Part shown: one piece after another, positions 1 to 64,000 of the stretch
Numbering within the stretch: position 1 is the first letter of the stretch
Layout of the letters: each line of letters opens with the position of its first letter
Assembly: GCF_004366715.1 (NCBI RefSeq)
Contig: NZ_SOQZ01000001.1
Location: 558,001-622,000 of the forward strand
DNA: 64,000 bases
Source of the DNA: Meridianimaribacter flavus
Lineage (GTDB): Bacteria; Bacteroidota; Bacteroidia; Flavobacteriales; Flavobacteriaceae
Reading direction: 5' to 3'
Program-made: the position numbers and the translations under genes
The notes under the pieces: model-generated
The model's database searches: none
Told to the model about the DNA's origin: nothing
What the model saw: only the letters and a program-made list of their open reading frames with translations

Positions 1-2290
1 TAAACCAGATAATTGGTCAATCATAGAAGAAGGGTTTCATGCAGAGCGCGTAGAATCATCAGAAAGTTTGTTTAGTATTGGCAATGGAGCCATGGGACAA
101 CGCGCTAATTTTGAAGAACAATATTCAGGAAAAACCTTTCAAGGAAGCTACATAGCAGGTGTATATTATCCTGATAAAACACGTGTTGGTTGGTGGAAAA
201 ACGGCTACCCAGAATATTTTGCAAAAGTACTTAATGCACCAAACTGGATTGGTATTAATGTAGCAATAAATGGCGAACAGTTAGACCTAAACAAGTGCAA
301 AACGGTTCAAGATTTTAGGCGAGAACTTAATATGAAAGAAGGATGGTTGTCTAGAACTTTTAAGGCAACACTTCAAAATGGTATAGAAGTAGAGGTTAAC
401 GCAAAACGTTTTTTAAGTCTTAACCAAGACGAAATGGGAGTAATCAATTATCAAGTAACACCATTGAATAGTGATGCTGAAATTGTATTTCAACCATATA
501 TAGATTCAGGAATTACAAACGAAGACACCAACTGGGACGATAAGTTTTGGGACACTACTCAAGTAAGTCACGATAATAACCAAGCGTTTATTCAGGCTAA
601 AACCATGAAAACCGATTTTTATACATGCACATTCATGGAATCAAAGGTTTTTATCAATGGTAAGTCGGTATTAATCGAGCCAAACGTTAGTGCAGATGCA
701 ACATTAGTATCTTACAGCTACAAACAAAATGTTAAGCAAGGCGAAACTTATGCCATTCATAAATTTGGAGGTTACACTGTAGATAGAAACCATGACAAAA
801 ACGCATTGGTAACTGCAGCAAAATCAGTGTTGGCAACAGCTACACAACTTGGTTTTGATACTTTGCTAGAGCAACAAAAACAAGCTTGGGCAAACATTTG
901 GGATATGGCAGATATTACCATTAGTGGTGATGTAAAAGCGCAACAAGGTATTCGTTTTAATATATTTCATTTAAATCAGACGTATTTAGGAAAAGATTCT
1001 AGATTAAATATTGGTCCAAAAGGATTTACAGGCGAAAAATATGGTGGAAGCACCTATTGGGATACCGAAGCATATTGCATTCCGTTTTACATGGCTACAA
1101 AAGACCAAAAAGTAGCAAGAAGCTTATTGGAGTACAGATATAATCATCTGCAAAAAGCTATTGAGAATGCTGAAAAATTAGGCTTTACTAATGGCGCAGC
1201 ATTGTATCCAATGGTAACTATGAATGGAGAAGAATGTCATAACGAATGGGAAATTACTTTTGAGGAAATTCATCGTAATGGCGCCATTGCTTTTGCTATT
1301 TATAACTACCACAGGTTTACAAACGATTACAGTTACATACCTGAAAAAGGCTTGGAAGTACTTATTGGTATTGCACGTTTTTGGCACCAACGCGCTACGT
1401 TTTCAACAAACAAAAACAAGTATGTTATTTTAGGTGTTACAGGTCCAAATGAGTACGAAAATAACGTAAACAACAACTGGTATACTAACTATATAGCTAA
1501 ATGGTGTATAGATTATGCTATTGAAAATATTAGTAAAGTTGAAGCAGAATACGATACAGACTTTACTAGAATAATGAACAAAGTTAAGCTGTCTAAAGCT
1601 GAAATAGCACAATGGAAATCGGTTGCAGATGCGATGTATTTCCCATATTCTGAAGAGCATAATGTGTACTTACAGCAAGACGGATTTTTAGATAAAGAAT
1701 TAATAAAAGTTGATGAGCTAGATGCTAGTCAACGTCCTATAAACCAATATTGGTCTTGGGATCGCATTTTGCGTTCGCCTTACATAAAACAAGCCGATAC
1801 ATTACAAGGTTTCTATTTCTTTGAAGATCATTTTTCTACTGAAGAGTTAGAGCGTCATTTCGATTTTTACGAGCCATATACTGTTCACGAAAGTTCATTG
1901 TCACCTTGTGTTCATAGTATTCAAGCGGCAAAAATAGACCGTATGGAACAAGCCTATACGTTTTATTTAAGAACATCGCGATTAGATTTAGATGATTATA
2001 ATAAAGAAGTTCACGAAGGCTTGCATATTACATCTATGGCAGGAACTTGGATGAGTATTGTTGAAGGTTTTGGCGGAATGCGTGTAAAAGATAATACCTT
2101 GTCTTTTTCACCTAAAATCCCAAAAGAATGGGATGGTTACTCGTTTAAAATCAACTTTAGAAATCAAATCATAAAAGTGAATGTTAACCAAGGTAAAACC
2201 AACTTCGAACTAGAAGGTGGCGAAAGTTTAGACATCTTGGTAAACGATAAAAAAGTAACGATTGAAGCTAATAGCTTGGTTACTGTTTAA
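1..2290 (+). CDS. GH65 maltose/kojibiose-type disaccharide phosphorylase, 5' partial
   Basis: The reading frame is open from base 2 with no start codon (KPDNWSIIEEGFHAERVESS precedes SLFSIGNGAMG), so the gene is cut by the left edge. The TTG at 68 is internal and is not a start. The protein looks like glycoside hydrolase family 65, which splits an alpha-linked disaccharide such as maltose with phosphate to give beta-glucose 1-phosphate plus glucose. The general-acid Glu of the family is expected in GPNEYENN; the codon is at 1451-1453. The N-terminal beta-sandwich, the (alpha/alpha)6 barrel and a short C-terminal beta-domain all appear present. No signal peptide can be judged because the N-terminus is missing. 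It is the first of six collinear alpha-glucan genes, 30 bases before the next one. Maltose specificity is inferred from context; kojibiose or trehalose phosphorylase cannot be excluded. Confidence 0.9.
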   Translation, partial: KPDNWSIIEEGFHAERVESSESLFSIGNGAMGQRANFEEQYSGKTFQGSYIAGVYYPDKTRVGWWKNGYPEYFAKVLNAPNWIGINVAINGEQLDLNKCKTVQDFRRELNMKEGWLSRTFKATLQNGIEVEVNAKRFLSLNQDEMGVINYQVTPLNSDAEIVFQPYIDSGITNEDTNWDDKFWDTTQVSHDNNQAFIQAKTMKTDFYTCTFMESKVFINGKSVLIEPNVSADATLVSYSYKQNVKQGETYAIHKFGGYTVDRNHDKNALVTAAKSVLATATQLGFDTLLEQQKQAWANIWDMADITISGDVKAQQGIRFNIFHLNQTYLGKDSRLNIGPKGFTGEKYGGSTYWDTEAYCIPFYMATKDQKVARSLLEYRYNHLQKAIENAEKLGFTNGAALYPMVTMNGEECHNEWEITFEEIHRNGAIAFAIYNYHRFTNDYSYIPEKGLEVLIGIARFWHQRATFSTNKNKYVILGVTGPNEYENNVNNNWYTNYIAKWCIDYAIENISKVEAEYDTDFTRIMNKVKLSKAEIAQWKSVADAMYFPYSEEHNVYLQQDGFLDKELIKVDELDASQRPINQYWSWDRILRSPYIKQADTLQGFYFFEDHFSTEELERHFDFYEPYTVHESSLSPCVHSIQAAKIDRMEQAYTFYLRTSRLDLDDYNKEVHEGLHITSMAGTWMSIVEGFGGMRVKDNTLSFSPKIPKEWDGYSFKINFRNQIIKVNVNQGKTNFELEGGESLDILVNDKKVTIEANSLVTV

Positions 2291-2320
2291 TGAGTAAAGA
2301 CACACTTAAAACTATTTAAC

Positions 2321-4270
2321 ATGAAAACGTACACACCTATATTTTTAATGCTTCTATTGGTTTTAAGTGTGTCTTGTAAAGAGCAAACTTCTACATCAAT
2401 AGCCAGCAGTCAACCTAAAGCGTTGATTGATAAAAACGATATTGATCGCGTAGAACCACCTAATTGGTGGACTGGTTTTAAAAATGATAGCTTACAGTTA
2501 TTAGTACACCATCAAAATATTGGCAGTTACCAACCAAGTATTGAATATTCTGGAGTAACTATTGCACATGTAAGTAAAGCAGAAAAAAGCAATAACTACC
2601 TGTTTATAGATGTCATCATTTCAAACAGTACCAAAGCAGGAACTTTCAATATCATATTTAAAAATGATGACAACGAAGAACTAGTAACAACTTACGAGCT
2701 TAAAGCTAGAGAAAAATCAGCTGAAGATTTTGTAGGGTTTAATAGTTCAGATGCTATTTATCTAATCACACCAGATCGTTTTGCAAACGCTAATCCAAAC
2801 AATGATACGTTTGATAATTTAAACGAAAAGCACATAGATAGAACCAATGATTATGCACGTCATGGTGGCGATCTTCAAGGCATTACAGAGCATGTAAACT
2901 ATATTAAAGATTTAGGTTTTACTGCTGTTTGGCCTTGTCCTGTGCTAACAAACGATATGCATCATGCATCGTATCATGGTTATGCTATTACTGATTATTA
3001 TCAAGTAGACCCAAGATTTGGTACAACCGAAGACTACAGAAAATTAGCTGACGAATTACGAAAAAATAATATGAAGCTAATTATGGACCAAGTCGCAAAC
3101 CATTGCGGTTTGGAACATTGGTGGATGAAAGACTTACCATTTAGTGATTGGGTAAATTACCAAGGGCATTACGAAGCAAATAAAGCCAATTGGAACAATG
3201 AGATTGTAAAACGTTCATCACATAGAAGAACGGTAAACCAAGATAGCTATGCTTCAAAAATTGATAAGCAAGAAATGAGCGATGGTTGGTTTGTTCAGGG
3301 AATGCCAGATCTTAATCAACGTAATCCGTTTATGGCAAAGTATCTTATTCAAAATAGTATTTGGTGGGTAGAAACACTAGGTCTTGGTGGTATTCGTCAA
3401 GATACTTATCCATATCCTGACAAAGATTTTATGAGCGATTGGGCTGGAGCTATAATGTCAGAATATCCAAATTTTAATATTGTAGGTGAAGAATGGTCAA
3501 GCAATCCGTTGTTAATTGGATATTGGCAAGATGGTCATCAAAATGCAGATGGTTATGACTCTAACTTACGCTCAACTATGGATTTTGCTATGCAAGAAAA
3601 AATTATAGCAGGATTAAAAAATGAAGAAACTTGGGGAACTGGTCTTAAAGAAATATACACAGCATTGGCTAACGACTTTCATTATACAAGACCTGAAGAT
3701 ATTTTAGTGTTTCCAGACAACCACGATATGAGCCGTATTTTTACGCAATTACAAGGTGATATTACCAACACGAAAATGGCGTTGAGCTATTTGGCTGTAT
3801 TACCGCGTACGTTTCAAATGTATTATGGTACAGAAATCTTAATGAATGATTTTGATAAACCAGGTGATCACGGATTAATTCGTACCGACTTTCCTGGTGG
3901 TTGGGAAGGTGATGCCGTAAATGCATTTACAGGCGACAATCTGGAAGAAACTAAAAAAGATATGCAAAGTTATGTGTCTAAATTGATGAATTTTAGAAAA
4001 AACTCTAAAGCCATTCATAATGGAAAAACCATGCACTTTGCACCAGAAAACAACACCTATGTTTTAGCAAGGTTTAATGATGACGAAACAGTTGTTCATA
4101 TTCTGAACAAAAATGAAGACACTTTTAATTTGAACACAAACCGATTTGAAGAATTAGGTTTAACAGGAAAAACATTAAAAAATGTATTTACAGGAGAAAC
4201 TGTAATTTGGAAAGATAGCATTGCTTTAAAAGAAAAAGGAGCCATAGTATTAACAACAAAACTAAATTAA
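2321..4270 (+). CDS. GH13 alpha-amylase family lipoprotein, cyclomaltodextrinase/neopullulanase type (SusA-like)
   Basis: This 649-residue protein has a lipoprotein signal ending LSVSC (lipid Cys19). An N-terminal Ig-like domain with VEPPNWWTGF follows, as in cyclomaltodextrinase/neopullulanase enzymes, then a TIM barrel and a C-terminal beta-domain. The four GH13 regions are visible: DQVANHC (Asp256), GIRQDTYPY (nucleophile Asp361), VGEEW (acid/base Glu390) and FPDNHD (Asp469). All catalytic residues are intact. It should cut maltodextrins, cyclodextrins or pullulan-type substrates in the periplasm or at the outer membrane. GIRQDTYPY is typical of this subgroup rather than of classical amylases. 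It lies second in the operon, 30 bases after the GH65 gene. The exact substrate is inferred. Confidence 0.93.
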   Translation: MKTYTPIFLMLLLVLSVSCKEQTSTSIASSQPKALIDKNDIDRVEPPNWWTGFKNDSLQLLVHHQNIGSYQPSIEYSGVTIAHVSKAEKSNNYLFIDVIISNSTKAGTFNIIFKNDDNEELVTTYELKAREKSAEDFVGFNSSDAIYLITPDRFANANPNNDTFDNLNEKHIDRTNDYARHGGDLQGITEHVNYIKDLGFTAVWPCPVLTNDMHHASYHGYAITDYYQVDPRFGTTEDYRKLADELRKNNMKLIMDQVANHCGLEHWWMKDLPFSDWVNYQGHYEANKANWNNEIVKRSSHRRTVNQDSYASKIDKQEMSDGWFVQGMPDLNQRNPFMAKYLIQNSIWWVETLGLGGIRQDTYPYPDKDFMSDWAGAIMSEYPNFNIVGEEWSSNPLLIGYWQDGHQNADGYDSNLRSTMDFAMQEKIIAGLKNEETWGTGLKEIYTALANDFHYTRPEDILVFPDNHDMSRIFTQLQGDITNTKMALSYLAVLPRTFQMYYGTEILMNDFDKPGDHGLIRTDFPGGWEGDAVNAFTGDNLEETKKDMQSYVSKLMNFRKNSKAIHNGKTMHFAPENNTYVLARFNDDETVVHILNKNEDTFNLNTNRFEELGLTGKTLKNVFTGETVIWKDSIALKEKGAIVLTTKLN

Positions 4271-4273
4271 TTT

Positions 4274-4345
4274 GTCATTCCGCACTACGATGCGGAATCC
4301 ATAAAATAAAAGCAAACTTGTCACTTCGAGTGCAGTCGAGAAGTC
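4274..4345. repeat. Two adjacent REP-like imperfect palindromes in the GH13-GH31 gap
   Basis: The first unit (4274-4299) has perfect 8-base arms ATTCCGCA (4277-4284) and TGCGGAAT (4291-4298) around a 6-base loop. The second unit (4320-4345) starts GTCACTTCGAG and ends CGAGAAGTC, with imperfect arms. Both open with GTCA(T/C)T. They are separated by an A-rich spacer and sit in the only gap over 100 bases inside this operon. Repeats starting GTCATTC or GTCACTTCGAG are, from memory, common between genes in flavobacteria. A role as transcript stabiliser or attenuator between the two cistrons is possible but is inference. Confidence 0.6.
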
Positions 4346-4383
4346 TTGAGTATAATTTCTTAAAACGAACAACGAAATTAAAA

Positions 4384-7300
4384 ATGAAACAACTAACCTA
4401 CATCTTATGTCTTCTTTTATTCCAAACAACGTTTGCTCAAGTTACTATTGTTGTAGAGCAAGTGCCAAAGGAAACACCAGAAAATGCTTCGATATTTATT
4501 TCAGGCGATTTTGAAGGTTGGTCTGGAGGACAAAAAGCCTATCAATTAGAGTTACAAGATGGTCGTTATACCATCACATTACCTCAAAGCGAAGGCACAA
4601 TTAATTTCAAGTTTACGCAAGGTGCTTGGAGTTCTGTTGAGTGTGATAATAAAGGTTTTGCTATTGAAAATCGTAGTTACACATTTGGTAGTAAACCAGA
4701 CACTTTAAAACTAAAGATAGTAGGTTGGGACAATTTATTTGATGTTGAAAATGCTTCAACAGTCACAAAGCAGGTTACAGTTCTATCAGATACGTTCAAC
4801 ATGCCGCAACTCAACCGTAAACGTCGTGTTTGGTTGTATTTGCCAGCAGATTATAAGACCTCAAATCAATCGTATCCTGTTGTGTATATGCACGACGGAC
4901 AAAATTTATTTGATAAAAAAACATCTTCATATTCAAATGAATGGAGTGTTGATGAAACACTAGATAAACTATTCCGAAATAAAAATTTAAAGCTTATAGT
5001 TGTTGGTATTGATAATGGCGCAGATAAGCGTCTGGATGAATATTCACCTTTCAAAAATGAAAAATATGGCGGAGGCGAAGGCGATGCCTATTTAGAGTTT
5101 ATCGTCAATACACTAAAACCATACATTGATGCTAATTACAACACCTTAAAAGATAAAAAGCACACAGCTATTTTTGGGAGTTCAATGGGAGGTTTAATTT
5201 CGCATTATGCAGCCTTAAAATATCCTAACGTATTCGGGAAAGTAGGTGTGTATTCACCAGCATTTTGGTTTGCACCAGAAATTGAAAATTACACAAAATC
5301 ACATGCAAATCTAAACGATACAAAAATGTATTTCCTTGCAGGAGGAAAAGAAGGTGAAAAAGCTGGTTTTGATGAGATAAGTCAGACTGTTAAGGACATG
5401 AATCAAATGATTTCTGTTTTAAAAAACAATGGTTTTTCTGCTGAAAACATAAGGTCAAAAGTTGTTCCTGACGGAAAACACAACGAAACATTATGGCGAG
5501 AAAATTTTGAAGAAGCTATTACGTGGTTATTTCAAGATGCTATAAAAACGCGTGAGTTTGTTAATGCTTCTTTTAACAATGATGAGCTAAACGTGAAAGT
5601 ATCTGATGGTTCATATAACATTCAATTCTTTACATCTAAAATTACAGAAACCACCTTTCTGCCAAAAGGTGAAACTGCAAGCGCAAAACCATCTCACGCA
5701 GTGGTTTTAAACAAAGGATTTTCAGATGTTCAATTTTCTGAAACCAATTCAGAAGTGACGTTAAAATCTAAAGATTTATCAGTTCTTATAACCAAATCGC
5801 CTTTCAATATTTCATATTGGAAAGACGGAAAAGAAGTCATTTCAGAAAAAAATGGCTACCAAAAAAACGATGCTTTTGAGACCATTCAATTTAGTCTAAC
5901 ACCTAATGAAGTGTTGTATGGAGCTGGAGCAAGAGCTTTAGGAATGAATCGTCGTGGTCATCGTTTGCAGCTTTATAATAAAGCGCATTATGGCTATGAA
6001 ACTACAAGTGAGTTAATGAATTTTACCTTGCCAATTGTAATGTCGTCAAAACAGTATATGGTACATTTTGACAATGCTCCAATAGGATATTTAGATTTAG
6101 ATAGCAAAGGCGACAATACACTAACTTACGAAACCATTTCTGGTCGTAAAACGTATCAAGTCATTGTTGGAGATTCTTGGTATGATGTCATAGATAATTA
6201 TACCGATTTAACAGGAAAACAACCTATGTTGCCTCGTTGGGCTTTAGGAAATTTTTCAAGTAGATTTGGTTATCATTCTCAAAAAGAAACATTAAAAACC
6301 ATTGATGCTTTTAGAGAAGAACATATTCCTGTTGACGCAGTGATTCTGGATTTATATTGGTTTGGAAAAGAGGTTATGGGAACCATGGGTAATTTAGAAT
6401 TTCATAGAGATTCGTTCCCAAACCCAAAACAAATGATTAAGGAATTACAGGGCAAAAATGTAGAAACAATTCTCATTACAGAACCTTTTATATTAACAAC
6501 ATCTAACCGTTGGAACGAAGCAGTTACCAACAACGCTTTAGCAAAAGACAGTTTGGGCAATCCAGCAACCTATGATTTTTTCTTCGGAAACACAGGCTTG
6601 GTAGATGTGTATAGTAAGTCAGGTTATAATTGGTTTAAAGGTATAAATGAAGACTTGTTGAATCTTGGTGTAACTGGAATTTGGGGAGATCTAGGAGAAC
6701 CTGAAGTACATCCTTCCAGTGTAATTCATGCAACAGGAACAGCTGATGAAGTTCATAATACTTTTGGTCACGACTGGGCAAAACTAGTCCAAGATGCTTT
6801 TCATGAAGCTTTACCAAATCAACGACCATTTATTTTAATGCGTGCTGGTTATTCTGGTTCGCAACGCTATGGTTTAGTGCCTTGGTCTGGAGACGTCAAC
6901 AGAACTTGGGGCGGATTGCAAAGTCAGCCAGAAATTGCATTGCAAATGGGAATGCAAGGTTTAGCCTATATGCATAGTGATCTTGGTGGTTTTGCAGGAG
7001 CAAACCTTGATGACGAACTGTATGTGCGTTGGCTTCAGTATGGCGTTTTTCAACCAATTTATAGACCTCATGCACAAGAAGACGTTCCTAGTGAACCGGT
7101 TTTTAGAAGTGAGAAAGCCAAAGCTTTGGCGAAACAAGCCATAGAATTACGCTACAAGTTGTTGCCTTATAACTACAACCTCATGTTTGAAAACAACCAA
7201 ACAGGAGCACCATTAATGCGACCATTGTTTTTTGAAGAGTGTAAAGATATTTTATATAGTGATGATACTGCCTATTTATGGGGAAGTGATATTTTGGTTT

Positions 7301-7872
7301 CACCAGTGACTTATGCTGGAGCAAAAAATCAAGTGATTTATCTGCCAAAAACATCTAATTGGTTTGATTTTTATTCCGATGAATTATACAAAGGAGGTCA
7401 TCCAATTAATTACGAAATAAAAGAGAATAGCATACCAACATTTGTGAGAGGCGGAAGTTTTATTCCTATGGCAAAACCAATGCAATCAACAAAAACCTAT
7501 AATGGTTCGGTATTAGAACTTCATTATTATTTTGATAAAGAAGTAGGAAGTAGTGATTATCAAATGTATAATGACAATGGTTCAACTATTAATGCTTTTG
7601 AAAATGGAAACTACGAAATTCTCGAATTCAAATCTGAAAGCAATCAACGCTATTTAGAATTTGAGTTTAATGCCGAAATAGGCAAGCATTTTTCAAGTGA
7701 AACAAAAGAAATAGAGCTTGTTATTCATAATATTTCTAAAACACCAAAAACAATAAAAATAGGAAGTCAAAAAGTTGAAGGTGATTATAATATCAATAAT
7801 TTAACCTTAAGACTTGATGTGACTTGGAATACTTCAACCAAAAAAGAAATTAAAATAAAGCTTAACAAATAA
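4384..7872 (+). CDS. Secreted CBM20-like / putative esterase / GH31 alpha-glucosidase fusion
   Basis: The start is set at ATG 4384, which begins a clean signal peptide (MKQLTYILCLLLFQTTFAQ). Starting 66 bases earlier would translate through the palindromic repeat. The protein has 1162 residues. Residues about 20-118 resemble a CBM20-type starch-binding module. Residues about 125-385 are an esterase-D-like alpha/beta hydrolase with nucleophile motif GSSMGG (Ser267). Residues about 395-1160 are GH31, with nucleophile motif WGDLGEP (Asp769), acid/base in WSGD (Asp837) and a C-terminal beta-domain. GH31 releases alpha-glucose from non-reducing ends. The esterase may remove acyl groups or act on another ester; its substrate cannot be read from sequence. 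The stop is 1 base before the next ATG, so translation is probably coupled. Confidence 0.9.
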   Translation: MKQLTYILCLLLFQTTFAQVTIVVEQVPKETPENASIFISGDFEGWSGGQKAYQLELQDGRYTITLPQSEGTINFKFTQGAWSSVECDNKGFAIENRSYTFGSKPDTLKLKIVGWDNLFDVENASTVTKQVTVLSDTFNMPQLNRKRRVWLYLPADYKTSNQSYPVVYMHDGQNLFDKKTSSYSNEWSVDETLDKLFRNKNLKLIVVGIDNGADKRLDEYSPFKNEKYGGGEGDAYLEFIVNTLKPYIDANYNTLKDKKHTAIFGSSMGGLISHYAALKYPNVFGKVGVYSPAFWFAPEIENYTKSHANLNDTKMYFLAGGKEGEKAGFDEISQTVKDMNQMISVLKNNGFSAENIRSKVVPDGKHNETLWRENFEEAITWLFQDAIKTREFVNASFNNDELNVKVSDGSYNIQFFTSKITETTFLPKGETASAKPSHAVVLNKGFSDVQFSETNSEVTLKSKDLSVLITKSPFNISYWKDGKEVISEKNGYQKNDAFETIQFSLTPNEVLYGAGARALGMNRRGHRLQLYNKAHYGYETTSELMNFTLPIVMSSKQYMVHFDNAPIGYLDLDSKGDNTLTYETISGRKTYQVIVGDSWYDVIDNYTDLTGKQPMLPRWALGNFSSRFGYHSQKETLKTIDAFREEHIPVDAVILDLYWFGKEVMGTMGNLEFHRDSFPNPKQMIKELQGKNVETILITEPFILTTSNRWNEAVTNNALAKDSLGNPATYDFFFGNTGLVDVYSKSGYNWFKGINEDLLNLGVTGIWGDLGEPEVHPSSVIHATGTADEVHNTFGHDWAKLVQDAFHEALPNQRPFILMRAGYSGSQRYGLVPWSGDVNRTWGGLQSQPEIALQMGMQGLAYMHSDLGGFAGANLDDELYVRWLQYGVFQPIYRPHAQEDVPSEPVFRSEKAKALAKQAIELRYKLLPYNYNLMFENNQTGAPLMRPLFFEECKDILYSDDTAYLWGSDILVSPVTYAGAKNQVIYLPKTSNWFDFYSDELYKGGHPINYEIKENSIPTFVRGGSFIPMAKPMQSTKTYNGSVLELHYYFDKEVGSSDYQMYNDNGSTINAFENGNYEILEFKSESNQRYLEFEFNAEIGKHFSSETKEIELVIHNISKTPKTIKIGSQKVEGDYNINNLTLRLDVTWNTSTKKEIKIKLNK

Positions 7873-7873
7873 T

Positions 7874-9757
7874 ATGCGTTCAAGATATATAGTTACTCTA
7901 ATTTTAGTCGCTTCAATAGTGTTTAGTTGTAAAAACGAGCCAAGACAAACTATAAAAACTGAAGAAACTAAGTCAGTGATGAAAAAGAAAGAAGTCGTTT
8001 ATCAAGTATTTACAAGACTATTCGGAAATACCAATACCAACAACAAACCTTGGGGAACTTTAGAAGAAAATGGCGTTGGTAAATTCAATGACTTCACAGA
8101 TAAAGCACTTGCTGAAATCAAAGATCTTGGAGTCACACATATTTGGTACACAGGTGTGCCACATCATGATGTGATTACTGATTATACTGAATTTGGCATT
8201 TCTAACGACGACCCAGATATTGTAAAAGGTCGTGCAGGTTCGCCTTATGCGGTTAAAGATTACTATAATGTAAATCCTGATTTGGCCGAAAATGTTGAGA
8301 ATAGATTACAAGAGTTTGAAGCTTTAATCGAGCGTTCGCACAACGCAGGTTTAAAAGTGTTAATAGATATTGTACCAAACCACGTGGCGAGAAACTATCA
8401 AAGCTTAACAAATCCTGAAGGCACAACTGATTTTGGTGTAGAAGATGATAAAACTGTGACTTATGCAGTTAATAACAACTTTTATTACAATCCAGGAGAA
8501 TCGTTTAATGTGCCGAACTGGAAAAACGGCTATCAACCTCTAGGTGGCGAAAATCATTTGAAAGTAGACGGCAAGTTTGAAGAAATTCCTGCAAAATGGA
8601 CTGGTAATGGTTCAAGAGCATCACAGCCAGATATGAACGATTGGTACGAAACAGTAAAGGTTAACTATGGAATAAATCCAGAAGGTCAAAAAGATTTTGA
8701 TGAGTTGCCAGAAGGTTTCGATAATGAAGATTACAAAGCACATTATAACTTTTGGAAAGACAAAACCGTACCAAGTTCTTGGATAAAATTCAAGGATATT
8801 GCTTTGTATTGGACAGCCAAGGGAGTGGATGGTTTCCGATTTGACATGGCAGAAATGGTGCCTGTGGAATTTTGGAGTTATATGAATTCTCACATAAAGA
8901 TGAAAAATCCTAATGCGTTTTTATTGGCTGAGGTATACCAACCGCATTTGTACAGAGATTACATAAAAAAAGGAAAAATGGATTACCTGTACGACAAGGT
9001 ACAATTGTATGACACCTTAAAACACGTTATGCAAGGCCACGGAAGCACGTACAATATTCCGCCAATTCAAGAGGATTTAAAAGATATTGAGCATCATATG
9101 CTTCACTTTTTAGAAAATCACGATGAGCAACGTATTGCAAGTTCAGATTTTGCTGGTAATGCCGAAAAAGGAAAACCAGCAATGGTAGTGTCTGCAACCA
9201 TAAGCACATCACCTACAATGATATATTTTGGTCAGGAATTTGGCGAAAAAGCTGAGGAAGATTTAGGTTTTGGCGACCCAACACGAACCTCAATTTTCGA
9301 TTATGGAAGTGTGCCAAGCGTTGTACGTTGGGTAAACAATAAACAGTTTGATGGTGGCCAATCTACCGAAGATGAAAAAGCATTGAGAGACTTTTACAAG
9401 CGCTTATTAAACTTCACAATTAGCAGTGATGCCTTAATGGGAGACTATCAAGATTTGCAACACTATAATCAGCAACATACTGAGTGGTACAACGATAAAG
9501 TCTTAAGTTTTGCACGTTGGAGTGAAGATGAAAAACTCATTGTTATTTCAAACTTTAATACTGAAAACACCTATGGTTTTGAGCTGCAATTACCAGAAGA
9601 TTTGGTGTCAAAATTGGATTTGAAAGATGGAGATTATCAAGTTGAAGACCAGTTATACAAAGCTTATACTTCAACCCTAAAAGTTGAAAAAGGCAAAGCC
9701 CAAGTCCGCATAGATATAAAGCCTCTGGAATCTTTCATTCTAAAAATCAATGAATAA
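7874..9757 (+). CDS. GH13 alpha-amylase family lipoprotein
   Basis: This 627-residue protein has a lipoprotein signal ending IVFSC. The barrel begins with KKEVVYQVFTRLFGN. GH13 regions: DIVPNHV (Asp165), GFRFDMAEM (nucleophile Asp324), LAEVYQ (acid/base Glu353) and ENHDEQR (Asp417). All catalytic residues are present. The insertion between regions I and II is long (about 160 residues), suggesting a large B-domain and a particular oligosaccharide preference. The start is 1 base after the preceding stop. Endo-amylase and alpha-glucosidase activities cannot be separated from sequence alone. Confidence 0.92.
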   Translation: MRSRYIVTLILVASIVFSCKNEPRQTIKTEETKSVMKKKEVVYQVFTRLFGNTNTNNKPWGTLEENGVGKFNDFTDKALAEIKDLGVTHIWYTGVPHHDVITDYTEFGISNDDPDIVKGRAGSPYAVKDYYNVNPDLAENVENRLQEFEALIERSHNAGLKVLIDIVPNHVARNYQSLTNPEGTTDFGVEDDKTVTYAVNNNFYYNPGESFNVPNWKNGYQPLGGENHLKVDGKFEEIPAKWTGNGSRASQPDMNDWYETVKVNYGINPEGQKDFDELPEGFDNEDYKAHYNFWKDKTVPSSWIKFKDIALYWTAKGVDGFRFDMAEMVPVEFWSYMNSHIKMKNPNAFLLAEVYQPHLYRDYIKKGKMDYLYDKVQLYDTLKHVMQGHGSTYNIPPIQEDLKDIEHHMLHFLENHDEQRIASSDFAGNAEKGKPAMVVSATISTSPTMIYFGQEFGEKAEEDLGFGDPTRTSIFDYGSVPSVVRWVNNKQFDGGQSTEDEKALRDFYKRLLNFTISSDALMGDYQDLQHYNQQHTEWYNDKVLSFARWSEDEKLIVISNFNTENTYGFELQLPEDLVSKLDLKDGDYQVEDQLYKAYTSTLKVEKGKAQVRIDIKPLESFILKINE

Positions 9758-9790
9758 TTTGAATTCAAGTTACGCAGAAAATAAACACCA

Positions 9791-11449
9791 ATGAAAAAAC
9801 TAATTCTAGTAATACTTACGATTACCTTAGCAATATCTTGCAATCAAGAACAAAAACAAGAAGCACCAAAGCCAGAAACACCATTTGTTTGGGAAGGTGC
9901 TAACCTATATTTTTTATTAACAGACCGATTTAATAATGGTGAGACTTCCAACGATGTCAACTTTGACAGGACGAGAGAAACAGGAAAATTGCGTGGTTTT
10001 GAAGGAGGCGACATCAAAGGAATTACACAAAAAATTCAAGAAGGCTATTTTACCGATTTGGGCATCAATGCCATTTGGATGACACCAATTGTAGAGCAAA
10101 TCCATGGAGGAACAGACGAAGGCACAGGTGTTACTTATGGTTTTCACGGTTATTGGGCAAAAGACTGGACCAAAATTGACCCAAACTTTGGGACTGAAGA
10201 AGATTTAAAAGAACTGGTAAAGGAAGCACACGCCAAAGGTATTCGTGTAGTATTAGACGCAGTAATCAATCATACAGGTCCTGTAACAGAAAAAGACCCA
10301 GTTTGGCCAGAAGAATGGGTAAGAACAGATAAACAATGTACTTACGATAGTTATGATAACACTATAAGCTGTACACTTGTTGCTAATCTGCCGGATATAA
10401 AAACAGAAAGCAACGAGAATGTAGAACTACCACCACAATTGGTAGAAAAATGGAAAGCTGAAGGTCGTTACGACCAAGAAGTAAAAGAGCTCGATGCTTT
10501 TTTTGAACGAACAGGGCATCCAAGAGCTCCACGTTTCTATATAATGAAATGGTTAACGGATTACATTACCGATTTTGGTATTGATGGTTACCGTGTAGAT
10601 ACCGTAAAACACACCGAAGAATATGTATGGCAAGAGTTTAAAAAAGAATGTGATTATGCATTTGAAACGTATAAGAAGAACAATCCAGATAAGGTTTTAG
10701 ACGGTAACGACTTCTATTTGGTTGGCGAAGTGTATAACTACGGAATTTCAGGTGGCCAATGGTTCGATTTTGGAGATAGAAAAGTGAACTATTTTAATCC
10801 ACCAAGTTTTCAAAGCTTAATCAATTTTGAATTCAAATGGAATTCAAAAGAGTTGAGTTATGAAGACGCTTTTAAAAAATATAATGATAGTTTAAAAGGT
10901 CCATTAAAAGGTTTTGGAACATTAAATTATTTAAGTTCTCACGATGATGGTAGTCCGTTTGATGCTAAAAGAGAAAAACCATACGAAACCGCAAATAGAT
11001 TATTACTATCACCAGGAACATCACAAGTTTATTATGGAGATGAGTCTGCAAGATCATTGGTTATAGAAGGCACTGAAGGTGATGCTACCTTACGTTCATT
11101 TATGAATTGGGAAGCTGTAAATTCAGACCCAAAAACAAAAGCAGTGCTAACCCATTGGCAAAAGCTAGGACAATTCAGAACAAATCATCCTGCTGTAGGC
11201 GCTGGTAAGCATCAAATGATAACCCAAGAGCCTTATTTATTTTACAGAAGCTATCAGCAAGGAGACTTTAAAGATTTGGTAATTGTTGGTTTAGACTTAC
11301 CAAAAGGCGAAAAAGTTATCGATGTTTCTAAAGTTTTTGAAGAAGGAGATAAACTTCAAGATGCATATTCTGGTGTTAAAGCCACTGTAGAAAATGGAAA
11401 AATTATCATAAATTCGAATGCTAATATCATTTTAATCGAAAGACAATAA
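9791..11449 (+). CDS. GH13 alpha-amylase family lipoprotein
   Basis: This 552-residue protein has a lipoprotein signal ending LAISC and a barrel starting WEGANLYFLLTDRF. GH13 regions: DAVINHTG (Asp156), GYRVDTVKH (nucleophile Asp270), VGEVYN (acid/base Glu313) and SSHDDGS (Asp385). The stretch between regions I and II contains a Cys pair (QCTYDSYDNTISCT) that could form a disulfide, consistent with export. The gene follows its neighbour by 33 bases and precedes GH97 by 10. It is probably a surface or periplasmic alpha-amylase (SusG-like role inferred); no carbohydrate-binding insertion of the SusG type was recognised. Confidence 0.92.
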   Translation: MKKLILVILTITLAISCNQEQKQEAPKPETPFVWEGANLYFLLTDRFNNGETSNDVNFDRTRETGKLRGFEGGDIKGITQKIQEGYFTDLGINAIWMTPIVEQIHGGTDEGTGVTYGFHGYWAKDWTKIDPNFGTEEDLKELVKEAHAKGIRVVLDAVINHTGPVTEKDPVWPEEWVRTDKQCTYDSYDNTISCTLVANLPDIKTESNENVELPPQLVEKWKAEGRYDQEVKELDAFFERTGHPRAPRFYIMKWLTDYITDFGIDGYRVDTVKHTEEYVWQEFKKECDYAFETYKKNNPDKVLDGNDFYLVGEVYNYGISGGQWFDFGDRKVNYFNPPSFQSLINFEFKWNSKELSYEDAFKKYNDSLKGPLKGFGTLNYLSSHDDGSPFDAKREKPYETANRLLLSPGTSQVYYGDESARSLVIEGTEGDATLRSFMNWEAVNSDPKTKAVLTHWQKLGQFRTNHPAVGAGKHQMITQEPYLFYRSYQQGDFKDLVIVGLDLPKGEKVIDVSKVFEEGDKLQDAYSGVKATVENGKIIINSNANIILIERQ

Positions 11450-11459
11450 ATCAATCTTA

Positions 11460-13577
11460 ATGAAATTCAATCTTATCCCATTAATCCTTACAGTCCTTTT
11501 CTTTTCATGTAATCAAAAGGAAAAACATATTACTGAAGTGACTTCGCCAAATAGTGAAGTGAAAGTAAATTTCAACCTTAATGCTCAGGGACAACCGTTT
11601 TACACAGTAATGTTCAATAACAAAACCGTAGTAGATAGCTCTTACTTAGGGTTTGAGTTTACAAATGCTAAAGCTTTAAAGGATAATTTCAATATTGTAA
11701 ATACAACAACAAGCACGTTCAATGAGACTTGGCAAATGCCTTGGGGAGAACAAGTAGATGTAGTAAACCATTACAATGAATTAAGAGTTGAATTACAAGA
11801 AACATCAGAATTAAAACGAAAACTAAACCTTGTTTTCAAAGTATATGACGATGGTATTGGATTCAGATATGAATTCCCAGAACAAGCTAACTTTAAAGAA
11901 GCACTAATTAAGGATGAACATACGGAGTTTAACTTAACTGAAGATTACAACACCTTTTGGATTCCTGGAGATTGGGATATTTATGAGCATTTGTACAATA
12001 CTACAAAGTTATCAGAGGTTGATGCCTTACAGTTTGCAAACCATAAAAATTTAGCGCAAACGTATATTCCGGAAAATGCTGTAAATACACCAGTTACTAT
12101 GGTTGGTACAGATGGAACACATTTAAGTTTTCACGAAGCAGCTTTGATAGATTATTCAGGAATGACCTTAAAAGTAGATACTAAAAACCTTGATTTAAAG
12201 AGTAATTTAGTAGGTTCAGAAAATACCGATTATAAGGTAAAACGAATGTTACCTTTTGAAACACCTTGGAGAACAATTCAAATTTCAGATAGTGCACCAG
12301 AGCTTATAGAATCAAAGTTAATCGTAAATTTAAACGAGCCAAATAAACTAGGAGACGTATCTTGGTTTACACCAATGAAGTATACAGGTGTTTGGTGGGA
12401 AATGCACTTAGGAAAATCCTCTTGGGATTATGGGATGACTCAGAATATGAGTACGTGGACAGATACAGGAGGTGCACACGGAAAACACGGAGCAAATACT
12501 GAAAATGTAAAACGTTTTATAGACTTTTCAGCAAAAAATAACATTGGTGGTGTTTTAGTTGAAGGTTGGAATACTGGTTGGGAACATTGGATTGGTTTTG
12601 AAGACCGTGAAGGTGTGTTCGATTTTGTAACACCTTATCCAGATTATGATATTGATGAGGTTACACGATATGCTAAAGAAAAAGGTGTAGAAATTATAAT
12701 GCATCATGAAACCTCGGCAGCAACCGAAACTTATACTAAGCAACAAGACACTGCTTATGCTTTAATGCAAAAATATGGCATGCACTCGGTAAAATCAGGT
12801 TACGTTGGTAAGATACTTCCAAAGGGAGAATACCATCACGGACAGTATATGGTAAATCATTATAACAATGCTGCCATTAAAGCCGCTAAATACGACGTCG
12901 CAGTTAATGCGCACGAACCTATTAAAGCAACAGGTTTAAGAAGAACTTATCCTAATATCATTTCTCGCGAAGGTTTAAGAGGGCAAGAGTTTAATGCTTG
13001 GGCAAGTGATGGAGGTAATCCACCAGAGCACTTACCAATAGTTGCTTTTACAAGAATGTTGTCTGGTCCAATAGATTATACACCAGGAATTTTCAATATT
13101 AAGTTTGATGAATACAAACCAGACAATCAGGTAAACACTACGATTGCTCAGCAATTAGCATTGTATGTGGTGATTTATAGTCCAATACAAATGGCTGCTG
13201 ATTTGGTAGAACATTATGAAGCAAACCCAGAGCCACTTCAATTTATAAAAGATGTTGGAGTAGATTGGCAACAAACCAAAGTGCTGAATGGTGTGGTTGG
13301 AGATTATGTAACCATAGCAAGACAAGAGCGCGAAACAGGTAATTGGTTTGTTGGTGGTATTACAGATGAAAATGCGAGAGCAATAGACTTAACTTTCGAC
13401 TTTTTAGATGATAACCAAAGCTACGAAGCTGTAATTTACAGAGATGGAGATGAAGCACATTGGGACGATAATCCACTAGACATCATAATTGAAAAAATTG
13501 AAGTATCAAAAGGCTCAAATCTTTCTGTGAAATTAGCAGAAGGTGGTGGTTTTGCAATTAGTATTTTTAAGAAATAA
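11460..13577 (+). CDS. susB: GH97 alpha-glucosidase lipoprotein (SusB-like)
   Basis: This 705-residue protein has a lipoprotein signal ending LFFSC. The N-terminal beta-sandwich, central barrel and C-terminal beta-domain of GH97 are recognisable. Glu417 (HHETS), Glu486 (NAHEPIKATG) and Glu510 (LRGQEFN) are spaced 69 and 24 residues apart. This matches the spacing I recall for Bacteroides SusB Glu439, Glu508 and Glu532, the calcium/base and acid residues. The strand position that carries an Asp nucleophile in retaining GH97 enzymes reads VKSGYVG here, with Gly. This supports the inverting, SusB-like subgroup. It would release glucose from alpha-glucan oligosaccharides. It is the last gene of the operon, followed by a strong terminator. 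Confidence 0.93.
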   Translation: MKFNLIPLILTVLFFSCNQKEKHITEVTSPNSEVKVNFNLNAQGQPFYTVMFNNKTVVDSSYLGFEFTNAKALKDNFNIVNTTTSTFNETWQMPWGEQVDVVNHYNELRVELQETSELKRKLNLVFKVYDDGIGFRYEFPEQANFKEALIKDEHTEFNLTEDYNTFWIPGDWDIYEHLYNTTKLSEVDALQFANHKNLAQTYIPENAVNTPVTMVGTDGTHLSFHEAALIDYSGMTLKVDTKNLDLKSNLVGSENTDYKVKRMLPFETPWRTIQISDSAPELIESKLIVNLNEPNKLGDVSWFTPMKYTGVWWEMHLGKSSWDYGMTQNMSTWTDTGGAHGKHGANTENVKRFIDFSAKNNIGGVLVEGWNTGWEHWIGFEDREGVFDFVTPYPDYDIDEVTRYAKEKGVEIIMHHETSAATETYTKQQDTAYALMQKYGMHSVKSGYVGKILPKGEYHHGQYMVNHYNNAAIKAAKYDVAVNAHEPIKATGLRRTYPNIISREGLRGQEFNAWASDGGNPPEHLPIVAFTRMLSGPIDYTPGIFNIKFDEYKPDNQVNTTIAQQLALYVVIYSPIQMAADLVEHYEANPEPLQFIKDVGVDWQQTKVLNGVVGDYVTIARQERETGNWFVGGITDENARAIDLTFDFLDDNQSYEAVIYRDGDEAHWDDNPLDIIIEKIEVSKGSNLSVKLAEGGGFAISIFKK

Positions 13578-13580
13578 ATA

Positions 13581-13604
13581 AAAGCTCCGAAAGGAGCTTT
13601 TTAT
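13581..13604. terminator. Bidirectional intrinsic terminator between convergent GH97 and T9SS genes
   Basis: Perfect 8-base arms AAAGCTCC (13581-13588) and GGAGCTTT (13593-13600) enclose a GAAA tetraloop, with T-runs on either side. It lies 3 bases after the GH97 stop and ends next to the stop of the opposing gene, so it can serve both strands. Confidence 0.85.
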
Positions 13605-16600
13605 CTTTTTAGAGTAAAGTGACCTCTATGAGTTGTTCCGTCAGCACGTTTCACTAAAAACCAATAATCATTAGTTGGCATATTGTTTCCATTATACGTA
13701 CCATCCCAACCAAAATGATTGCCATAAAAAGACGTTAGTATTTTTCCGAATCGATCAAAAATGGTGACTTCTAAACTAGGTTCGGTTTGCGATTCTATGA
13801 TTTGCCAATAATCGTTGTAACCATCATTGTTTGGAGTGAAAAAACTTGGGTAGTTCAATATTGAAACGTCTTCAGTAACAATACCACAATCATTTAAATC
13901 TTTGACAAAAACAGTATAAGAACCAGCTGGAAGATTAGTGAAAACATTTGATTCTTGATAAATAATACCATCCAAAGAAAACACATAATCTCCAGTTCCT
14001 GAAACTGAAACATAAATGGAGTTGCTGTTAGCGGTCCAATCAATAGTTTCTATGTTTTCAATAGTTGCGATACTAGAGGTGTAGACTGTGAAATTTTGAA
14101 TAGCCTCACAACTATTGTTACCGTACATATTCTTTACAGCAACCGAATAATTTCCACTTTGGTTTACTAAAATACTTTGAGAAGTTTCTCCAGTAGACCA
14201 TTCGTAAGCATCATAACCTGATGTTGCTGTTAATGTTGTAGTGCTTCCATCGCAAATAGAAATAGTTTGATCGTCATCAACAACAGGAATATCGCCAATT
14301 TGAATTTGAAAAGAGGTAGTTGCATAACAAACATCTAATGTGTTATGAATAACTCTTGTATAGATAGTTTGTGGATTGTTTGTGTTTGTATAGTTGTTAG
14401 GTAGTGCATTATCGCCTGAGTTAGCATCTGCTTGATTGAGATGGTAGCTAACGGTAAAATTATTGGGGTTTTGATTACCTAGAATTAATGCATTTTGATC
14501 GTTTAAACTAAAGGTTTCAGAATTGCTATTGGTATCAGTACAGAACAGTAGATTGTCAGGTTGGGTAATATTTACAACTGGTAATAGGTTTTCAATATTT
14601 ATTACAGTGTTTTCAATATTTCCGCAAGCATCTTCAACTTTTATCTCATAAGTTCCTGCATTTAAATTTAAGAACGTGTTGCTTTCACCATTATCAAATT
14701 CAAAAGGCGAAATAATACTAAAGTTAAAAGGACCAACGCCAACAACGTCTACAATAACATCTGATGGTCCGCTACCACCATCACAACCTAAATTATAAAC
14801 ACCAGAAATAACAAGGTTTGAAAACACTGAGAAGTTTGCAAAAATATCTAAACAAAAATCGTCAGGGTTTTGATTGTTGAATGGTTGAAATACTTTTATA
14901 AGTCTAAATTCTCCTGTTAAAAAAATGTTGTAAATGGTTTGTTCATTCAAAATTTGAATGGCTGTAGAGCTATTTGGAATATCACCTTCGGTATATGGAC
15001 TTCCAGTATTTGGGTGTCCCCAAGTTTCGGTTTCAGGAAAATACCTTTGAAACCAATAGGTTTTTGAAACTACTGAATCGTCAGAATCGTTAATACCAAC
15101 ATCAAAAGAACCACAGTTTCTGTTTAAAGTATAAGCACTTGGAGTGCTGATGTATGCATTTATGTAAACATTTTCAGTGTATTGAAATCCGCATTCGTCA
15201 ACTAATTCAAAAGTGTAATCTCCAGCAGGAAGGTTGTTCATAAAGAAAAAACCTGAGTCAGCTATATTTTCACTTACATCATCAGGAAGTGAAGGTGTAT
15301 AGTTAGATGGAGCCGATGAAATTAAAACTGAAGTAAGGCTACCATGTCCACTAGCAAGACGTAAAGATCCGGTTTCGGTTAAGCAATTTGGTTTTGCTAT
15401 AACTGATAGTTCTTGCATTACAAATTCAGGAACAATTGTTTCAATGATGTATTCACTTCCGCAATCATCAATAACTAGTATAGTATAAATTCCACTTCCT
15501 AAATTACTTAAACTTAAAGCGCCATTATTGATGTTTTCTGAAATATCATCTGGTAAGGTGTTTTCATAAGATACTGGAGCTACAGTTACTGTAGCAGATA
15601 CAATTTCTCGATCTGGAATTGAAACATTTATAAAGCCAGAGTCTACCGAACACCCTGTATTGTTAACTACTAGATTTGGCTCTAGAGGAATTTCTTCTAA
15701 GAGTAGAGTATGTGTGCCTAATCTGCCACAAGCATCTATAAGATTTATAGTGTATGTTCCGTAAGGTACAGGGTTTCCTTCTGTTTCGAAAACTACAACA
15801 TTATTGTTGTAAGGTCCTGGATATTCTTCATTATAAACTGAAGGTGTAAAATCTTCAGGAGCTTCAATAAATTCAACTTGATAAGGAGGTAAGAAGTTGT
15901 TTACTATAAGGTTTAAAAATTTTCCGCAGTATGCTTCAGTAGGAAACAACATTACTTTTGGGTTTGGGTCAATTTCATTATCTCTTTCAAAAACATTGTT
16001 GCAAGCATCAGTAATTGTAATGTTTACTGTAAATGTTTCTTCACCAAAAGTCATAATGCTTTGGCTAATGTTAAATTGTAGCTCAGGTCCTGAGGTCATT
16101 TCTTCAACAATTACAATTTCAGGAGAGCCATCAGGAGGATAAATTGTATAAGTTATGGTTAGCGGATAAATTATAGGGTTTTCAGGAGGCGCATTGATGC
16201 TATTGGTTATTTCTATTTCTGAACAAGAGCTATAAACAACTGGAAGTACTGATTGCTCAATAGTAATGTCATTTTCGCCAAGAATTAATGTGTAGGTTTT
16301 AGATAGTGCGTTTTCACATTCATCATATACGCGTACAACATAAGTTCCTGGTGTTAAATTGGAAAATTCATTTGAGGTTTGTGGTGCAACAGTTATTGGT
16401 CCAGAAGTAATTTCATACAATGCTGCGTCACCAGATGTTACATTTACAATTAATGTGGCAGTTTGGTTACAGGATGTAGCAGTTGTATGGCTAATTTCAA
16501 AATCCAGTTCAGTAGTTAAGTTGTTAATAGTTGCTTCTTGCTCTTGGGTGTTTTCGTCTCCATTTAACGATTGGGTTGCAACCACTTTGTAGTTTCCTGC

Positions 16601-16969
16601 AAAAAGATTATTAAATGAGTTGGTTGATGTTTGAGCAACAGGAGTAGAGTCGTCAGGTAAAATGTAAAGTGTATATGTAATATCAGCTCCTGATGCTGTA
16701 TTGGAAACTTCCATTTGTAGAGCACCATTACCAGAACAAGTTTCGTTAACAGCAGTAACGTTTAAGTTGAAATCAGGTAGTTGCGCGTAGCTAAACGTTG
16801 AAAAAAAAAGTAAAATAAAGCTACAAAAAGACTTCTGTAGGTTACTTGAAAATTGAGATGTTATTCCAAACAATTTTGCTCTTAGGTCAATTCGCTTTTT
16901 TGTTGAAAGCTGTAATGATTTACTTCGAGTTAGTTTAAGTTTTAATTTATGTATTGAGCTACAAGGCAT
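13601..16969 (-). CDS. Large T9SS type B secreted repeat protein (gliding/adhesin type)
   Basis: This 1122-residue protein has an unusually long basic N-region (about 45 residues) before the hydrophobic signal segment FCSFILLFFSTFSYAQ. No internal Met offers a shorter start. A unit of the pattern G-T/S-Y-x-hydrophobic-x-V/I-x-D-x-CG recurs near residues 210, 410, 500, 590, 775 and 1020, resembling SprB-type adhesin repeats. The last 85 residues (FFTPNNDGYNDYW ... FDRFGK ... GWDGTYNG ... DYWFLVKR) are a gliding-motility-type C-terminal sorting domain. This predicts type IX secretion and attachment to the cell surface. No PorP/SprF-like gene is next to it, although many such adhesins have one. 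Ligand and exact role are unknown. A TATATTTG box lies 23 bases upstream. Confidence 0.88.
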   Translation of the reverse strand: MPCSSIHKLKLKLTRSKSLQLSTKKRIDLRAKLFGITSQFSSNLQKSFCSFILLFFSTFSYAQLPDFNLNVTAVNETCSGNGALQMEVSNTASGADITYTLYILPDDSTPVAQTSTNSFNNLFAGNYKVVATQSLNGDENTQEQEATINNLTTELDFEISHTTATSCNQTATLIVNVTSGDAALYEITSGPITVAPQTSNEFSNLTPGTYVVRVYDECENALSKTYTLILGENDITIEQSVLPVVYSSCSEIEITNSINAPPENPIIYPLTITYTIYPPDGSPEIVIVEEMTSGPELQFNISQSIMTFGEETFTVNITITDACNNVFERDNEIDPNPKVMLFPTEAYCGKFLNLIVNNFLPPYQVEFIEAPEDFTPSVYNEEYPGPYNNNVVVFETEGNPVPYGTYTINLIDACGRLGTHTLLLEEIPLEPNLVVNNTGCSVDSGFINVSIPDREIVSATVTVAPVSYENTLPDDISENINNGALSLSNLGSGIYTILVIDDCGSEYIIETIVPEFVMQELSVIAKPNCLTETGSLRLASGHGSLTSVLISSAPSNYTPSLPDDVSENIADSGFFFMNNLPAGDYTFELVDECGFQYTENVYINAYISTPSAYTLNRNCGSFDVGINDSDDSVVSKTYWFQRYFPETETWGHPNTGSPYTEGDIPNSSTAIQILNEQTIYNIFLTGEFRLIKVFQPFNNQNPDDFCLDIFANFSVFSNLVISGVYNLGCDGGSGPSDVIVDVVGVGPFNFSIISPFEFDNGESNTFLNLNAGTYEIKVEDACGNIENTVINIENLLPVVNITQPDNLLFCTDTNSNSETFSLNDQNALILGNQNPNNFTVSYHLNQADANSGDNALPNNYTNTNNPQTIYTRVIHNTLDVCYATTSFQIQIGDIPVVDDDQTISICDGSTTTLTATSGYDAYEWSTGETSQSILVNQSGNYSVAVKNMYGNNSCEAIQNFTVYTSSIATIENIETIDWTANSNSIYVSVSGTGDYVFSLDGIIYQESNVFTNLPAGSYTVFVKDLNDCGIVTEDVSILNYPSFFTPNNDGYNDYWQIIESQTEPSLEVTIFDRFGKILTSFYGNHFGWDGTYNGNNMPTNDYWFLVKRADGTTHRGHFTLKR

Positions 16970-16991
16970 TATTGTTTGTAATGAATACTAT

Positions 16992-16999
16992 CAAATATA
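16992..16999 (-). promoter_or_regulatory. TAnnTTTG promoter box for the T9SS protein
   Basis: On the minus strand this reads TATATTTG, matching the Bacteroidota -7 element TAnnTTTG. It ends 23 bases before the ATG at 16969. No convincing -33 box was seen. Transcription start is expected about 7 bases downstream. Confidence 0.5.
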
Positions 17000-17127
17000 A
17001 TATTAAAACAGTTTAATTGCCTCTTTTCCCCATCATTAAACAGAAATAATCGTTATTTTAAACATGTTTTTCTGTTGAGTCATTATGTTATTTAATCAAT
17101 AAAATTACGACCAATCTATTTTATTCG

Positions 17128-17135
17128 TAAATTTG
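17128..17135 (+). promoter_or_regulatory. TAAATTTG promoter box for the GAF protein; decides its start
   Basis: TAAATTTG matches TAnnTTTG. A transcript starting about 7 bases downstream would begin near 17142, just before ATG 17145. The in-frame TTG at 17133 lies inside the box and would not be transcribed, so ATG 17145 is the better start and the leader would be only a few bases long. Confidence 0.55.
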
Positions 17136-17144
17136 CAGCACACT

Positions 17145-19520
17145 ATGAAGCATTTTGACCCTAATACACAATTGCCTTTTGAGCTTAAGATAAGCTTTGA
17201 TAAGTTGCTCAAATATTACGAAGATTTGAAGCAAACAGGAGATGATTTTGAAAAAGCCAAAGCAGAAAGAATACTTAGGTTACAAGAACCTCATAGCATA
17301 TTGAGAGATGGCTTTGATGATGAATCAACCTTGAAAGAGCATCAAGAACTGATTACTACAATTTTACAAGATACTTTTAGTGACGCTTTAACTAATAACG
17401 AAATTAAAGCAGTTTCATTACCATTTCAGAATATTATTTTTAACTCTTCTGAGCGTTTCAAGAAAATAGTAAAAGCTGCTGGTGATGGTTTTGAACTTAA
17501 AATTAAAAACCTCCCTGAAAGTGATTTGTACATTATTGCGTGTACTATTATTTTGAATCTTCATTATGGTTACGATTTAAGCTTTAAACGTCCATTTTTA
17601 TACGAAATACCTGATGAAAAAGGAGTAATGAGGTATTATAAGATTTTGTATAATGCCGATTTTACTGAAGTTGTACCAAAAAAGAATGCTCCTAAAGTAA
17701 CTCAAGACGATTACGAAGAATTACTAGATAATTTTGATAATCTCGATTTGTGGAAAGAAAAGTTTCCGCCTAATAGTTATGAGTTTAAAGGATTTGTTAT
17801 TTCTAACATGTTTGATGTTACTGATGACCAATCTATTTCCAATATAAAATCTACACTTATAGGAGAAGCCAAACGTAAGGATAAAAGCTTTATGAGCGAT
17901 TTCCAGAATATCTTTAGTTCTTTCTTAGGAATTAAAGATTTAAAAGTTGGTTTTTCTATTTATAATAAAGAAGATGATAGTTTTGAACGAGTTTATGGAG
18001 AAGGTATTGAGAGTTTTCTTTTATGTAATCAAGATCATTTAAGTTGTAAAAATGCACTTTGTGATTGGTCTTATGATTTAATCATAAACCAAAAGCAATT
18101 TTTTTCGGTATCTAATGTCGAGAAATCTTGTGTAGATAAAGAAGAAATGCCTCATGTTTCTATTTTAAACAAACAAGGTATTAAAAGTGCTATTTTAGCT
18201 CCAATTGCTGATAAAGATGAAGTGTTAGGTGTTCTTGAAATAGCTTCAGAAAAACCACATGTACTTAATAGCATTGTAGCTAATAAGCTAATCGATGTAA
18301 TGCCATTTATAGTGTCTTCGGTTAAACGATCTAAACGCGAAGAAGAAAACTTAATAGAAGCAGTTATACAACAAGAATGCACATCTATACATCCTAGTGT
18401 GTCGTGGAAATTTAAAAAAGCTGCAAAGCAGTTTTTAATTGACCAACACAATAATGATGGAAATGCAATGTTTCAAAAAATTTCTTTTGAAAAAGTATAT
18501 CCACTTTTTGGACAAATTGATGTAAAAGGATCATCAGAAGCCAGAAATTTAACTACTCAAAAAGATTTATTGCTTCAACTGTCTTTTGCTAATAAAATTC
18601 TTGAAGATATTCCTGAGCATTTAAATATGCCTATCTATGACCAAGTAAGATTTCAAATTGATTCTTACATTAAAGAAATTGAGACCGATTTTAAAGTAGA
18701 TAGTGAGCAACAAATAGCTGCGTTTTTCCATAAAGAATTAGACGCTTTATTTAAGTTTTTATTAGCTAAACATTCTGAATTAAAAGAAAGTATAGAAGAC
18801 TACTTTAGTAAAATTGATTCCAACTTAGGAATGATTTATTACTACAGAAAAAACTATGACGATACCATTGCGCTTATCAATAAAAAAATGTCTAGCATGC
18901 TAGACGAAAAACAAGTTGATGCGCAACAAATGTACCCACACTTTTTTGAGCGTTATAAAACCGATGGAGTTGAGCATAACATGTATATAGGAGAGGCTAT
19001 TACAAAAGAAGATAGCTTTGATAATATATACTTATACAACCTAAGGTTGTGGCAGCTTCAGGTAATGTGCGAAATGGAAAATGAATTTTACAACAATCAG
19101 CACGAGTATCCAATGTCTTTAGACGTTACTTCAATGATTTTAGTGTTTAATCAACCATTGTCTATAAGATTTAGAATGGATGAAAAACGTTTTGATGTAG
19201 ATGGTACTTACAATGCAAGATATGAAGTTGTAAAAAAACGTGTGGACAAAGCTTTTGTTAAAGGAACTACTGATAGAATTACACACAAAGGAAAAATTAC
19301 TATAGTATATTCTCAAAAAGAAGATGAGCAAGAATACATGCGTTATGTAAAGTTCTTGCAATCTAAGCACGTACTTGGTGATGAGGTCGAAATTTTAGAG
19401 CTAGAAGACCTACAAAGTGTTACTGGTTTAAGAGCTATAAGAGCCAGTATCTTATACACTGATAAAGAGGATCAAAAATTCTACACCTATGACGATTTAA
19501 TGGCAACACTTAAGCAGTAA
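17145..19520 (+). CDS. GAF-domain protein of unknown function
   Basis: The start is ATG 17145 (MKHFDPNTQLPFELKISFDK), giving 791 residues without signal peptide or membrane segment. Residues about 238-390 look like a GAF domain (FLGIKDLKVGFSIYNKEDDS ... GVLEIASEKPH). Within it, three Cys fall in 13 residues (CNQDHLSCKNALC) and a fourth follows (KSCVDKEE); whether these bind metal or act in redox sensing is inference. The rest of the protein is mostly predicted helical and matches no domain I recognise. It carries no kinase, cyclase or DNA-binding motif. Its 3' end overlaps the convergent HD-PycTM gene by 11 bases. A cytosolic signalling or sensor role is likely but unproven. Confidence 0.75.
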   Translation: MKHFDPNTQLPFELKISFDKLLKYYEDLKQTGDDFEKAKAERILRLQEPHSILRDGFDDESTLKEHQELITTILQDTFSDALTNNEIKAVSLPFQNIIFNSSERFKKIVKAAGDGFELKIKNLPESDLYIIACTIILNLHYGYDLSFKRPFLYEIPDEKGVMRYYKILYNADFTEVVPKKNAPKVTQDDYEELLDNFDNLDLWKEKFPPNSYEFKGFVISNMFDVTDDQSISNIKSTLIGEAKRKDKSFMSDFQNIFSSFLGIKDLKVGFSIYNKEDDSFERVYGEGIESFLLCNQDHLSCKNALCDWSYDLIINQKQFFSVSNVEKSCVDKEEMPHVSILNKQGIKSAILAPIADKDEVLGVLEIASEKPHVLNSIVANKLIDVMPFIVSSVKRSKREEENLIEAVIQQECTSIHPSVSWKFKKAAKQFLIDQHNNDGNAMFQKISFEKVYPLFGQIDVKGSSEARNLTTQKDLLLQLSFANKILEDIPEHLNMPIYDQVRFQIDSYIKEIETDFKVDSEQQIAAFFHKELDALFKFLLAKHSELKESIEDYFSKIDSNLGMIYYYRKNYDDTIALINKKMSSMLDEKQVDAQQMYPHFFERYKTDGVEHNMYIGEAITKEDSFDNIYLYNLRLWQLQVMCEMENEFYNNQHEYPMSLDVTSMILVFNQPLSIRFRMDEKRFDVDGTYNARYEVVKKRVDKAFVKGTTDRITHKGKITIVYSQKEDEQEYMRYVKFLQSKHVLGDEVEILELEDLQSVTGLRAIRASILYTDKEDQKFYTYDDLMATLKQ

Positions 19521-20793
19521 TATAAAAAGAATCACTGCTTTTTGTTGAAGTTTTTGGGTTTAGTTTATACTCGTTTTTAGTAATCACATCTTTAATGTCT
19601 TTCTTTGGGTGTTGAGCTTTAAAAGATACCGCAAAAGCAATCACAGATATTACCATTCCAGCCATAAAAATAGTATAGGTTAAACGCAAAATCCTGTATT
19701 TTCGGTCTAAAACTTTACCAAGAAAGTACAAGTCTTTGGTTAAAGAACTGTACACGTAATCTTTGTCTTTTAAAAGCTCACTAATTGCCCATTGGTACTC
19801 ACTTAACTCCATTTTATGAAAGTTTCCAAAAAAGGTTAAATTCACTTTTTTGTTCTTAACATCTTCTTTGGTAAACTCACCACTGGTAATATTTGGTCTT
19901 GTAGCAATTATTGATAAAATCATCGAAACCACACTAGAAACAGTAAATATTAATGTAGGTACTATTAAATAGCTATTTGAAGGAGAATCAAGCTTTGACA
20001 TTAGGTTAGAAAGTACCAAAGAAATAATAATAGCATTAACCGAAAGTAATATGTTGGCTTTAGTATCCGCAATGTCACTAAGTTTTATGTGGTTTCTTAA
20101 TGCAACTCTATAAAAAGTTTGAATACCACGTTCAGGACTTTCGTTTTTATACTGTGCTTTATACTTTGCCTTTATTTTTTCTTTATTGGCTTTTTCTTTA
20201 TTCTTCTTTTTCTTTTTTATCAGTTTAGCAAGGTTTTCTTCTTTTTGTCTTTGCCAATTTTTTAAAGCATAATCAGTATAAAACTCATGCTTTTCGGTAA
20301 GTACTTTTATGTTTTCTTCAAGCCATTCGCTAGGTGAAAACTTGCAAACACCTTGTATTTCCATTTCCTTTCTTAAAAACTCACTGGCTTCATTAAAATA
20401 TTTTTTACCAAAATGCGAAGCATCAGCATCCCTTATAATTTTGCCTAGTTTAGTTTTAGGAGTGTCTTTAAACTTTGTAGCCATAATGCACTCACTAACC
20501 GAAGCTATCAAGTCATCACTTGCATCATTATCTTTTAGAAATTTTGAAGCTATTTTTACACTCTCTTCTTCATGACCCTCTCTAAGCTTGGTGTAACCTG
20601 TATCATGAAATAAAACAGCAAGTTCTAAAATTTCAGAATCTTCTTTGTTAACTTCAGAGTTTTCAAGAATCTCTCTTAAGCTTCTTAGTACACGTTCGGT
20701 ATGTGTATAATTATGGTAAAGAAACGTTTGGTCAAGGTCATTTTTAAAAAGATCAAAAACAAACTTTTCAGCATTTTCAACTAGTTTAGACAT
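19510..20793 (-). CDS. HD phosphohydrolase fused to a PycTM (Pycsar-effector-type) membrane domain
   Basis: This protein has 427 residues. Residues about 20-125 carry an intact HD metal-binding set: His27/His31 (YHNYTH), His63-Asp64 (LFHDTGY), HEEE at 74-77 and Asp122/Asp124 (IRDADASH). A Lys-rich linker follows (about 187-216). Residues about 222-393 match the PycTM domain (formerly DUF5706, as I recall), with its hallmark DTKANILLSVNAIIIS (243-258). Three membrane helices are predicted near 247-263, 276-298 and 372-391. PycTM is the membrane effector domain of Pycsar anti-phage systems, which sense cCMP or cUMP. Here it is joined to a possible nucleotide phosphohydrolase and no cyclase gene lies nearby. 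Defence, signal degradation or housekeeping roles are all open. Confidence 0.85.
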   Translation of the reverse strand: MSKLVENAEKFVFDLFKNDLDQTFLYHNYTHTERVLRSLREILENSEVNKEDSEILELAVLFHDTGYTKLREGHEEESVKIASKFLKDNDASDDLIASVSECIMATKFKDTPKTKLGKIIRDADASHFGKKYFNEASEFLRKEMEIQGVCKFSPSEWLEENIKVLTEKHEFYTDYALKNWQRQKEENLAKLIKKKKKNKEKANKEKIKAKYKAQYKNESPERGIQTFYRVALRNHIKLSDIADTKANILLSVNAIIISLVLSNLMSKLDSPSNSYLIVPTLIFTVSSVVSMILSIIATRPNITSGEFTKEDVKNKKVNLTFFGNFHKMELSEYQWAISELLKDKDYVYSSLTKDLYFLGKVLDRKYRILRLTYTIFMAGMVISVIAFAVSFKAQHPKKDIKDVITKNEYKLNPKTSTKSSDSFYITA

Positions 20794-20894
20794 AAATCTT
20801 GTTTAAATTTATAGAATACAAAGTACTAAAAAAAAACGAAAAACAGCAGACTGCTTTTACGCTTTGATTGTAAGTAAAATAGAAGCATGTCGAC

Positions 20895-20902
20895 TAATTT
20901 TG
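20895..20902 (+). promoter_or_regulatory. TAATTTTG promoter box for msrB-msrA-selO
   Basis: TAATTTTG matches TAnnTTTG and lies 44 bases before the msrB ATG, in the gap between divergent genes. There is no clear -33 box. Confidence 0.4.
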
Positions 20903-20946
20903 AACACATTTTTTTCAGTTTTAATTAATAAAAGAAAGGACAACAT

Positions 20947-21396
20947 ATGCTTACTTGGAAAAATATTATCGATTTTTCAGTTAATGGTAATCCAACGCCA
21001 GATAAAAGAGTTGAAAAAACAGAAGAAGAATGGAAGGCGCTACTCACTACCGATCAATATCGAATTACAAGAAAAAAAGGTACTGAAATGGCAGGAACAG
21101 GAGCCTTTTGTTCAACACACGAAGCAGGTAAATACAATTGTGTTTGCTGTAATACACCAATGTTTGATTCTACCATAAAGTTTAACTCAGACACTGGTTG
21201 GCCTAGTTTTACACAGCCTATAAAGGAAAACGCTATTAAATATGAAAAGGACTCTTCGTTTGGTATGATTCGCGTGGAAATTATGTGTAACGTTTGTGAT
21301 GCGCATTTAGGTCATGTTTTTCCCGATGGACCAGAACCAAGTGGATTAAGGTATTGTGTAAATTCGGAGTCATTAACGTTGCAAAAGGAAGGTTAA
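20947..21396 (+). CDS. msrB: Peptide-methionine (R)-S-oxide reductase MsrB
   Basis: This 149-residue cytosolic protein reduces the R-epimer of methionine sulfoxide in proteins, using thioredoxin. The structural zinc site is present as two CxxC pairs (Cys65/Cys68 in NCVCCN and Cys114/Cys117 in CNVC). The catalytic Cys137 lies in GLRYCVNS, with His123 in LGHVF. Length and motifs are normal for the family. It is followed after 5 bases by msrA and then selO, making a redox-repair operon. Confidence 0.95.
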   Translation: MLTWKNIIDFSVNGNPTPDKRVEKTEEEWKALLTTDQYRITRKKGTEMAGTGAFCSTHEAGKYNCVCCNTPMFDSTIKFNSDTGWPSFTQPIKENAIKYEKDSSFGMIRVEIMCNVCDAHLGHVFPDGPEPSGLRYCVNSESLTLQKEG

Positions 21397-21401
21397 ACAT
21401 T

Positions 21402-21938
21402 ATGAATGCAACACATGAATTAGCAACAGTAGGTGGTGGATGCTTTTGGTGTACCGAAGCCGTTTTTCAACAGGTTAAAGGCGTTGTTAAGGTAACCTCA
21501 GGATATTCTGGAGGAACAGTTCCTGGTAAACCAACCTATCGAGAAATTTGTTCAGGGCTCACAGGTCATGCCGAAGTAGTTCAAATAGAGTTTAATCCTA
21601 ATATAATTTCATATAAGGATATCATTACAATTTTTATGACAACGCATGATCCAACAACTTTAAATAGGCAAGGAGCTGATGTTGGAACACAGTATCGTTC
21701 AGTTATTTTTTATCATAATGACAATCAGAAAAAAGTAGCTGAACAGGTTTTAAATGAGCTTAATGTATATTTTGAAAGCCCTATAGTTACAGAGCTTAGT
21801 GAACTAGATGTGTTTTATGATGCCGAAGTTGAACATCAAGATTTTTATAAGAATAATCCTGATTATGGCTATTGTAATTTTGTAATTACTCCAAAATTAG
21901 CTAAACTACGTCAACTGCATGCCGATAAATTAATATGA
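21402..21938 (+). CDS. msrA: Peptide-methionine (S)-S-oxide reductase MsrA
   Basis: The start is ATG 21402 (MNATHELATVGGGCFWC), giving 178 residues; an upstream start would overlap msrB by about 40 bases. The catalytic motif GCFWC has Cys14 and Cys17. Family features GYSGG, GHAEVVQ and the DVGTQYRS segment are visible. It reduces the S-epimer of methionine sulfoxide and so complements MsrB. Its stop overlaps the selO start as ATGA, so translation is probably coupled. Confidence 0.95.
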   Translation: MNATHELATVGGGCFWCTEAVFQQVKGVVKVTSGYSGGTVPGKPTYREICSGLTGHAEVVQIEFNPNIISYKDIITIFMTTHDPTTLNRQGADVGTQYRSVIFYHNDNQKKVAEQVLNELNVYFESPIVTELSELDVFYDAEVEHQDFYKNNPDYGYCNFVITPKLAKLRQLHADKLI

Positions 21939-23494
21939 TAACATTCAATATCAATAACACATTTTCTGAGAACTTGCCTTCTGATGTAGTTTTAGAAAAC
22001 ACCAGAAGACAAGTTGAACAGGCGTGTTTTTCTTATGTTAATCCTAAGTTGGCTCAAAACCCTGAGTTGATTCATAGTTCAGTGGACTTAGCTAAAAACT
22101 TAGGTTTAACAGCGCAAGACCTTAAATCAAATGATTTTTTGCAAATAATGTCTGGTAACAGTGTGTATCCAAACACAAAACCCTATGCTATGAACTATGG
22201 TGGACATCAATTTGGTAATTGGGCTGGACAATTAGGTGATGGTCGTGCTATAAACCTTTTTGAAATTCAGCAAAACAACAAGCAATGGACTTTACAGCTT
22301 AAAGGTGCAGGAGAAACTCCATACTCAAGACAAGGTGATGGTTTGGCAGTATTGCGCTCATCAATTAGAGAGTATTTATGTAGCGAAGCAATGCATCATT
22401 TAGGAGTGCCAACTACTAGAGCTTTGGCATTGTTGTCAACAGGAGAAAAAGTACTTAGAGATGTGATGTACGATGGTAACTCAGCTTATGAAAAAGGAGC
22501 AATAGTTTGTAGAGTGTCACCAACTTTTATTCGTTTTGGGAATTTTGAAATTTTCGCAGCACGACAAGATTTAAAAACGCTTACTCAATTAACCGATTAT
22601 ACAATTAATCAGTTTTTTCCTCACCTAGGAAAGCCATCAAAAGAGACTTATATTAAGTTTTTTGATGAAGTTTGTCAACGCACATTAGAGATGATTATCC
22701 ATTGGCAACGAGTAGGTTTTGTACATGGTGTAATGAATACTGATAATATGTCAATTCTTGGTTTAACCATAGACTATGGACCTTATGGTTGGCTAGAAGG
22801 TTTTGATTATGGTTGGACACCAAACACAACAGACGCTCAACATAAGCGATACAGATTTGGAAATCAACCCAATATTGGACTTTGGAATTTATACCAACTG
22901 GCAAACGCGTTGTATGCTCTGGTTGAAGATGCCACACCTTTTGAAACAGCATTAGAAACCTACAAGAACAATTTTGATAAACAATCATTAGAAATGATGC
23001 GTTCAAAACTTGGTTTAGAATTTAAAGAGGCTTCAGATATACAACTTATTCATGAGTTAGAAGAAACGTTATTATTATCTGAAACAGATATGACACTGTT
23101 TTTTAGGTTGCTTTCTAAGTTTTCAGTAGATAATCCAAAAAGAGGTTTAGAACTCATAAAGCCTGCTTTTTATTCTGAAATATCTAATGAAATAAAAGAA
23201 AAGTGGCTGCTTTGGTTTGATAAGTATGCGTTAAGATTAAAAAAGGAAACGTTGAGTAGCACTGAACGTTCTAAAAAAATGAATGCTGTAAACCCAAAAT
23301 ATGTATTGCGAAATTACATGGCACAATTAGCAATAGATAAAGCCGAAGAAGGAGATTATAGCTTGGTTGAAGAGTTGTTTGAATTGTTAAAAAAACCCTA
23401 CGACGAACAACCAGAAAATGAAAAGTGGTTTGCAAAACGACCAGAATGGGCAAGACATAAAATAGGGTGTTCAATGCTGTCATGCAGTTCTTAA
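21935..23494 (+). CDS. selO: Protein adenylyltransferase SelO (YdiU/UPF0061)
   Basis: This 519-residue protein shows the SelO signature blocks MNYGGHQFGNWAGQLGDGRA, LQLKGAGETPYSR, MNTDNMS and DYGPYGWLEGFD. SelO has a pseudokinase fold that binds ATP upside down and AMPylates proteins on Ser/Thr/Tyr; it is linked to redox homeostasis. The C-terminus ends GCSMLSCSS, a conserved Cys position that is selenocysteine in some eukaryotic homologues. The stop codon is a plain TAA. The 4-base overlap with msrA places it in an oxidative-damage operon and supports that role. Confidence 0.93.
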   Translation: MITFNINNTFSENLPSDVVLENTRRQVEQACFSYVNPKLAQNPELIHSSVDLAKNLGLTAQDLKSNDFLQIMSGNSVYPNTKPYAMNYGGHQFGNWAGQLGDGRAINLFEIQQNNKQWTLQLKGAGETPYSRQGDGLAVLRSSIREYLCSEAMHHLGVPTTRALALLSTGEKVLRDVMYDGNSAYEKGAIVCRVSPTFIRFGNFEIFAARQDLKTLTQLTDYTINQFFPHLGKPSKETYIKFFDEVCQRTLEMIIHWQRVGFVHGVMNTDNMSILGLTIDYGPYGWLEGFDYGWTPNTTDAQHKRYRFGNQPNIGLWNLYQLANALYALVEDATPFETALETYKNNFDKQSLEMMRSKLGLEFKEASDIQLIHELEETLLLSETDMTLFFRLLSKFSVDNPKRGLELIKPAFYSEISNEIKEKWLLWFDKYALRLKKETLSSTERSKKMNAVNPKYVLRNYMAQLAIDKAEEGDYSLVEELFELLKKPYDEQPENEKWFAKRPEWARHKIGCSMLSCSS

Positions 23495-23522
23495 TTAGTA
23501 TTTTTATAATAAAATTTTACAT

Positions 23523-26500
23523 ATGATATCCGCAAAAAAGCTTTTGTTTTTAAGCGTCATTACTTTTTTAACCATTGGTTGCGCTACTTACAAACCTCAA
23601 TATAGTAGTGAAGAATGGTCGCAACCTTCATTTCCTGATAAAGAAATTGATAAAACATTTTATCTTATTGGAGATGCAGGGTTATCACCGGAAAATGGAA
23701 TGTCAAAAGGTTTAACGGCTTTAAATCAACATTTGCAAGGAAAGAAAACAAAAGACGATTATGTTCTTTTTTTAGGAGATAATGTATATCCTTCAGGACT
23801 TCATGGTAAAAACCATAAATTGAGAGCAAGTGATGAAAACAATCTTGATGCTCAATTTAAATCGGTTAAAGATTTTAAAGGTGAAATCATTTTTATTCCT
23901 GGCAATCATGAGTGGTATGCCAATGGTGTAAAAGGTGTTAAAGCGCAAGAGAAATATGTGGAGGATGCTTTAGGGAAAAACACTTTTTTGCCTGAAAACG
24001 GTTGTCCTTTAGAGAGTATAGATGTAAATGAAACAGTTCAATTAATCATTATAGATAGTCAGTGGTATCTCGAAAACTGGAATCATAACCCAACTATAAA
24101 TGATGAGTGCGAAATAAAAACAAGAGATAGATTTATTCTAGAGCTCGAAGGAGAAATTAAAAAAGCGCAGAACAAGACCATTGTTTTAGCGATGCACCAT
24201 CCTATGTACACTAATGGTACACATGGAGGACAATATGCAGCAATAAAACATCTATTTCCATTGCAGCAAAAAATTCCAATGCCAATTTTAGGTTCGGTAA
24301 TTACGCAAATTAGAACTCAAGGAGGAATTTCAATACAAGATAGATACAACGAAAGATACCATAAACTCGTTAACAGAATAGAAACTTTAGCGAAGGAAAG
24401 TGGAAACATCGTTTTTGTTTCAGGTCATGAACATACCTTGCAGTACATTGAGCACGAAGGTATAAAACAAATAGTTTCAGGATCAGGAGCTAAAGAGTCT
24501 TATGCAGCATTATCACACGACGGATTGTTTTCCTATGGAAAACAAGGGTTTGCTGAACTTACCGTTTTTAAAGACGGAAGTTCTTGGGTGAGATATTATG
24601 ATGCCGAAGGTAATACACCTAAAGTACTGTTTCAAAAAGAGGTTTATAAACCAAACAAGCATTTTGATACATCATCGCTTCCTGATACGTTTCCTAATGA
24701 AGTTGAAGTTTCTGTTTACGATGAAGAAGAAACAGATAAATCTATGTTTTTTAAATCGGTTTGGGGAGATCACTACCGAAAAGTTTATAGTACAAAAATT
24801 AAAGCTAAAGTAGCTACGTTAGATACTCTTTATGGAGGTTTAGAAGTAGTTAGAAAAGGTGGAGGACACCAAACAAGATCTCTAAGATTAAAGACAAAAG
24901 ATGGTCGTGAACTCAACATGAGAGCATTACGAAAAAGTGCAACGCAGTACTTACAAGCTGTTTTGTTTAAAGAAAATTATATTGAAGATCAGTTTGAACA
25001 AACCGAAGTTGAAAGTTTAATTCTCGATTTCTATACAGCAGCCCATCCTTATGCGTTTATGGTGGTTCCTGATTTGTCTGATGCTGCAGATGTATATCAT
25101 ACCAACCCAAAGCTGTACTATATTCCAAAGCATAAACACTTAGGTGATTTTAATACTGAATATGGTGATGAGTTATATATGATTGAAGAGCGACCAGAAG
25201 ATAACTATACTGATGAAAGAACTTTTGGTTATGCTGATGATATTGAAAGCACACACGATATTATTGAAAAAGTACGTAAAGATGAAGAATATAAAATAGA
25301 CGAAGAAGCATACATTCGTGCACGTTTGTTCGATATGCTAATTGGAGATTGGGACAGACACCAAGATCAATGGCGTTGGGCACAATTTGACCAAGAAAAT
25401 GGAGATAAACTCTACAAACCAATACCAAGAGATAGAGACCAAGTATTTTCAAATTTTGATGGTGCGTTGTTAGATGTTATGAGAGTAATTTCAGGGTCTA
25501 CAAATCAGTTGCAAGTATATGATGAAGAACTGAAAGACGTCAAATGGATGAATAGTGCTGGAGTTAAACTAGACCGAGTTTTAATTCAGCAATCCGAACT
25601 TGATGTATGGTTAGCACAAGCACAGTTTCTACAAGAAAACGTTACAGATGATGTTATTGAGCATGCTTTTTCAAAAACACCTAAAGAAGTTCAAGACGAA
25701 ACTTTTGAAGAAATCAAACAAAAGCTAAAAGGACGTAGAGGTAATCTACAAGACATTGCTAAGCGATATTATAATTATTTAAATGAATTAGTAATTCTTT
25801 CAGCAACTGATAAAGATGATTATATTGAAGTAAAGCGTATTGGAGACAACAAAACTCAGGTTACAATCTCAAGAATTAAAGATGGAGAAAAAGCCGATGT
25901 GTTGGTTGATAGAGTTTTTGATAAAGACATCACAAAAGAGTTATGGATTTATGGTTTAGATGATAAAGATGTTTTTGAAGTTACAGGAAAAGCTAACAAC
26001 TTAATTTTTACAAGATTAATTGGAGGTCAAGAAAACGACACTTACATTATAAAAAAAGGACGACGCGTTAAAATCTACGACCATAAAAGTAAAAAGAACA
26101 CAATTCAAGAAAATAAAGGTGCGCAGATAAAATTGACAGATGTTTACAACCTAAACCTTTTTGATTTCAAGAAAAATATTACTAGAAATACTGTAATTAC
26201 ACCAAATTTAGGGTTCAATCCAGATGATGGATTCTTAATTGGAGGTTCAATTCATTACTCAGTAAAAGGATTTCAACGTAATCCGTTTTCGCAAGAACAT
26301 AGGTTTAAAACAGGATATTATTTTGCAACAAGCGGTTTTGATTTAAGGTACGAAGGTGAATTTGCAAATATTTTTGGTGAATGGAACTTGCATTTAAGCG
26401 GAGTACTTACTAGTGAGAATTTTGCAAATAATTACTTTGGATATGGTAATGAAACCGTAAATAATGATGACGATTTGGGTTTAGATTACAATAGGGTAAA

Positions 26501-27230
26501 AACCAGTGTTTATGGAGCATCTATTGGAATTGTGAAAAAATCTGGATTTGGTAGTGATTATGGGTTTAAACTTGCTTTTGAAGGTGTAGAGTTGCAAGAC
26601 TCACCAAATAGAATAATTACCGATTTGGTTCCAGTTGGTTCAGATGAAGAGTTTTATGAAAGACGTTATTTTTCATCAGTTGATGCAACTTATGAATATG
26701 AAAGTTTTGATAATAAAATCAATCCAAGCAAAGGAATGACATTTATGTTTAATGCAGGAGCAAAAACCGAATTAGAAAAGTTTAAAAACATATTTGCTTT
26801 TGTAAACTCAAATTTAGGGTTTTACAATGCTCTTGGTATGCGAGAGCTTGTGCTTAAAACAGATATCAGAACTCAGCTAAGGTTTGGTGATGACTTCTTG
26901 TTTTATCAAGGCGCAATTATTGGTGGACATAATGGACTAAGAGGTTTTAGAACAGACCGATTTACAGGAAAAAGTTCCTTGGTTACAAGTGCCGATTTAC
27001 GCTACAGCTTTCCATCTTTTAAAACAAAAACATTACCATTTCAAATAGGTGTTTTTGGTGGTTTTGATGTAGGTCGAGTTTGGGCAAAATATGAAGATTC
27101 CGAAAAGTGGCACAACGACTACGGTTTTGGTACTTGGATAACTGCTGCCGAAAGTCTTTCAGGAACTTTTAACTTTTTTAATAGTGTCGAAGGTTGGCGA
27201 TTCTCGTTTGGCTTTGGTTTAAACTTTTAA
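23523..27230 (+). CDS. Metallophosphoesterase fused to an Omp85/BamA-type outer-membrane beta-barrel
   Basis: This 1235-residue protein has a lipoprotein-like signal ending LTIGC (Cys20). Residues about 45-350 are a calcineurin-like phosphoesterase with the metal-ligand motifs GDAG, FLGDNVYP, GNHEWY, MHHPMYTNG and SGHEHTLQ. A long middle section follows, with a WDRHQDQWRW segment and no domain I can name. About residue 870 onward is a beta-barrel of the bacterial surface antigen (D15/Omp85) type, with GHNGLRGFRTDRFTG near residue 1138 and a terminal aromatic residue (FGFGLNF). The catalytic domain is probably tethered to its own outer-membrane barrel. Substrate and orientation are unknown. 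It ends overlapping the convergent gene by 4 bases. Confidence 0.85.
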   Translation: MISAKKLLFLSVITFLTIGCATYKPQYSSEEWSQPSFPDKEIDKTFYLIGDAGLSPENGMSKGLTALNQHLQGKKTKDDYVLFLGDNVYPSGLHGKNHKLRASDENNLDAQFKSVKDFKGEIIFIPGNHEWYANGVKGVKAQEKYVEDALGKNTFLPENGCPLESIDVNETVQLIIIDSQWYLENWNHNPTINDECEIKTRDRFILELEGEIKKAQNKTIVLAMHHPMYTNGTHGGQYAAIKHLFPLQQKIPMPILGSVITQIRTQGGISIQDRYNERYHKLVNRIETLAKESGNIVFVSGHEHTLQYIEHEGIKQIVSGSGAKESYAALSHDGLFSYGKQGFAELTVFKDGSSWVRYYDAEGNTPKVLFQKEVYKPNKHFDTSSLPDTFPNEVEVSVYDEEETDKSMFFKSVWGDHYRKVYSTKIKAKVATLDTLYGGLEVVRKGGGHQTRSLRLKTKDGRELNMRALRKSATQYLQAVLFKENYIEDQFEQTEVESLILDFYTAAHPYAFMVVPDLSDAADVYHTNPKLYYIPKHKHLGDFNTEYGDELYMIEERPEDNYTDERTFGYADDIESTHDIIEKVRKDEEYKIDEEAYIRARLFDMLIGDWDRHQDQWRWAQFDQENGDKLYKPIPRDRDQVFSNFDGALLDVMRVISGSTNQLQVYDEELKDVKWMNSAGVKLDRVLIQQSELDVWLAQAQFLQENVTDDVIEHAFSKTPKEVQDETFEEIKQKLKGRRGNLQDIAKRYYNYLNELVILSATDKDDYIEVKRIGDNKTQVTISRIKDGEKADVLVDRVFDKDITKELWIYGLDDKDVFEVTGKANNLIFTRLIGGQENDTYIIKKGRRVKIYDHKSKKNTIQENKGAQIKLTDVYNLNLFDFKKNITRNTVITPNLGFNPDDGFLIGGSIHYSVKGFQRNPFSQEHRFKTGYYFATSGFDLRYEGEFANIFGEWNLHLSGVLTSENFANNYFGYGNETVNNDDDLGLDYNRVKTSVYGASIGIVKKSGFGSDYGFKLAFEGVELQDSPNRIITDLVPVGSDEEFYERRYFSSVDATYEYESFDNKINPSKGMTFMFNAGAKTELEKFKNIFAFVNSNLGFYNALGMRELVLKTDIRTQLRFGDDFLFYQGAIIGGHNGLRGFRTDRFTGKSSLVTSADLRYSFPSFKTKTLPFQIGVFGGFDVGRVWAKYEDSEKWHNDYGFGTWITAAESLSGTFNFFNSVEGWRFSFGFGLNF

Positions 27231-28045
27231 TGAAGCTTAAAGCTATAAATGTTACTGCCTAAATCGCCATTGCGCTCTTCAGAAATGTAAACTGTGTTTT
27301 GGTCTTTAAAGCAAATGCCTTCTTTTTGAGAATTATGGTCAAAATATTGAGCTTCTACATTGCCTTTAAAAAAGTTATCTGAACTAAAATCTGTGATTTT
27401 CCATAGTTTGTCATGGTTTAAAAGCACTACAGTTTTACCATCGTTACTAATATCAGCAGAGGTGATTTTATTGTCTTTTCCGTCAAGATTAAATTCAGTA
27501 ACAAGTTTTGCGGTTTGCTTTCCTATTTCATTTTTCACCTTAAGCAATACGCATTTTTTGGTTTCTTTGCTAAAAAGATAAAAATGGTCATTAAACAGGA
27601 AAAAAGCTTCAAAATCCTTTTTTTTAATACCTTTTGGTAACGAAAACTCAATTTTTTCAGCATTAACGTCGTCATCATTCAAATTTGAATGCGCTACTTT
27701 ATAAATAAAAAAATCATCGCGTTTACCTGAATTGTTCCCAAAATCTCCAATATAAATATTGCCTTCAGTGTCCGAAGTCAATTCTTCCCAATCAATATTA
27801 TCTGCATTATCAATGTCTATATCTCTACTTAAAGTTCCATTAACATCAATTGCGTAAAGGTTGTTAGCATTTCCCTTATCTTCAATAACCCAAAACAAGT
27901 CATTATTGTCAATAGTTTCAATAGCTGAAACCTCAGTGAGATGTTCAGGTATATTGCAAACTACGTCTAGTTTTCCTGTTTGACAAGCGGTTAAAATAAA
28001 GGCGAAAAATAAAATTTGGGCTTTAATCATTATAAAAATCTTCAT
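27227..28045 (-). CDS. Lipoprotein of unknown function, possible beta-propeller
   Basis: This 272-residue protein has a lipoprotein signal ending ILTAC; Met6 is an alternative start. Repeated segments such as EGNIYIGDFGNNSG, NDHFYLFSKET and GKTVVLLNHDKLWKITDF look like blades of a small beta-propeller. No catalytic motif was recognised. It faces the metallophosphoesterase-barrel gene and overlaps its end by 4 bases. It is probably a periplasmic-side or surface lipoprotein with a binding role, but this is inference. Confidence 0.7.
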   Translation of the reverse strand: MKIFIMIKAQILFFAFILTACQTGKLDVVCNIPEHLTEVSAIETIDNNDLFWVIEDKGNANNLYAIDVNGTLSRDIDIDNADNIDWEELTSDTEGNIYIGDFGNNSGKRDDFFIYKVAHSNLNDDDVNAEKIEFSLPKGIKKKDFEAFFLFNDHFYLFSKETKKCVLLKVKNEIGKQTAKLVTEFNLDGKDNKITSADISNDGKTVVLLNHDKLWKITDFSSDNFFKGNVEAQYFDHNSQKEGICFKDQNTVYISEERNGDLGSNIYSFKLH

Positions 28046-28134
28046 GCTGACAAGATATTGAGATTGTTTACCAAACTAAAATTATTAACCTTAAAGTATT
28101 TATAAAATATAAGCTATTGCTTGTTCATTTTTAA

Positions 28135-28142
28135 TAATTTTG
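28135..28142 (+). promoter_or_regulatory. TAATTTTG promoter box for tesB
   Basis: TAATTTTG matches TAnnTTTG, 16 bases before ATG 28159. TTG triplets lie 15-25 bases further upstream (TATTGCTTGTTC), compatible with a weak -33 element. Confidence 0.45.
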
Positions 28143-28158
28143 AAACTGAAAAGCCTTT

Positions 28159-29031
28159 ATGATTATGACAAAAGTTGAAGATTTACTCGAACTTCTCAAT
28201 TTAAAATCCGTTGATGTAAATGTGTTTCAAGGGTATAATAAAACCGTAGGAAGCCCAAATGTGTTTGGTGGTCAGGTTTTGGCGCAGGCCATTAATGCAG
28301 CTTCACAAACCATAACTAATAATAGAGTTTTGCACTCTATGCATGCGTATTTTTTAGAAGCAGGAAATTTAGAACTTCCTATAATTTATAATGTGGCTTT
28401 GGTGAGAGATGGCGGAAGTTTTTCGGTACGTCGTGTCACTGCAGACCAAAACGGAAAAACCATTTTTATTCTTTCGGCATCGTTTCATAAAAAAGAAGAT
28501 GGCTATAATCATCAAATTGATATAAATACCAAGGTAAAGCAACCAGAAGAACTAATGAGTTGGACTGATATGCTAGAGCAATTTGGCGATGCGATTCCTA
28601 AAAAAACAAAAGGATTTATTGAAATTGAACGCCCAATTGAGTTTAAGCCTGTTGAGGTTGTAAATCCGTTTAATAAAGAAGATTTGCCACCTTTTACAAA
28701 CGTGTGGTTTAAATTAAAAGGCGACACAAGTAATTTGAATTTAGCATCAAAGCAGCAAATTTTAACATACGTTTCAGACTATAATATTCTGGCTGCTGCA
28801 ATGAATCGTCATGCTAGTAAAGCACATTGGGGAAATACGCAAACTGCTAGTTTAGATCACTCTATGTGGTATTTTAGAGATTTTGATTTTGACGATTGGT
28901 TGCTGTATTCTATTGAATCGCCTAATACATCAAATGCACGCGGATTCGCCAAAGGAAACATTTTTACACGCGACGGAAAACTTGTAGCTTCAGTGGCTCA
29001 AGAAGGGTTAATGCGTCCATTAAATAGCTAA
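28159..29031 (+). CDS. tesB: Acyl-CoA thioesterase II (TesB family)
   Basis: This 290-residue protein has the double hot-dog thioesterase pattern. VFGGQVLAQAINAAS is in the first half, HAYFLEAGN follows, and ASLDHSMWYFR in the second half carries the conserved Asp of the catalytic set. It hydrolyses acyl-CoA to free fatty acid and CoA in the cytosol. A second ATG at 28165 is an equally plausible start. The stop overlaps the next ATG by one base (TAATG), so it is probably cotranslated with the flavoprotein. Chain-length preference cannot be read. Confidence 0.93.
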   Translation: MIMTKVEDLLELLNLKSVDVNVFQGYNKTVGSPNVFGGQVLAQAINAASQTITNNRVLHSMHAYFLEAGNLELPIIYNVALVRDGGSFSVRRVTADQNGKTIFILSASFHKKEDGYNHQIDINTKVKQPEELMSWTDMLEQFGDAIPKKTKGFIEIERPIEFKPVEVVNPFNKEDLPPFTNVWFKLKGDTSNLNLASKQQILTYVSDYNILAAAMNRHASKAHWGNTQTASLDHSMWYFRDFDFDDWLLYSIESPNTSNARGFAKGNIFTRDGKLVASVAQEGLMRPLNS

Positions 29032-30260
29032 TGAAACATTACGACGTTATAATAATTGGAGGTGGTGCAGCAGGTTTTTTTGCGGCTATTAATTGTGCAG
29101 AACAAAACCCAAAGCTCAATATCTGCATTCTAGAAAAAAATAAAGAAGGCTTACAAAAGGTAAAAATTTCTGGAGGTGGTCGCTGCAATGTGACGCATGC
29201 AGAGTTTATTCCGCAGGAATTGGTAAATAATTATCCAAGAGGCGAAAAGGAGCTGTTAGGACCTTTTCATCAGTTTATGACAGGTGATACCATTGAGTGG
29301 TTTGATAAGCGCGGTGTGGCATTAAAGATAGAAGAAGATGGTCGTATGTTTCCAGTAACCGATTCGTCGCAAACCATTATAGACTGTTTTTTAAACGAAG
29401 CCCAAAAACTTCAAATAGACGTTTTGTACAGTCAAAATGTTCAGGATATTGAAATTTTAGAAGCGCAAGAGGTATTTCAAATTAAAACAAAAGACACCAA
29501 TTTTCAATGCGAAAAGCTACTAGTAGCCACAGGAAGTAGCGTGAAATTTTGGAAATTAATATCACAATTAGGACATACGATTGTGCAACCTGTTCCGTCA
29601 CTATTTACATTTAATATTAATGACAAACGTATTAAGAACATTCCAGGAGTTGTTGCTCAAGATGTAGAAGTTAACATATTAAAAATCGATTTATCATCGC
29701 AAGGACCTTTGCTTATTACGCATTGGGGAATGAGCGCACCTGCGATTTTAAAATTATCGGCTTTTGGCGCTGTGGAATTAGCAAAAATGGATTACAAATT
29801 TCAAATTGAAATTAATTTTATAAAGCAAGATTTTGAGAGTTGTTTAGATTATCTCAAAGCTATCAAACACGATTTTGGTAAAAAACTAGTTTATAAATTA
29901 CCACAGTTTGAATTGCCTAAACGCTTATGGCAGCAATTGGTTTTAGCGTCTGGTATGACTCAAGATACACGTTGGGCAGATGTAAATAAGCAAGAATTAG
30001 ACAGTCTTACAGAACAGTTAACACAAGCCGTTTTTGATGTCAATGGAAAAAGCACGTTTAAAGACGAATTTGTTACTGCAGGTGGTATCGATTTAAAAGA
30101 AGTCAATTTTAAAACGTTTAAAAGTAAGCGCGTTCCTAATTTGTATTTTGCTGGCGAAGTACTCAATGTAGATGCTATTACAGGTGGCTTTAATTTCCAA
30201 AATGCTTGGACAGGAGCTTTTATTGCTGCAAACACGATAGCCAAAAAAAGTCCCCTCTAA
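29031..30260 (+). CDS. YhiN/HI0933-type NAD(P)/FAD-dependent oxidoreductase
   Basis: This 409-residue protein has an N-terminal dinucleotide-binding motif (IIGGGAAGFFAA), the family signature VKISGGGRCNVTH and a C-terminal FAD segment (YFAGEVLNVDAITGGFNFQNA). These are typical of the HI0933/YhiN flavoprotein family, whose physiological substrate is mostly unknown. The last codons (KKSPL and the TAA stop) lie in the left hairpin of the element at 30251-30703, so the natural C-terminus may have been altered by that element. Confidence 0.9.
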   Translation: MKHYDVIIIGGGAAGFFAAINCAEQNPKLNICILEKNKEGLQKVKISGGGRCNVTHAEFIPQELVNNYPRGEKELLGPFHQFMTGDTIEWFDKRGVALKIEEDGRMFPVTDSSQTIIDCFLNEAQKLQIDVLYSQNVQDIEILEAQEVFQIKTKDTNFQCEKLLVATGSSVKFWKLISQLGHTIVQPVPSLFTFNINDKRIKNIPGVVAQDVEVNILKIDLSSQGPLLITHWGMSAPAILKLSAFGAVELAKMDYKFQIEINFIKQDFESCLDYLKAIKHDFGKKLVYKLPQFELPKRLWQQLVLASGMTQDTRWADVNKQELDSLTEQLTQAVFDVNGKSTFKDEFVTAGGIDLKEVNFKTFKSKRVPNLYFAGEVLNVDAITGGFNFQNAWTGAFIAANTIAKKSPL

Positions 30261-30283
30261 AAAGAGGGGATTAGGGGTGTGTT
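30251..30283 (+). repeat. Left inverted hairpin repeat of the DUF559 element
   Basis: Perfect 8-base stem TCCCCTCT (30251-30258) / AGAGGGGA (30263-30270) with an AAAA loop, followed by TTAGGGGTGTGTT. The right repeat at 30668-30703 is its inverted counterpart with the same stem and loop lengths. The stop codon of the upstream gene lies in the left arm and loop. Confidence 0.8.
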
Positions 30284-30301
30284 CATATAAATTAGTTTCG
30301 A

Positions 30302-30697
30302 ATGAAAATTTATTACAATCCAAAACTTAAAGAATTAGCAAGGCAACTTCGGAATAACGCTACAAAGTCAGAAATTAAACTTTGGACTTATTTACGCAGA
30401 AGCCAGATGTATGGATACGATTTTCATAGACAAAAGCCTATTGATGAATACATCGTTGATTTCTTTTGTAATAAATTACAATTAGCTATTGAGTGTGATG
30501 GCTATTCTCATGAAATATTAGAGGTTTATGAAAAGGATGTGAAAAAGACAAAACGATTGAATGATTTAGGGGTTTATGTTTTGCGTTTTTCTGATTTTCA
30601 AATCATGAATGATATTGATAATGTTATTAGAGCAATTGAAGATTATATTCTTAAATTTGAAGAAAATAATACACCTCCCTTAATCCCTCCTTTCTAG
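30302..30697 (+). CDS. DUF559 / Vsr-like endonuclease-fold protein
   Basis: This 131-residue cytosolic protein starts MKIYYNPKLKELARQLRNNA and matches the DUF559 family, related to very-short-patch-repair-type endonucleases. The putative active-site strand pair is YIVDFFC (Asp53) and LAIECDGYSH (Glu64, Asp66, His70). A final strand, GVYVLRFSDFQI, also fits the PD-(D/E)xK-like fold. The last residues (TPPLIPPF) and the TAG stop are encoded by the right hairpin repeat. The gene is alone between two inverted hairpin repeats, with no methylase or partner. Cellular function is unknown; a role in moving or processing the repeats is a hypothesis. Confidence 0.85.
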   Translation: MKIYYNPKLKELARQLRNNATKSEIKLWTYLRRSQMYGYDFHRQKPIDEYIVDFFCNKLQLAIECDGYSHEILEVYEKDVKKTKRLNDLGVYVLRFSDFQIMNDIDNVIRAIEDYILKFEENNTPPLIPPF

Positions 30698-30703
30698 GAG
30701 GGA
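30668..30703 (-). repeat. Right inverted hairpin repeat of the DUF559 element
   Basis: On the plus strand the stem is TCCCTCCT (30684-30691) / AGGAGGGA (30696-30703) with a TTCT loop. Read on the minus strand the hairpin is followed by TTAAGGGAGGTGTATT, matching the tail of the left repeat (TTAGGGGTGTGTT). Two stem positions differ from the left copy with compensating changes that keep all 8 pairs. Confidence 0.8.
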
Positions 30704-30711
30704 AATAAAAT

Positions 30712-31236
30712 ATGAAATATATAGCATTACTTCGTGGTATTAACGTATCGGGACACAAGAAAATCCCGATGGCAGAATTACGAACACTATTAACAGATTC
30801 TGGTTTAGAAAATGTGCAAACTTATATTCAGACAGGTAACGTCATTTTTGATGCGGCTGCATCTGCTGAAATACTTAAAAATCAAATAGAAGTTGCTGTA
30901 AAAAATCATTTTGGCTTTGATGTGCCTGTTTTGGTAATAACGCCTAAAGTACTGCGACAAATTTTTAATGATTGTCCTTTTTCTGAAGAAAAAAAGCAAA
31001 ACAGCTATTTCTCATTATTATATGATGCGCCAAAACAAGAATTGATTGATGCTGTTGTAGAAATAAAATACCCAAACGAAGAAGTTTCAATAACCAAAAA
31101 CTGTATTTATTTTTACTGTTCTACAGGTTATGGGAAAACCAAATACAACAATAATTTCTTCGAAAAGAAATTAAATGTCACAGCAACTGCTAGAAACTAT
31201 AAAACAATGCTAAAGTTGTTATCTTTGTCGGAATAA
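30712..31236 (+). CDS. DUF1697 family protein
   Basis: This 174-residue cytosolic protein has the family hallmarks YIALLRGINVSGHKKIPMAELR near the start, then QTYIQTGNVIF. The length is normal. The biochemical role of DUF1697 is not established and no catalytic residues are evident. It begins 8 bases after the right hairpin repeat. A promoter box for mvaD overlaps its last codons. Confidence 0.88.
   Translation: MKYIALLRGINVSGHKKIPMAELRTLLTDSGLENVQTYIQTGNVIFDAAASAEILKNQIEVAVKNHFGFDVPVLVITPKVLRQIFNDCPFSEEKKQNSYFSLLYDAPKQELIDAVVEIKYPNEEVSITKNCIYFYCSTGYGKTKYNNNFFEKKLNVTATARNYKTMLKLLSLSE
31220..31227 (+). promoter_or_regulatory. TATCTTTG promoter box for mvaD
   Basis: TATCTTTG is a full match to TAnnTTTG. 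It lies within the last codons of the DUF1697 gene and 18 bases before ATG 31246. The mevalonate genes may therefore be transcribed independently of the upstream gene. Confidence 0.5.
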
Positions 31237-31245
31237 TTAGAGATA

Positions 31246-32328
31246 ATGACCGAACAAGATTTTATTCCAAAGCCATATACAAACACTTTAAAACAAGGAA
31301 AAGTCACTTGGGAATCGCCTAGTAACATAGCCTTGGTGAAATATTGGGGAAAACGCGATCCGCAAATTCCAGAGAATCCATCTATAAGTTTTACGTTAAG
31401 TCAATGCAAAACCATAACAACACTATCATACAAGCAAAAGGAGGTAACTAGCGATTTTTCGTTTGATGTGTTTTTAGATGGTGAAAAAAAAGATGCTTTT
31501 AAACCAAAAATTGAAACATTTTTTAAGCGTGTTGAGCAATATGTGCCGTTTTTAAAGGATTTTCATTTTACTATTGAAACAAAAAACACGTTTCCGCATA
31601 GTTCAGGAATTGCATCATCTGCTTCAGGAATGAGTGCTTTGGCATTGTGTTTAATGAGTGTTGAAAAACTGTTTAATACAGAAATGTCTAATACGTTTTT
31701 TAATCAAAAAGCATCGTTTTTGGCGCGTTTAGGTTCTGGTTCGGCATGCAGAAGTGTGGAAGGTGATTTGATTGTTTGGGGACACACAAAACACGTAGCT
31801 GAAAGCAGTGATTTGTTTGGAGTGAAATATCCTTATACAGTTCACGATAATTTTAAGAACTATCAAGATACCATCTTGTTGATTGATAAAGGCGAAAAAC
31901 AAGTAAGTAGTACAGTTGGTCATAATTTAATGCATAATCATCCGTATGCTGCAAGTCGATTTCAGCAAGCTCACGATAATCTTGAAAAGCTAAAACCAAT
32001 TCTAGAAGCTGGCGATATAAAAGGATTTATCAACCTAATGGAAAGCGAAGCGTTAACATTGCACGGGATGATGATGACTAGCAATCCGTATTACATTTTA
32101 ATGAAACCAAACACTTTGGAAGTGATTAATCGTATTTGGAAGTTTAGAGAAGATACAGGTTTACATATTGGTTTTACGTTAGATGCAGGTGCCAATGTTC
32201 ATATATTATATCCAGAATCTGAAAAAGTAGAAATTCTTAACTTTATTGAAAACGAATTAGTTGCATATTGTAAAAATGGCGAATATATTTGCGACCAAAT
32301 TGGTTTTGGAGCGAACCAAATAGAATAA
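31246..32328 (+). CDS. mvaD: Diphosphomevalonate decarboxylase
   Basis: This 360-residue GHMP-superfamily enzyme has the family signature SPSNIALVKYWGKRD near residue 25, the ATP-binding stretch SSGIASSASGMSALA and LGSGSACRSVEGDLIVWG. The conserved LDAGANVHILYP segment lies near the C-terminus. It decarboxylates mevalonate 5-diphosphate with ATP to give isopentenyl diphosphate, the last step of the mevalonate pathway. Mevalonate kinase follows after 38 bases. The other pathway enzymes are at 50260-52466. Confidence 0.95.
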   Translation: MTEQDFIPKPYTNTLKQGKVTWESPSNIALVKYWGKRDPQIPENPSISFTLSQCKTITTLSYKQKEVTSDFSFDVFLDGEKKDAFKPKIETFFKRVEQYVPFLKDFHFTIETKNTFPHSSGIASSASGMSALALCLMSVEKLFNTEMSNTFFNQKASFLARLGSGSACRSVEGDLIVWGHTKHVAESSDLFGVKYPYTVHDNFKNYQDTILLIDKGEKQVSSTVGHNLMHNHPYAASRFQQAHDNLEKLKPILEAGDIKGFINLMESEALTLHGMMMTSNPYYILMKPNTLEVINRIWKFREDTGLHIGFTLDAGANVHILYPESEKVEILNFIENELVAYCKNGEYICDQIGFGANQIE

Positions 32329-32366
32329 TTAATCGTATATTTACATAGTAGATTGCTGTTGAAACT

Positions 32367-33296
32367 ATGAAAGGACCACTTTTTTACTCAAAAATCCTAC
32401 TTTTTGGAGAATATGGAATCATTAAAGATTCCAAAGGATTGTCTATTCCGTATAATTTTTATAATGGAGCTTTAAAAGTAGCATCAGAACTTACTAATGA
32501 AGCAAAAGCATCTAATGACGCTTTAAAACGATTTGCTGATTATTTAGAGCAAGTAGATGCTGAATTAGTGACTTTTGATATTGAAGCATTAAAGCAAGAT
32601 ATTGCTAACGGAATGTATTTTGACTCGTCAATACCACAAGGTTATGGTGTAGGAAGTAGTGGTGCACTTGTTGCAGCGATTTACGATAAATATGCTCATG
32701 ATAAAATAACCGTTTTAGAGAATTTAACACGTGAAAAGTTATTGCAGCTTAAAGCTATTTTCTCTGAAATGGAATCCTTTTTCCATGGAAAATCTTCTGG
32801 ATTAGATCCATTAAACAGTTATTTGAGTTTGCCAATTCTTATCAATTCAAAAGATAATATTGAAGCAACAGGTATACCTTCGCAAAAAGTAGACGGTAAA
32901 GGTGCTGTCTTTTTATTAGATAGTGGTGTTGTAGGAGAAACAGCTCCTATGGTAAGTATTTTTATGGAAAACATGAAGCAAGAAGGTTTCCGTAATATGC
33001 TTAAAGACCAATTTATAAAACATACCGATGCTTGTGTTGAAGACTTCTTAAAAGGTGATATTAAATCATTGTTTAATAATACGAAGCAATTGTCTAAAGT
33101 GGTTTTAAATCATTTTAAACCTATGATTCCAAAGCAATTTCACGAACTATGGAAGAAAGGTTTAGAAACCAATGATTACTACTTAAAGCTTTGCGGTTCT
33201 GGTGGTGGAGGCTATATTTTAGGTTTCACTGAAGACATTAATAAAGCCAAAAAAGCGTTAGAAGGTTATAAACTAGAAGTGGTTTATAATTTTTAA
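32367..33296 (+). CDS. mvk: Mevalonate kinase (GHMP family)
   Basis: This 309-residue cytosolic kinase opens with FYSKILLFGEYGIIKDSKG, the substrate-binding start of mevalonate kinases. The phosphate-binding loop is PQGYGVGSSGALVAA. FHGKSSGLDPLNSYLSLP carries the conserved Asp of this family, and LCGSGGGGYILGF is the third GHMP motif. It phosphorylates mevalonate at O5. It sits between mvaD and the prenyltransferase gene. Assignment as mevalonate rather than phosphomevalonate kinase rests on these motifs and on the GYDIA kinase elsewhere in the window. Confidence 0.88.
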   Translation: MKGPLFYSKILLFGEYGIIKDSKGLSIPYNFYNGALKVASELTNEAKASNDALKRFADYLEQVDAELVTFDIEALKQDIANGMYFDSSIPQGYGVGSSGALVAAIYDKYAHDKITVLENLTREKLLQLKAIFSEMESFFHGKSSGLDPLNSYLSLPILINSKDNIEATGIPSQKVDGKGAVFLLDSGVVGETAPMVSIFMENMKQEGFRNMLKDQFIKHTDACVEDFLKGDIKSLFNNTKQLSKVVLNHFKPMIPKQFHELWKKGLETNDYYLKLCGSGGGGYILGFTEDINKAKKALEGYKLEVVYNF

Positions 33297-33307
33297 TACA
33301 CATTTTT

Positions 33308-33335
33308 GTCATTCTGAACTTGTTTTAGAATCTCA
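33308..33335. repeat. REP-like palindrome, GTCATTCTGAAC type
   Basis: The sequence starts GTCATTCTGAAC and ends TTAGAATCTCA, with short arms ATTCT/AGAAT. It shares the GTCATTC opening with the first unit at 4274-4299 but belongs to a different subtype. It lies in the 51-base gap before the prenyltransferase gene. Repeats of this kind recur between genes in flavobacteria as far as I recall. Confidence 0.5.
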
Positions 33336-33347
33336 CTTTCAATTTCT

Positions 33348-34262
33348 ATGCTAACCAGAAAACAAAAACATATCCTACTTAAGTTTTTCAGTATGTTTTC
33401 TGTGATTAGAGGCTATAATATTTTGGTTGTAGTAATTGCGCAGTATTTAGCATCCATTTACATTTTAGCACATGATAAACCAGTAAAGGAAGTTGTTCTA
33501 GACCTTAATTTATTAATGCTTGTACTTGCATCGGCAGCTGCTATTGCTGGAGGTTATATTATTAACAATTTCTACGATTCTGAAAAGGATTTAATCAATA
33601 GGCCAAGAAAAACGATGTTAGACAGATTAGTGAGTCAAAACACGAAGCTATCATTCTATTTTGTGCTTAATTTCATTGCTGTTATTTTGGCTAGTTACGT
33701 GTCATTTAGAGCGGTAGTATTCTTTTCGGTGTATATTTTTGCAATTTGGTTTTACTCTCATAAATTAAAAAAGTTACCGTTTATTGGTAACTTGGTTTCT
33801 GCTATTTTAACCATTACACCTTTCTTTGTCATTTTTGTATACTATAAAAACTTTGAGCACGTAGTTTTTGTGCATGCTATGTTTTTGTTTTTAGTGATTT
33901 CTATGCGTGAGCTTACAAAAGATTTAGAAAATCTTCAGGGAGATATGGCTCAAGACTATCATACTATTCCTGTGGTGTATGGCGAAAAAGCTTCAAAATT
34001 AATGCTCACTGTTTTAAGTGTTTTGACATTAGTGCCTACGCTGCTGCTTATTTTTCAGTATCAAGTAGGAAAAATGAGTTATTACTTTTATGTAAGTATT
34101 GTGTTGCTTTTAGTGTTTGTTGTAATGCTATGGAAATCAAATTCAAAATCACAATACTTAATTCTTCATAATATTTTAAAGCTTATTATAGTTTTAGGAG
34201 TCATTAGTATTCCTTTGATTGATATTGGCTTAGTACTTAATAAAATCACTTTTATTCGATAA
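33348..34262 (+). CDS. UbiA-family prenyltransferase, geranylgeranylglycerol-phosphate synthase-like
   Basis: This 304-residue integral membrane protein has about eight or nine hydrophobic helices. The first Asp motif is NNFYDSEKDLINRP, binding prenyl diphosphate through magnesium. The second is in MRELTKDLENLQGDMAQD. The family transfers prenyl chains to aromatic or glycerol-phosphate acceptors. Homologues in flavobacteria are often labelled geranylgeranylglycerol-phosphate geranylgeranyltransferase, an archaeal lipid activity; the true acceptor here is not known. Its place beside mvaD and mvk fits use of mevalonate-derived isoprenoid. Confidence 0.82.
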   Translation: MLTRKQKHILLKFFSMFSVIRGYNILVVVIAQYLASIYILAHDKPVKEVVLDLNLLMLVLASAAAIAGGYIINNFYDSEKDLINRPRKTMLDRLVSQNTKLSFYFVLNFIAVILASYVSFRAVVFFSVYIFAIWFYSHKLKKLPFIGNLVSAILTITPFFVIFVYYKNFEHVVFVHAMFLFLVISMRELTKDLENLQGDMAQDYHTIPVVYGEKASKLMLTVLSVLTLVPTLLLIFQYQVGKMSYYFYVSIVLLLVFVVMLWKSNSKSQYLILHNILKLIIVLGVISIPLIDIGLVLNKITFIR

Positions 34263-34278
34263 GCAATAATTTATCGTA

Positions 34279-34286
34279 TATCTTTG
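34279..34286 (+). promoter_or_regulatory. TATCTTTG promoter box for the pseudouridine-synthase-like gene
   Basis: TATCTTTG followed by CAGC is an excellent match to the Bacteroidota -7 element. It lies 51 bases before ATG 34338, so the predicted leader is about 45 bases. Confidence 0.6.
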
Positions 34287-34337
34287 CAGCAAAATTTAGT
34301 TTAATTAATACAATTTCCGTTTTAGCGGAATAAAGAT

Positions 34338-35207
34338 ATGAGCAGAAAGCAAGGTACAGGAGGAAGCAAAAGACCATCAGGTAGAGGACAAAGACACAAC
34401 CAAGGAACTCGATCTGGAAGAGGAGGAAACAACTCTGGAGGAAAAAGCTATGCAAGAGGAAATGCTCCTATGAAAAAGAAAAACACCACAAAGGCGTCAG
34501 CAGATGAAATACGCTTAAATAAATACATTGCCAATTCAGGTATGTGTTCTCGTCGTGAAGCTGATGAGCATATTGCAATTGGTTTGGTAACTGTAAATGG
34601 AAAAGTAGTTACCGAAATGGGCTATAAAGTGCAACTTGATGACGATGTACGTTATGATGGAGCACGCATTACACCTGAGAAAAAAACATATGTTTTACTT
34701 AATAAACCTAAGGGTTTTGCTACAACCACTAGCGAAGGCAAAGGACGTACAGTAATGGACTTGGTAGCAAATGCAACTAGCGCACGTATTAAACCTATTG
34801 GACGTTTAGGTAGAAACTCAACAGGATTATTGTTGTTTACCAATGATGAAACTGTGGTTAAAAAATTCACCAATTCTAAAAATGGTGTAACACGCTTATT
34901 TCAAATAGAACTAGATAAAAACTTAAAATTTGAAGACTTAAAAGCTATTCAAGACGGTTTGAAGGTTGACGGAAAAGAAATATATGTTGAAGAAGTTAGC
35001 TATATTGAAGGTGAATCAAAAAATCAAATAGGGTTAAAAATTAAAAATACAGGAAACACAGTAATAAGAACCATCTTTGATCATTTAAAATATAATATCA
35101 TTAAAATTGATTGTGTAGCGATTGCACATCTTACCAAAAAAGACATTCCTCGTGGTCACTGGAAACACCTTACAATTCAGGAAATCAACACCTTAAAGAT
35201 GTTGTAG
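34338..35207 (+). CDS. RsuA/RluB-family pseudouridine synthase homologue, probably catalytically inactive
   Basis: This protein has 289 residues. Residues 1-50 are a Gly/Arg/Lys-rich tail (SGRGQRHNQGTRSGRGGNN). An S4 RNA-binding domain follows (IRLNKYIANSGMCSRREAD), then the pseudouridine-synthase fold. The catalytic motif, normally GRLD-x-x-S/T, reads GRLGRNSTGLLLFTND: the essential Asp is Gly158. The conserved active-site Tyr of the next motif is Phe188 (RLFQIEL). The C-terminal RxVRRxFEHLGY motif is degraded to NTVIRTIFDHLKYN. The S4 domain and overall length are intact, so this is probably an RNA-binding pseudoenzyme rather than a broken gene. It has its own promoter box. Confidence 0.85.
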   Translation: MSRKQGTGGSKRPSGRGQRHNQGTRSGRGGNNSGGKSYARGNAPMKKKNTTKASADEIRLNKYIANSGMCSRREADEHIAIGLVTVNGKVVTEMGYKVQLDDDVRYDGARITPEKKTYVLLNKPKGFATTTSEGKGRTVMDLVANATSARIKPIGRLGRNSTGLLLFTNDETVVKKFTNSKNGVTRLFQIELDKNLKFEDLKAIQDGLKVDGKEIYVEEVSYIEGESKNQIGLKIKNTGNTVIRTIFDHLKYNIIKIDCVAIAHLTKKDIPRGHWKHLTIQEINTLKML

Positions 35208-35210
35208 TTA

Positions 35211-35244
35211 AAAAGTTTAAAAAAAATAAAAAAAAACTTTTTTT
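35211..35244 (+). terminator. AT-rich terminator-like hairpin after the pseudouridine-synthase gene
   Basis: Arms AAAAGTTT (35211-35218) and AAACTTTT (35234-35241) are followed by a T-run. The stem is AT-only apart from one G-C pair, so strength is doubtful. It lies 4 bases after the stop. Confidence 0.4.
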
Positions 35245-35604
35245 ATAAAAAAAATGTATTTCATTTGCAGTGCATTTAGCTGAACAAATTGAAATCTGTT
35301 TTTACGTTCGGGTTTTTGAACATCAGGAAGTCATATTCAAAAACTGCTTATAGGTTAAGTAACCGAATTTTAGAGCTAACTTCCGCTTACTACATCGTTA
35401 TGAGCCAACATTTGTATGGCTTCATTCCTACAACCCATCCTCAAATACAAGTTTGATATACATTAATTTGTTGTTATCTTAATGTCGAATTCCAGAATAA
35501 TTCACATTTTTAAATTTTAAAACATAATGTAACCAATTGATTTTGCTATTTTATATGGCATTATTGATTAACTTGTCTCAAAAGAGTAAAAACAAAACAA
35601 AAAC
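35245..35604. other. Long non-coding gap upstream of speA, with unexplained structured section
   Basis: This is the only gene-free stretch over 300 bases. The section 35275-35450 is richer in G and C than its flanks and contains short inverted pieces: AGCCA (35403-35407) / TGGCT (35417-35421), and GAGCTAAC matched by GTTATGAGC. Read on the minus strand it loosely recalls an attC-like or dispersed intergenic repeat, but I cannot confirm that. 35450-35604 is AT-rich and should hold the speA promoter, though no clean TAnnTTTG box was found. No riboswitch class was recognised. Confidence 0.4.
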
Positions 35605-37005
35605 ATGAATACTAAATACATTGATTTAATCAATCAATCTTTTTATTTTCCTCAAGAGGAGTTTAAACTTGAAAATAACCATTTACAATTCCATGATATC
35701 GATTTAAAACAATTGATAGAAACTTATGGAGCTCCTTTAAAATTTACCTATTTACCGCAAATATCAAATAACATCAATCGTGCAAAAACATGGTTTGATA
35801 ATGCGATAAAAAAGCATAATTATCCAGCAACATATAACTATTGTTACTGTACAAAAAGTTCTCACTTTAAGCATGTGCTTAACGAGGCTTTAAAAAATGA
35901 TATTCATATAGAAACCTCTTCGGCTTTTGATATTGATATCGTTGAAAGCTTAAAGAAAGCTGGAAAAATCACAGATAAAACTTATGTGATTAGTAATGGG
36001 TTTAAGCGTTCTCAATACGTCACCAATATTGCTAGACTAATTAACGATGGTCATAAAAACTGTATTCCAATTATTGATAATTATGAAGAGCTAGATTTAC
36101 TTTCAGAAGAAATTAAAGGCAAGTTTAAAGTAGGAATCCGTATTGCGTCAGAAGAAGAGCCTAAATTTGAGTTTTATACCTCAAGATTAGGAATAGGTTA
36201 TAAAAACATTGTGCCATTTTATAAAAGTCAAATTCAAGATAATAAGAAAGTAGAATTAAAAATGCTTCACTTTTTTATTAATACAGGAATTCGTGATAAT
36301 GCGTATTACTGGAACGAGCTTTTAAAATGTTTAAAAGTTTACATTAGCTTAAAAAAGATATGTCCAACCTTGGACAGCTTAAACATTGGAGGCGGATTTC
36401 CAATTAAAAATTCATTGGCATTTGAGTTTGATTATGAGTATATGGTAGATGAAATCATCAACCAAATTAAAATTGCTTGTGATGAAGCAGATGTTGAGGT
36501 GCCACATATTTTTACCGAATTTGGTAGCTTTACTGTAGGAGAAAGTGGAGGAGCAATCTATGAGGTGTTGTACCAAAAGCAACAAAACGACCGTGAAAAG
36601 TGGAATATGATTAACTCATCATTTATCACAACATTGCCTGATACTTGGGCAATAAACAAGCGCTTTATTATGCTTCCAGTAAACCGTTGGAACGATAGTT
36701 ATGAGCGTGTGTTGTTAGGAGGGTTAACTTGTGATAGTGACGATTATTACAATAGTGAACAGCATATGAATGCTATTTACTTACCAAAATATAACAAAGA
36801 AAAACCCTTGTATATTGGCTTCTTTAACACAGGAGCGTATCAAGAAACTATTGGTGGATTTGGAGGTTTGCAACACTGCTTGATTCCGTCGCCAAAACAT
36901 ATTTTAATTGATAAAGACAACGATGGAAACATCACAACAGAATTATTTAGTGAACAACAAAAAAGTGAAGACTTACTTAAAATTTTAGGTTACCATGAGC
37001 AATAA
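35605..37005 (+). CDS. speA: Arginine decarboxylase, fold-type III PLP enzyme
   Basis: This 466-residue protein belongs to the alanine-racemase-fold decarboxylases. The PLP Lys is expected in YCYCTKSSHF (Lys84). LNIGGGFPI is the phosphate-binding glycine loop and TEFGSFTVGESG a later active-site segment. It is much shorter than the classical long SpeA and lacks its extra insertions, but similar short forms sit beside agmatinase in flavobacteria. It should convert arginine to agmatine. The stop overlaps the agmatinase start by 11 bases, which supports arginine rather than diaminopimelate or ornithine as substrate. Confidence 0.82.
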   Translation: MNTKYIDLINQSFYFPQEEFKLENNHLQFHDIDLKQLIETYGAPLKFTYLPQISNNINRAKTWFDNAIKKHNYPATYNYCYCTKSSHFKHVLNEALKNDIHIETSSAFDIDIVESLKKAGKITDKTYVISNGFKRSQYVTNIARLINDGHKNCIPIIDNYEELDLLSEEIKGKFKVGIRIASEEEPKFEFYTSRLGIGYKNIVPFYKSQIQDNKKVELKMLHFFINTGIRDNAYYWNELLKCLKVYISLKKICPTLDSLNIGGGFPIKNSLAFEFDYEYMVDEIINQIKIACDEADVEVPHIFTEFGSFTVGESGGAIYEVLYQKQQNDREKWNMINSSFITTLPDTWAINKRFIMLPVNRWNDSYERVLLGGLTCDSDDYYNSEQHMNAIYLPKYNKEKPLYIGFFNTGAYQETIGGFGGLQHCLIPSPKHILIDKDNDGNITTELFSEQQKSEDLLKILGYHEQ

Positions 37006-37936
37006 AACGTATGCTGGAATTTCAGAAGAATATTCCAAATTAGACAGTTCAAAAATTGTTTTAATTCCTGTGCCTTACGATGGTACAAGTACTTGGCAAA
37101 AAGGTGCCGACAAAGGTCCTGATGCCTTTTTAGATGCTTCTGAAAATATGGAGCTTTATGACATTGAAACCGATACTGAGGTTTACAAGCAAGGTGTGTT
37201 TTTAGCAGATGCAATTACTGAAAGCGCATCACCAGAAGCTGTAGTTGATGCTGTACATGAAATGACTAAAAAGTATATTAAACGCAATAAGTTTGTAACC
37301 CTTTTTGGTGGAGAGCATTCTATTTCAATAGGAAGTATTCGTGCGTTTAATGAATGTTTTGATAACTTAACAGTATTGCAAATTGATGCACATGCTGACT
37401 TACGTAAGGAGTATGAAGGTTCAAAATGTAACCACGCATGTGCTGTTTATGAAGCAAGTCAAACGACTAATTTAATTCAAGTAGGTATTCGCTCAATGGA
37501 TGTTATGGAAAAAACAGTTATGGATGAGGACAAAACCTATTTTGCTCACGAAATGGCTGAAGATGACAACTGGATGGATTCTGCAATAGATCAAATGACT
37601 GATAACGTATTTATCACGTTTGATTTAGATGCGTTTGACCCTTCAATTATGCCAAGTACAGGAACACCAGAACCAGGAGGTTTATTCTGGTACGAAACAC
37701 TAGAGTTCTTAAAGCAAGTATTTGCTGAGAGAAACGTAGTAGGTTTTGATATCGTTGAGTTGTGCCCAAATAAAATTGATAAATCATCAGACTTTTTAGC
37801 TGCAAAGCTGTATTATAAAATGTTAACCTATAAATTCTTAAATGAAGATGTAGATGATGATTATGACAATAATTTTAGCGATAACAGCTCAGGAATAAAT
37901 AAATTTTCTAAATTTAATGACGAGGATGACAACTAA
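36995..37936 (+). CDS. speB: Agmatinase (ureohydrolase family)
   Basis: This 313-residue protein has the dimanganese ligand motifs GGEHSIS, DAHADLR and FDLDAFDPS, plus the STGTPEPGG loop near the active site. It hydrolyses agmatine to putrescine and urea. The last 30 residues form an acidic, Asn/Asp-rich tail that is probably disordered and goes beyond the catalytic fold. The gene overlaps speA upstream and the deoxyhypusine-synthase-like gene downstream, so the three are probably made together. Confidence 0.92.
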   Translation: MSNKTYAGISEEYSKLDSSKIVLIPVPYDGTSTWQKGADKGPDAFLDASENMELYDIETDTEVYKQGVFLADAITESASPEAVVDAVHEMTKKYIKRNKFVTLFGGEHSISIGSIRAFNECFDNLTVLQIDAHADLRKEYEGSKCNHACAVYEASQTTNLIQVGIRSMDVMEKTVMDEDKTYFAHEMAEDDNWMDSAIDQMTDNVFITFDLDAFDPSIMPSTGTPEPGGLFWYETLEFLKQVFAERNVVGFDIVELCPNKIDKSSDFLAAKLYYKMLTYKFLNEDVDDDYDNNFSDNSSGINKFSKFNDEDDN

Positions 37937-38900
37937 AGGACACATATCACAATTTATTGAAAAGTATTATTTGCACTTTAATGCAGCAGCATTAGTTGAT
38001 GCGGCAAAGGCTTACGAAGACCAATTAAACTCAGGAGCAAAAATGCTGGTGTCTCTAGCAGGAGCTATGAGTACTGCAGAGCTTGGGAAGATTTTTGCTG
38101 AAATGATTCGTCAGGATAAAGTACATATTATTTCTTGTACAGGAGCCAATCTAGAAGAAGACATCATGAACTTGGTTGCGCACTCTCATTACGAGCGTGT
38201 ACCAAACTATCGCGATTTAACACCACAACAAGAGTGGGATTTGTTAGAGCGAGGTTTAAACCGAGTAACTGATACATGTATTCCTGAAGAGGAAGCTTTT
38301 AGAAGATTGCAAGAGCATATTTTTAAAATTTGGAAAGATGCCGAAGAAGCTGGAGAGCGTTATTTTCCGCATGAATTTATGTACAAGATGTTATTGAGTG
38401 GTGTACTTGAAGAATACTACGAGATAGACTTAAAAGACTCTTGGATGTATGCAGCAGCAGAAAAGAATTTACCAATAGTTGTTCCTGGTTGGGAAGACAG
38501 TACTATGGGTAACATTTTTGCGAGTTATGTATTAAAAGGAGAGCTTAAAGCAAGTACTATGAAATCAGGTATTGAGTACATGACATTTTTAGCTGATTGG
38601 TACACTGATAATTCTGAAAAAGGAATTGGTTTCTTCCAAATAGGAGGAGGTATTGCTGGCGATTTCCCTATATGTGTAGTGCCAATGCTATACCAAGATA
38701 TGGAACGTACTGATACACCTTTCTGGAGTTATTTTTGTCAAATAAGCGATTCAACAACAAGTTATGGGTCGTACTCAGGAGCTGTCCCAAATGAAAAAAT
38801 CACTTGGGGAAAATTAGATATTAACACACCAAAATTTATTATAGAAAGTGATGCTACTATTGTTGCACCACTTATATTTGCTTACCTACTAGATATGTAA
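37917..38900 (+). CDS. Deoxyhypusine-synthase-like protein (possible homospermidine synthase)
   Basis: This 327-residue protein has clear deoxyhypusine-synthase features: LVSLAGAMSTAELG, SCTGANLEEDI, GWEDSTMGN and FQIGGGIAGDFPI for NAD binding. Lys299 in ITWGKLDI matches the lysine (Lys329 in the human enzyme) that forms the aminobutyl-imine intermediate. Bacteria lack the eIF5A substrate. In the known bacterial homologues the aminobutyl group goes to putrescine, giving homospermidine. Its position after speA-speB fits that. ATG 37926 is an alternative start with a weak purine-rich site before it. It overlaps speB by 20 bases, or 11 with the second ATG. Confidence 0.88.
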   Translation: MTRMTTKGHISQFIEKYYLHFNAAALVDAAKAYEDQLNSGAKMLVSLAGAMSTAELGKIFAEMIRQDKVHIISCTGANLEEDIMNLVAHSHYERVPNYRDLTPQQEWDLLERGLNRVTDTCIPEEEAFRRLQEHIFKIWKDAEEAGERYFPHEFMYKMLLSGVLEEYYEIDLKDSWMYAAAEKNLPIVVPGWEDSTMGNIFASYVLKGELKASTMKSGIEYMTFLADWYTDNSEKGIGFFQIGGGIAGDFPICVVPMLYQDMERTDTPFWSYFCQISDSTTSYGSYSGAVPNEKITWGKLDINTPKFIIESDATIVAPLIFAYLLDM

Positions 38901-38902
38901 TT

Positions 38903-39223
38903 ATGAACAAAAAAGACAATCTTAAGCGTGTAATTGTTGATTTTAAAAAATTAACACCAGAAATTTTAGCATTGTTAGTTGAAAAATATCCTGATGGTTA
39001 TGATGATGACCACGTTATATCTTTCAAAAATGCTAATAACGAAATTGTTGAAGCTGTAGAAGTAAGTACTGAAGACACTAAGTATTTAGTAAAAGTAAGT
39101 ACTAAATTAGCTGTAACAATGGAGAATTATGATGAAGATGATTATGAAGATTATGACGATGATGATCCAGAAGCAGTACAAGAACCAGAAATGGACCAAG
39201 AGGCTGACTCTGACGAGGATTAG
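38903..39223 (+). CDS. Small acidic protein of the polyamine operon, unknown function
   Basis: This 106-residue protein has a conserved-looking N-terminal half (KRVIVDFKKLTPEILALLVEKYPDG) and a C-terminal half made mostly of Asp and Glu (YDEDDYEDYDDDDPE). It starts 2 bases after the preceding stop and ends before a hairpin. Flavobacterial homologues are sometimes labelled DNA primase, which nothing in this sequence supports. A highly acidic protein next to polycation-making enzymes could bind polyamines or basic proteins, but that is speculation. Confidence 0.75.
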   Translation: MNKKDNLKRVIVDFKKLTPEILALLVEKYPDGYDDDHVISFKNANNEIVEAVEVSTEDTKYLVKVSTKLAVTMENYDEDDYEDYDDDDPEAVQEPEMDQEADSDED

Positions 39224-39288
39224 TCACACACTACAGTTTTGATGTTTTAGAACAGATCTAGTCTGAAAAATAGCATATACTTAAAAAT

Positions 39289-39313
39289 GAAGTCGCCATA
39301 TTTTGGCGACTTC
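39289..39313. terminator. Hairpin after the polyamine operon
   Basis: Perfect 10-base arms GAAGTCGCCA (39289-39298) and TGGCGACTTC (39304-39313) enclose a TATTT loop. The plus-strand tail is T-rich but interrupted (TTAAATTCTTC); the minus-strand tail has five T. It lies 66 bases after the last gene of the operon. Confidence 0.6.
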
Positions 39314-39417
39314 TTAAATTCTTCACCAAAATTATCTTTCAAAAGGCTTAATTCATTTTCTTCAAACTTAGTTGAGCGTATTGAAAAATAAACTAAATTT
39401 ATGTAAAATATAATGTT

Positions 39418-39831
39418 ATGTCGGCACATTTTCATTTAGCATTACCATGCTTAAGTATCAGTGAGACAAAGGCTTTCTATGTTGATAGTCTTGGTGCTCA
39501 GGTAGGACGATCAGCACAAAACTGGGTTGATATTAATTTGTACAATAATCAAATTACATTTACTAAAAGTGGTCCTTTTAATTTTGATTGTCAAAGCTAT
39601 TCTTTTGGAGGTGAAATTTTACCATCCTTTCATTTCGGAATTATTTTAGAGCAGCAAAAATGGAAAACGCTTTTAAACACCTTAAAGTTTAGAAATGTTC
39701 CTGTTCAATCTGAAGTTGATTTTTTAATTGAGAAAGTAGGAGAACATCATTCGTTTTTTCTAAAAGATCCAAACGATTATACTGTAGAGTTTAAATCGTT
39801 TACTAACCAAAGCGAGATTTTTAAATATTAA
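39418..39831 (+). CDS. VOC-superfamily (glyoxalase-like) protein
   Basis: This 137-residue cytosolic protein has the glyoxalase/bleomycin-resistance fold pattern: HLALPCLSISETKAFYVDSLGA at the start and FFLKDPNDYTVEFKSF at the end, with Glu of VEFK a likely metal ligand. VOC proteins range from lyases to dioxygenases and no substrate can be assigned. Its stop overlaps the next start by one base (TAATG), coupling it to the RMD1-family gene. Confidence 0.87.
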   Translation: MSAHFHLALPCLSISETKAFYVDSLGAQVGRSAQNWVDINLYNNQITFTKSGPFNFDCQSYSFGGEILPSFHFGIILEQQKWKTLLNTLKFRNVPVQSEVDFLIEKVGEHHSFFLKDPNDYTVEFKSFTNQSEIFKY

Positions 39832-40610
39832 TGTATACCGTTTTTGCTTACCAAGTGTCTAGCTTAATACAAGTTAGAGAAGGAAAAAATAACTTTAAAT
39901 GGGAGTTGCTTTTTTCTGATAGTGATGAGCTTTTTTATAGCTATTCAAAAGAAAAATTCATCTATATTTTTCAATATGGAATGGTGAGTTTTTTTAATAT
40001 GACTACCAACGAAATTAATGCAGCATTAGATGAAATAAAACCGTTTTGTAAAGACTTCTTTTCCGACAAAATTTCTGAAGATGTGCAAATCTCAATTCAA
40101 CCCAATACATTAAAAGTGGAGTTTGAAAAAGTCATTTTGCCTGAAATTGATGAGGAAATGGTGCGATTGGTGATGTTAAATGCATCACAGTCTGTAGCAT
40201 TAGATAACTATTCTGAAATTACTGAAGAACTTTTAATTGAAACCAACCAACATACTCTTTATCTTGAAAATAAAGGGAAGTTGGATATTTCTGGAAACAA
40301 GTTAAAGCGCTTTATTGGTAAAGTACTTAACATAAAAAATAAAATTTCAGAAAATCTGTATATTTTCGATTCACCAGAAATTACTTTAGAAAACGAACAA
40401 TTAAACAAGTTAAATCACGATTTAAAGCAATCTTTTGACTTAAAAGACAGATATAGATTAATCCATGATAGAATAGAGATTATCAAAGAAAATCTAGAGC
40501 TTTTTAAAGACATAATGGATCACAAAGAAAGCAGTAAACTAGAATGGATTATTATTATCCTTATTCTTGTTGAGGTGGTTGATATGTTTATTGCAAAACT
40601 GTTTTTTTAA
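39831..40610 (+). CDS. RMD1/DUF155 family membrane-anchored protein
   Basis: This 259-residue protein matches the RMD1/Sif2 (DUF155) family, best known in fungi and mitochondria. Family features are FYSYSKEKFIYIFQYGMVSFFN, a Leu-rich helical region (KDRYRLIHDRIEIIKENLELFKD) and one C-terminal membrane helix (WIIIILILVEVVDMFIAKLFF, tail-anchored). The eukaryotic members affect nuclear division and mitochondrial ribosome anchoring; the bacterial function is unknown. The gene ends 3 bases from the end of the convergent nucleoside phosphorylase. Confidence 0.85.
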   Translation: MYTVFAYQVSSLIQVREGKNNFKWELLFSDSDELFYSYSKEKFIYIFQYGMVSFFNMTTNEINAALDEIKPFCKDFFSDKISEDVQISIQPNTLKVEFEKVILPEIDEEMVRLVMLNASQSVALDNYSEITEELLIETNQHTLYLENKGKLDISGNKLKRFIGKVLNIKNKISENLYIFDSPEITLENEQLNKLNHDLKQSFDLKDRYRLIHDRIEIIKENLELFKDIMDHKESSKLEWIIIILILVEVVDMFIAKLFF

Positions 40611-40613
40611 AAT

Positions 40614-41426
40614 CTAAAGCGATTGTATTAACCCTTTAAAAAGTGTAATCATATTTGGTTCAGCTATTGCGGCTGTAGCTATAATGTCATCAATGGCTAC
40701 AGCTTCTAAATTGTCAGGATCACATTCATCAGTCAGTACAGAAATTGCTGCAACTTTAAGGTTGAGGTGATTAGCAACTATTACTTCTGGTACAGTACTC
40801 ATACCTACTGCATCAGCACCAATAATTTTTAGCATTCTGTATTCAGCTCTTGTTTCTAACTGAGGACCAACAACGCTTGCATAAACACCTTCGTGTAACG
40901 TAATGTTGTTGGTTTTAGCTATAGATTTAAAAGTATTGTTTATGGTTGCATCATAAGGTGCACTCATATCAGCAAATCGTTCGCCTAAAAGCGACACGCC
41001 TTTAAAGGCTAGAGGAGAGCTACCTTGAAGGTTAATATGATCGTCAATAAGCATTAATTCACCTTTTTTGAAATTGAGATTAATAGCACCAGAAGCATTA
41101 GAAACTAGTAAAGTGGTAATGCCTAATTTTTCCATAACACGAACTGGATAAGTTACGTCTTGTAACGTGTAGCCTTCGTACAAGTGAAAACGACCTTGCA
41201 TAACAATAACTTTTTTACCTTCAAGCTCACCAAAAATTAATTTGCCTTTATGAAACTCAACTGTTGCTGTTGGAAAATTAGGAATGTGATTATAGCTTAC
41301 TTCTTTAAGAATAGTAATTTCATCTAAAAGCATACCTAAGCCAGTACCTAGAATAATTCCTATTTCAGGATTAATAAATCCTTTATATTTTAAGTAGTCA
41401 ACGGTCTCGTTTATATAGTTTATCAT
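40614..41426 (-). CDS. punA: Purine nucleoside phosphorylase
   Basis: This 270-residue cytosolic enzyme belongs to the trimeric purine nucleoside phosphorylase family. Motifs: GIILGTGLGML (phosphate loop), FPTATVEFHKGKL, QGRFHLYEGY, VSNASGAIN and GADAVGMSTVPEVIVANH, with Glu in the purine-binding part. It splits inosine, guanosine or their deoxy forms with phosphate. It is a single gene with its own promoter box upstream and no transport or regulator gene beside it. Confidence 0.93.
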   Translation of the reverse strand: MINYINETVDYLKYKGFINPEIGIILGTGLGMLLDEITILKEVSYNHIPNFPTATVEFHKGKLIFGELEGKKVIVMQGRFHLYEGYTLQDVTYPVRVMEKLGITTLLVSNASGAINLNFKKGELMLIDDHINLQGSSPLAFKGVSLLGERFADMSAPYDATINNTFKSIAKTNNITLHEGVYASVVGPQLETRAEYRMLKIIGADAVGMSTVPEVIVANHLNLKVAAISVLTDECDPDNLEAVAIDDIIATAAIAEPNMITLFKGLIQSL

Positions 41427-41449
41427 AATTGGTTTTTAAATCGTTAACA

Positions 41450-41457
41450 CAAAAATA
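41450..41457 (-). promoter_or_regulatory. TATTTTTG promoter box for the nucleoside phosphorylase
   Basis: On the minus strand this reads TATTTTTG, matching TAnnTTTG, 23 bases upstream of the ATG. No clear -33 box. Confidence 0.45.
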
Positions 41458-41619
41458 AGTGAAATGTATTTAAAAATTGTAAGGATTATTAATTGCGTTA
41501 GACCAAGATGCAAAACTTAATGATAATGAAATATTCATAACGATTAGGTTGCTAATCAACCAAAATGGGATTAGGGTATTTTATTTCACCATTGTAAAAC
41601 ACATAAATAAAAAAAACAA

Positions 41620-42222
41620 ATGAAAAACACACTTTTAGTTTTGTTAACTGTATTAACAACATTTAGCCTTAGTGCACAAGTACCAGAAAAAGCAGAAGAC
41701 GTAAGTCCTTTATTGGTAGGGGAAACAATCCCAAATGCTAACTTAATTGATAAGAATGGTGAAGAAATTGCTCTGAAAAAAATCATTAAAGAAAAACCAA
41801 CTGTTTTGGTGTTTTATCGTGGAGGATGGTGCCCTTATTGTAACACACAATTAGCTTCTTTAGCTGAATCTGAATCAGAAATCTTAGAATTGGGTTACCA
41901 AATAGTAGCAGTAAGTCCTGATAACTACAAAAATTTAGCACCAACAGGAGAAACTAACAAAGTAGGTTATAGCCTTTATGCAGACCCTGAAGCAAAACTT
42001 ATTCAAGCAACAGGAATTGGTTTTAAAACTCCAGGAATGGCAGTGTCGTATATTGAAAAGAAAACAAAGATGGAAGCAACTGAGATTTTACCAGTTCCAA
42101 CGGTTATGATCTTAAATACATCTGGTGATATTTTATTTGAATACATCAACCCTAATTATAAAACAAGATTAAGTAAGGAGTTGCTGGTAGCTTCTCTAAA
42201 AGCTTTAAAAGCTGATATGTAA
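41620..42222 (+). CDS. Secreted peroxiredoxin/thioredoxin-like protein (AhpC-TSA)
   Basis: This 200-residue protein has a signal peptide (MKNTLLVLLTVLTTFSLSAQ) and an AhpC/TSA-type thioredoxin fold. The active site is GGWCPYCNTQ with Cys71 and Cys74. The spacing is thioredoxin-like (CxxC) rather than that of a typical 2-Cys peroxiredoxin. It is probably a periplasmic thiol peroxidase or disulfide reductase. The gap of 193 bases upstream carries AT-rich sequence with no clear promoter match. A strong terminator follows, then tRNA-Phe. Confidence 0.88.
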   Translation: MKNTLLVLLTVLTTFSLSAQVPEKAEDVSPLLVGETIPNANLIDKNGEEIALKKIIKEKPTVLVFYRGGWCPYCNTQLASLAESESEILELGYQIVAVSPDNYKNLAPTGETNKVGYSLYADPEAKLIQATGIGFKTPGMAVSYIEKKTKMEATEILPVPTVMILNTSGDILFEYINPNYKTRLSKELLVASLKALKADM

Positions 42223-42250
42223 TTAGGTTTCATACCCTTTAAAACCGAAA

Positions 42251-42279
42251 AACCCTGACACTTGTGTCAGGGTTTTTTT
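42251..42279. terminator. Strong bidirectional terminator between the peroxiredoxin and tRNA-Phe
   Basis: Perfect 10-base arms AACCCTGACA (42251-42260) and TGTCAGGGTT (42265-42274) with a CTTG loop and seven T after the stem on the plus strand counting the stem end. The minus strand also ends in a T-rich tail, so it can end the tRNA transcript as well. Confidence 0.9.
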
Positions 42280-42280
42280 G

Positions 42281-42356
42281 TGGTGGTGCCTCCAGGAATC
42301 GAACCAGGGACACAAGGATTTTCAGTCCTTTGCTCTACCAACTGAGCTAAGGCACC
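42281..42356 (-). tRNA. tRNA-Phe (GAA)
   Basis: Read on the minus strand it has acceptor arm GGTGCCT / AGGCACC, D-arm GCTC..GAGC, anticodon arm AAGGA-CTGAAAA-TCCTT with anticodon GAA, T-loop TTCGATT, discriminator A and an encoded CCA end. The T-stem (CCTGG/CCTGG) has one U-U mismatch in the middle and is otherwise paired. Confidence 0.95.
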
Positions 42357-42457
42357 AGTTGCTTAATTGCGGATGCAAATATAAATTCATTTTTATTAAA
42401 CACAAAAAGAAAAGATATAAAAATTGCTTTTGTAAATTTACAGCTTTAATTAATATC

Positions 42458-43186
42458 ATGAATTTAATAGTAGATGTTGGTAATTCTTATGTGAAATTCG
42501 CTGTATTTCAGTCATATGAGTTAATAGATAAAGTGTTTTTTAAATTAGAGGACTTTGAAAAAGAGTTTAAAATAATTTTAAAAAATCACGAAAAAATTAA
42601 TAGATGTATTGTTTCTTCAGTAGGAAAACTCAATACATCTCATCTAAAAGCAATCCAAAAAAAGCTAGATGTTCTTGTTTTGGACTCTAATACTAAACTT
42701 CCGTTTAAAAACTTGTATGATACTCCTAAAACACTTGGTGTAGATAGAATTGCTTTAGTAAGTGCTTCTGTAAAACAGTTTCCTGATAATAATGCTTTAA
42801 TTATTGATGCAGGTACTTGTATAACTTATGATTTTATTAATACTGAAAATGAATATCTTGGAGGTGCTATTTCACCAGGAATTAGAATGCGATATAAAGC
42901 ATTAAATAATTTAACTGCAAATCTTCCGTTATTAGATACTGAACTTCCAAAAGACTTTATTGGAACTGCGACAGACAGTTCAATACACTCTGGAGTTGTA
43001 AATGGAATTTTAAAAGAAATTGATGGTGTTATAGACCAATATGAAGAAAAATACCCACATTTAACAGTTATTTTAACAGGCGGAGACGCTAATTTCTTGT
43101 CAAAACAATTAAAAAATAGCATATTTGCCAACTCTAATTTTCTTTTAGAAGGTTTAAACTTTATTTTAGAATTTAATTCAAACTAA
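42458..43186 (+). CDS. coaX: Type III pantothenate kinase
   Basis: The start is ATG 42458 (MNLIVDVGNSYVKFAV), giving 242 residues; the frame stays open upstream through the antisense of tRNA-Phe, which is not coding. CoaX belongs to the ASKHA fold: DVGNS is the phosphate-1 loop, GVDRIALVSA follows and IIDAGTCITYDF is the phosphate-2/adenosine segment near residue 117. It makes 4-phosphopantothenate, the first step of coenzyme A synthesis. The stop overlaps the next ATG by one base. Confidence 0.95.
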   Translation: MNLIVDVGNSYVKFAVFQSYELIDKVFFKLEDFEKEFKIILKNHEKINRCIVSSVGKLNTSHLKAIQKKLDVLVLDSNTKLPFKNLYDTPKTLGVDRIALVSASVKQFPDNNALIIDAGTCITYDFINTENEYLGGAISPGIRMRYKALNNLTANLPLLDTELPKDFIGTATDSSIHSGVVNGILKEIDGVIDQYEEKYPHLTVILTGGDANFLSKQLKNSIFANSNFLLEGLNFILEFNSN

Positions 43187-44460
43187 TGATAAAAAGACTT
43201 GTAGTAGTTTTAATAACTTTTTTTGCATTACAGTCACATGCTCAAGAAGGTACAGCTTCGCCATATTCATTTTACGGAATAGGAAGTTTAAAATTTAAAG
43301 GTACAGTTGAGAATAGAAGTATGGGTGGATTGAGCATTTATACTGATAGTATCCATATTAATTTAAGAAACCCAGCAGGATACGCTGGTAATAATTTGAA
43401 AATTTGGAACGAAGAAAGCAGACCAGTTAAATTTACAGTAGGAGGAAGCTACTCAAGCACTAACTTAAAGAGTGAATCGCAAAGCGATAATACAAGTACT
43501 ACAACTTTTGATTATTTTGCACTTTCAGTCCCAATGGGGAAATTTGGATTAGGAATGGGGTTATTGCCATACACATCAGTAGGTTATAAACTTGAATCTA
43601 ATAACGACGACGGAAATATAAACAATAGATATACAGGAGAAGGAGGTCTTAATAAAGCATTTTTGGCAATAGGTTATCAAATTACTGAAGATCTTAGTGT
43701 AGGTGTCGATGCTAATTATAATTTTGGGAATATTCAAAACAATGTAGCAGAGTATAGATACGATGACGATGGAGTGTTAATTCAATATGCAACTATTGAA
43801 GCCAATAGATCTGATTTAAGTGGGCTAAACTTTAACATTGGTGTATCATACAAAACAATGGTAAGTAACAAGCTTGAGCTTATTTCTGGGTTAACCTATT
43901 CGCCTAAAAGTAAAATTGGCTCAAACAACTCAAGAACCTTTACAGCAGGTACAAACACTATTGAATCCGATTTAGCTGCTGAAGGCTTAGATCAAACCGA
44001 TTTAACTTTGCCTTCAAGCTTTTCTTTTGGAGTAGGTATAGGTCAACCAAGAAAATGGTTTTTAGGAGCTGAATATTCGTCTCAAAACACAAGCGAATTT
44101 TCAAACCCAATTTTTTCTATAGATAATACCAATTTTGTAAACGCGTCTTCGTTTTCATTAGGAGGGTTTTATATTCCTAATTACGATTCTTTTTCAGGGT
44201 ATTGGAAAAGAGCAACTTATAGAGCAGGTATGCGCTTTGAACATACAGGGTTAAAAATAAATAATGAGGATATTAGAGAGTTTGGCATGTCTTTTGGAGT
44301 TGGATTACCAGTTGGAGGTATGTTTTCTAATGCAAACCTTGGATTAGAGTTTGGTAAGCGTGGAACAACTAACGCAAATTTAATACAAGAGAATTTCATT
44401 AATTTCCAACTAAGTTTATCTTTAAACGATAGATGGTTCCAAAAAATTAAATATAACTAA
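43186..44460 (+). CDS. Outer-membrane beta-barrel protein, unknown function
   Basis: This 424-residue protein has a signal peptide (MIKRLVVVLITFFALQSHAQ) and alternating hydrophobic strands with a FadL/PorV-like start (SPYSFYGIGSLKFKGTVENRSMGG). It is typical of Bacteroidota outer-membrane barrels annotated only as membrane protein. It is translationally linked to coaX upstream and lies 18 bases before the TPR gene. The surroundings, including lptC downstream, suggest a cell-envelope role, but no substrate can be read. Confidence 0.82.
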   Translation: MIKRLVVVLITFFALQSHAQEGTASPYSFYGIGSLKFKGTVENRSMGGLSIYTDSIHINLRNPAGYAGNNLKIWNEESRPVKFTVGGSYSSTNLKSESQSDNTSTTTFDYFALSVPMGKFGLGMGLLPYTSVGYKLESNNDDGNINNRYTGEGGLNKAFLAIGYQITEDLSVGVDANYNFGNIQNNVAEYRYDDDGVLIQYATIEANRSDLSGLNFNIGVSYKTMVSNKLELISGLTYSPKSKIGSNNSRTFTAGTNTIESDLAAEGLDQTDLTLPSSFSFGVGIGQPRKWFLGAEYSSQNTSEFSNPIFSIDNTNFVNASSFSLGGFYIPNYDSFSGYWKRATYRAGMRFEHTGLKINNEDIREFGMSFGVGLPVGGMFSNANLGLEFGKRGTTNANLIQENFINFQLSLSLNDRWFQKIKYN

Positions 44461-44478
44461 CGGTAAAATAATAAAACG

Positions 44479-45861
44479 ATGAAGACTAAAATTACTTTAA
44501 TACTAGTTGCCTTGTTTATGAGTGTTAACCTTGGTTTTGCTCAGCAAGATGAAGAGTGCATGACCAACTTAACAATCTTTACAGATTACTACAAGAGTAA
44601 AAAGTATGATGAGGCTTATGAGCCATGGATGAAAGTTAGAAATAAATGTCCAAAGTTTAATAGAGCTATCTATGCTTACGGAGAAAAAATATTAAAACAC
44701 AAAATTGATAACTCTACTGGAGCTGAACAAAAAGCATATATAGAAGATTTAATGCTGTTATGGGATAAAGCCCTAGAATATTTTCCAAGTCACTATGATT
44801 TAGGAGAAGTATTATCAGATAAAGGTTTGTTAATGTATGATAATAAGAAAGCTCTTGGTGTTACAGATAAACAATTGTTTGATGCATTTGATAAAGCTTA
44901 CAAGCAAGATTTAGAAAATTTCACAAGTGCAAAAGGTTTGTATGTATACTTTACTTCTATAGTTGATATGTATAAAGCTGGACAAGCGCCAATTCAAGAT
45001 GTATTTAATAAGTACGATGACATCTCTGATAAAATCGAAAAAGAAGTAGGAAACTTTACTGAGAAGTTAAATAAGCTAGTTACTAAAGAAGAGTCTGGTC
45101 AAAAATTATCTTCAAAAGAAGAAAAGTATAAAAAGTACTATGAAGACTCATTAGAAGCTTACGATAAGATTTCTGGTAGTATTGATACATATTTAGGTCA
45201 GTTAGCTAACTGTGAAAACCTAATTCCTTTATACAAGAAAGATTTCGAAACCTATAAAAACGATGCAGTTTGGTTAAAACGTGCTGTAAACAGAATGTAT
45301 AACAAAGAATGTACTGATGATCCATTGTATATTGAGCTAGTAAAAGCGTATGATGCTACTGATCCATCTGCAGATACTAAATACTTTGTGGCTACAATAT
45401 TATTTAACCAAGGTAAGGATAACGAAGCTATGGATTATTTAAAACAAGCTTTCGACCTTCAAACGGATACTTACAAAAAAGGTAAACTTGCTGAAAAAAT
45501 TGGTTCTATCTTAAAGAAAAAAGGAAGATATGGAGAAGCTAGAGGTTACTATAGAGAATCTTTAAAGTTAAACCCATCAAACGGAAGACCACACTTAGCT
45601 ATTGCTGCTATGTATGCTGCTAGTGCAAACAACTGTGGTGATACAAACTTTAACAAAAGAGCAATGTTCTGGTATGCTGCACAAGAAGCACTTAAAGCTG
45701 GTAAAGTTGATGCTAACCTTAAGTCAGCTGCAAACCAAACTTACGAGAGCTATATGGCAAAAGCACCTTCTAGAAGTGAGATTTTCTCTTGTAGTTGTTC
45801 AGGAGAAGTTATTAAGTTTAACTGTTGGACAGGAGGTAGTGTAACCGTACCAAGTCTTTAA
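44479..45861 (+). CDS. Exported tetratricopeptide-repeat protein
   Basis: This 460-residue protein has a signal peptide ending LGFAQ, then helical repeats. Clear TPR units lie near the end (AEKIGSILKKKGRYGEARGYYRESLKLNPSNGRPHLAIAAMY). A Lys/Glu-rich coiled section is in the middle (VTKEESGQKLSSKEEKYKKYYEDS). It is probably a periplasmic scaffold; partners are unknown. Its stop overlaps the lptC start by one base, and a strong terminator hairpin lies 32 bases further on, inside lptC. Confidence 0.85.
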   Translation: MKTKITLILVALFMSVNLGFAQQDEECMTNLTIFTDYYKSKKYDEAYEPWMKVRNKCPKFNRAIYAYGEKILKHKIDNSTGAEQKAYIEDLMLLWDKALEYFPSHYDLGEVLSDKGLLMYDNKKALGVTDKQLFDAFDKAYKQDLENFTSAKGLYVYFTSIVDMYKAGQAPIQDVFNKYDDISDKIEKEVGNFTEKLNKLVTKEESGQKLSSKEEKYKKYYEDSLEAYDKISGSIDTYLGQLANCENLIPLYKKDFETYKNDAVWLKRAVNRMYNKECTDDPLYIELVKAYDATDPSADTKYFVATILFNQGKDNEAMDYLKQAFDLQTDTYKKGKLAEKIGSILKKKGRYGEARGYYRESLKLNPSNGRPHLAIAAMYAASANNCGDTNFNKRAMFWYAAQEALKAGKVDANLKSAANQTYESYMAKAPSRSEIFSCSCSGEVIKFNCWTGGSVTVPSL

Positions 45862-46427
45862 TGAAAGCACATATTTTACATAGTATAAAAAACATAGTCA
45901 CAGTAATTGCTGTGACTATGTTTTTTTCATGTAAAAACAATTTTAAAGAAGTTCAAAAAGTTGGTATTCTGCAAAACGAGCCTATTGGAGAAGCAGAACA
46001 TATCGATTTAAAATACACCGAAAAACTTGAAGATTCAGGTAAATTAAAGGCAAACTTAAAAAGTCCTAAAATGTTTGATTACTCCAACAGGAGTTTTGCG
46101 TTTTCTGAATTTCCTCAAGGCATACATCTTACCGTTTTTGACGAAGAAAATAACAAAAGCGTTATTGTTTCTGACTATGCTATTTTTTATAGCGAAACCG
46201 ATCTTATAGATCTTCAAGGTAACGTAGTAATTTCTACTCACAGTAGAGATACGCTATTTGCCGAACAACTTTACTACGACCAAAAAAGAGAATGGTTATT
46301 TACAAACAAACCCGTAACCTTGCGTTCTGGCTCTGAGATAAGCCACGGAAAAGGTTTTGACTCTGACTCTAACTTTAAAAATTTTGAAGTTACTGAGATG
46401 AGTGGTATTGTTTATTTGGATGAATAA
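45861..46427 (+). CDS. lptC: LPS export ABC transporter periplasmic protein LptC
   Basis: This 188-residue lipoprotein has lipobox TMFFSC. The LptC beta-jellyroll pattern is visible in LKANLKSPKMFDYSN, FPQGIHLTVFD, SDYAIFYSETDLIDLQGNVVI and ISHGKGFDSDSNFKNFEVTEMSG. LptC couples the LptBFG transporter to the periplasmic LptA bridge for lipopolysaccharide export. The start is fixed by the one-base overlap with the TPR stop and by the need for a signal peptide. Unusually, the codons for the signal peptide contain a perfect terminator hairpin (45893-45927). Confidence 0.88.
   Translation: MKAHILHSIKNIVTVIAVTMFFSCKNNFKEVQKVGILQNEPIGEAEHIDLKYTEKLEDSGKLKANLKSPKMFDYSNRSFAFSEFPQGIHLTVFDEENNKSVIVSDYAIFYSETDLIDLQGNVVISTHSRDTLFAEQLYYDQKREWLFTNKPVTLRSGSEISHGKGFDSDSNFKNFEVTEMSGIVYLDE
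45893..45927 (+). terminator. lptC: Intrinsic terminator inside the lptC signal-peptide codons
   Basis: Perfect 11-base arms CATAGTCACAG (45893-45903) and CTGTGACTATG (45910-45920) enclose TAATTG and are followed by seven T (45921-45927). It encodes residues of the LptC signal peptide and lies 32 bases after the TPR stop. It can end part of the upstream operon transcript and attenuate lptC. Confidence 0.75.
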
Positions 46428-46432
46428 TTAGT

Positions 46433-46440
46433 TATCTTTG
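46433..46440 (+). promoter_or_regulatory. TATCTTTG promoter box for the 63-residue membrane protein and CorC-like gene
   Basis: TATCTTTG is a full match to TAnnTTTG, 5 bases after the lptC stop and 22 bases before ATG 46463. It would make the downstream pair independent of lptC. Confidence 0.55.
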
Positions 46441-46462
46441 CTCCAACTAACTTTTATAAAAA

Positions 46463-46654
46463 ATGAAAATTCTTAGCTTTTTTCAATATGTATATGCATT
46501 TGTAGCAATTGTTTTTACTTACGAAGCTATAAACGAATGGAATGTTGATAGGAACCGATCTTATTTTATGCTGTTTTTAGCAGCACTTGCAACATTTATG
46601 TTTTTCTTCAGAAAGCGATTCAGAAAAAAATTTGAAGACCGAAATCAAAAATAA
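46463..46654 (+). CDS. Small two-helix membrane protein, unknown function
   Basis: This 63-residue protein has two hydrophobic helices (FFQYVYAFVAIVFTYEAI and FMLFLAALATFMFFF) and a strongly basic C-terminal tail (RKRFRKKFEDRNQK), placing the tail in the cytoplasm. It has its own promoter box and lies 3 bases before the CorC-like gene, so it may be an accessory to it. No known family was recognised. Confidence 0.75.
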   Translation: MKILSFFQYVYAFVAIVFTYEAINEWNVDRNRSYFMLFLAALATFMFFFRKRFRKKFEDRNQK

Positions 46655-46657
46655 TAT

Positions 46658-47947
46658 ATGGATTTCAGTATCTTGATTATTGTTTTATCACTGCTTTTAT
46701 CTGCCTTTTTTTCTGGTATGGAAATCGCTTATGTGTCTTCAAACAAGATACACATTGAAATTGAAAAAAAGCAGGACGATTTTCTTGCAAAAATATTAAG
46801 ACGACTTACCGAAAGACCTTCTAAATATATTGCCACAATGCTTATTGGTAATAATATAGCATTGGTAATTTACGGTTTTGTAATGGGAGACGTTCTTGTT
46901 GATTGGTTTCAATCCATGTTGCCTACCGATTCAGGATTTGTACACTATTTGCTTACCGATTTAAGCTTACTTTCCCAAACGATTATCTCAACAATAATCA
47001 TTTTAATAACTGCCGAATTTTTACCAAAGGTATTTTTTCAAATTTATGCTAATTCTTTTCTTAAGATTTTTGCATTACCAGCGTATATTTTTTACCTATT
47101 GTTTTGGTTTATTTCCTCTTTTGTGATTTGGATTTCTGACCTTATTTTGAAATACTTTTTTAAAACCGATGGAGACGATGTACAGTTGGCAATGACCAAA
47201 GTTGAACTGGGTAATTACATAAGTGAGCAAATGGAGGCTGTTGAGGAGCATGAAGAAGTGGATAGTGAGATTCAGATTTTTCAAAACGCCTTAGAGTTTT
47301 CTGAAGTAAAAACTAGAGAGGTTATGATACCAAGAACCGAAATAGTTGCTGTTGAGGTTAACGATTCTATCAAAAACATCAATAACTTATTTACTACTTC
47401 TGGTTTGTCAAAAATCTTGGTATACAAAGACACTATTGATGATGTTTTGGGCTATGTGCATTCTTTTGAGTTGTTTAAAAAACCAAAGTCTATTAAATCC
47501 ATCACACTTCCTGTAGAGTTTGTTCCAGAAACTATGCTTGCCAAAGATGTGCTTAATATTCTTACTAAAAAGCGAAAAAGTATTGCAGTTGTTATAGATG
47601 AGTATGGTGGGACATCTGGTATAATGACGGTTGAAGATATTATAGAAGAATTATTTGGTGAAATTGAAGACGAGCACGATACAGTGGCTTTAATCGAAGA
47701 AAAAATTGACGATAAAAACTATAAATTTTCGGCGCGTTTAGAAGTGGATTATCTCAACGAAGCCTATAAACTTAATCTGCCAGAAGGCGAAAACTACGAA
47801 ACTTTAGGAGGCTTAATAGTGGATGAAACCGAAGAAATACCTCAGGTTGATACCCAAGTTGTTATAGAAAATTTCCTGTTTACAATCTTAGAAGTGTCTT
47901 CTACAAAAATTGATGTGGTTTCTCTTAAAATCCTCGAAGAAGAATAA
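46658..47947 (+). CDS. Hemolysin/CorC family protein (DUF21-CBS-CorC_HlyC)
   Basis: This 429-residue inner-membrane protein has an N-terminal DUF21/CNNM membrane domain with three or four helices (about 1-190). Two CBS repeats follow (about 205-330; REVMIPRTEIVAVEV, then VVIDEYGGTSGIMTVEDIIEELFGEIEDEHD) and a C-terminal CorC_HlyC domain. Members take part in magnesium or cobalt handling and some are annotated GldE in flavobacteria. Hemolytic activity should not be assumed. The CBS pair likely binds adenine nucleotides. Confidence 0.9.
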   Translation: MDFSILIIVLSLLLSAFFSGMEIAYVSSNKIHIEIEKKQDDFLAKILRRLTERPSKYIATMLIGNNIALVIYGFVMGDVLVDWFQSMLPTDSGFVHYLLTDLSLLSQTIISTIIILITAEFLPKVFFQIYANSFLKIFALPAYIFYLLFWFISSFVIWISDLILKYFFKTDGDDVQLAMTKVELGNYISEQMEAVEEHEEVDSEIQIFQNALEFSEVKTREVMIPRTEIVAVEVNDSIKNINNLFTTSGLSKILVYKDTIDDVLGYVHSFELFKKPKSIKSITLPVEFVPETMLAKDVLNILTKKRKSIAVVIDEYGGTSGIMTVEDIIEELFGEIEDEHDTVALIEEKIDDKNYKFSARLEVDYLNEAYKLNLPEGENYETLGGLIVDETEEIPQVDTQVVIENFLFTILEVSSTKIDVVSLKILEEE

Positions 47948-48043
47948 ACGTTATATTACCATAAAAATCTGTTCTACTACTTTTATTATTTGATATAAAA
48001 TGGTATTTTCGCGGACTTATATTTTATAAAAGAATACAACAAA

Positions 48044-50200
48044 ATGGCAGTTTTAAATAAAATTAGACAACGTTCACTGTTTTTAATACTAATAATTGCA
48101 TTAGCATTATTTTCATTTGTACTTTCAGATTTATTCCGAAATAGCAGCGCGCTTTCAGGAGCTTCACAAGATGTTGTGGCTACTGTAAACGGTACTGATA
48201 TTTTTAGAGAAGATTTTATGAACCAAGTAGAGAACGCTCAAAGAGCTCAAGGACCTGGTGCATCTTCTACACAAACAATGAACAGAATTTATGAGCAAGA
48301 AGTAAGAAAAGCAGTTTTAAGTTCACAGTTTGAAGAATTAGGTTTATCTGTTGAGAAAGACCAAATGAGAGAGTTGTTAAAAACTAGTTTTTCTAGCTAT
48401 CCTGAGTTTAACAACGAAGCTGGTATTTTTGACGAAAATAAGCTTAACGAGTTTATAGCAAACTTAAAAGCAATTCAAAATAATGAGCAAAACAGAGCTC
48501 CATTAGGAAACTTCCAACTTAATTATAACGAGTGGGTAACTAACGAAGCTTCTATAGCTAATAGAGCTAAAGAGCAAACATACTTCAATATGATTAGAGC
48601 TGGAGTTGTAACTACTTTAGCTGAAGCTGAGACTGAATACTTAATGGAGAATGAAACAGTAGATTTAAAGTTTGTAAATATTCCTTACACTTCAATTGCC
48701 GATTCTTTAGTAGAAGTAACAAAATCTGACATTTCAAAATACATCAACGAGCATAAAAGTGAGTATGAAGTAGAAGCAAGTAGAGATATTGTTTATGTTC
48801 AATTTGATGAAGTTGCTACTGTTGAAGATGAAAATGAAATCAAAAACAGTTTAACTAATCTATTAGAAGATAGAGTAGAGTTTAATAAAGTAAGTAAGCT
48901 AAACGAAACTATTTTAGGGTTTAAAAACACTAAAGATGTAGCAGAGTTTGTAAACTCAAATTCGGATATAAAATACAACGATAAGTTTTTATTCAAGTCT
49001 GCGTTACCTGCATCAATTGCTGATAGTATCTTTAAATTAGAAGTAGGAGAGTTTTATGGTCCTTATAAAGAAAATGGATACTACAGCTTAAGCAAGTTGG
49101 TAGCTGAAACTCAAATGGCAGACTCAGTTAAAGTACGTCATATCTTAATTCCTCACATGGGAGCAACAAGAGTTGATCCTACAATCACGACTACAGATGC
49201 TCAAGCAAAAGCAAAAGCGGATAGTATTTTATCTGTTATCAAGTCTAAGCAAAGTAAGTTTGTTGACCTGTTAGATTTATCTTCTGATACAGTTAGTAAT
49301 GAAAAACAAGGAGAAATAGAGTTTGGATACAACGATTCTTTTGCTCCTGAGTTTAAAGCATTCTCTTTTGATAATAAAGTAGGAGATATCGACGTAGTTA
49401 AAACATCTTTTGGATACCACGTTATTGAAATTTTAGACCAAAAGAATAAAAGTAAAGCTGTTAAAGTAGCTACAGTTTCAAGAGCTATAGAGCCTTCTGA
49501 AAAAACAATTGACGAAGTATTTAACACAGCATCTAAATTTGAAATAGCACTTCAAGATGGAGATTTCCAAGAAGTAGCTAAAGAAAACAACTACCAAGTA
49601 AAACCTGTAAGTTTTAAAGTTTTAGATGAAAATATACCAGGATTAGGAAGTCAAAGAGCTATTGTTCGTTGGGCTTTTGAAGGAGAAACTAAAGTAGGTG
49701 ACTACAAAAGATTTACAGTTCCTGGAGGAGGTTATGCAGTTGTACAAGTGGTTAAGAAAAACGAAGCAGGATTAATGTCCCCTGAAAACGCTTCTGCTAC
49801 AGCAATTAGCAAAATCAGAAATGAGAAGAAAGCTAAAATGATTAAAGATAAAATTTCTGGTACTACTATAGACGAAATCGCAAAAGCTAATAAAGTAGCA
49901 GCTTTAACTGCAACAGCAGTAACAATGAAAAGCCCAACAATTTCAGGTGCTGGACGTGAGCCTAAGGTAGTAGGTGTAGCTTTTGGAATGAAAGAAGGCG
50001 AAATTTCAAAGCCAATTGATGGTGTTAAAGGTGTATATGTAGTTGAAGTTACTAAAGCAACTCCTGCATCTAAACTAGATAACTACCAACCAATCGCTAA
50101 CAGATTAAGTGCTACAAGAGGAAGCAGTGTGTTAACTAAAGCATACAATGCACTTAAAGAAGCTAGTGATATCGAAGATAACAGAGCGAATTTCTACTAA
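48044..50200 (+). CDS. PpiD/SurA-like membrane-anchored peptidyl-prolyl isomerase
   Basis: This 718-residue protein has one N-terminal membrane helix (FLILIIALALFSFVLSDLF) and a SurA-N-like chaperone segment (VVATVNGTDIFREDFMNQVEN). A parvulin domain spans about 361-465 (VKVRHILIPHMG ... EFGYNDSFAPEFKAF ... TSFGYHVIEILD). A second, weaker parvulin-like region lies near 620-700. It should help fold outer-membrane and secreted proteins in the periplasm. A single-gene unit: 97 bases upstream to the CorC gene and a strong terminator 23 bases downstream. Confidence 0.9.
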   Translation: MAVLNKIRQRSLFLILIIALALFSFVLSDLFRNSSALSGASQDVVATVNGTDIFREDFMNQVENAQRAQGPGASSTQTMNRIYEQEVRKAVLSSQFEELGLSVEKDQMRELLKTSFSSYPEFNNEAGIFDENKLNEFIANLKAIQNNEQNRAPLGNFQLNYNEWVTNEASIANRAKEQTYFNMIRAGVVTTLAEAETEYLMENETVDLKFVNIPYTSIADSLVEVTKSDISKYINEHKSEYEVEASRDIVYVQFDEVATVEDENEIKNSLTNLLEDRVEFNKVSKLNETILGFKNTKDVAEFVNSNSDIKYNDKFLFKSALPASIADSIFKLEVGEFYGPYKENGYYSLSKLVAETQMADSVKVRHILIPHMGATRVDPTITTTDAQAKAKADSILSVIKSKQSKFVDLLDLSSDTVSNEKQGEIEFGYNDSFAPEFKAFSFDNKVGDIDVVKTSFGYHVIEILDQKNKSKAVKVATVSRAIEPSEKTIDEVFNTASKFEIALQDGDFQEVAKENNYQVKPVSFKVLDENIPGLGSQRAIVRWAFEGETKVGDYKRFTVPGGGYAVVQVVKKNEAGLMSPENASATAISKIRNEKKAKMIKDKISGTTIDEIAKANKVAALTATAVTMKSPTISGAGREPKVVGVAFGMKEGEISKPIDGVKGVYVVEVTKATPASKLDNYQPIANRLSATRGSSVLTKAYNALKEASDIEDNRANFY

Positions 50201-50222
50201 TAAGAAAGTCACATAATAAAAT

Positions 50223-50253
50223 AAAAACTCCACTGAAAAGTGGAGTTTTTTTT
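50223..50253. terminator. Bidirectional terminator between the foldase and GHMP kinase genes
   Basis: Perfect 12-base arms AAAAACTCCACT (50223-50234) and AGTGGAGTTTTT (50239-50250) with a GAAA loop and a T-run. It sits between two converging genes and has a T-tail on both strands. Confidence 0.9.
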
Positions 50254-50259
50254 ATGTGT

Positions 50260-51165
50260 TTAAATAACCATTTCAGAATAAGGAAGTATTACATCAAAAC
50301 CTTTGTCTTTAAAATAAGGGCTTGGGTTAGTCTCTGATGTTGCTAAAACAAAATCACCTCCCCAAGCACCAAGACTTTTTACACTTCCGTTAAAGTCGCT
50401 AAAAAGAGTGTGTTTTACAGGTTCTTGTTTTATGAGTTTGCTTATAATACTTTCGTGAGTTGTAATGAGCTTGTTGAATTCTGTTAACGTTTCGCAAGAA
50501 ATACAAGCTAAAGTAATAGCATTTATTTCAGAAATAGAAGCACTAATATTTGTTGAGTTAGACTTGTATTGCGCAATACCATCTCTACTATTTTGTTTTT
50601 TGTTAAGGTAAACGAAATAGAGTTGCTCTTTAAAGCCTGGGTTAAATTCAACTGTGTTAATTGTTTTGCTCTTGTTAGGTTGAAGTTGATAGGTTAATGG
50701 AGAACTATGTTGCGCACAAGCAATATCATAACCACTTCCGCCAAAAGTAAGCTCTAATAGTCTGTAAGCATCTACATTTACCCAATTAGCAATATTGTTA
50801 ATTAAAGTTGAAGAGGTTCCAAGTCCCCAATGTCTTGGGAAATCCAATAGCGTTGCAATTTCAAAGCCGTTAGAATTTTCAAAAAAGTTTGGGTTAAGTT
50901 GTTTTACAGCATTAAATATTTCAATTAGTCGCTTTGAAAATGGGTTGTCGTAATCGCTACTAGAAAGGTTATTTAAAAGAAACACCTCTTCAAACCAAAT
51001 AGCTCCAGTTTCATCAAAACTTTTCCAAATAATTTTAGACTCATTAATAGGTTCAACAACCATTGATTGACCAAAATCGGTTGGAATAGCTAATGATAAA
51101 GCTCCATCCAATACTACATATTCTGCAGTTAATAATAATTTTCCGTTACTAAAAAAAGTTTGCAT
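50260..51165 (-). CDS. GYDIA-family GHMP kinase, probable phosphomevalonate kinase
   Basis: This 301-residue kinase opens with FFSNGKLLLTAEYVVLDGALSLAIP, typical of mevalonate/phosphomevalonate kinases. The ATP loop is HWGLGTSSTLINNIA, and the diagnostic GGSGYDIACAQ lies near residue 140. The GYDIA family is the likely phosphomevalonate kinase of Bacteroidota. Its start overlaps the stop of the HMG-CoA reductase gene by one base, so the pair is coupled. Together with mvaD and mvk at 31246-33296 it would complete the pathway. Confidence 0.85.
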   Translation of the reverse strand: MQTFFSNGKLLLTAEYVVLDGALSLAIPTDFGQSMVVEPINESKIIWKSFDETGAIWFEEVFLLNNLSSSDYDNPFSKRLIEIFNAVKQLNPNFFENSNGFEIATLLDFPRHWGLGTSSTLINNIANWVNVDAYRLLELTFGGSGYDIACAQHSSPLTYQLQPNKSKTINTVEFNPGFKEQLYFVYLNKKQNSRDGIAQYKSNSTNISASISEINAITLACISCETLTEFNKLITTHESIISKLIKQEPVKHTLFSDFNGSVKSLGAWGGDFVLATSETNPSPYFKDKGFDVILPYSEMVI

Positions 51166-52466
51166 TAACGTCTTAAGTTTTCAATAGCTTCAATTACTGC
51201 ACTATGTGTTATGGTATTGGACTTAAAATGCTCAACAAGTTGTTCTTTTTCTTCTAAAGTAGCTTCAAACTGATTTAAAATATTCATCAAGTGCATTTTC
51301 ATGTGACCTTGTTGAATTCCTGTAGTTACCAGTGAGCGTATTGCGGCAAAGTTTTGCGCTAATCCAGCAACAGCAACTATTTGCATTAGCTCTTTAGCTG
51401 ATGGTTTGTTTAACATTTCTAAAGAAAGTTTCACTAATGGATGTAAACTTGTAAGTCCTCCAACAGTTCCAAGTGCTAGAGGAATTTCAATCCAAAACTT
51501 GAAGATGCCATCTTTTACTTCAGCATGTGTAAGACTACTATATACTCCGTTTCTAGAGGCATACGCATGAACTCCCGCTTCAACAGCTCTAAAATCATTA
51601 CCAGTAGCCAAAACAACAGCATCAATACCATTCATAATGCCTTTGTTGTGAGTTACAGCTCTGTAAGGTTCAACTTCAGCTATATTTACAGCTTGTAAAA
51701 ACTTATTAGCAAAGTCCTCGCCTGTAATAGAGTTGTCATCACTTAAGGCATTAACAGGACAACTTACTTCGGCTTTTACCAAGCAATCAGGTACATAATT
51801 AGACAAAATGCTCATTACAATTTCTATGGAATTGTCAAGCTTACTTTCAGCTTCAGTTTTTAAAGTTTTAGCAAACTGCTCTAAACAAGAGTTAATAAAG
51901 TTTGCTCCCATAGCATCAAGCGTTTCAAAGGTTGCATGCAGTTGATAGTAGCCTTCAATAGCATTGGTTTTGTCACGTAGCTCAATATCTAGAATACCTC
52001 CACCACGTGCTTGCATGTTTTTGGTGATTGCATGAGTGTCTTCAATAAGTTTTGACTTTGTAGAATTAAAAAAAGACTTGAGTTTTTCAGTATCGCCATT
52101 AAAAATAAAATGAACTTGTCCTATTTTAGTGGTTGAAATAACTTCAGCTTTAAAACCACCACGATCTGACCAAAACTTAGCAGCTTTACTAGCAGCTGCA
52201 ACTACTGAGCTCTCTTCAATAGCCATTGGAATAGTGTAAGTTTTGTCGTTAATTAAAAAATTGGGAGCAACTCCTAAAGGCAAATAGTAGTTGGTGATTG
52301 TGTTTTCAATGAATTCATCATGAAGTTGTTGTAGCTTCTCGTTAGAATTCCAATATTGTTTTAATACAGTTTTGGCAGCTTCTTTATTAGAAAAATAAGT
52401 GTCTACAATCCAGTCGATTTTTTTGGATTTAGATAGTTTTGAAAACCCAGAAATAGTTTTGCTCAT
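51165..52466 (-). CDS. mvaA: Hydroxymethylglutaryl-CoA reductase, class II type
   Basis: This 433-residue cytosolic enzyme has the class II pattern: GFSKLSKSKKIDWI at the start and PMAIEESSVVAAAS (catalytic Glu near 83). HNKGIMNGIDAV follows (catalytic Lys near 275), then ATGNDFRAVEAG (Asp near 291) and QQGHMKMH (catalytic His near 387). All four catalytic positions are present. It interconverts HMG-CoA and mevalonate. It is first of a two-gene operon with the GYDIA kinase, and no membrane domain is present. Labels such as degradative are carried over from Pseudomonas; here the role is biosynthetic because the other mevalonate enzymes are nearby. Confidence 0.93.
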   Translation of the reverse strand: MSKTISGFSKLSKSKKIDWIVDTYFSNKEAAKTVLKQYWNSNEKLQQLHDEFIENTITNYYLPLGVAPNFLINDKTYTIPMAIEESSVVAAASKAAKFWSDRGGFKAEVISTTKIGQVHFIFNGDTEKLKSFFNSTKSKLIEDTHAITKNMQARGGGILDIELRDKTNAIEGYYQLHATFETLDAMGANFINSCLEQFAKTLKTEAESKLDNSIEIVMSILSNYVPDCLVKAEVSCPVNALSDDNSITGEDFANKFLQAVNIAEVEPYRAVTHNKGIMNGIDAVVLATGNDFRAVEAGVHAYASRNGVYSSLTHAEVKDGIFKFWIEIPLALGTVGGLTSLHPLVKLSLEMLNKPSAKELMQIVAVAGLAQNFAAIRSLVTTGIQQGHMKMHLMNILNQFEATLEEKEQLVEHFKSNTITHSAVIEAIENLRR

Positions 52467-52485
52467 TAATTTTTATTTATGTCTA

Positions 52486-52493
52486 CAAAGATA
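52486..52493 (-). promoter_or_regulatory. TATCTTTG promoter box for mvaA-GYDIA kinase
   Basis: On the minus strand this reads TATCTTTG, a full match to TAnnTTTG, 19 bases before the mvaA start. A TTGG lies about 25 bases further upstream, a little far for a -33 box. Confidence 0.55.
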
Positions 52494-52684
52494 CTATTCT
52501 TGTGTTTAAAATACTTTGCCAAGCGTAATATTGCACATTTAACTGTTAATAGTTACGGTTTTTTGCATAATTTTTAGTAAACTTGACATCATTTTGCTAA
52601 AAATTTAAGGCGGTTCCTTAAAAGCAAAAATAAAGGTGTGTTACCTTTTAAAAATCAATAAATTACTAACTAATAATAAATTTC

Positions 52685-54253
52685 ATGTCAGCTACAACAC
52701 TAAAGCCACACCAAAGAGAACTTTGGGGACATCCAGTAGGATTATACATTTTGTTTTTTACTGAAATGTGGGAACGTTTTTCTTATTACGGAATGCGAGC
52801 GTTATTAACACTATACTTGGTAGAAAAAACAACAGCAGATAATCCAGGTCTAGGATGGTTAGATTCTGAATCTATAATGCTTTATGGTTGGTACACCATG
52901 TTGGTTTATGTAATGTCCATACCTGGTGGTATGATTGCAGATAAGTTTTTAGGACAAAAGAAGGCGGTTCTTTATGGAGCACTAATTTTAGTAGCTGGTC
53001 ATGGTATTCTTGCTTTTGAGCCTATGTGGGCTTTTTATACTGGTTTAGGCTTAATTGTCTTAGGAGTCGGACTCTTAAAACCTAATATTTCTACAATGGT
53101 AGGAGGCCTGTATAAACAAGGAGACATTAGAAGAGATAAAGGATTTAGTATTTTTTATATTGGTATTAATTTAGGGTCACTTTTAGCAACATTTATAGTT
53201 GGATATGTAGGTGAAAAAATAGGATGGCATTACGGTTTTGGATTAGCAGGAATTGCAATGTTGTTTGGGTTAATGGTTTACATGTATGGTCAAAAGTTTT
53301 TGATTAACGTTGGGAATAAGCCAACCGAAGAGGATAAGAAAACTGATGTTTCATTAGGTAAGTTATTTGGTGATTTAATGAAGTCTCCATTGAACCTTGT
53401 AATTGTTTTGCTTATAATAGGTTATGCGTTTTATGCAGGGTTTAGCTATGATGGTATTGATAGTTGGGGTTATACAGCCTTATACATATTTATTGCTTTA
53501 GTAGCAGGTGTAATGATGATGATATATAAAAACTTAGAAACACAAGTATCAAGAGATAGGTATTTGGTTTTATTATTATCATTCCTAATTGTTATTGTGT
53601 TTTGGGGAGCGTTTGAGCAAGCAGGTGGATTAATGAGTATTTACACCAAAACCAAAACCGATAGAACTTTATTTGGATGGGATATTCCAGCAACATGGTT
53701 CCAAGGTTTAAATGCAGGATTTATTATCATATTTGCAACCATTGTTGCAGGATATTGGGCAAAAAGAAAATTAAAAGGTAAAGAGGCTTCGTCATTATTT
53801 AAAATGGCTGTTGGTACAATGATTATGGGATTAGGTTTTGTATTCATGATTTTTGCAGCTTCAGAGTACAATGCTAATGGTAGCTCAGGAATGCAATGGC
53901 TTGTTTTGGCTTATTTATTCCATACTATTGGAGAGTTATGTTCTTCGCCTGTAGCCTTATCGTTTATTACAAAATTAGCACCTGTAAAATATGCCTCATT
54001 AATGATGGGAGTTTATTTTGCAGCAACAGGATTAGGTAATAAAGTGGCAGGAGTTATTGGAGAATCTGCATCAGAATTTGGTGAATATGCAATCTTCTCA
54101 GGAATTACAATTTTTACTGTTCTATTTGGTTTACTTGTAATTTTGTTACTTAAACCTCTAAAACGTCTTACACATGGAGCTGAAGATAACGAGCGTGAAA
54201 TCTCAAGTGACGAAACTGAAGGTTTTGAATTAGCTGATTCTGAAGCAAACTAA
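52685..54253 (+). CDS. POT-family proton-dependent oligopeptide transporter
   Basis: This 522-residue inner-membrane protein has 12-14 predicted helices and the POT signature FFTEMWERFSYYGMRALL, including the ExxER proton/peptide-coupling motif. GLGLLKPN-like GVGLLKPNISTMVGG and FSIFYIGINLGS (PTR2 signature) are also present, as is FWGAFEQAGGLMSIY. It imports di- and tripeptides with protons. A paralogous gene follows after a terminator. Upstream 218 bases are AT-rich and hold the divergent mvaA promoter. Confidence 0.93.
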   Translation: MSATTLKPHQRELWGHPVGLYILFFTEMWERFSYYGMRALLTLYLVEKTTADNPGLGWLDSESIMLYGWYTMLVYVMSIPGGMIADKFLGQKKAVLYGALILVAGHGILAFEPMWAFYTGLGLIVLGVGLLKPNISTMVGGLYKQGDIRRDKGFSIFYIGINLGSLLATFIVGYVGEKIGWHYGFGLAGIAMLFGLMVYMYGQKFLINVGNKPTEEDKKTDVSLGKLFGDLMKSPLNLVIVLLIIGYAFYAGFSYDGIDSWGYTALYIFIALVAGVMMMIYKNLETQVSRDRYLVLLLSFLIVIVFWGAFEQAGGLMSIYTKTKTDRTLFGWDIPATWFQGLNAGFIIIFATIVAGYWAKRKLKGKEASSLFKMAVGTMIMGLGFVFMIFAASEYNANGSSGMQWLVLAYLFHTIGELCSSPVALSFITKLAPVKYASLMMGVYFAATGLGNKVAGVIGESASEFGEYAIFSGITIFTVLFGLLVILLLKPLKRLTHGAEDNEREISSDETEGFELADSEAN

Positions 54254-54269
54254 CTTAATATTAAATATA

Positions 54270-54310
54270 AAACCCTTGCTAATTTGTACAAGCAAGGGTT
54301 TCTCTTTTTT
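54270..54310 (+). terminator. Terminator between the two POT transporter genes
   Basis: Perfect 11-base arms AAACCCTTGCT (54270-54280) and AGCAAGGGTTT (54291-54301) with a 10-base loop, followed by CTCTTTTTT. It separates the paralogues into different transcripts, at least in part. Confidence 0.85.
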
Positions 54311-54327
54311 TAACTAAAACTAACACT

Positions 54328-56115
54328 ATGAATACTGATATTGAAAATCTGTTTAAAGACAAGGTTATTGGTCATCCTGCTGGATTATTTGTTATTTTCT
54401 TTACCGAAATGTGGGAACGTTTTTCATTTTATGGAATGAAAATACTTTTAGTGCTGTTTTTAACAGCTCCCTTTTTAAGTGATAATCCTGGATGGGAGTG
54501 GTCTCGTGAAAACGCTTTGGCGCTGATAGGTACCTATTCTTCATTACTATACTTAACGCCAATTGTAGGAGGATGGTTAGCCGATAAATACACAGGTTAT
54601 AAAGGAGCAGTTATCATAGGATGTTTTATTATGATGTTGGGTCATGCAGCAATGGTTTTTGAAACGACTTGGTCTTTATACTTAGGATTAGCATTATTGG
54701 TAATTGGTACAGGTTTTTTTAAGCCTAATATGACTTCTATGATTTCTGAAATGTATAGAGGAAAGGAATCCAAAAAAGATGGTGCTTACACTATTTACTA
54801 TATGGGTGTTAATGCAGGCGCTTTCTTTGGAATGATGCTTTGCGGTTATTTAGCTGAAAACGTTGGTTGGAGTTATGGTTTTGGTCTTGCAGGTATTTTT
54901 ATGCTTGGTGGATTAATTCAATTTTGGTTAGCTAAAGATTTGTTTGGTGCTATAGGAGCTAAACCTACAAAAGTTCATGAAGTTGAGTTGCCTCAAAACA
55001 TTAATGAGGAAAGTCCAAAAGAACATAATGTTACAGCACCTGTAAAAGATAAATTAAACCCTTTTAAAAGCTTTGATTTAATACTCATTGCATTATCGTC
55101 AATTGGAGGTTTGCTGTACTTATTTAATGATCCTATGTCTAAAATAGGGAATATTAATATGCTTAACTTTAATATTGGTCCATTTGATGGCTCAAGTGTT
55201 GTTATTGTTTTAGCATTGATTTTGTTTTTAATTCTAATTATCAGTAGGATTATACGATATACACCAATAGTTAGAGATAAAATTATTGCTGTTTCCATAT
55301 GTGGTGTATTTACAGTTATTTTCTTTGCAGCGTTTGAACAGTCCTTAGGTTCTATGACTCTTTTTGCTAGAGATTATACTGCTCGTGCTTTAACAGGAAA
55401 CTCTGCAACTGTGTTTAAAATAATAGACTCAATTCTTACAGTTGTACCGCTTGCAATCATTACTTGGGTGTTATACTTGTTGTTTAAAAAGACATTTTCT
55501 AAAATTGCTTTATCTAATATAGTGTTAGCTGCTACTTTTGTGTTTTTATGGTATGTAGTGTTTTATAAAATAAATAATGAATTCAGTAAAGATGCTACTG
55601 AAGTTGGTGCATCATGGTTTGGAATTTTAAATTCTTTCTTTATTATTACGTTAGCACCATTATTTTCAAAGTGGTGGGAAAGTAAATACAACCCAAGTGC
55701 TGCTATGAAATATGGTATTGGTTTAATGTTATTAGGGTTAGGTTTTGGAGTGTTAGTTTTTGGTACTTTAGGAATTCCTCAAGGTGCTAAAACAGCATCT
55801 GTTAGTATGGTGTTTTTAATATTTGCTTACCTATTCCACACTATGGGAGAGTTGTGTATTTCGCCAGTGGGCTTATCTTACTTAAGTAAACTAGTACCAG
55901 CTAGAATGATTGGGTTTATGTTTGGTATTTGGTATCTAGCTATTGCTATAGGTCAAAAAGCTGCTGGGACTATGGGAGGAATGATTGATAAAATTACTGA
56001 GCAATACAGTTTGTCTACATTCTTTTTAATATTTACTCTTGTTCCTGCAGGATTTGGTTTACTCGCAATGCTATTAAATCCTTTACTTAAAAAGTTAATG
56101 CACGAAGTGAGATAA
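54328..56115 (+). CDS. POT-family proton-dependent oligopeptide transporter, second copy
   Basis: This 595-residue paralogue of the preceding gene has FFTEMWERFSFYGMKILL with the same ExxER motif, GTGFFKPNMTSM and TIYYMGVNAGA. Compared with the first copy it carries a longer hydrophilic loop after helix 6 (about 220-250, EVELPQNINEESPKEHNV). It also has FFAAFEQSLGSMTLF in place of FWGAFEQAGGL. Conserved coupling residues are kept, so it is probably active, with a different peptide preference. Confidence 0.93.
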   Translation: MNTDIENLFKDKVIGHPAGLFVIFFTEMWERFSFYGMKILLVLFLTAPFLSDNPGWEWSRENALALIGTYSSLLYLTPIVGGWLADKYTGYKGAVIIGCFIMMLGHAAMVFETTWSLYLGLALLVIGTGFFKPNMTSMISEMYRGKESKKDGAYTIYYMGVNAGAFFGMMLCGYLAENVGWSYGFGLAGIFMLGGLIQFWLAKDLFGAIGAKPTKVHEVELPQNINEESPKEHNVTAPVKDKLNPFKSFDLILIALSSIGGLLYLFNDPMSKIGNINMLNFNIGPFDGSSVVIVLALILFLILIISRIIRYTPIVRDKIIAVSICGVFTVIFFAAFEQSLGSMTLFARDYTARALTGNSATVFKIIDSILTVVPLAIITWVLYLLFKKTFSKIALSNIVLAATFVFLWYVVFYKINNEFSKDATEVGASWFGILNSFFIITLAPLFSKWWESKYNPSAAMKYGIGLMLLGLGFGVLVFGTLGIPQGAKTASVSMVFLIFAYLFHTMGELCISPVGLSYLSKLVPARMIGFMFGIWYLAIAIGQKAAGTMGGMIDKITEQYSLSTFFLIFTLVPAGFGLLAMLLNPLLKKLMHEVR

Positions 56116-56140
56116 TCGAGTAATTCGTTAAAATAAACGT

Positions 56141-56168
56141 AAAATGCTCCTCTTTTGGAGCATTTTTT
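56141..56168 (+). terminator. Terminator after the second POT gene
   Basis: Perfect 10-base arms AAAATGCTCC (56141-56150) and GGAGCATTTT (56157-56166) with a TCTTTT loop and a T-run. Its position argues against the ATG at 56144 being a start of the following gene. Confidence 0.85.
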
Positions 56169-56203
56169 GTAAGTTCGGAATAACTTTTGCAACAAATGAG
56201 ATT

Positions 56204-56752
56204 ATGAAAAAACTTAGATATTTATTAGTATTTGCATTATTAACTACAGTTAGTAGTGTAGCTCAGGAGATTAATTGGGTGACTTTTGAAGAAGCTCTGA
56301 AACTTCAAAAAGAAAAACCTAAAAAAATTATGATGGACGTGTATACAAATTGGTGTGGTCCATGTAAAATGTTAGACCGAAACACATTTCAAAATAAAGA
56401 TGTGGCAGATTATGTAAACGAGCATTACTATGCTGTTAAGTTTAATGCCGAAGGAAATGATAAGGTTACTTATGAAGGCAAAACATTTACTAATAAAAGC
56501 TACAAGCCAGAATTGGCAAATCGTAGAAATGGAGTTCATGAGTTAACAAGGCATTTAAAAGTAAGTGCATATCCTACTATCGTGTTTTTTGATGAAGAAG
56601 GAAAAGTGCTTACGCCTTTAAGAGGTTATCAAAAGCCTCAACAAATAGAGTTGTACTTAAAACTCTTCAAAAACGATGAACACAAGAACATGACCTCTCA
56701 AGAGGATTTCAATGCGTATTACACTGCATTTGAACCAAAGTTTCAAGGTTAA
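56204..56752 (+). CDS. Secreted thioredoxin-family protein
   Basis: The start is ATG 56204 (MKKLRYLLVFALLTTVSSVAQ signal), giving 182 residues; an ATG 60 bases upstream lies in the terminator. The redox motif is NWCGPCKM with Cys51 and Cys54, and the cis-Pro is in SAYPTIVFFD. It is probably a periplasmic disulfide reductase or isomerase. An insertion after the active site (NKSYKPELANRRNGVHELTRH) is longer than in classical thioredoxin. It ends 5 bases from the convergent comEC gene. Confidence 0.9.
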   Translation: MKKLRYLLVFALLTTVSSVAQEINWVTFEEALKLQKEKPKKIMMDVYTNWCGPCKMLDRNTFQNKDVADYVNEHYYAVKFNAEGNDKVTYEGKTFTNKSYKPELANRRNGVHELTRHLKVSAYPTIVFFDEEGKVLTPLRGYQKPQQIELYLKLFKNDEHKNMTSQEDFNAYYTAFEPKFQG

Positions 56753-56757
56753 AAATA

Positions 56758-58794
56758 CTATTCAATAATAAACGCTCCCTTTTCACTAGTTTGATGGAAA
56801 GGGAGTTTTTGTTTTAAGCACGTTGCTTTCCATCGTTTAATGTAAGATTTGTAATTGCTACCATCAGCAATAATGACCTCTGGTTGAATAGAGTCTATCA
56901 AACGTTGCAAATTAATCTTAGGAGAGTTACGAAGTAATACATAATTAGGCTTAAACACTGTAACATTGTAAACACCCAAACTATCTACTACTAATACCAT
57001 TTTGTTTTGAACTTTATAGATAGATTTCAGTGAGTCTGTTTTAAAACTTTCAATAAAATTGCCAACTCTGTAGTTTTTAATGACTTTATCATTTTTAAAA
57101 CTTGTACTGTCTAGGTTATGATAAACTATCATATTTCTATTAGATTTTTCAGTAATCAAACTGTATCTGCTTTTATGAAATACGATAAATTGTTTATTAG
57201 ATGTCTCATATTTTGTATAAATCAAAACACCTTGAAATACCATAATAGTGATAAGCATGAAAGTTAAACTCTTAAAGTTCCTTTTCTTATTAAGTACAAA
57301 AATTGAAACAACAATTAAGTAACTGCTTAAAACATGAGCTAAACTAAAAGGGATATCTCTAAATAAAAATGTTTCTTGTTTGGATACCCAAGCAACAATT
57401 AAATTCATTGCATTAATTGTACTTCCAAAAAAATTAGCAAGAAATTCAGGAAGGCTATTTAAAACTGCTAAAACAATGACTAGAATACCTAGACCTAAAA
57501 TCAATCCTAAAAAAGGAATTATAGCAAGGTTTGAAATAAAAAATAAACTAGGAAACTGATGAAAGTAATAAAGACTCACAGGTATGATTCCAAATTGCGC
57601 ACTTACTGTAACTGTGAAAATTTGCCAAAAATAGTCCAGCGGCTTTATTTTAGTTGACCATAGTTTGTAAAGTATAGGCTGAAACGTAACAATAGCAATA
57701 ACTGCTAGATAACTAAGTTGAAACCCAACATCAAATAAAAACATAGGTTTGATGAGTAGCAATATAAAAATAGATATGGCTAGTGTGTTGTAAATGTTTG
57801 TTGGTCGCTTCCAGTTTATAGCAATGGCAACAATGCTAAACATGGTTACAGCTCTAGTAACTGATGCTGATAATCCTGCTATAATGGCAAAGCTCCAAAG
57901 CAGAAGGAGTATGCACAGTATTTTGATTGGTTTACCATGTTTAAGACGTTCTAAAGGTTTTAATAAAACATTTAGTAAGAGTAATATAATGCCAACATGA
58001 AGTCCAGAAACAGCAAGAATGTGTATTGCTCCAGCATTGGTGTAGTTGTTGTAAACGTCTTCGCTTATATCTTGTCGTTGTCCTAAAAGTAAAGCATTTA
58101 TAATTGCGAGTTCATCAGGAGCGAAGTTGTATGTTTTCAATTTTGCATTTATAGTATTTCTAAGTGCTGCTGCATAACCAAAAATAGTATTGCTCTTGGA
58201 CTTTGTTTTATAAATGGACTGTTGATTGGTGAAAATTTGATGATAGATATATTGCTTCTCTAAATAGTTTTTATAATTGAATTGATTTGGATTTAGAGGG
58301 TTAATCAAATCTTTTATAGGAGAGTATGTGATATAAATATCATCGGTTTTTAAGCGTTTTAAAGTAGAATCTTTTTCAATGTTTAATAAAGATTTTCCAT
58401 TAACAATAGTTGAGTCAACCTTTAAAATGTCAATGATGTATTTATTGTAGTAGTTCCCTGGTTTTAGTTGTTTTCGTATTTTAAATGTAATTTCTTTTGA
58501 AGCCGATTCATCTATATTCACTACTTTGGTGTAGTGATTAAAAAAATGTTTTTCATCATGAAGGTTATGAGTTAACACACCTATACTTATCGTAGTAATA
58601 AAAGTAATTAGTCCAAACCAAATGGAGTTTTTAAACTTGTTTTTAAGATAGAGAAAGCATAAAAATAAAAGACAGATTAAACTAAGACTAGTATATAATG
58701 ATAGTTGTAATGGAATTGTAATATAATAACCTATATAAATCCCGATAACTAAACAAAGCGTTAATTTTATAAGAGTAAAATTTAGTAACTTCAT
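56758..58794 (-). CDS. comEC: ComEC/Rec2-family DNA uptake channel protein
   Basis: This 678-residue membrane protein has an N-terminal DUF4131 region (about 25-190), then the Competence domain with signature IHILAVSGLHVG and AGLSASVTRA, and about ten helices in all. The C-terminal 150 residues have the position of the metallo-beta-lactamase-like domain but lack its HxHxDH metal motif. Only the weak end IIADGSNYKSYIKRWK resembles the family end. ComEC carries single-stranded DNA across the inner membrane in competent bacteria. It follows the NlpC/P60 gene by 26 bases. Confidence 0.9.
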   Translation of the reverse strand: MKLLNFTLIKLTLCLVIGIYIGYYITIPLQLSLYTSLSLICLLFLCFLYLKNKFKNSIWFGLITFITTISIGVLTHNLHDEKHFFNHYTKVVNIDESASKEITFKIRKQLKPGNYYNKYIIDILKVDSTIVNGKSLLNIEKDSTLKRLKTDDIYITYSPIKDLINPLNPNQFNYKNYLEKQYIYHQIFTNQQSIYKTKSKSNTIFGYAAALRNTINAKLKTYNFAPDELAIINALLLGQRQDISEDVYNNYTNAGAIHILAVSGLHVGIILLLLNVLLKPLERLKHGKPIKILCILLLLWSFAIIAGLSASVTRAVTMFSIVAIAINWKRPTNIYNTLAISIFILLLIKPMFLFDVGFQLSYLAVIAIVTFQPILYKLWSTKIKPLDYFWQIFTVTVSAQFGIIPVSLYYFHQFPSLFFISNLAIIPFLGLILGLGILVIVLAVLNSLPEFLANFFGSTINAMNLIVAWVSKQETFLFRDIPFSLAHVLSSYLIVVSIFVLNKKRNFKSLTFMLITIMVFQGVLIYTKYETSNKQFIVFHKSRYSLITEKSNRNMIVYHNLDSTSFKNDKVIKNYRVGNFIESFKTDSLKSIYKVQNKMVLVVDSLGVYNVTVFKPNYVLLRNSPKINLQRLIDSIQPEVIIADGSNYKSYIKRWKATCLKQKLPFHQTSEKGAFIIE

Positions 58795-58820
58795 AGTCTA
58801 AGTTACTAAAAAATAATGGT

Positions 58821-59333
58821 TTACAATACTCTTCGCGCTTGTACGAATGCAAAATACCAATACCGTTCAGCTAACGACGATATAATCACTCCTGCACTTG
58901 TCGAAGCATGAATAAACTCTACATTGCCTTCGCTAGCAAAAGTAACTATGCCAACATGATTAACTTTTCGGCTATTTTTTCTTGTTGCGAAAAACATTAA
59001 ATCTCCTTTTTGAACTTCTTTAAGGTCTATCCAATCTCCTGTAACCGAAAGGTCTGAGGTTGTCCTAGGTAGCATAATATTTTCACTCTTAAAAGCTGTC
59101 ATTACCAGTCCAGAGCAATCCATTCCCTTTTTGGTAGTTCCACCATATTTGTAGCGAACACCATCAAATTGTTTAGCATAGTCTACGATACTTTCAGCAA
59201 GTGCATTTGATGTTGTGTTAGTTGCCCTTTTTTCGGTTTTGGCAGTGGTTTTATGTGAGCTTTTGGCTTTTTTTGAGGATTTACAACTATTCAAACAGAT
59301 AAGCGCTAGTAGCAGTATAGTAAAGTTTTTCAT
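58821..59333 (-). CDS. NlpC/P60 (C40) cell-wall peptidase lipoprotein
   Basis: This 170-residue protein has a lipoprotein signal ending LNSC (Cys17) and a Lys/Ser/Thr-rich linker. The NlpC/P60 domain carries the catalytic Cys73 (KKGMDCSGLV), His126 (VNHVGIV) and His142 (EFIHAST). It probably cuts peptide cross-bridges of peptidoglycan. All catalytic residues are present. It is 109 bases downstream of lpxB and probably cotranscribed with comEC. Confidence 0.93.
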   Translation of the reverse strand: MKNFTILLLALICLNSCKSSKKAKSSHKTTAKTEKRATNTTSNALAESIVDYAKQFDGVRYKYGGTTKKGMDCSGLVMTAFKSENIMLPRTTSDLSVTGDWIDLKEVQKGDLMFFATRKNSRKVNHVGIVTFASEGNVEFIHASTSAGVIISSLAERYWYFAFVQARRVL

Positions 59334-59442
59334 GTATTGAATTTGTGACTAAAATTAAGAATTGAAACAAAATAAAAACAATAAATTATTAGTTTGGGAA
59401 GGCTTTTGAATAGTTATGAAAACTCTTATCAACAAACCTGTT

Positions 59443-60558
59443 TTAATTTAAGCTTTTAAAAATCAATTCAGCAGTTTTATTACTTGCGCCTTTGCCTCCT
59501 AATTTTTTTTCTAAATCATAGTAGTTCAAGAAAAATTTCACACGTTGATAATCGTCTAGAATAATTTTTAATTCTTGCTTTAAACGTTTGGTGTTAAAAT
59601 CATCCTGAATCAATTCGGTAACTACTTCTTTGTCCATAATAAGGTTTACCAATGAGATGTATTTAATATGTTTTACCAATCGTTTTCCTATTTGGTAAGA
59701 TAACCAACTTCCTTTGTAGCATACTACTTCAGGAACTTTAAATAATGCAGTTTCTAAAGTTGCAGTGCCAGAAGTTACTAATGCAGCGTAGGATACACTG
59801 AGTAAATCATAAGTTCGGTTGCTAATAAAACTTACGTTGTTATTTGTGATAAAAGGCTCATAAAAACTATAATCTTGACTTGGTGCTCCGGCAATTACAA
59901 ACTGATAACCAGGAAAATCGTCAACAACACTAAGCATAACCGATAACATCTTTTTAATTTCCTGCTTTCGGCTTCCTGGTAGTAAAGCAATAATAGGTTT
60001 TTTGTTGAGCTCATGTTCTGCTCTAAAACTATATTCATCAACTTGTTGTCGTGCTCCAATAGCGTCAATTAATGGATGACCAACAAAGTTCACAGGATAA
60101 TTATGCTTGTCTTCATAAAATTCTTTTTCAAAAGGAAGAATAACATGCATGTGGTCGACATCTCGTTTTATATCCTTAATACGATTTTCTTTCCAAGCCC
60201 AAATTTGTGGGGAAATATAGTAATGTGTTTTGTAGCTTTTTTGTTTTGCCCATTTAGCAATGCGTAAATTAAAACCAGGATAATCAATAAAAATGATAGT
60301 ATCAGGATTGTATTGTTCAATATCCTTTTTGCAAAATGCTAAGTTTTTGGTTATGGTTCTTAAATTCATAACCACTTCAATAAAACCCATAAAGGCTAAA
60401 TCCTTGTAGTGTTTTACCAGAGAGTTGTTTACAGCTTGCATGAGGTCGCCTCCCCAAAACCTAAATTCAGCATTTACATCAATTTTTTGTAATGCTTTCA
60501 TAAGGTTTGAGCCATGTAAATCACCTGACGCTTCTCCTGCAATTATGTAATACTTCAT
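59443..60558 (-). CDS. lpxB: Lipid-A-disaccharide synthase
   Basis: This 371-residue peripheral membrane glycosyltransferase has the start YYIIAGEASGDLHGSNLMKAL, then ISPQIWAWKENR, LPGSRKQEI and SGTATLETALF, all typical of LpxB. It joins UDP-2,3-diacylglucosamine and lipid X to make the lipid A disaccharide. The start is immediately after the stop of the small membrane protein gene, so translation is probably coupled. Confidence 0.95.
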   Translation of the reverse strand: MKYYIIAGEASGDLHGSNLMKALQKIDVNAEFRFWGGDLMQAVNNSLVKHYKDLAFMGFIEVVMNLRTITKNLAFCKKDIEQYNPDTIIFIDYPGFNLRIAKWAKQKSYKTHYYISPQIWAWKENRIKDIKRDVDHMHVILPFEKEFYEDKHNYPVNFVGHPLIDAIGARQQVDEYSFRAEHELNKKPIIALLPGSRKQEIKKMLSVMLSVVDDFPGYQFVIAGAPSQDYSFYEPFITNNNVSFISNRTYDLLSVSYAALVTSGTATLETALFKVPEVVCYKGSWLSYQIGKRLVKHIKYISLVNLIMDKEVVTELIQDDFNTKRLKQELKIILDDYQRVKFFLNYYDLEKKLGGKGASNKTAELIFKSLN

Positions 60559-60843
60559 CTATAAATACTTTACCAAAAATGTAAATACAGCTATTAAAAC
60601 CGTAGCTAAAAGCACACCTCTAGCTCTATAATCTTGTTTCTTTTTTATGAAAATAAAAAACGCACCTAAATTTAAAATAGCTCCTATACTTACTAATTTA
60701 CTAAAAAAACCTTCCGCTAAGGATTGCCTAATAGTAGTTTCAATATCATCGCCATTTCCAAAAAGATAGACTGCTAATATTAAACCCATAAAATTAGCAA
60801 TTAATCCAACAATAAATCCAATAAAAACTTCCTTTTTAACCAT
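60559..60843 (-). CDS. Small three-helix membrane protein between surE and lpxB
   Basis: This 94-residue protein has three hydrophobic helices (FIGFIVGLIANFMGLILAVYLF, VSIGAILNLGAFFIFI, GVLLATVLIAVFTFLV). It overlaps surE by 8 bases and abuts lpxB with no gap. No family or function was recognised. Its tight placement suggests cotranslation with lpxB and perhaps a cell-envelope role. Confidence 0.8.
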   Translation of the reverse strand: MVKKEVFIGFIVGLIANFMGLILAVYLFGNGDDIETTIRQSLAEGFFSKLVSIGAILNLGAFFIFIKKKQDYRARGVLLATVLIAVFTFLVKYL

Positions 60844-61612
60844 TCAATTTCCATGTGTTTAAGTTTTGTATGCAATGATGGGCTGTCAAATCAAATTGTA
60901 TTGGTACTACTGAAACATAACCGTTTTTTAAAGCCCATTCATCAGTATCTTCACCTTTGTCTAAGTTAACAAATTTACCTGTTAACCAGTAATATTCTCG
61001 ACCTTGTGGGTTTTTACGTTTGTCAAATTCTTCTTCCCAATTCGCTTTAGCTTGTCGGCATACTTTTATGCCTTTTATATCTTTTTTGGGAAGATTAGGA
61101 AGATTTACATTTAAAACCACTCCTTTTGGCAAACCTTCTTTTAAAACATTTTCAGCAATAGTTTTTACAAAGGATTTTGTGGCTTTAAAATTAGCGTTCC
61201 AATTGTAATCTAAAAGTGAAAACCCTATAGCAGGAATGCCTTCAATACCAGCTTCAATAGCTGCACTCATTGTTCCTGAATAGATAACATTTATAGATGA
61301 GTTTGAACCATGGTTTATACCTGAAACACAAAGGTCTGGTTTGCGGTCAAAAATTTCATTTATAGCAAGTTTTACACAGTCGGCAGGTGTACCAGAACAA
61401 CTGTATTCTCTTTGTTTACCTTCGTCAATTTTTATCTCTTCTACAAACAGTGTTGAATTAATAGTAATTGCGTGTCCCATTCCGCTTTGAGGACTATCAG
61501 GAGCTACAACAATAACGTCTCCAATGCTATTCATAACTTCAATTAAAGTTCTAATTCCTGGAGCAGTTATGCCATCGTCGTTTGTAACTAAAATAAGAGG
61601 TCTTTTTGCCAT
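60836..61612 (-). CDS. surE: 5'/3'-nucleotidase SurE
   Basis: This 258-residue enzyme has the metal-binding start ILVTNDDGITAPGI, then APDSPQSGMGHAIT, CSGTPADCVKLA and VSGINHGSNSS, the SurE signature. It removes phosphate from nucleoside monophosphates and exopolyphosphate in a divalent-metal-dependent way. It is first in a cluster surE, small membrane protein, lpxB. The divergent protease gene lies 172 bases away, in an AT-rich gap with no clean TAnnTTTG match on this strand. Confidence 0.95.
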   Translation of the reverse strand: MAKRPLILVTNDDGITAPGIRTLIEVMNSIGDVIVVAPDSPQSGMGHAITINSTLFVEEIKIDEGKQREYSCSGTPADCVKLAINEIFDRKPDLCVSGINHGSNSSINVIYSGTMSAAIEAGIEGIPAIGFSLLDYNWNANFKATKSFVKTIAENVLKEGLPKGVVLNVNLPNLPKKDIKGIKVCRQAKANWEEEFDKRKNPQGREYYWLTGKFVNLDKGEDTDEWALKNGYVSVVPIQFDLTAHHCIQNLNTWKLNG

Positions 61613-61784
61613 AAAATATATTGTTGTTTGTTAGCTGCTAAAATAAATAAAACCCTTCAATTACCTGTTATGTTAGGTTTAACAAAAAATTAGTAGGGCT
61701 ATATTTTATTGGCACGGTTTTTTCTTTTATTTTAGTGAAAAATATAACTTAATTTTTGTAGTTATATACAGTTAAAGTATAAAT

Positions 61785-63962
61785 ATGAAAGATATTATGA
61801 AAAGGAACTATAAAATTTTGCTTTTGGTTTTACTACTTGCATTTGCTTCTTGTAGTTTTACCTCAAAAACCTTTGAAGACCCTAACAAAGATAAATTACT
61901 TATTCAACTTATTAGTTATGTTTTAAATGAAGGTCATTTCAGTCCAGTTGACGTAGATGATGATTTTTCAGGATTAGTGTTTGATGATTATATAAAGCAA
62001 TTAGATCCATTAAAGCGTTATTTTTATGAGTCGGATATTGAGGAATTCAGTGCTTATAGAAATAGTATTGATGATCAGATTAAAGAATACGATTTAACGT
62101 TCTTTAATTTAACTCATGAAAGACTATTAAAGCGTATGGAAGAGTCTAAAGAAATCTACAAAGAAGTGCTGTCAAAACCTTTTGACTTCAATGTGGACGA
62201 AGATTTTTCTACCGATTATGATTCAATGCCTTATGTGACATCTAAAAAAGAAATGAAAGAGCGTTGGAGACAACAGCTTAAGTTTTCAACTATAGCTAAT
62301 TATGATGATTTATTAGTGCAGCAAGAACGTGGGTCTAAAAATAAAGATCCAGAAATGGCATTTGATGAAAATAGTGATGCTGCAAATACAGTAAAAACTG
62401 AAAAACAACTAGAAGAAGAAGCTAGAGAAGCAACGTTAAACTCTTTAAATGAACTGTACGCCTTTATAGGTGAAAGGCAACGTAAAGATTGGTTTTCAGT
62501 GTATATCAATGCAATTGTTGAGGAGTATGATCCACATACGTTTTATTTTGCACCAGAAGATAAAGATCGTTTTGATGTAGATATGTCTGGTAATTTTGAA
62601 GGTATTGGAGCAAGACTTCAAAAGAAAATGGATGCTATTTTGGTTAACGAAATTATCAGTGGTGGTCCAGCTTGGAGACAAAACGAACTTCAGGTAGGAG
62701 ACCAAATAATGAAAGTAAAGCAAGAAGATGAAGAAGAGGCTGTAAGTGTTGTTGGTATGCGTTTAGACGATGCTATCAAATTCATAAAAGGACCAAAAGG
62801 TACTGATGTAACCTTAACTTTGAAAAAAGTTGATGGTACAATAGAAGACATTACAATTACTAGAGATATTGTTGAACTGGAAGAAACTTATGCAAAATCT
62901 TCAACAGTAATTAAAGACAACAAAACATTTGGAGTTATCAATTTACCTAAGTTTTATGTTGATTTTGACGATTACAATAAAAGAAATGCGGCTTCAGATG
63001 TAAAACAAGAAATCATAAGATTAAAGCAACAAGGTATGGAAGGTCTTGTGTTAGATCTTAGAGATAATGGAGGAGGATCGCTTCAAACGGTTGTAGATAT
63101 GGCAGGATTGTTTATTAAAGATGGTCCAATAGTTCAAGTTAAAACTACAGGTGAGCCAAAAGAAGTTTTAAAGGATAGAGATATGTCTATTGTTTGGGAT
63201 GGACCGTTAGTAATATTGGTTAACGAACTTTCTGCTTCAGCATCTGAAATTTTAGCTGCTGCAATGCAAGATTATAAAAGAGCAATAGTTATTGGAAGTA
63301 AACAAACCTATGGTAAAGGAACAGTGCAAAATGTACTAGACCTTAATAGAATGGTGAGAAATAATTCCAATGGAGATATGGGAGCGTTAAAGTTCACGAC
63401 TCAAAAATTCTACAGAATTAATGGTGGTTCAACGCAGTTGGAAGGAGTAAAGAGTGATATTGTAGTTCCAGACCGTTATAAGTATATTGGTATTGGTGAA
63501 AGAACGTATGACAGTCCTTTAGAATGGGATAAAATTGATGCTGCTGATTATGACCTTTGGGAGAACTATTACGATTATGAAACTACAATTTCAAAAAGTA
63601 GAGAGCGTATGGCTAATAGTGATCAGTTAAAGTTAATTGATGAAAATGCTAAATGGATTAATACTATTAGAGAAACAGAAAACTTTTCTCTTAACTATAA
63701 AAAATACAAAGAGCGTTTAAATACTAATGAAGAAGAGGCGAAACGTTTTGAAAAAATAGCAGATTACAAAACTAATCTTACATTTAATTCATTGCCTTAT
63801 GAAATTAAATTAATGGAGCAAGACTCTGTTTTAAAACAAAAGCGTGAGCGTTGGCACCAAAATTTAAGTAAGGATGTGTATATTGAAGAGGCTTTAAATG
63901 TTTTAAACGATCTTAAAATGACCTATGGTGTTAAAACAAAAGTAGCTGCAGTAAAAGATTAA
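61785..63962 (+). CDS. Tail-specific (S41) C-terminal processing protease, lipoprotein
   Basis: This 725-residue protein resembles Prc/Tsp. It has a lipoprotein signal ending AFASC. A long N-terminal helical region follows (about 40-250, DPLKRYFYESDIEEF), then a PDZ domain (about 265-350, FEGIGARLQ) and the S41 core, with catalytic Ser485 in SASASEI and Lys511 in YGKGTVQ. A C-terminal DUF3340-like region is typical of Prc. It degrades periplasmic proteins with nonpolar C-termini. ATG 61797 (MKRNYKIL) is an equally plausible start. Confidence 0.93.
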   Translation: MKDIMKRNYKILLLVLLLAFASCSFTSKTFEDPNKDKLLIQLISYVLNEGHFSPVDVDDDFSGLVFDDYIKQLDPLKRYFYESDIEEFSAYRNSIDDQIKEYDLTFFNLTHERLLKRMEESKEIYKEVLSKPFDFNVDEDFSTDYDSMPYVTSKKEMKERWRQQLKFSTIANYDDLLVQQERGSKNKDPEMAFDENSDAANTVKTEKQLEEEAREATLNSLNELYAFIGERQRKDWFSVYINAIVEEYDPHTFYFAPEDKDRFDVDMSGNFEGIGARLQKKMDAILVNEIISGGPAWRQNELQVGDQIMKVKQEDEEEAVSVVGMRLDDAIKFIKGPKGTDVTLTLKKVDGTIEDITITRDIVELEETYAKSSTVIKDNKTFGVINLPKFYVDFDDYNKRNAASDVKQEIIRLKQQGMEGLVLDLRDNGGGSLQTVVDMAGLFIKDGPIVQVKTTGEPKEVLKDRDMSIVWDGPLVILVNELSASASEILAAAMQDYKRAIVIGSKQTYGKGTVQNVLDLNRMVRNNSNGDMGALKFTTQKFYRINGGSTQLEGVKSDIVVPDRYKYIGIGERTYDSPLEWDKIDAADYDLWENYYDYETTISKSRERMANSDQLKLIDENAKWINTIRETENFSLNYKKYKERLNTNEEEAKRFEKIADYKTNLTFNSLPYEIKLMEQDSVLKQKRERWHQNLSKDVYIEEALNVLNDLKMTYGVKTKVAAVKD

Positions 63963-63967
63963 AATAA

Positions 63968-64000
63968 ATGAGTAAAAACAGTAACTCATTAACACAATTA
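63968..64000 (+). CDS. Start of a gene cut by the right edge
   Basis: ATG 63968 begins an open frame (MSKNSNSLTQL) 5 bases after the protease stop and runs off the window. Eleven codons are too few to identify it. Confidence 0.35.
   Translation, partial: MSKNSNSLTQL

Follow-up and report, generated by a model that had tools for sequence, protein, structure and literature searches.

How is lptC expressed when a hairpin and T tract resembling an intrinsic transcription terminator lie inside its own signal-peptide codons, and is it the RNA or the protein that has kept them there? The locus that raises this question belongs to Meridianimaribacter flavus (genome of 3.2 Mb, labelled G000), and the coordinates given below are those of the window, the whole stretch of 64,000 nucleotides of DNA that was analysed, unless another locus is named. 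The features concerned are as follows.

43186-44460, + strand: open reading frame (ORF) for a secreted protein without a Pfam match, probably an outer-membrane protein
44479-45861, + strand: TPR gene upstream of lptC, encoding a secreted protein of 460 aa with Pfam TPR matches; its stop codon TAA is at 45859-45861
45859-45863, + strand: TAATG stop-start overlap of the TPR gene and lptC, with one base common to both, read from the sequence
45861-46427, + strand: lptC (PF06835), with a lipoprotein signal peptide and the lipobox FFSC, the latter read from the sequence
45887-45927, + strand: hairpin and T tract, terminator-like and coding at once, as judged by fold, covariation, synonymous null, selection on the T tract and a match to covariance model R1
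46433-46440, + strand: TATCTTTG, a match to TAnnTTTG just past lptC, predicted promoter of the following genes
46658-47947, + strand: gene for a CNNM/CorC protein, downstream of lptC

We identified the lptC product by its PF06835 domain (54.1 bits in Pfam, against a cut-off of 21), which follows an N-terminal signal; signal and lipobox were judged by eye. A later start cannot keep both the signal and the lipobox; for the lipobox this point was made in an earlier sequence-only reading of this DNA, and it is confirmed here from the sequence. Between lptC and the CNNM/CorC gene lies an ORF of 63 aa. The tight junction with the TPR gene is widespread, as the start codon stands no more than about 5 nt from the TPR stop in most of the 135 genera described below.

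The core of the hairpin consists of 11-base arms (45893-45903 and 45910-45920) enclosing a 6-base loop, with seven T at 45921-45927. The sequence-only reading had described a perfect 11-base stem, 6-base loop and seven T within the lptC frame after the TPR stop, and both description and coordinates were correct. Flanking A and T runs lengthen the stem to 18 bp from 45887, with a loop of 4-6, and the distance from the TPR stop is accordingly 25 nt for the 18-bp stem or 31 nt for the 11-bp core. The 18-bp hairpin has a minimum free energy of -23.2 kcal/mol (z -9.8) and its 71-nt context one of -28.6 kcal/mol (z -8.5), with none of 200 shuffles as good. It occupies lptC codons 10-22 and the peptide encoded is IVTVIAVTMFF. 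In form it has the stable stem of at least about five pairs, the short loop and the directly 3' T tract by which intrinsic terminators are recognized. A standard terminator scan of the window did not list it, probably because the stem uses most of the T run, and Rfam 15 returned no match for it above the gathering score, giving only a chance-level miRNA match (21.5 vs 80 bits). The covariance model R1 matches it at E 4.5e-11. A survey of 464 kb of the M. flavus genome yielded 55 strong terminator-like hairpins with a loop of at most 8, among which only the lptC hairpin falls in the opening 120 nt of an ORF and a single other one falls in the middle of an ORF; strong hairpins of this type are otherwise almost confined to sequence outside ORFs. 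An outer helix ACAT/ATGT, suggested by the fold of the window, was rejected as it has no clear covariation in relatives. We also observed an AnATA motif (window 45874-45886), conserved some 10 nt upstream of the base of the stem; in relatives it lies 25-29 nt before the hairpin centre, with A at -27 in 118 of 135, and pairing with the far side does not explain its conservation there.

Conservation across the family was assessed with one genome per genus, gathered without regard to the signal peptide. Part of the locus sampling used MFFSCKNN among the query peptides and favours hairpin bearers; the family counts are free of this peptide. Among Flavobacteriaceae the hairpin is present at lptC in 137 of the 142 genera with an aligned lptC, in 135 of them within the lptC frame, and it starts a median of 29 nt past the TPR stop. 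Ten more divergent genera were inspected by eye, and eight have it. The 109 lptC loci gave 94 hairpins with 48 distinct 11-bp stems. Within a set of 31 diverse stems, two-sided changes were found at 11 of 12 stem pairs, and the covariation score was 0.670, compared with 0.285 after shuffling and 0.06-0.18 after sliding. On a FastTree tree of the 135 genera, pairs m3-m14 have undergone 5-33 Watson-Crick exchanges per pair, and pairs m4-m10 form in 133-135 of the genera. As a null model we recoded each locus 200 times, drawing synonymous codons at the frequencies of that locus. A strong hairpin is present in 92 of the 101 loci with an intact frame, and all 92 beat at least 95% of their synonymous recodings (56 beat all 200). 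Since the 135 hairpins specify 116 different ten-residue peptides, it appears that the protein follows the RNA. The sequence-only reading had regarded stem-destroying synonymous changes in relatives as evidence against a dual role; we found the opposite, namely two-sided changes that keep the pairing and retention of the hairpin throughout those 137 genera. Its proposal that the same bases hold two codes is borne out by the covariation and by the synonymous null, in which the RNA fold is kept beyond what the amino acids need. These comparisons indicate that selection acts on the RNA fold, which was kept while the protein letters changed.

The T tract gives a similar picture. Its five T columns, with T in 133-134 of 135 genera, are more strongly conserved than any others in the region. 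The Phe codons within it are TTT in 227 cases and TTC in one, as against 575:111 in the rest of lptC (p = 7e-14), indicating that the tract is selected as T and not merely as Phe. This conservation and the preference for TTT point to a U tract and hence to a terminator, not a mere hairpin. A bidirectional terminator was rejected, as the A run is less conserved than the T run.

At four loci (L011, L080 from Jejuia pallidilutea, L083 from Xanthomarina sp. F1114, and L118) the lptC signal peptide no longer comes from the hairpin, while the hairpin and T7 are retained behind the TPR stop. In L080, L083 and L118 lptC begins again further down, with a signal peptide that lacks the hairpin, and a short ORF from the old start crosses the hairpin, leaving 0-2 nt between its stop and the new start of lptC. 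In L011 a second, hairpin-free signal lies further down lptC, and the frame over the hairpin is fused to it in frame. Judged by relatedness, at least three events have produced these displaced copies. The hairpin thus persists where the lptC signal has no further need of it, as does an open frame over it, which argues for selection on RNA, and the sequences of the displaced copies show the RNA and signal-peptide functions separated. L233 (G108) was considered as a further displaced lptC and rejected, being merely a frameshift in lptC: a short duplicated stretch breaks the lptC frame downstream of an intact hairpin, through either a frameshift or an assembly error. A tandem duplication of the TPR gene and lptC was seen at L242:101-3787 (G021), where the hairpin is present in both copies and the second lptC encodes a shortened product of 104 aa.

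The hairpin is found in nearly all genera of Flavobacteriaceae, and its range extends to at least four further families of the order (f2, f4, f7 and f13). At the loci examined it is absent or weak in families f5, f6, f8, f11, f12 and f15 and in the genus Flavobacterium, and among the 30 loci read across the phylum it occurs only in those of Flavobacteriaceae. One locus titled as a Bacteroidales metagenome-assembled genome (L108) carries the hairpin, and its origin is uncertain. The Flavobacterium loci retain the TPR gene before lptC, which suggests that the element can be lost, or that it was never gained there.

We consider it probable, from the sequence features described, that the hairpin and T tract form a working intrinsic terminator that ends most TPR transcripts, and that a minority reading through makes lptC mRNA. 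The lptC start codon precedes the hairpin, and lptC mRNA would have to cross it; we propose on this ground that the terminator sets a low ratio of lptC to TPR transcripts. On this simplest model, a leaky terminator would cap the abundant TPR transcript while letting a fraction pass for lptC. The same bases would serve as RNA stem and U tract and also as the hydrophobic h-region and the Phe-Phe ahead of the lipobox Cys, a dual coding that may be possible because a signal peptide accepts almost any hydrophobic residues. Termination in vivo, the fraction read through and the setting of dose by the hairpin are all inferred. In favour of the proposal, the TPR gene has a strong codon bias, at the 97.6th percentile of 332 ORFs, which exceeds that of lptC, at the 88th; the latter is still fairly high, and the ratio need not be extreme, which counts against the proposal. 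Other points against it are that apart from five to six G-C pairs the stem is rich in A+T, that terminated transcripts would hold an lptC start without a stop codon, at the cost of ribosome rescue, and that the hairpin is missing in Flavobacterium and several families, often despite a TPR gene before lptC.

The genes downstream appear to be supplied in another way. TAnnTTTG is the -7 promoter motif of Bacteroidota, and in 56 of 103 loci it occurs between -10 and +70 relative to the stop of lptC, compared with 11 of 507 80-nt windows before lptC. The predicted promoter after lptC is likely to serve the following genes independently of read-through. As the motif is common after lptC and rare before it, the downstream genes seem to be self-promoted, and lptC alone would depend on read-through.

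Termination at this hairpin could in addition be governed by translation, a stronger form of the same model that includes it. The terminator would fire if the leading ribosome halts at the stop codon of the TPR gene, and would be blocked if that ribosome re-initiates on lptC through the TAATG and enters the stem. We see this as a real possibility, at slightly under an even chance. The accessible text of a study in E. coli (PMC4824070) describes how a ribosome at a nearby stop codon represses a terminator, which reaches full strength beyond about 27 nt. The median spacing of 29 nt between TPR stop and stem is near this interference limit, and would be about the closest at which a ribosome on the TPR stop spares the terminator and one entering lptC does not. 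That the start codon adjoins the TPR stop in most genera is also consistent with coupling, as is the frame over the hairpin in displaced copies, open almost to the new start in L080, L083 and L118 and fused in L011. On the other hand, the same study reports that a terminator placed about 30 bp past a start codon works efficiently in E. coli and is little repressed, and ordinary terminators of M. flavus often start 12-38 nt after a stop, which makes the spacing at lptC not special. Given such efficiency after a start codon and such spacing elsewhere, plain leakiness suffices.

A role apart from termination was also weighed. The hairpin might stabilise or process a 3' end, a nuclease cutting in or near lptC and the hairpin then protecting the TPR mRNA, and a stable fold directly after an apparently highly expressed gene would suit this; an unbroken T tract under selection is nevertheless the mark of intrinsic termination and is unneeded for protection, and we find such a role unlikely. 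The location of the hairpin within signal-peptide codons would fit an effect on translation, the mRNA fold slowing the ribosome while the LptC signal peptide is being made or exported. We hold this to be very improbable, as the displaced copies leave the hairpin with the TPR gene and have a working lptC signal without one, the LptC signal peptides of Flavobacterium also lack it, and the selection for T would be left unexplained. The near-perfect palindrome and its fixed position might suggest a DNA operator for a regulator, an idea still less probable and one that we rejected: arm letters exchange freely if paired (at m10, A-T 52, T-A 45 and G-C 33), showing that pairing and not sequence is kept, and the T run is retained, with much lower conservation in the A run facing it. 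Finally, GTC, ACA, GCA, GCT, GTG, ACT and ATG can pair with one another, and hydrophobic and Phe codons are T-rich, from which a by-product of hydrophobic codons and chance could be imagined. The 92 out of 92 loci exceeding their recodings and the 116 different peptides leave this reading a negligible probability, and the synonymous null and the covariation refute it.

The leaky terminator favoured here has relatives among known systems. Like intrinsic (Rho-independent) terminators, the lptC hairpin has a stable stem, a short loop and an adjoining T tract and lies tens of nucleotides past a stop codon; unlike them in general, this putative terminator lies wholly in the frame of the next gene and covaries family-wide. 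Internal operon terminators that set gene ratios have been mapped in intergenic regions of Methanococcus maripaludis (PMC10450193), and here too a predicted terminator stands between co-transcribed genes and would lower the downstream one, but the overlapping TPR and lptC genes leave no intergenic region, and the element itself codes for protein. In E. coli there are predicted terminators and 3' ends inside ORFs, as is the lptC hairpin, and those in the first 100 bp can work; in contrast to the lptC hairpin, deep conservation or a fixed junction geometry is not reported for them in the accessible portions of these studies (PMC4824070, PMC7815308). The pyrBI (pyrL) attenuator of E. coli, as the available text of PMC4824070 presents it, has a translated frame through the terminator, where the position of the ribosome may decide read-through. 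TPR-lptC likewise has a translated frame across the hairpin, that of lptC in 135 of 137 genera and, in the displaced copies, a leader ORF or a fused frame, and L080, L083 and L118 resemble the pyrBI arrangement of a leader ORF and terminator ahead of a gene. It differs in that a separate leader ORF exists solely in these three loci; the window and most genera have no separate leader peptide and use lptC itself, the leader being the controlled gene's own signal peptide, and the lptC system has no known sensed metabolite or pause site. In the open-access literature we found no report of a family-wide covarying terminator in the signal-peptide codons of a downstream gene. Terminators internal to operons or to ORFs are known kinds, as are attenuators controlled by the ribosome, pyrBI among them, and what appears to be new is a terminator-like element in signal-peptide codons.

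A weak R1 match elsewhere in the M. flavus genome led to a CD225 (PF04505) gene overlapping a DUF2752 (PF10825) gene.

L250:1477-1890 (G000:C4:55076-55489): CD225-DUF2752 junction, with hairpin and T8 at about 1515-1556

Both hairpin and T8 fall within the first transmembrane codons of DUF2752, at a distance of 24 nt past the CD225 stop. Among the 21 loci with alignable starts, M. flavus included, most have a hairpin and T tract, although their stems differ; 17 of the 21 beat at least 95% of synonymous recodings, and some, with loops of 12-15, are weaker. By these comparisons it is a second, unrelated junction with the same design as TPR-lptC. Junction-embedded hairpins are otherwise rare in the surveyed part of the M. 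flavus genome, and several other R1 matches resemble ordinary terminators behind ORFs. With two junctions documented, embedding of terminators may be general. More tentatively, and at distinctly less than an even chance, we suggest a general flavobacterial device in which a terminator sits in the N-terminal hydrophobic codons of an overlapping downstream gene, whose transcription would need a leading ribosome to cross the stop-start junction; such an attenuator would have no leader peptide of its own, that role falling to the signal peptide or membrane anchor. Two further observations concern single sites. At G000:C1:195133 (L292:15130-15205) the gene for a membrane protein without a Pfam match may carry a third embedded hairpin, GTTAAGGTAA/TTACCTTAAC, at its start; this gene is present in only 2 of 70 genomes. 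At L243:~1436-1481 (G139:C3:107520-107564, minus strand) an R1 match reads ATG GCT ATA TTT TTT ATT ATA GCT ATG TTT TTT and may encode a further hydrophobic segment in which a hairpin and T tract are embedded.

The TPR-lptC junction provides a search rule for such elements, a hairpin and T tract about 15-35 nt past the stop of an overlapping upstream gene, and a caution that RNA, and not protein export alone, can shape signal-peptide sequences. Throughout a bacterial family the same bases hold two codes, which the displaced copies take apart. The junction is also a natural test of transcription-translation coupling in Bacteroidota; if the coupled form of attenuation is true, transcription of lptC would report on translation across TPR-lptC. 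For the organisms themselves, the arrangement points to a simple means of fixing how much LptC, a probably essential part of the envelope, is made.
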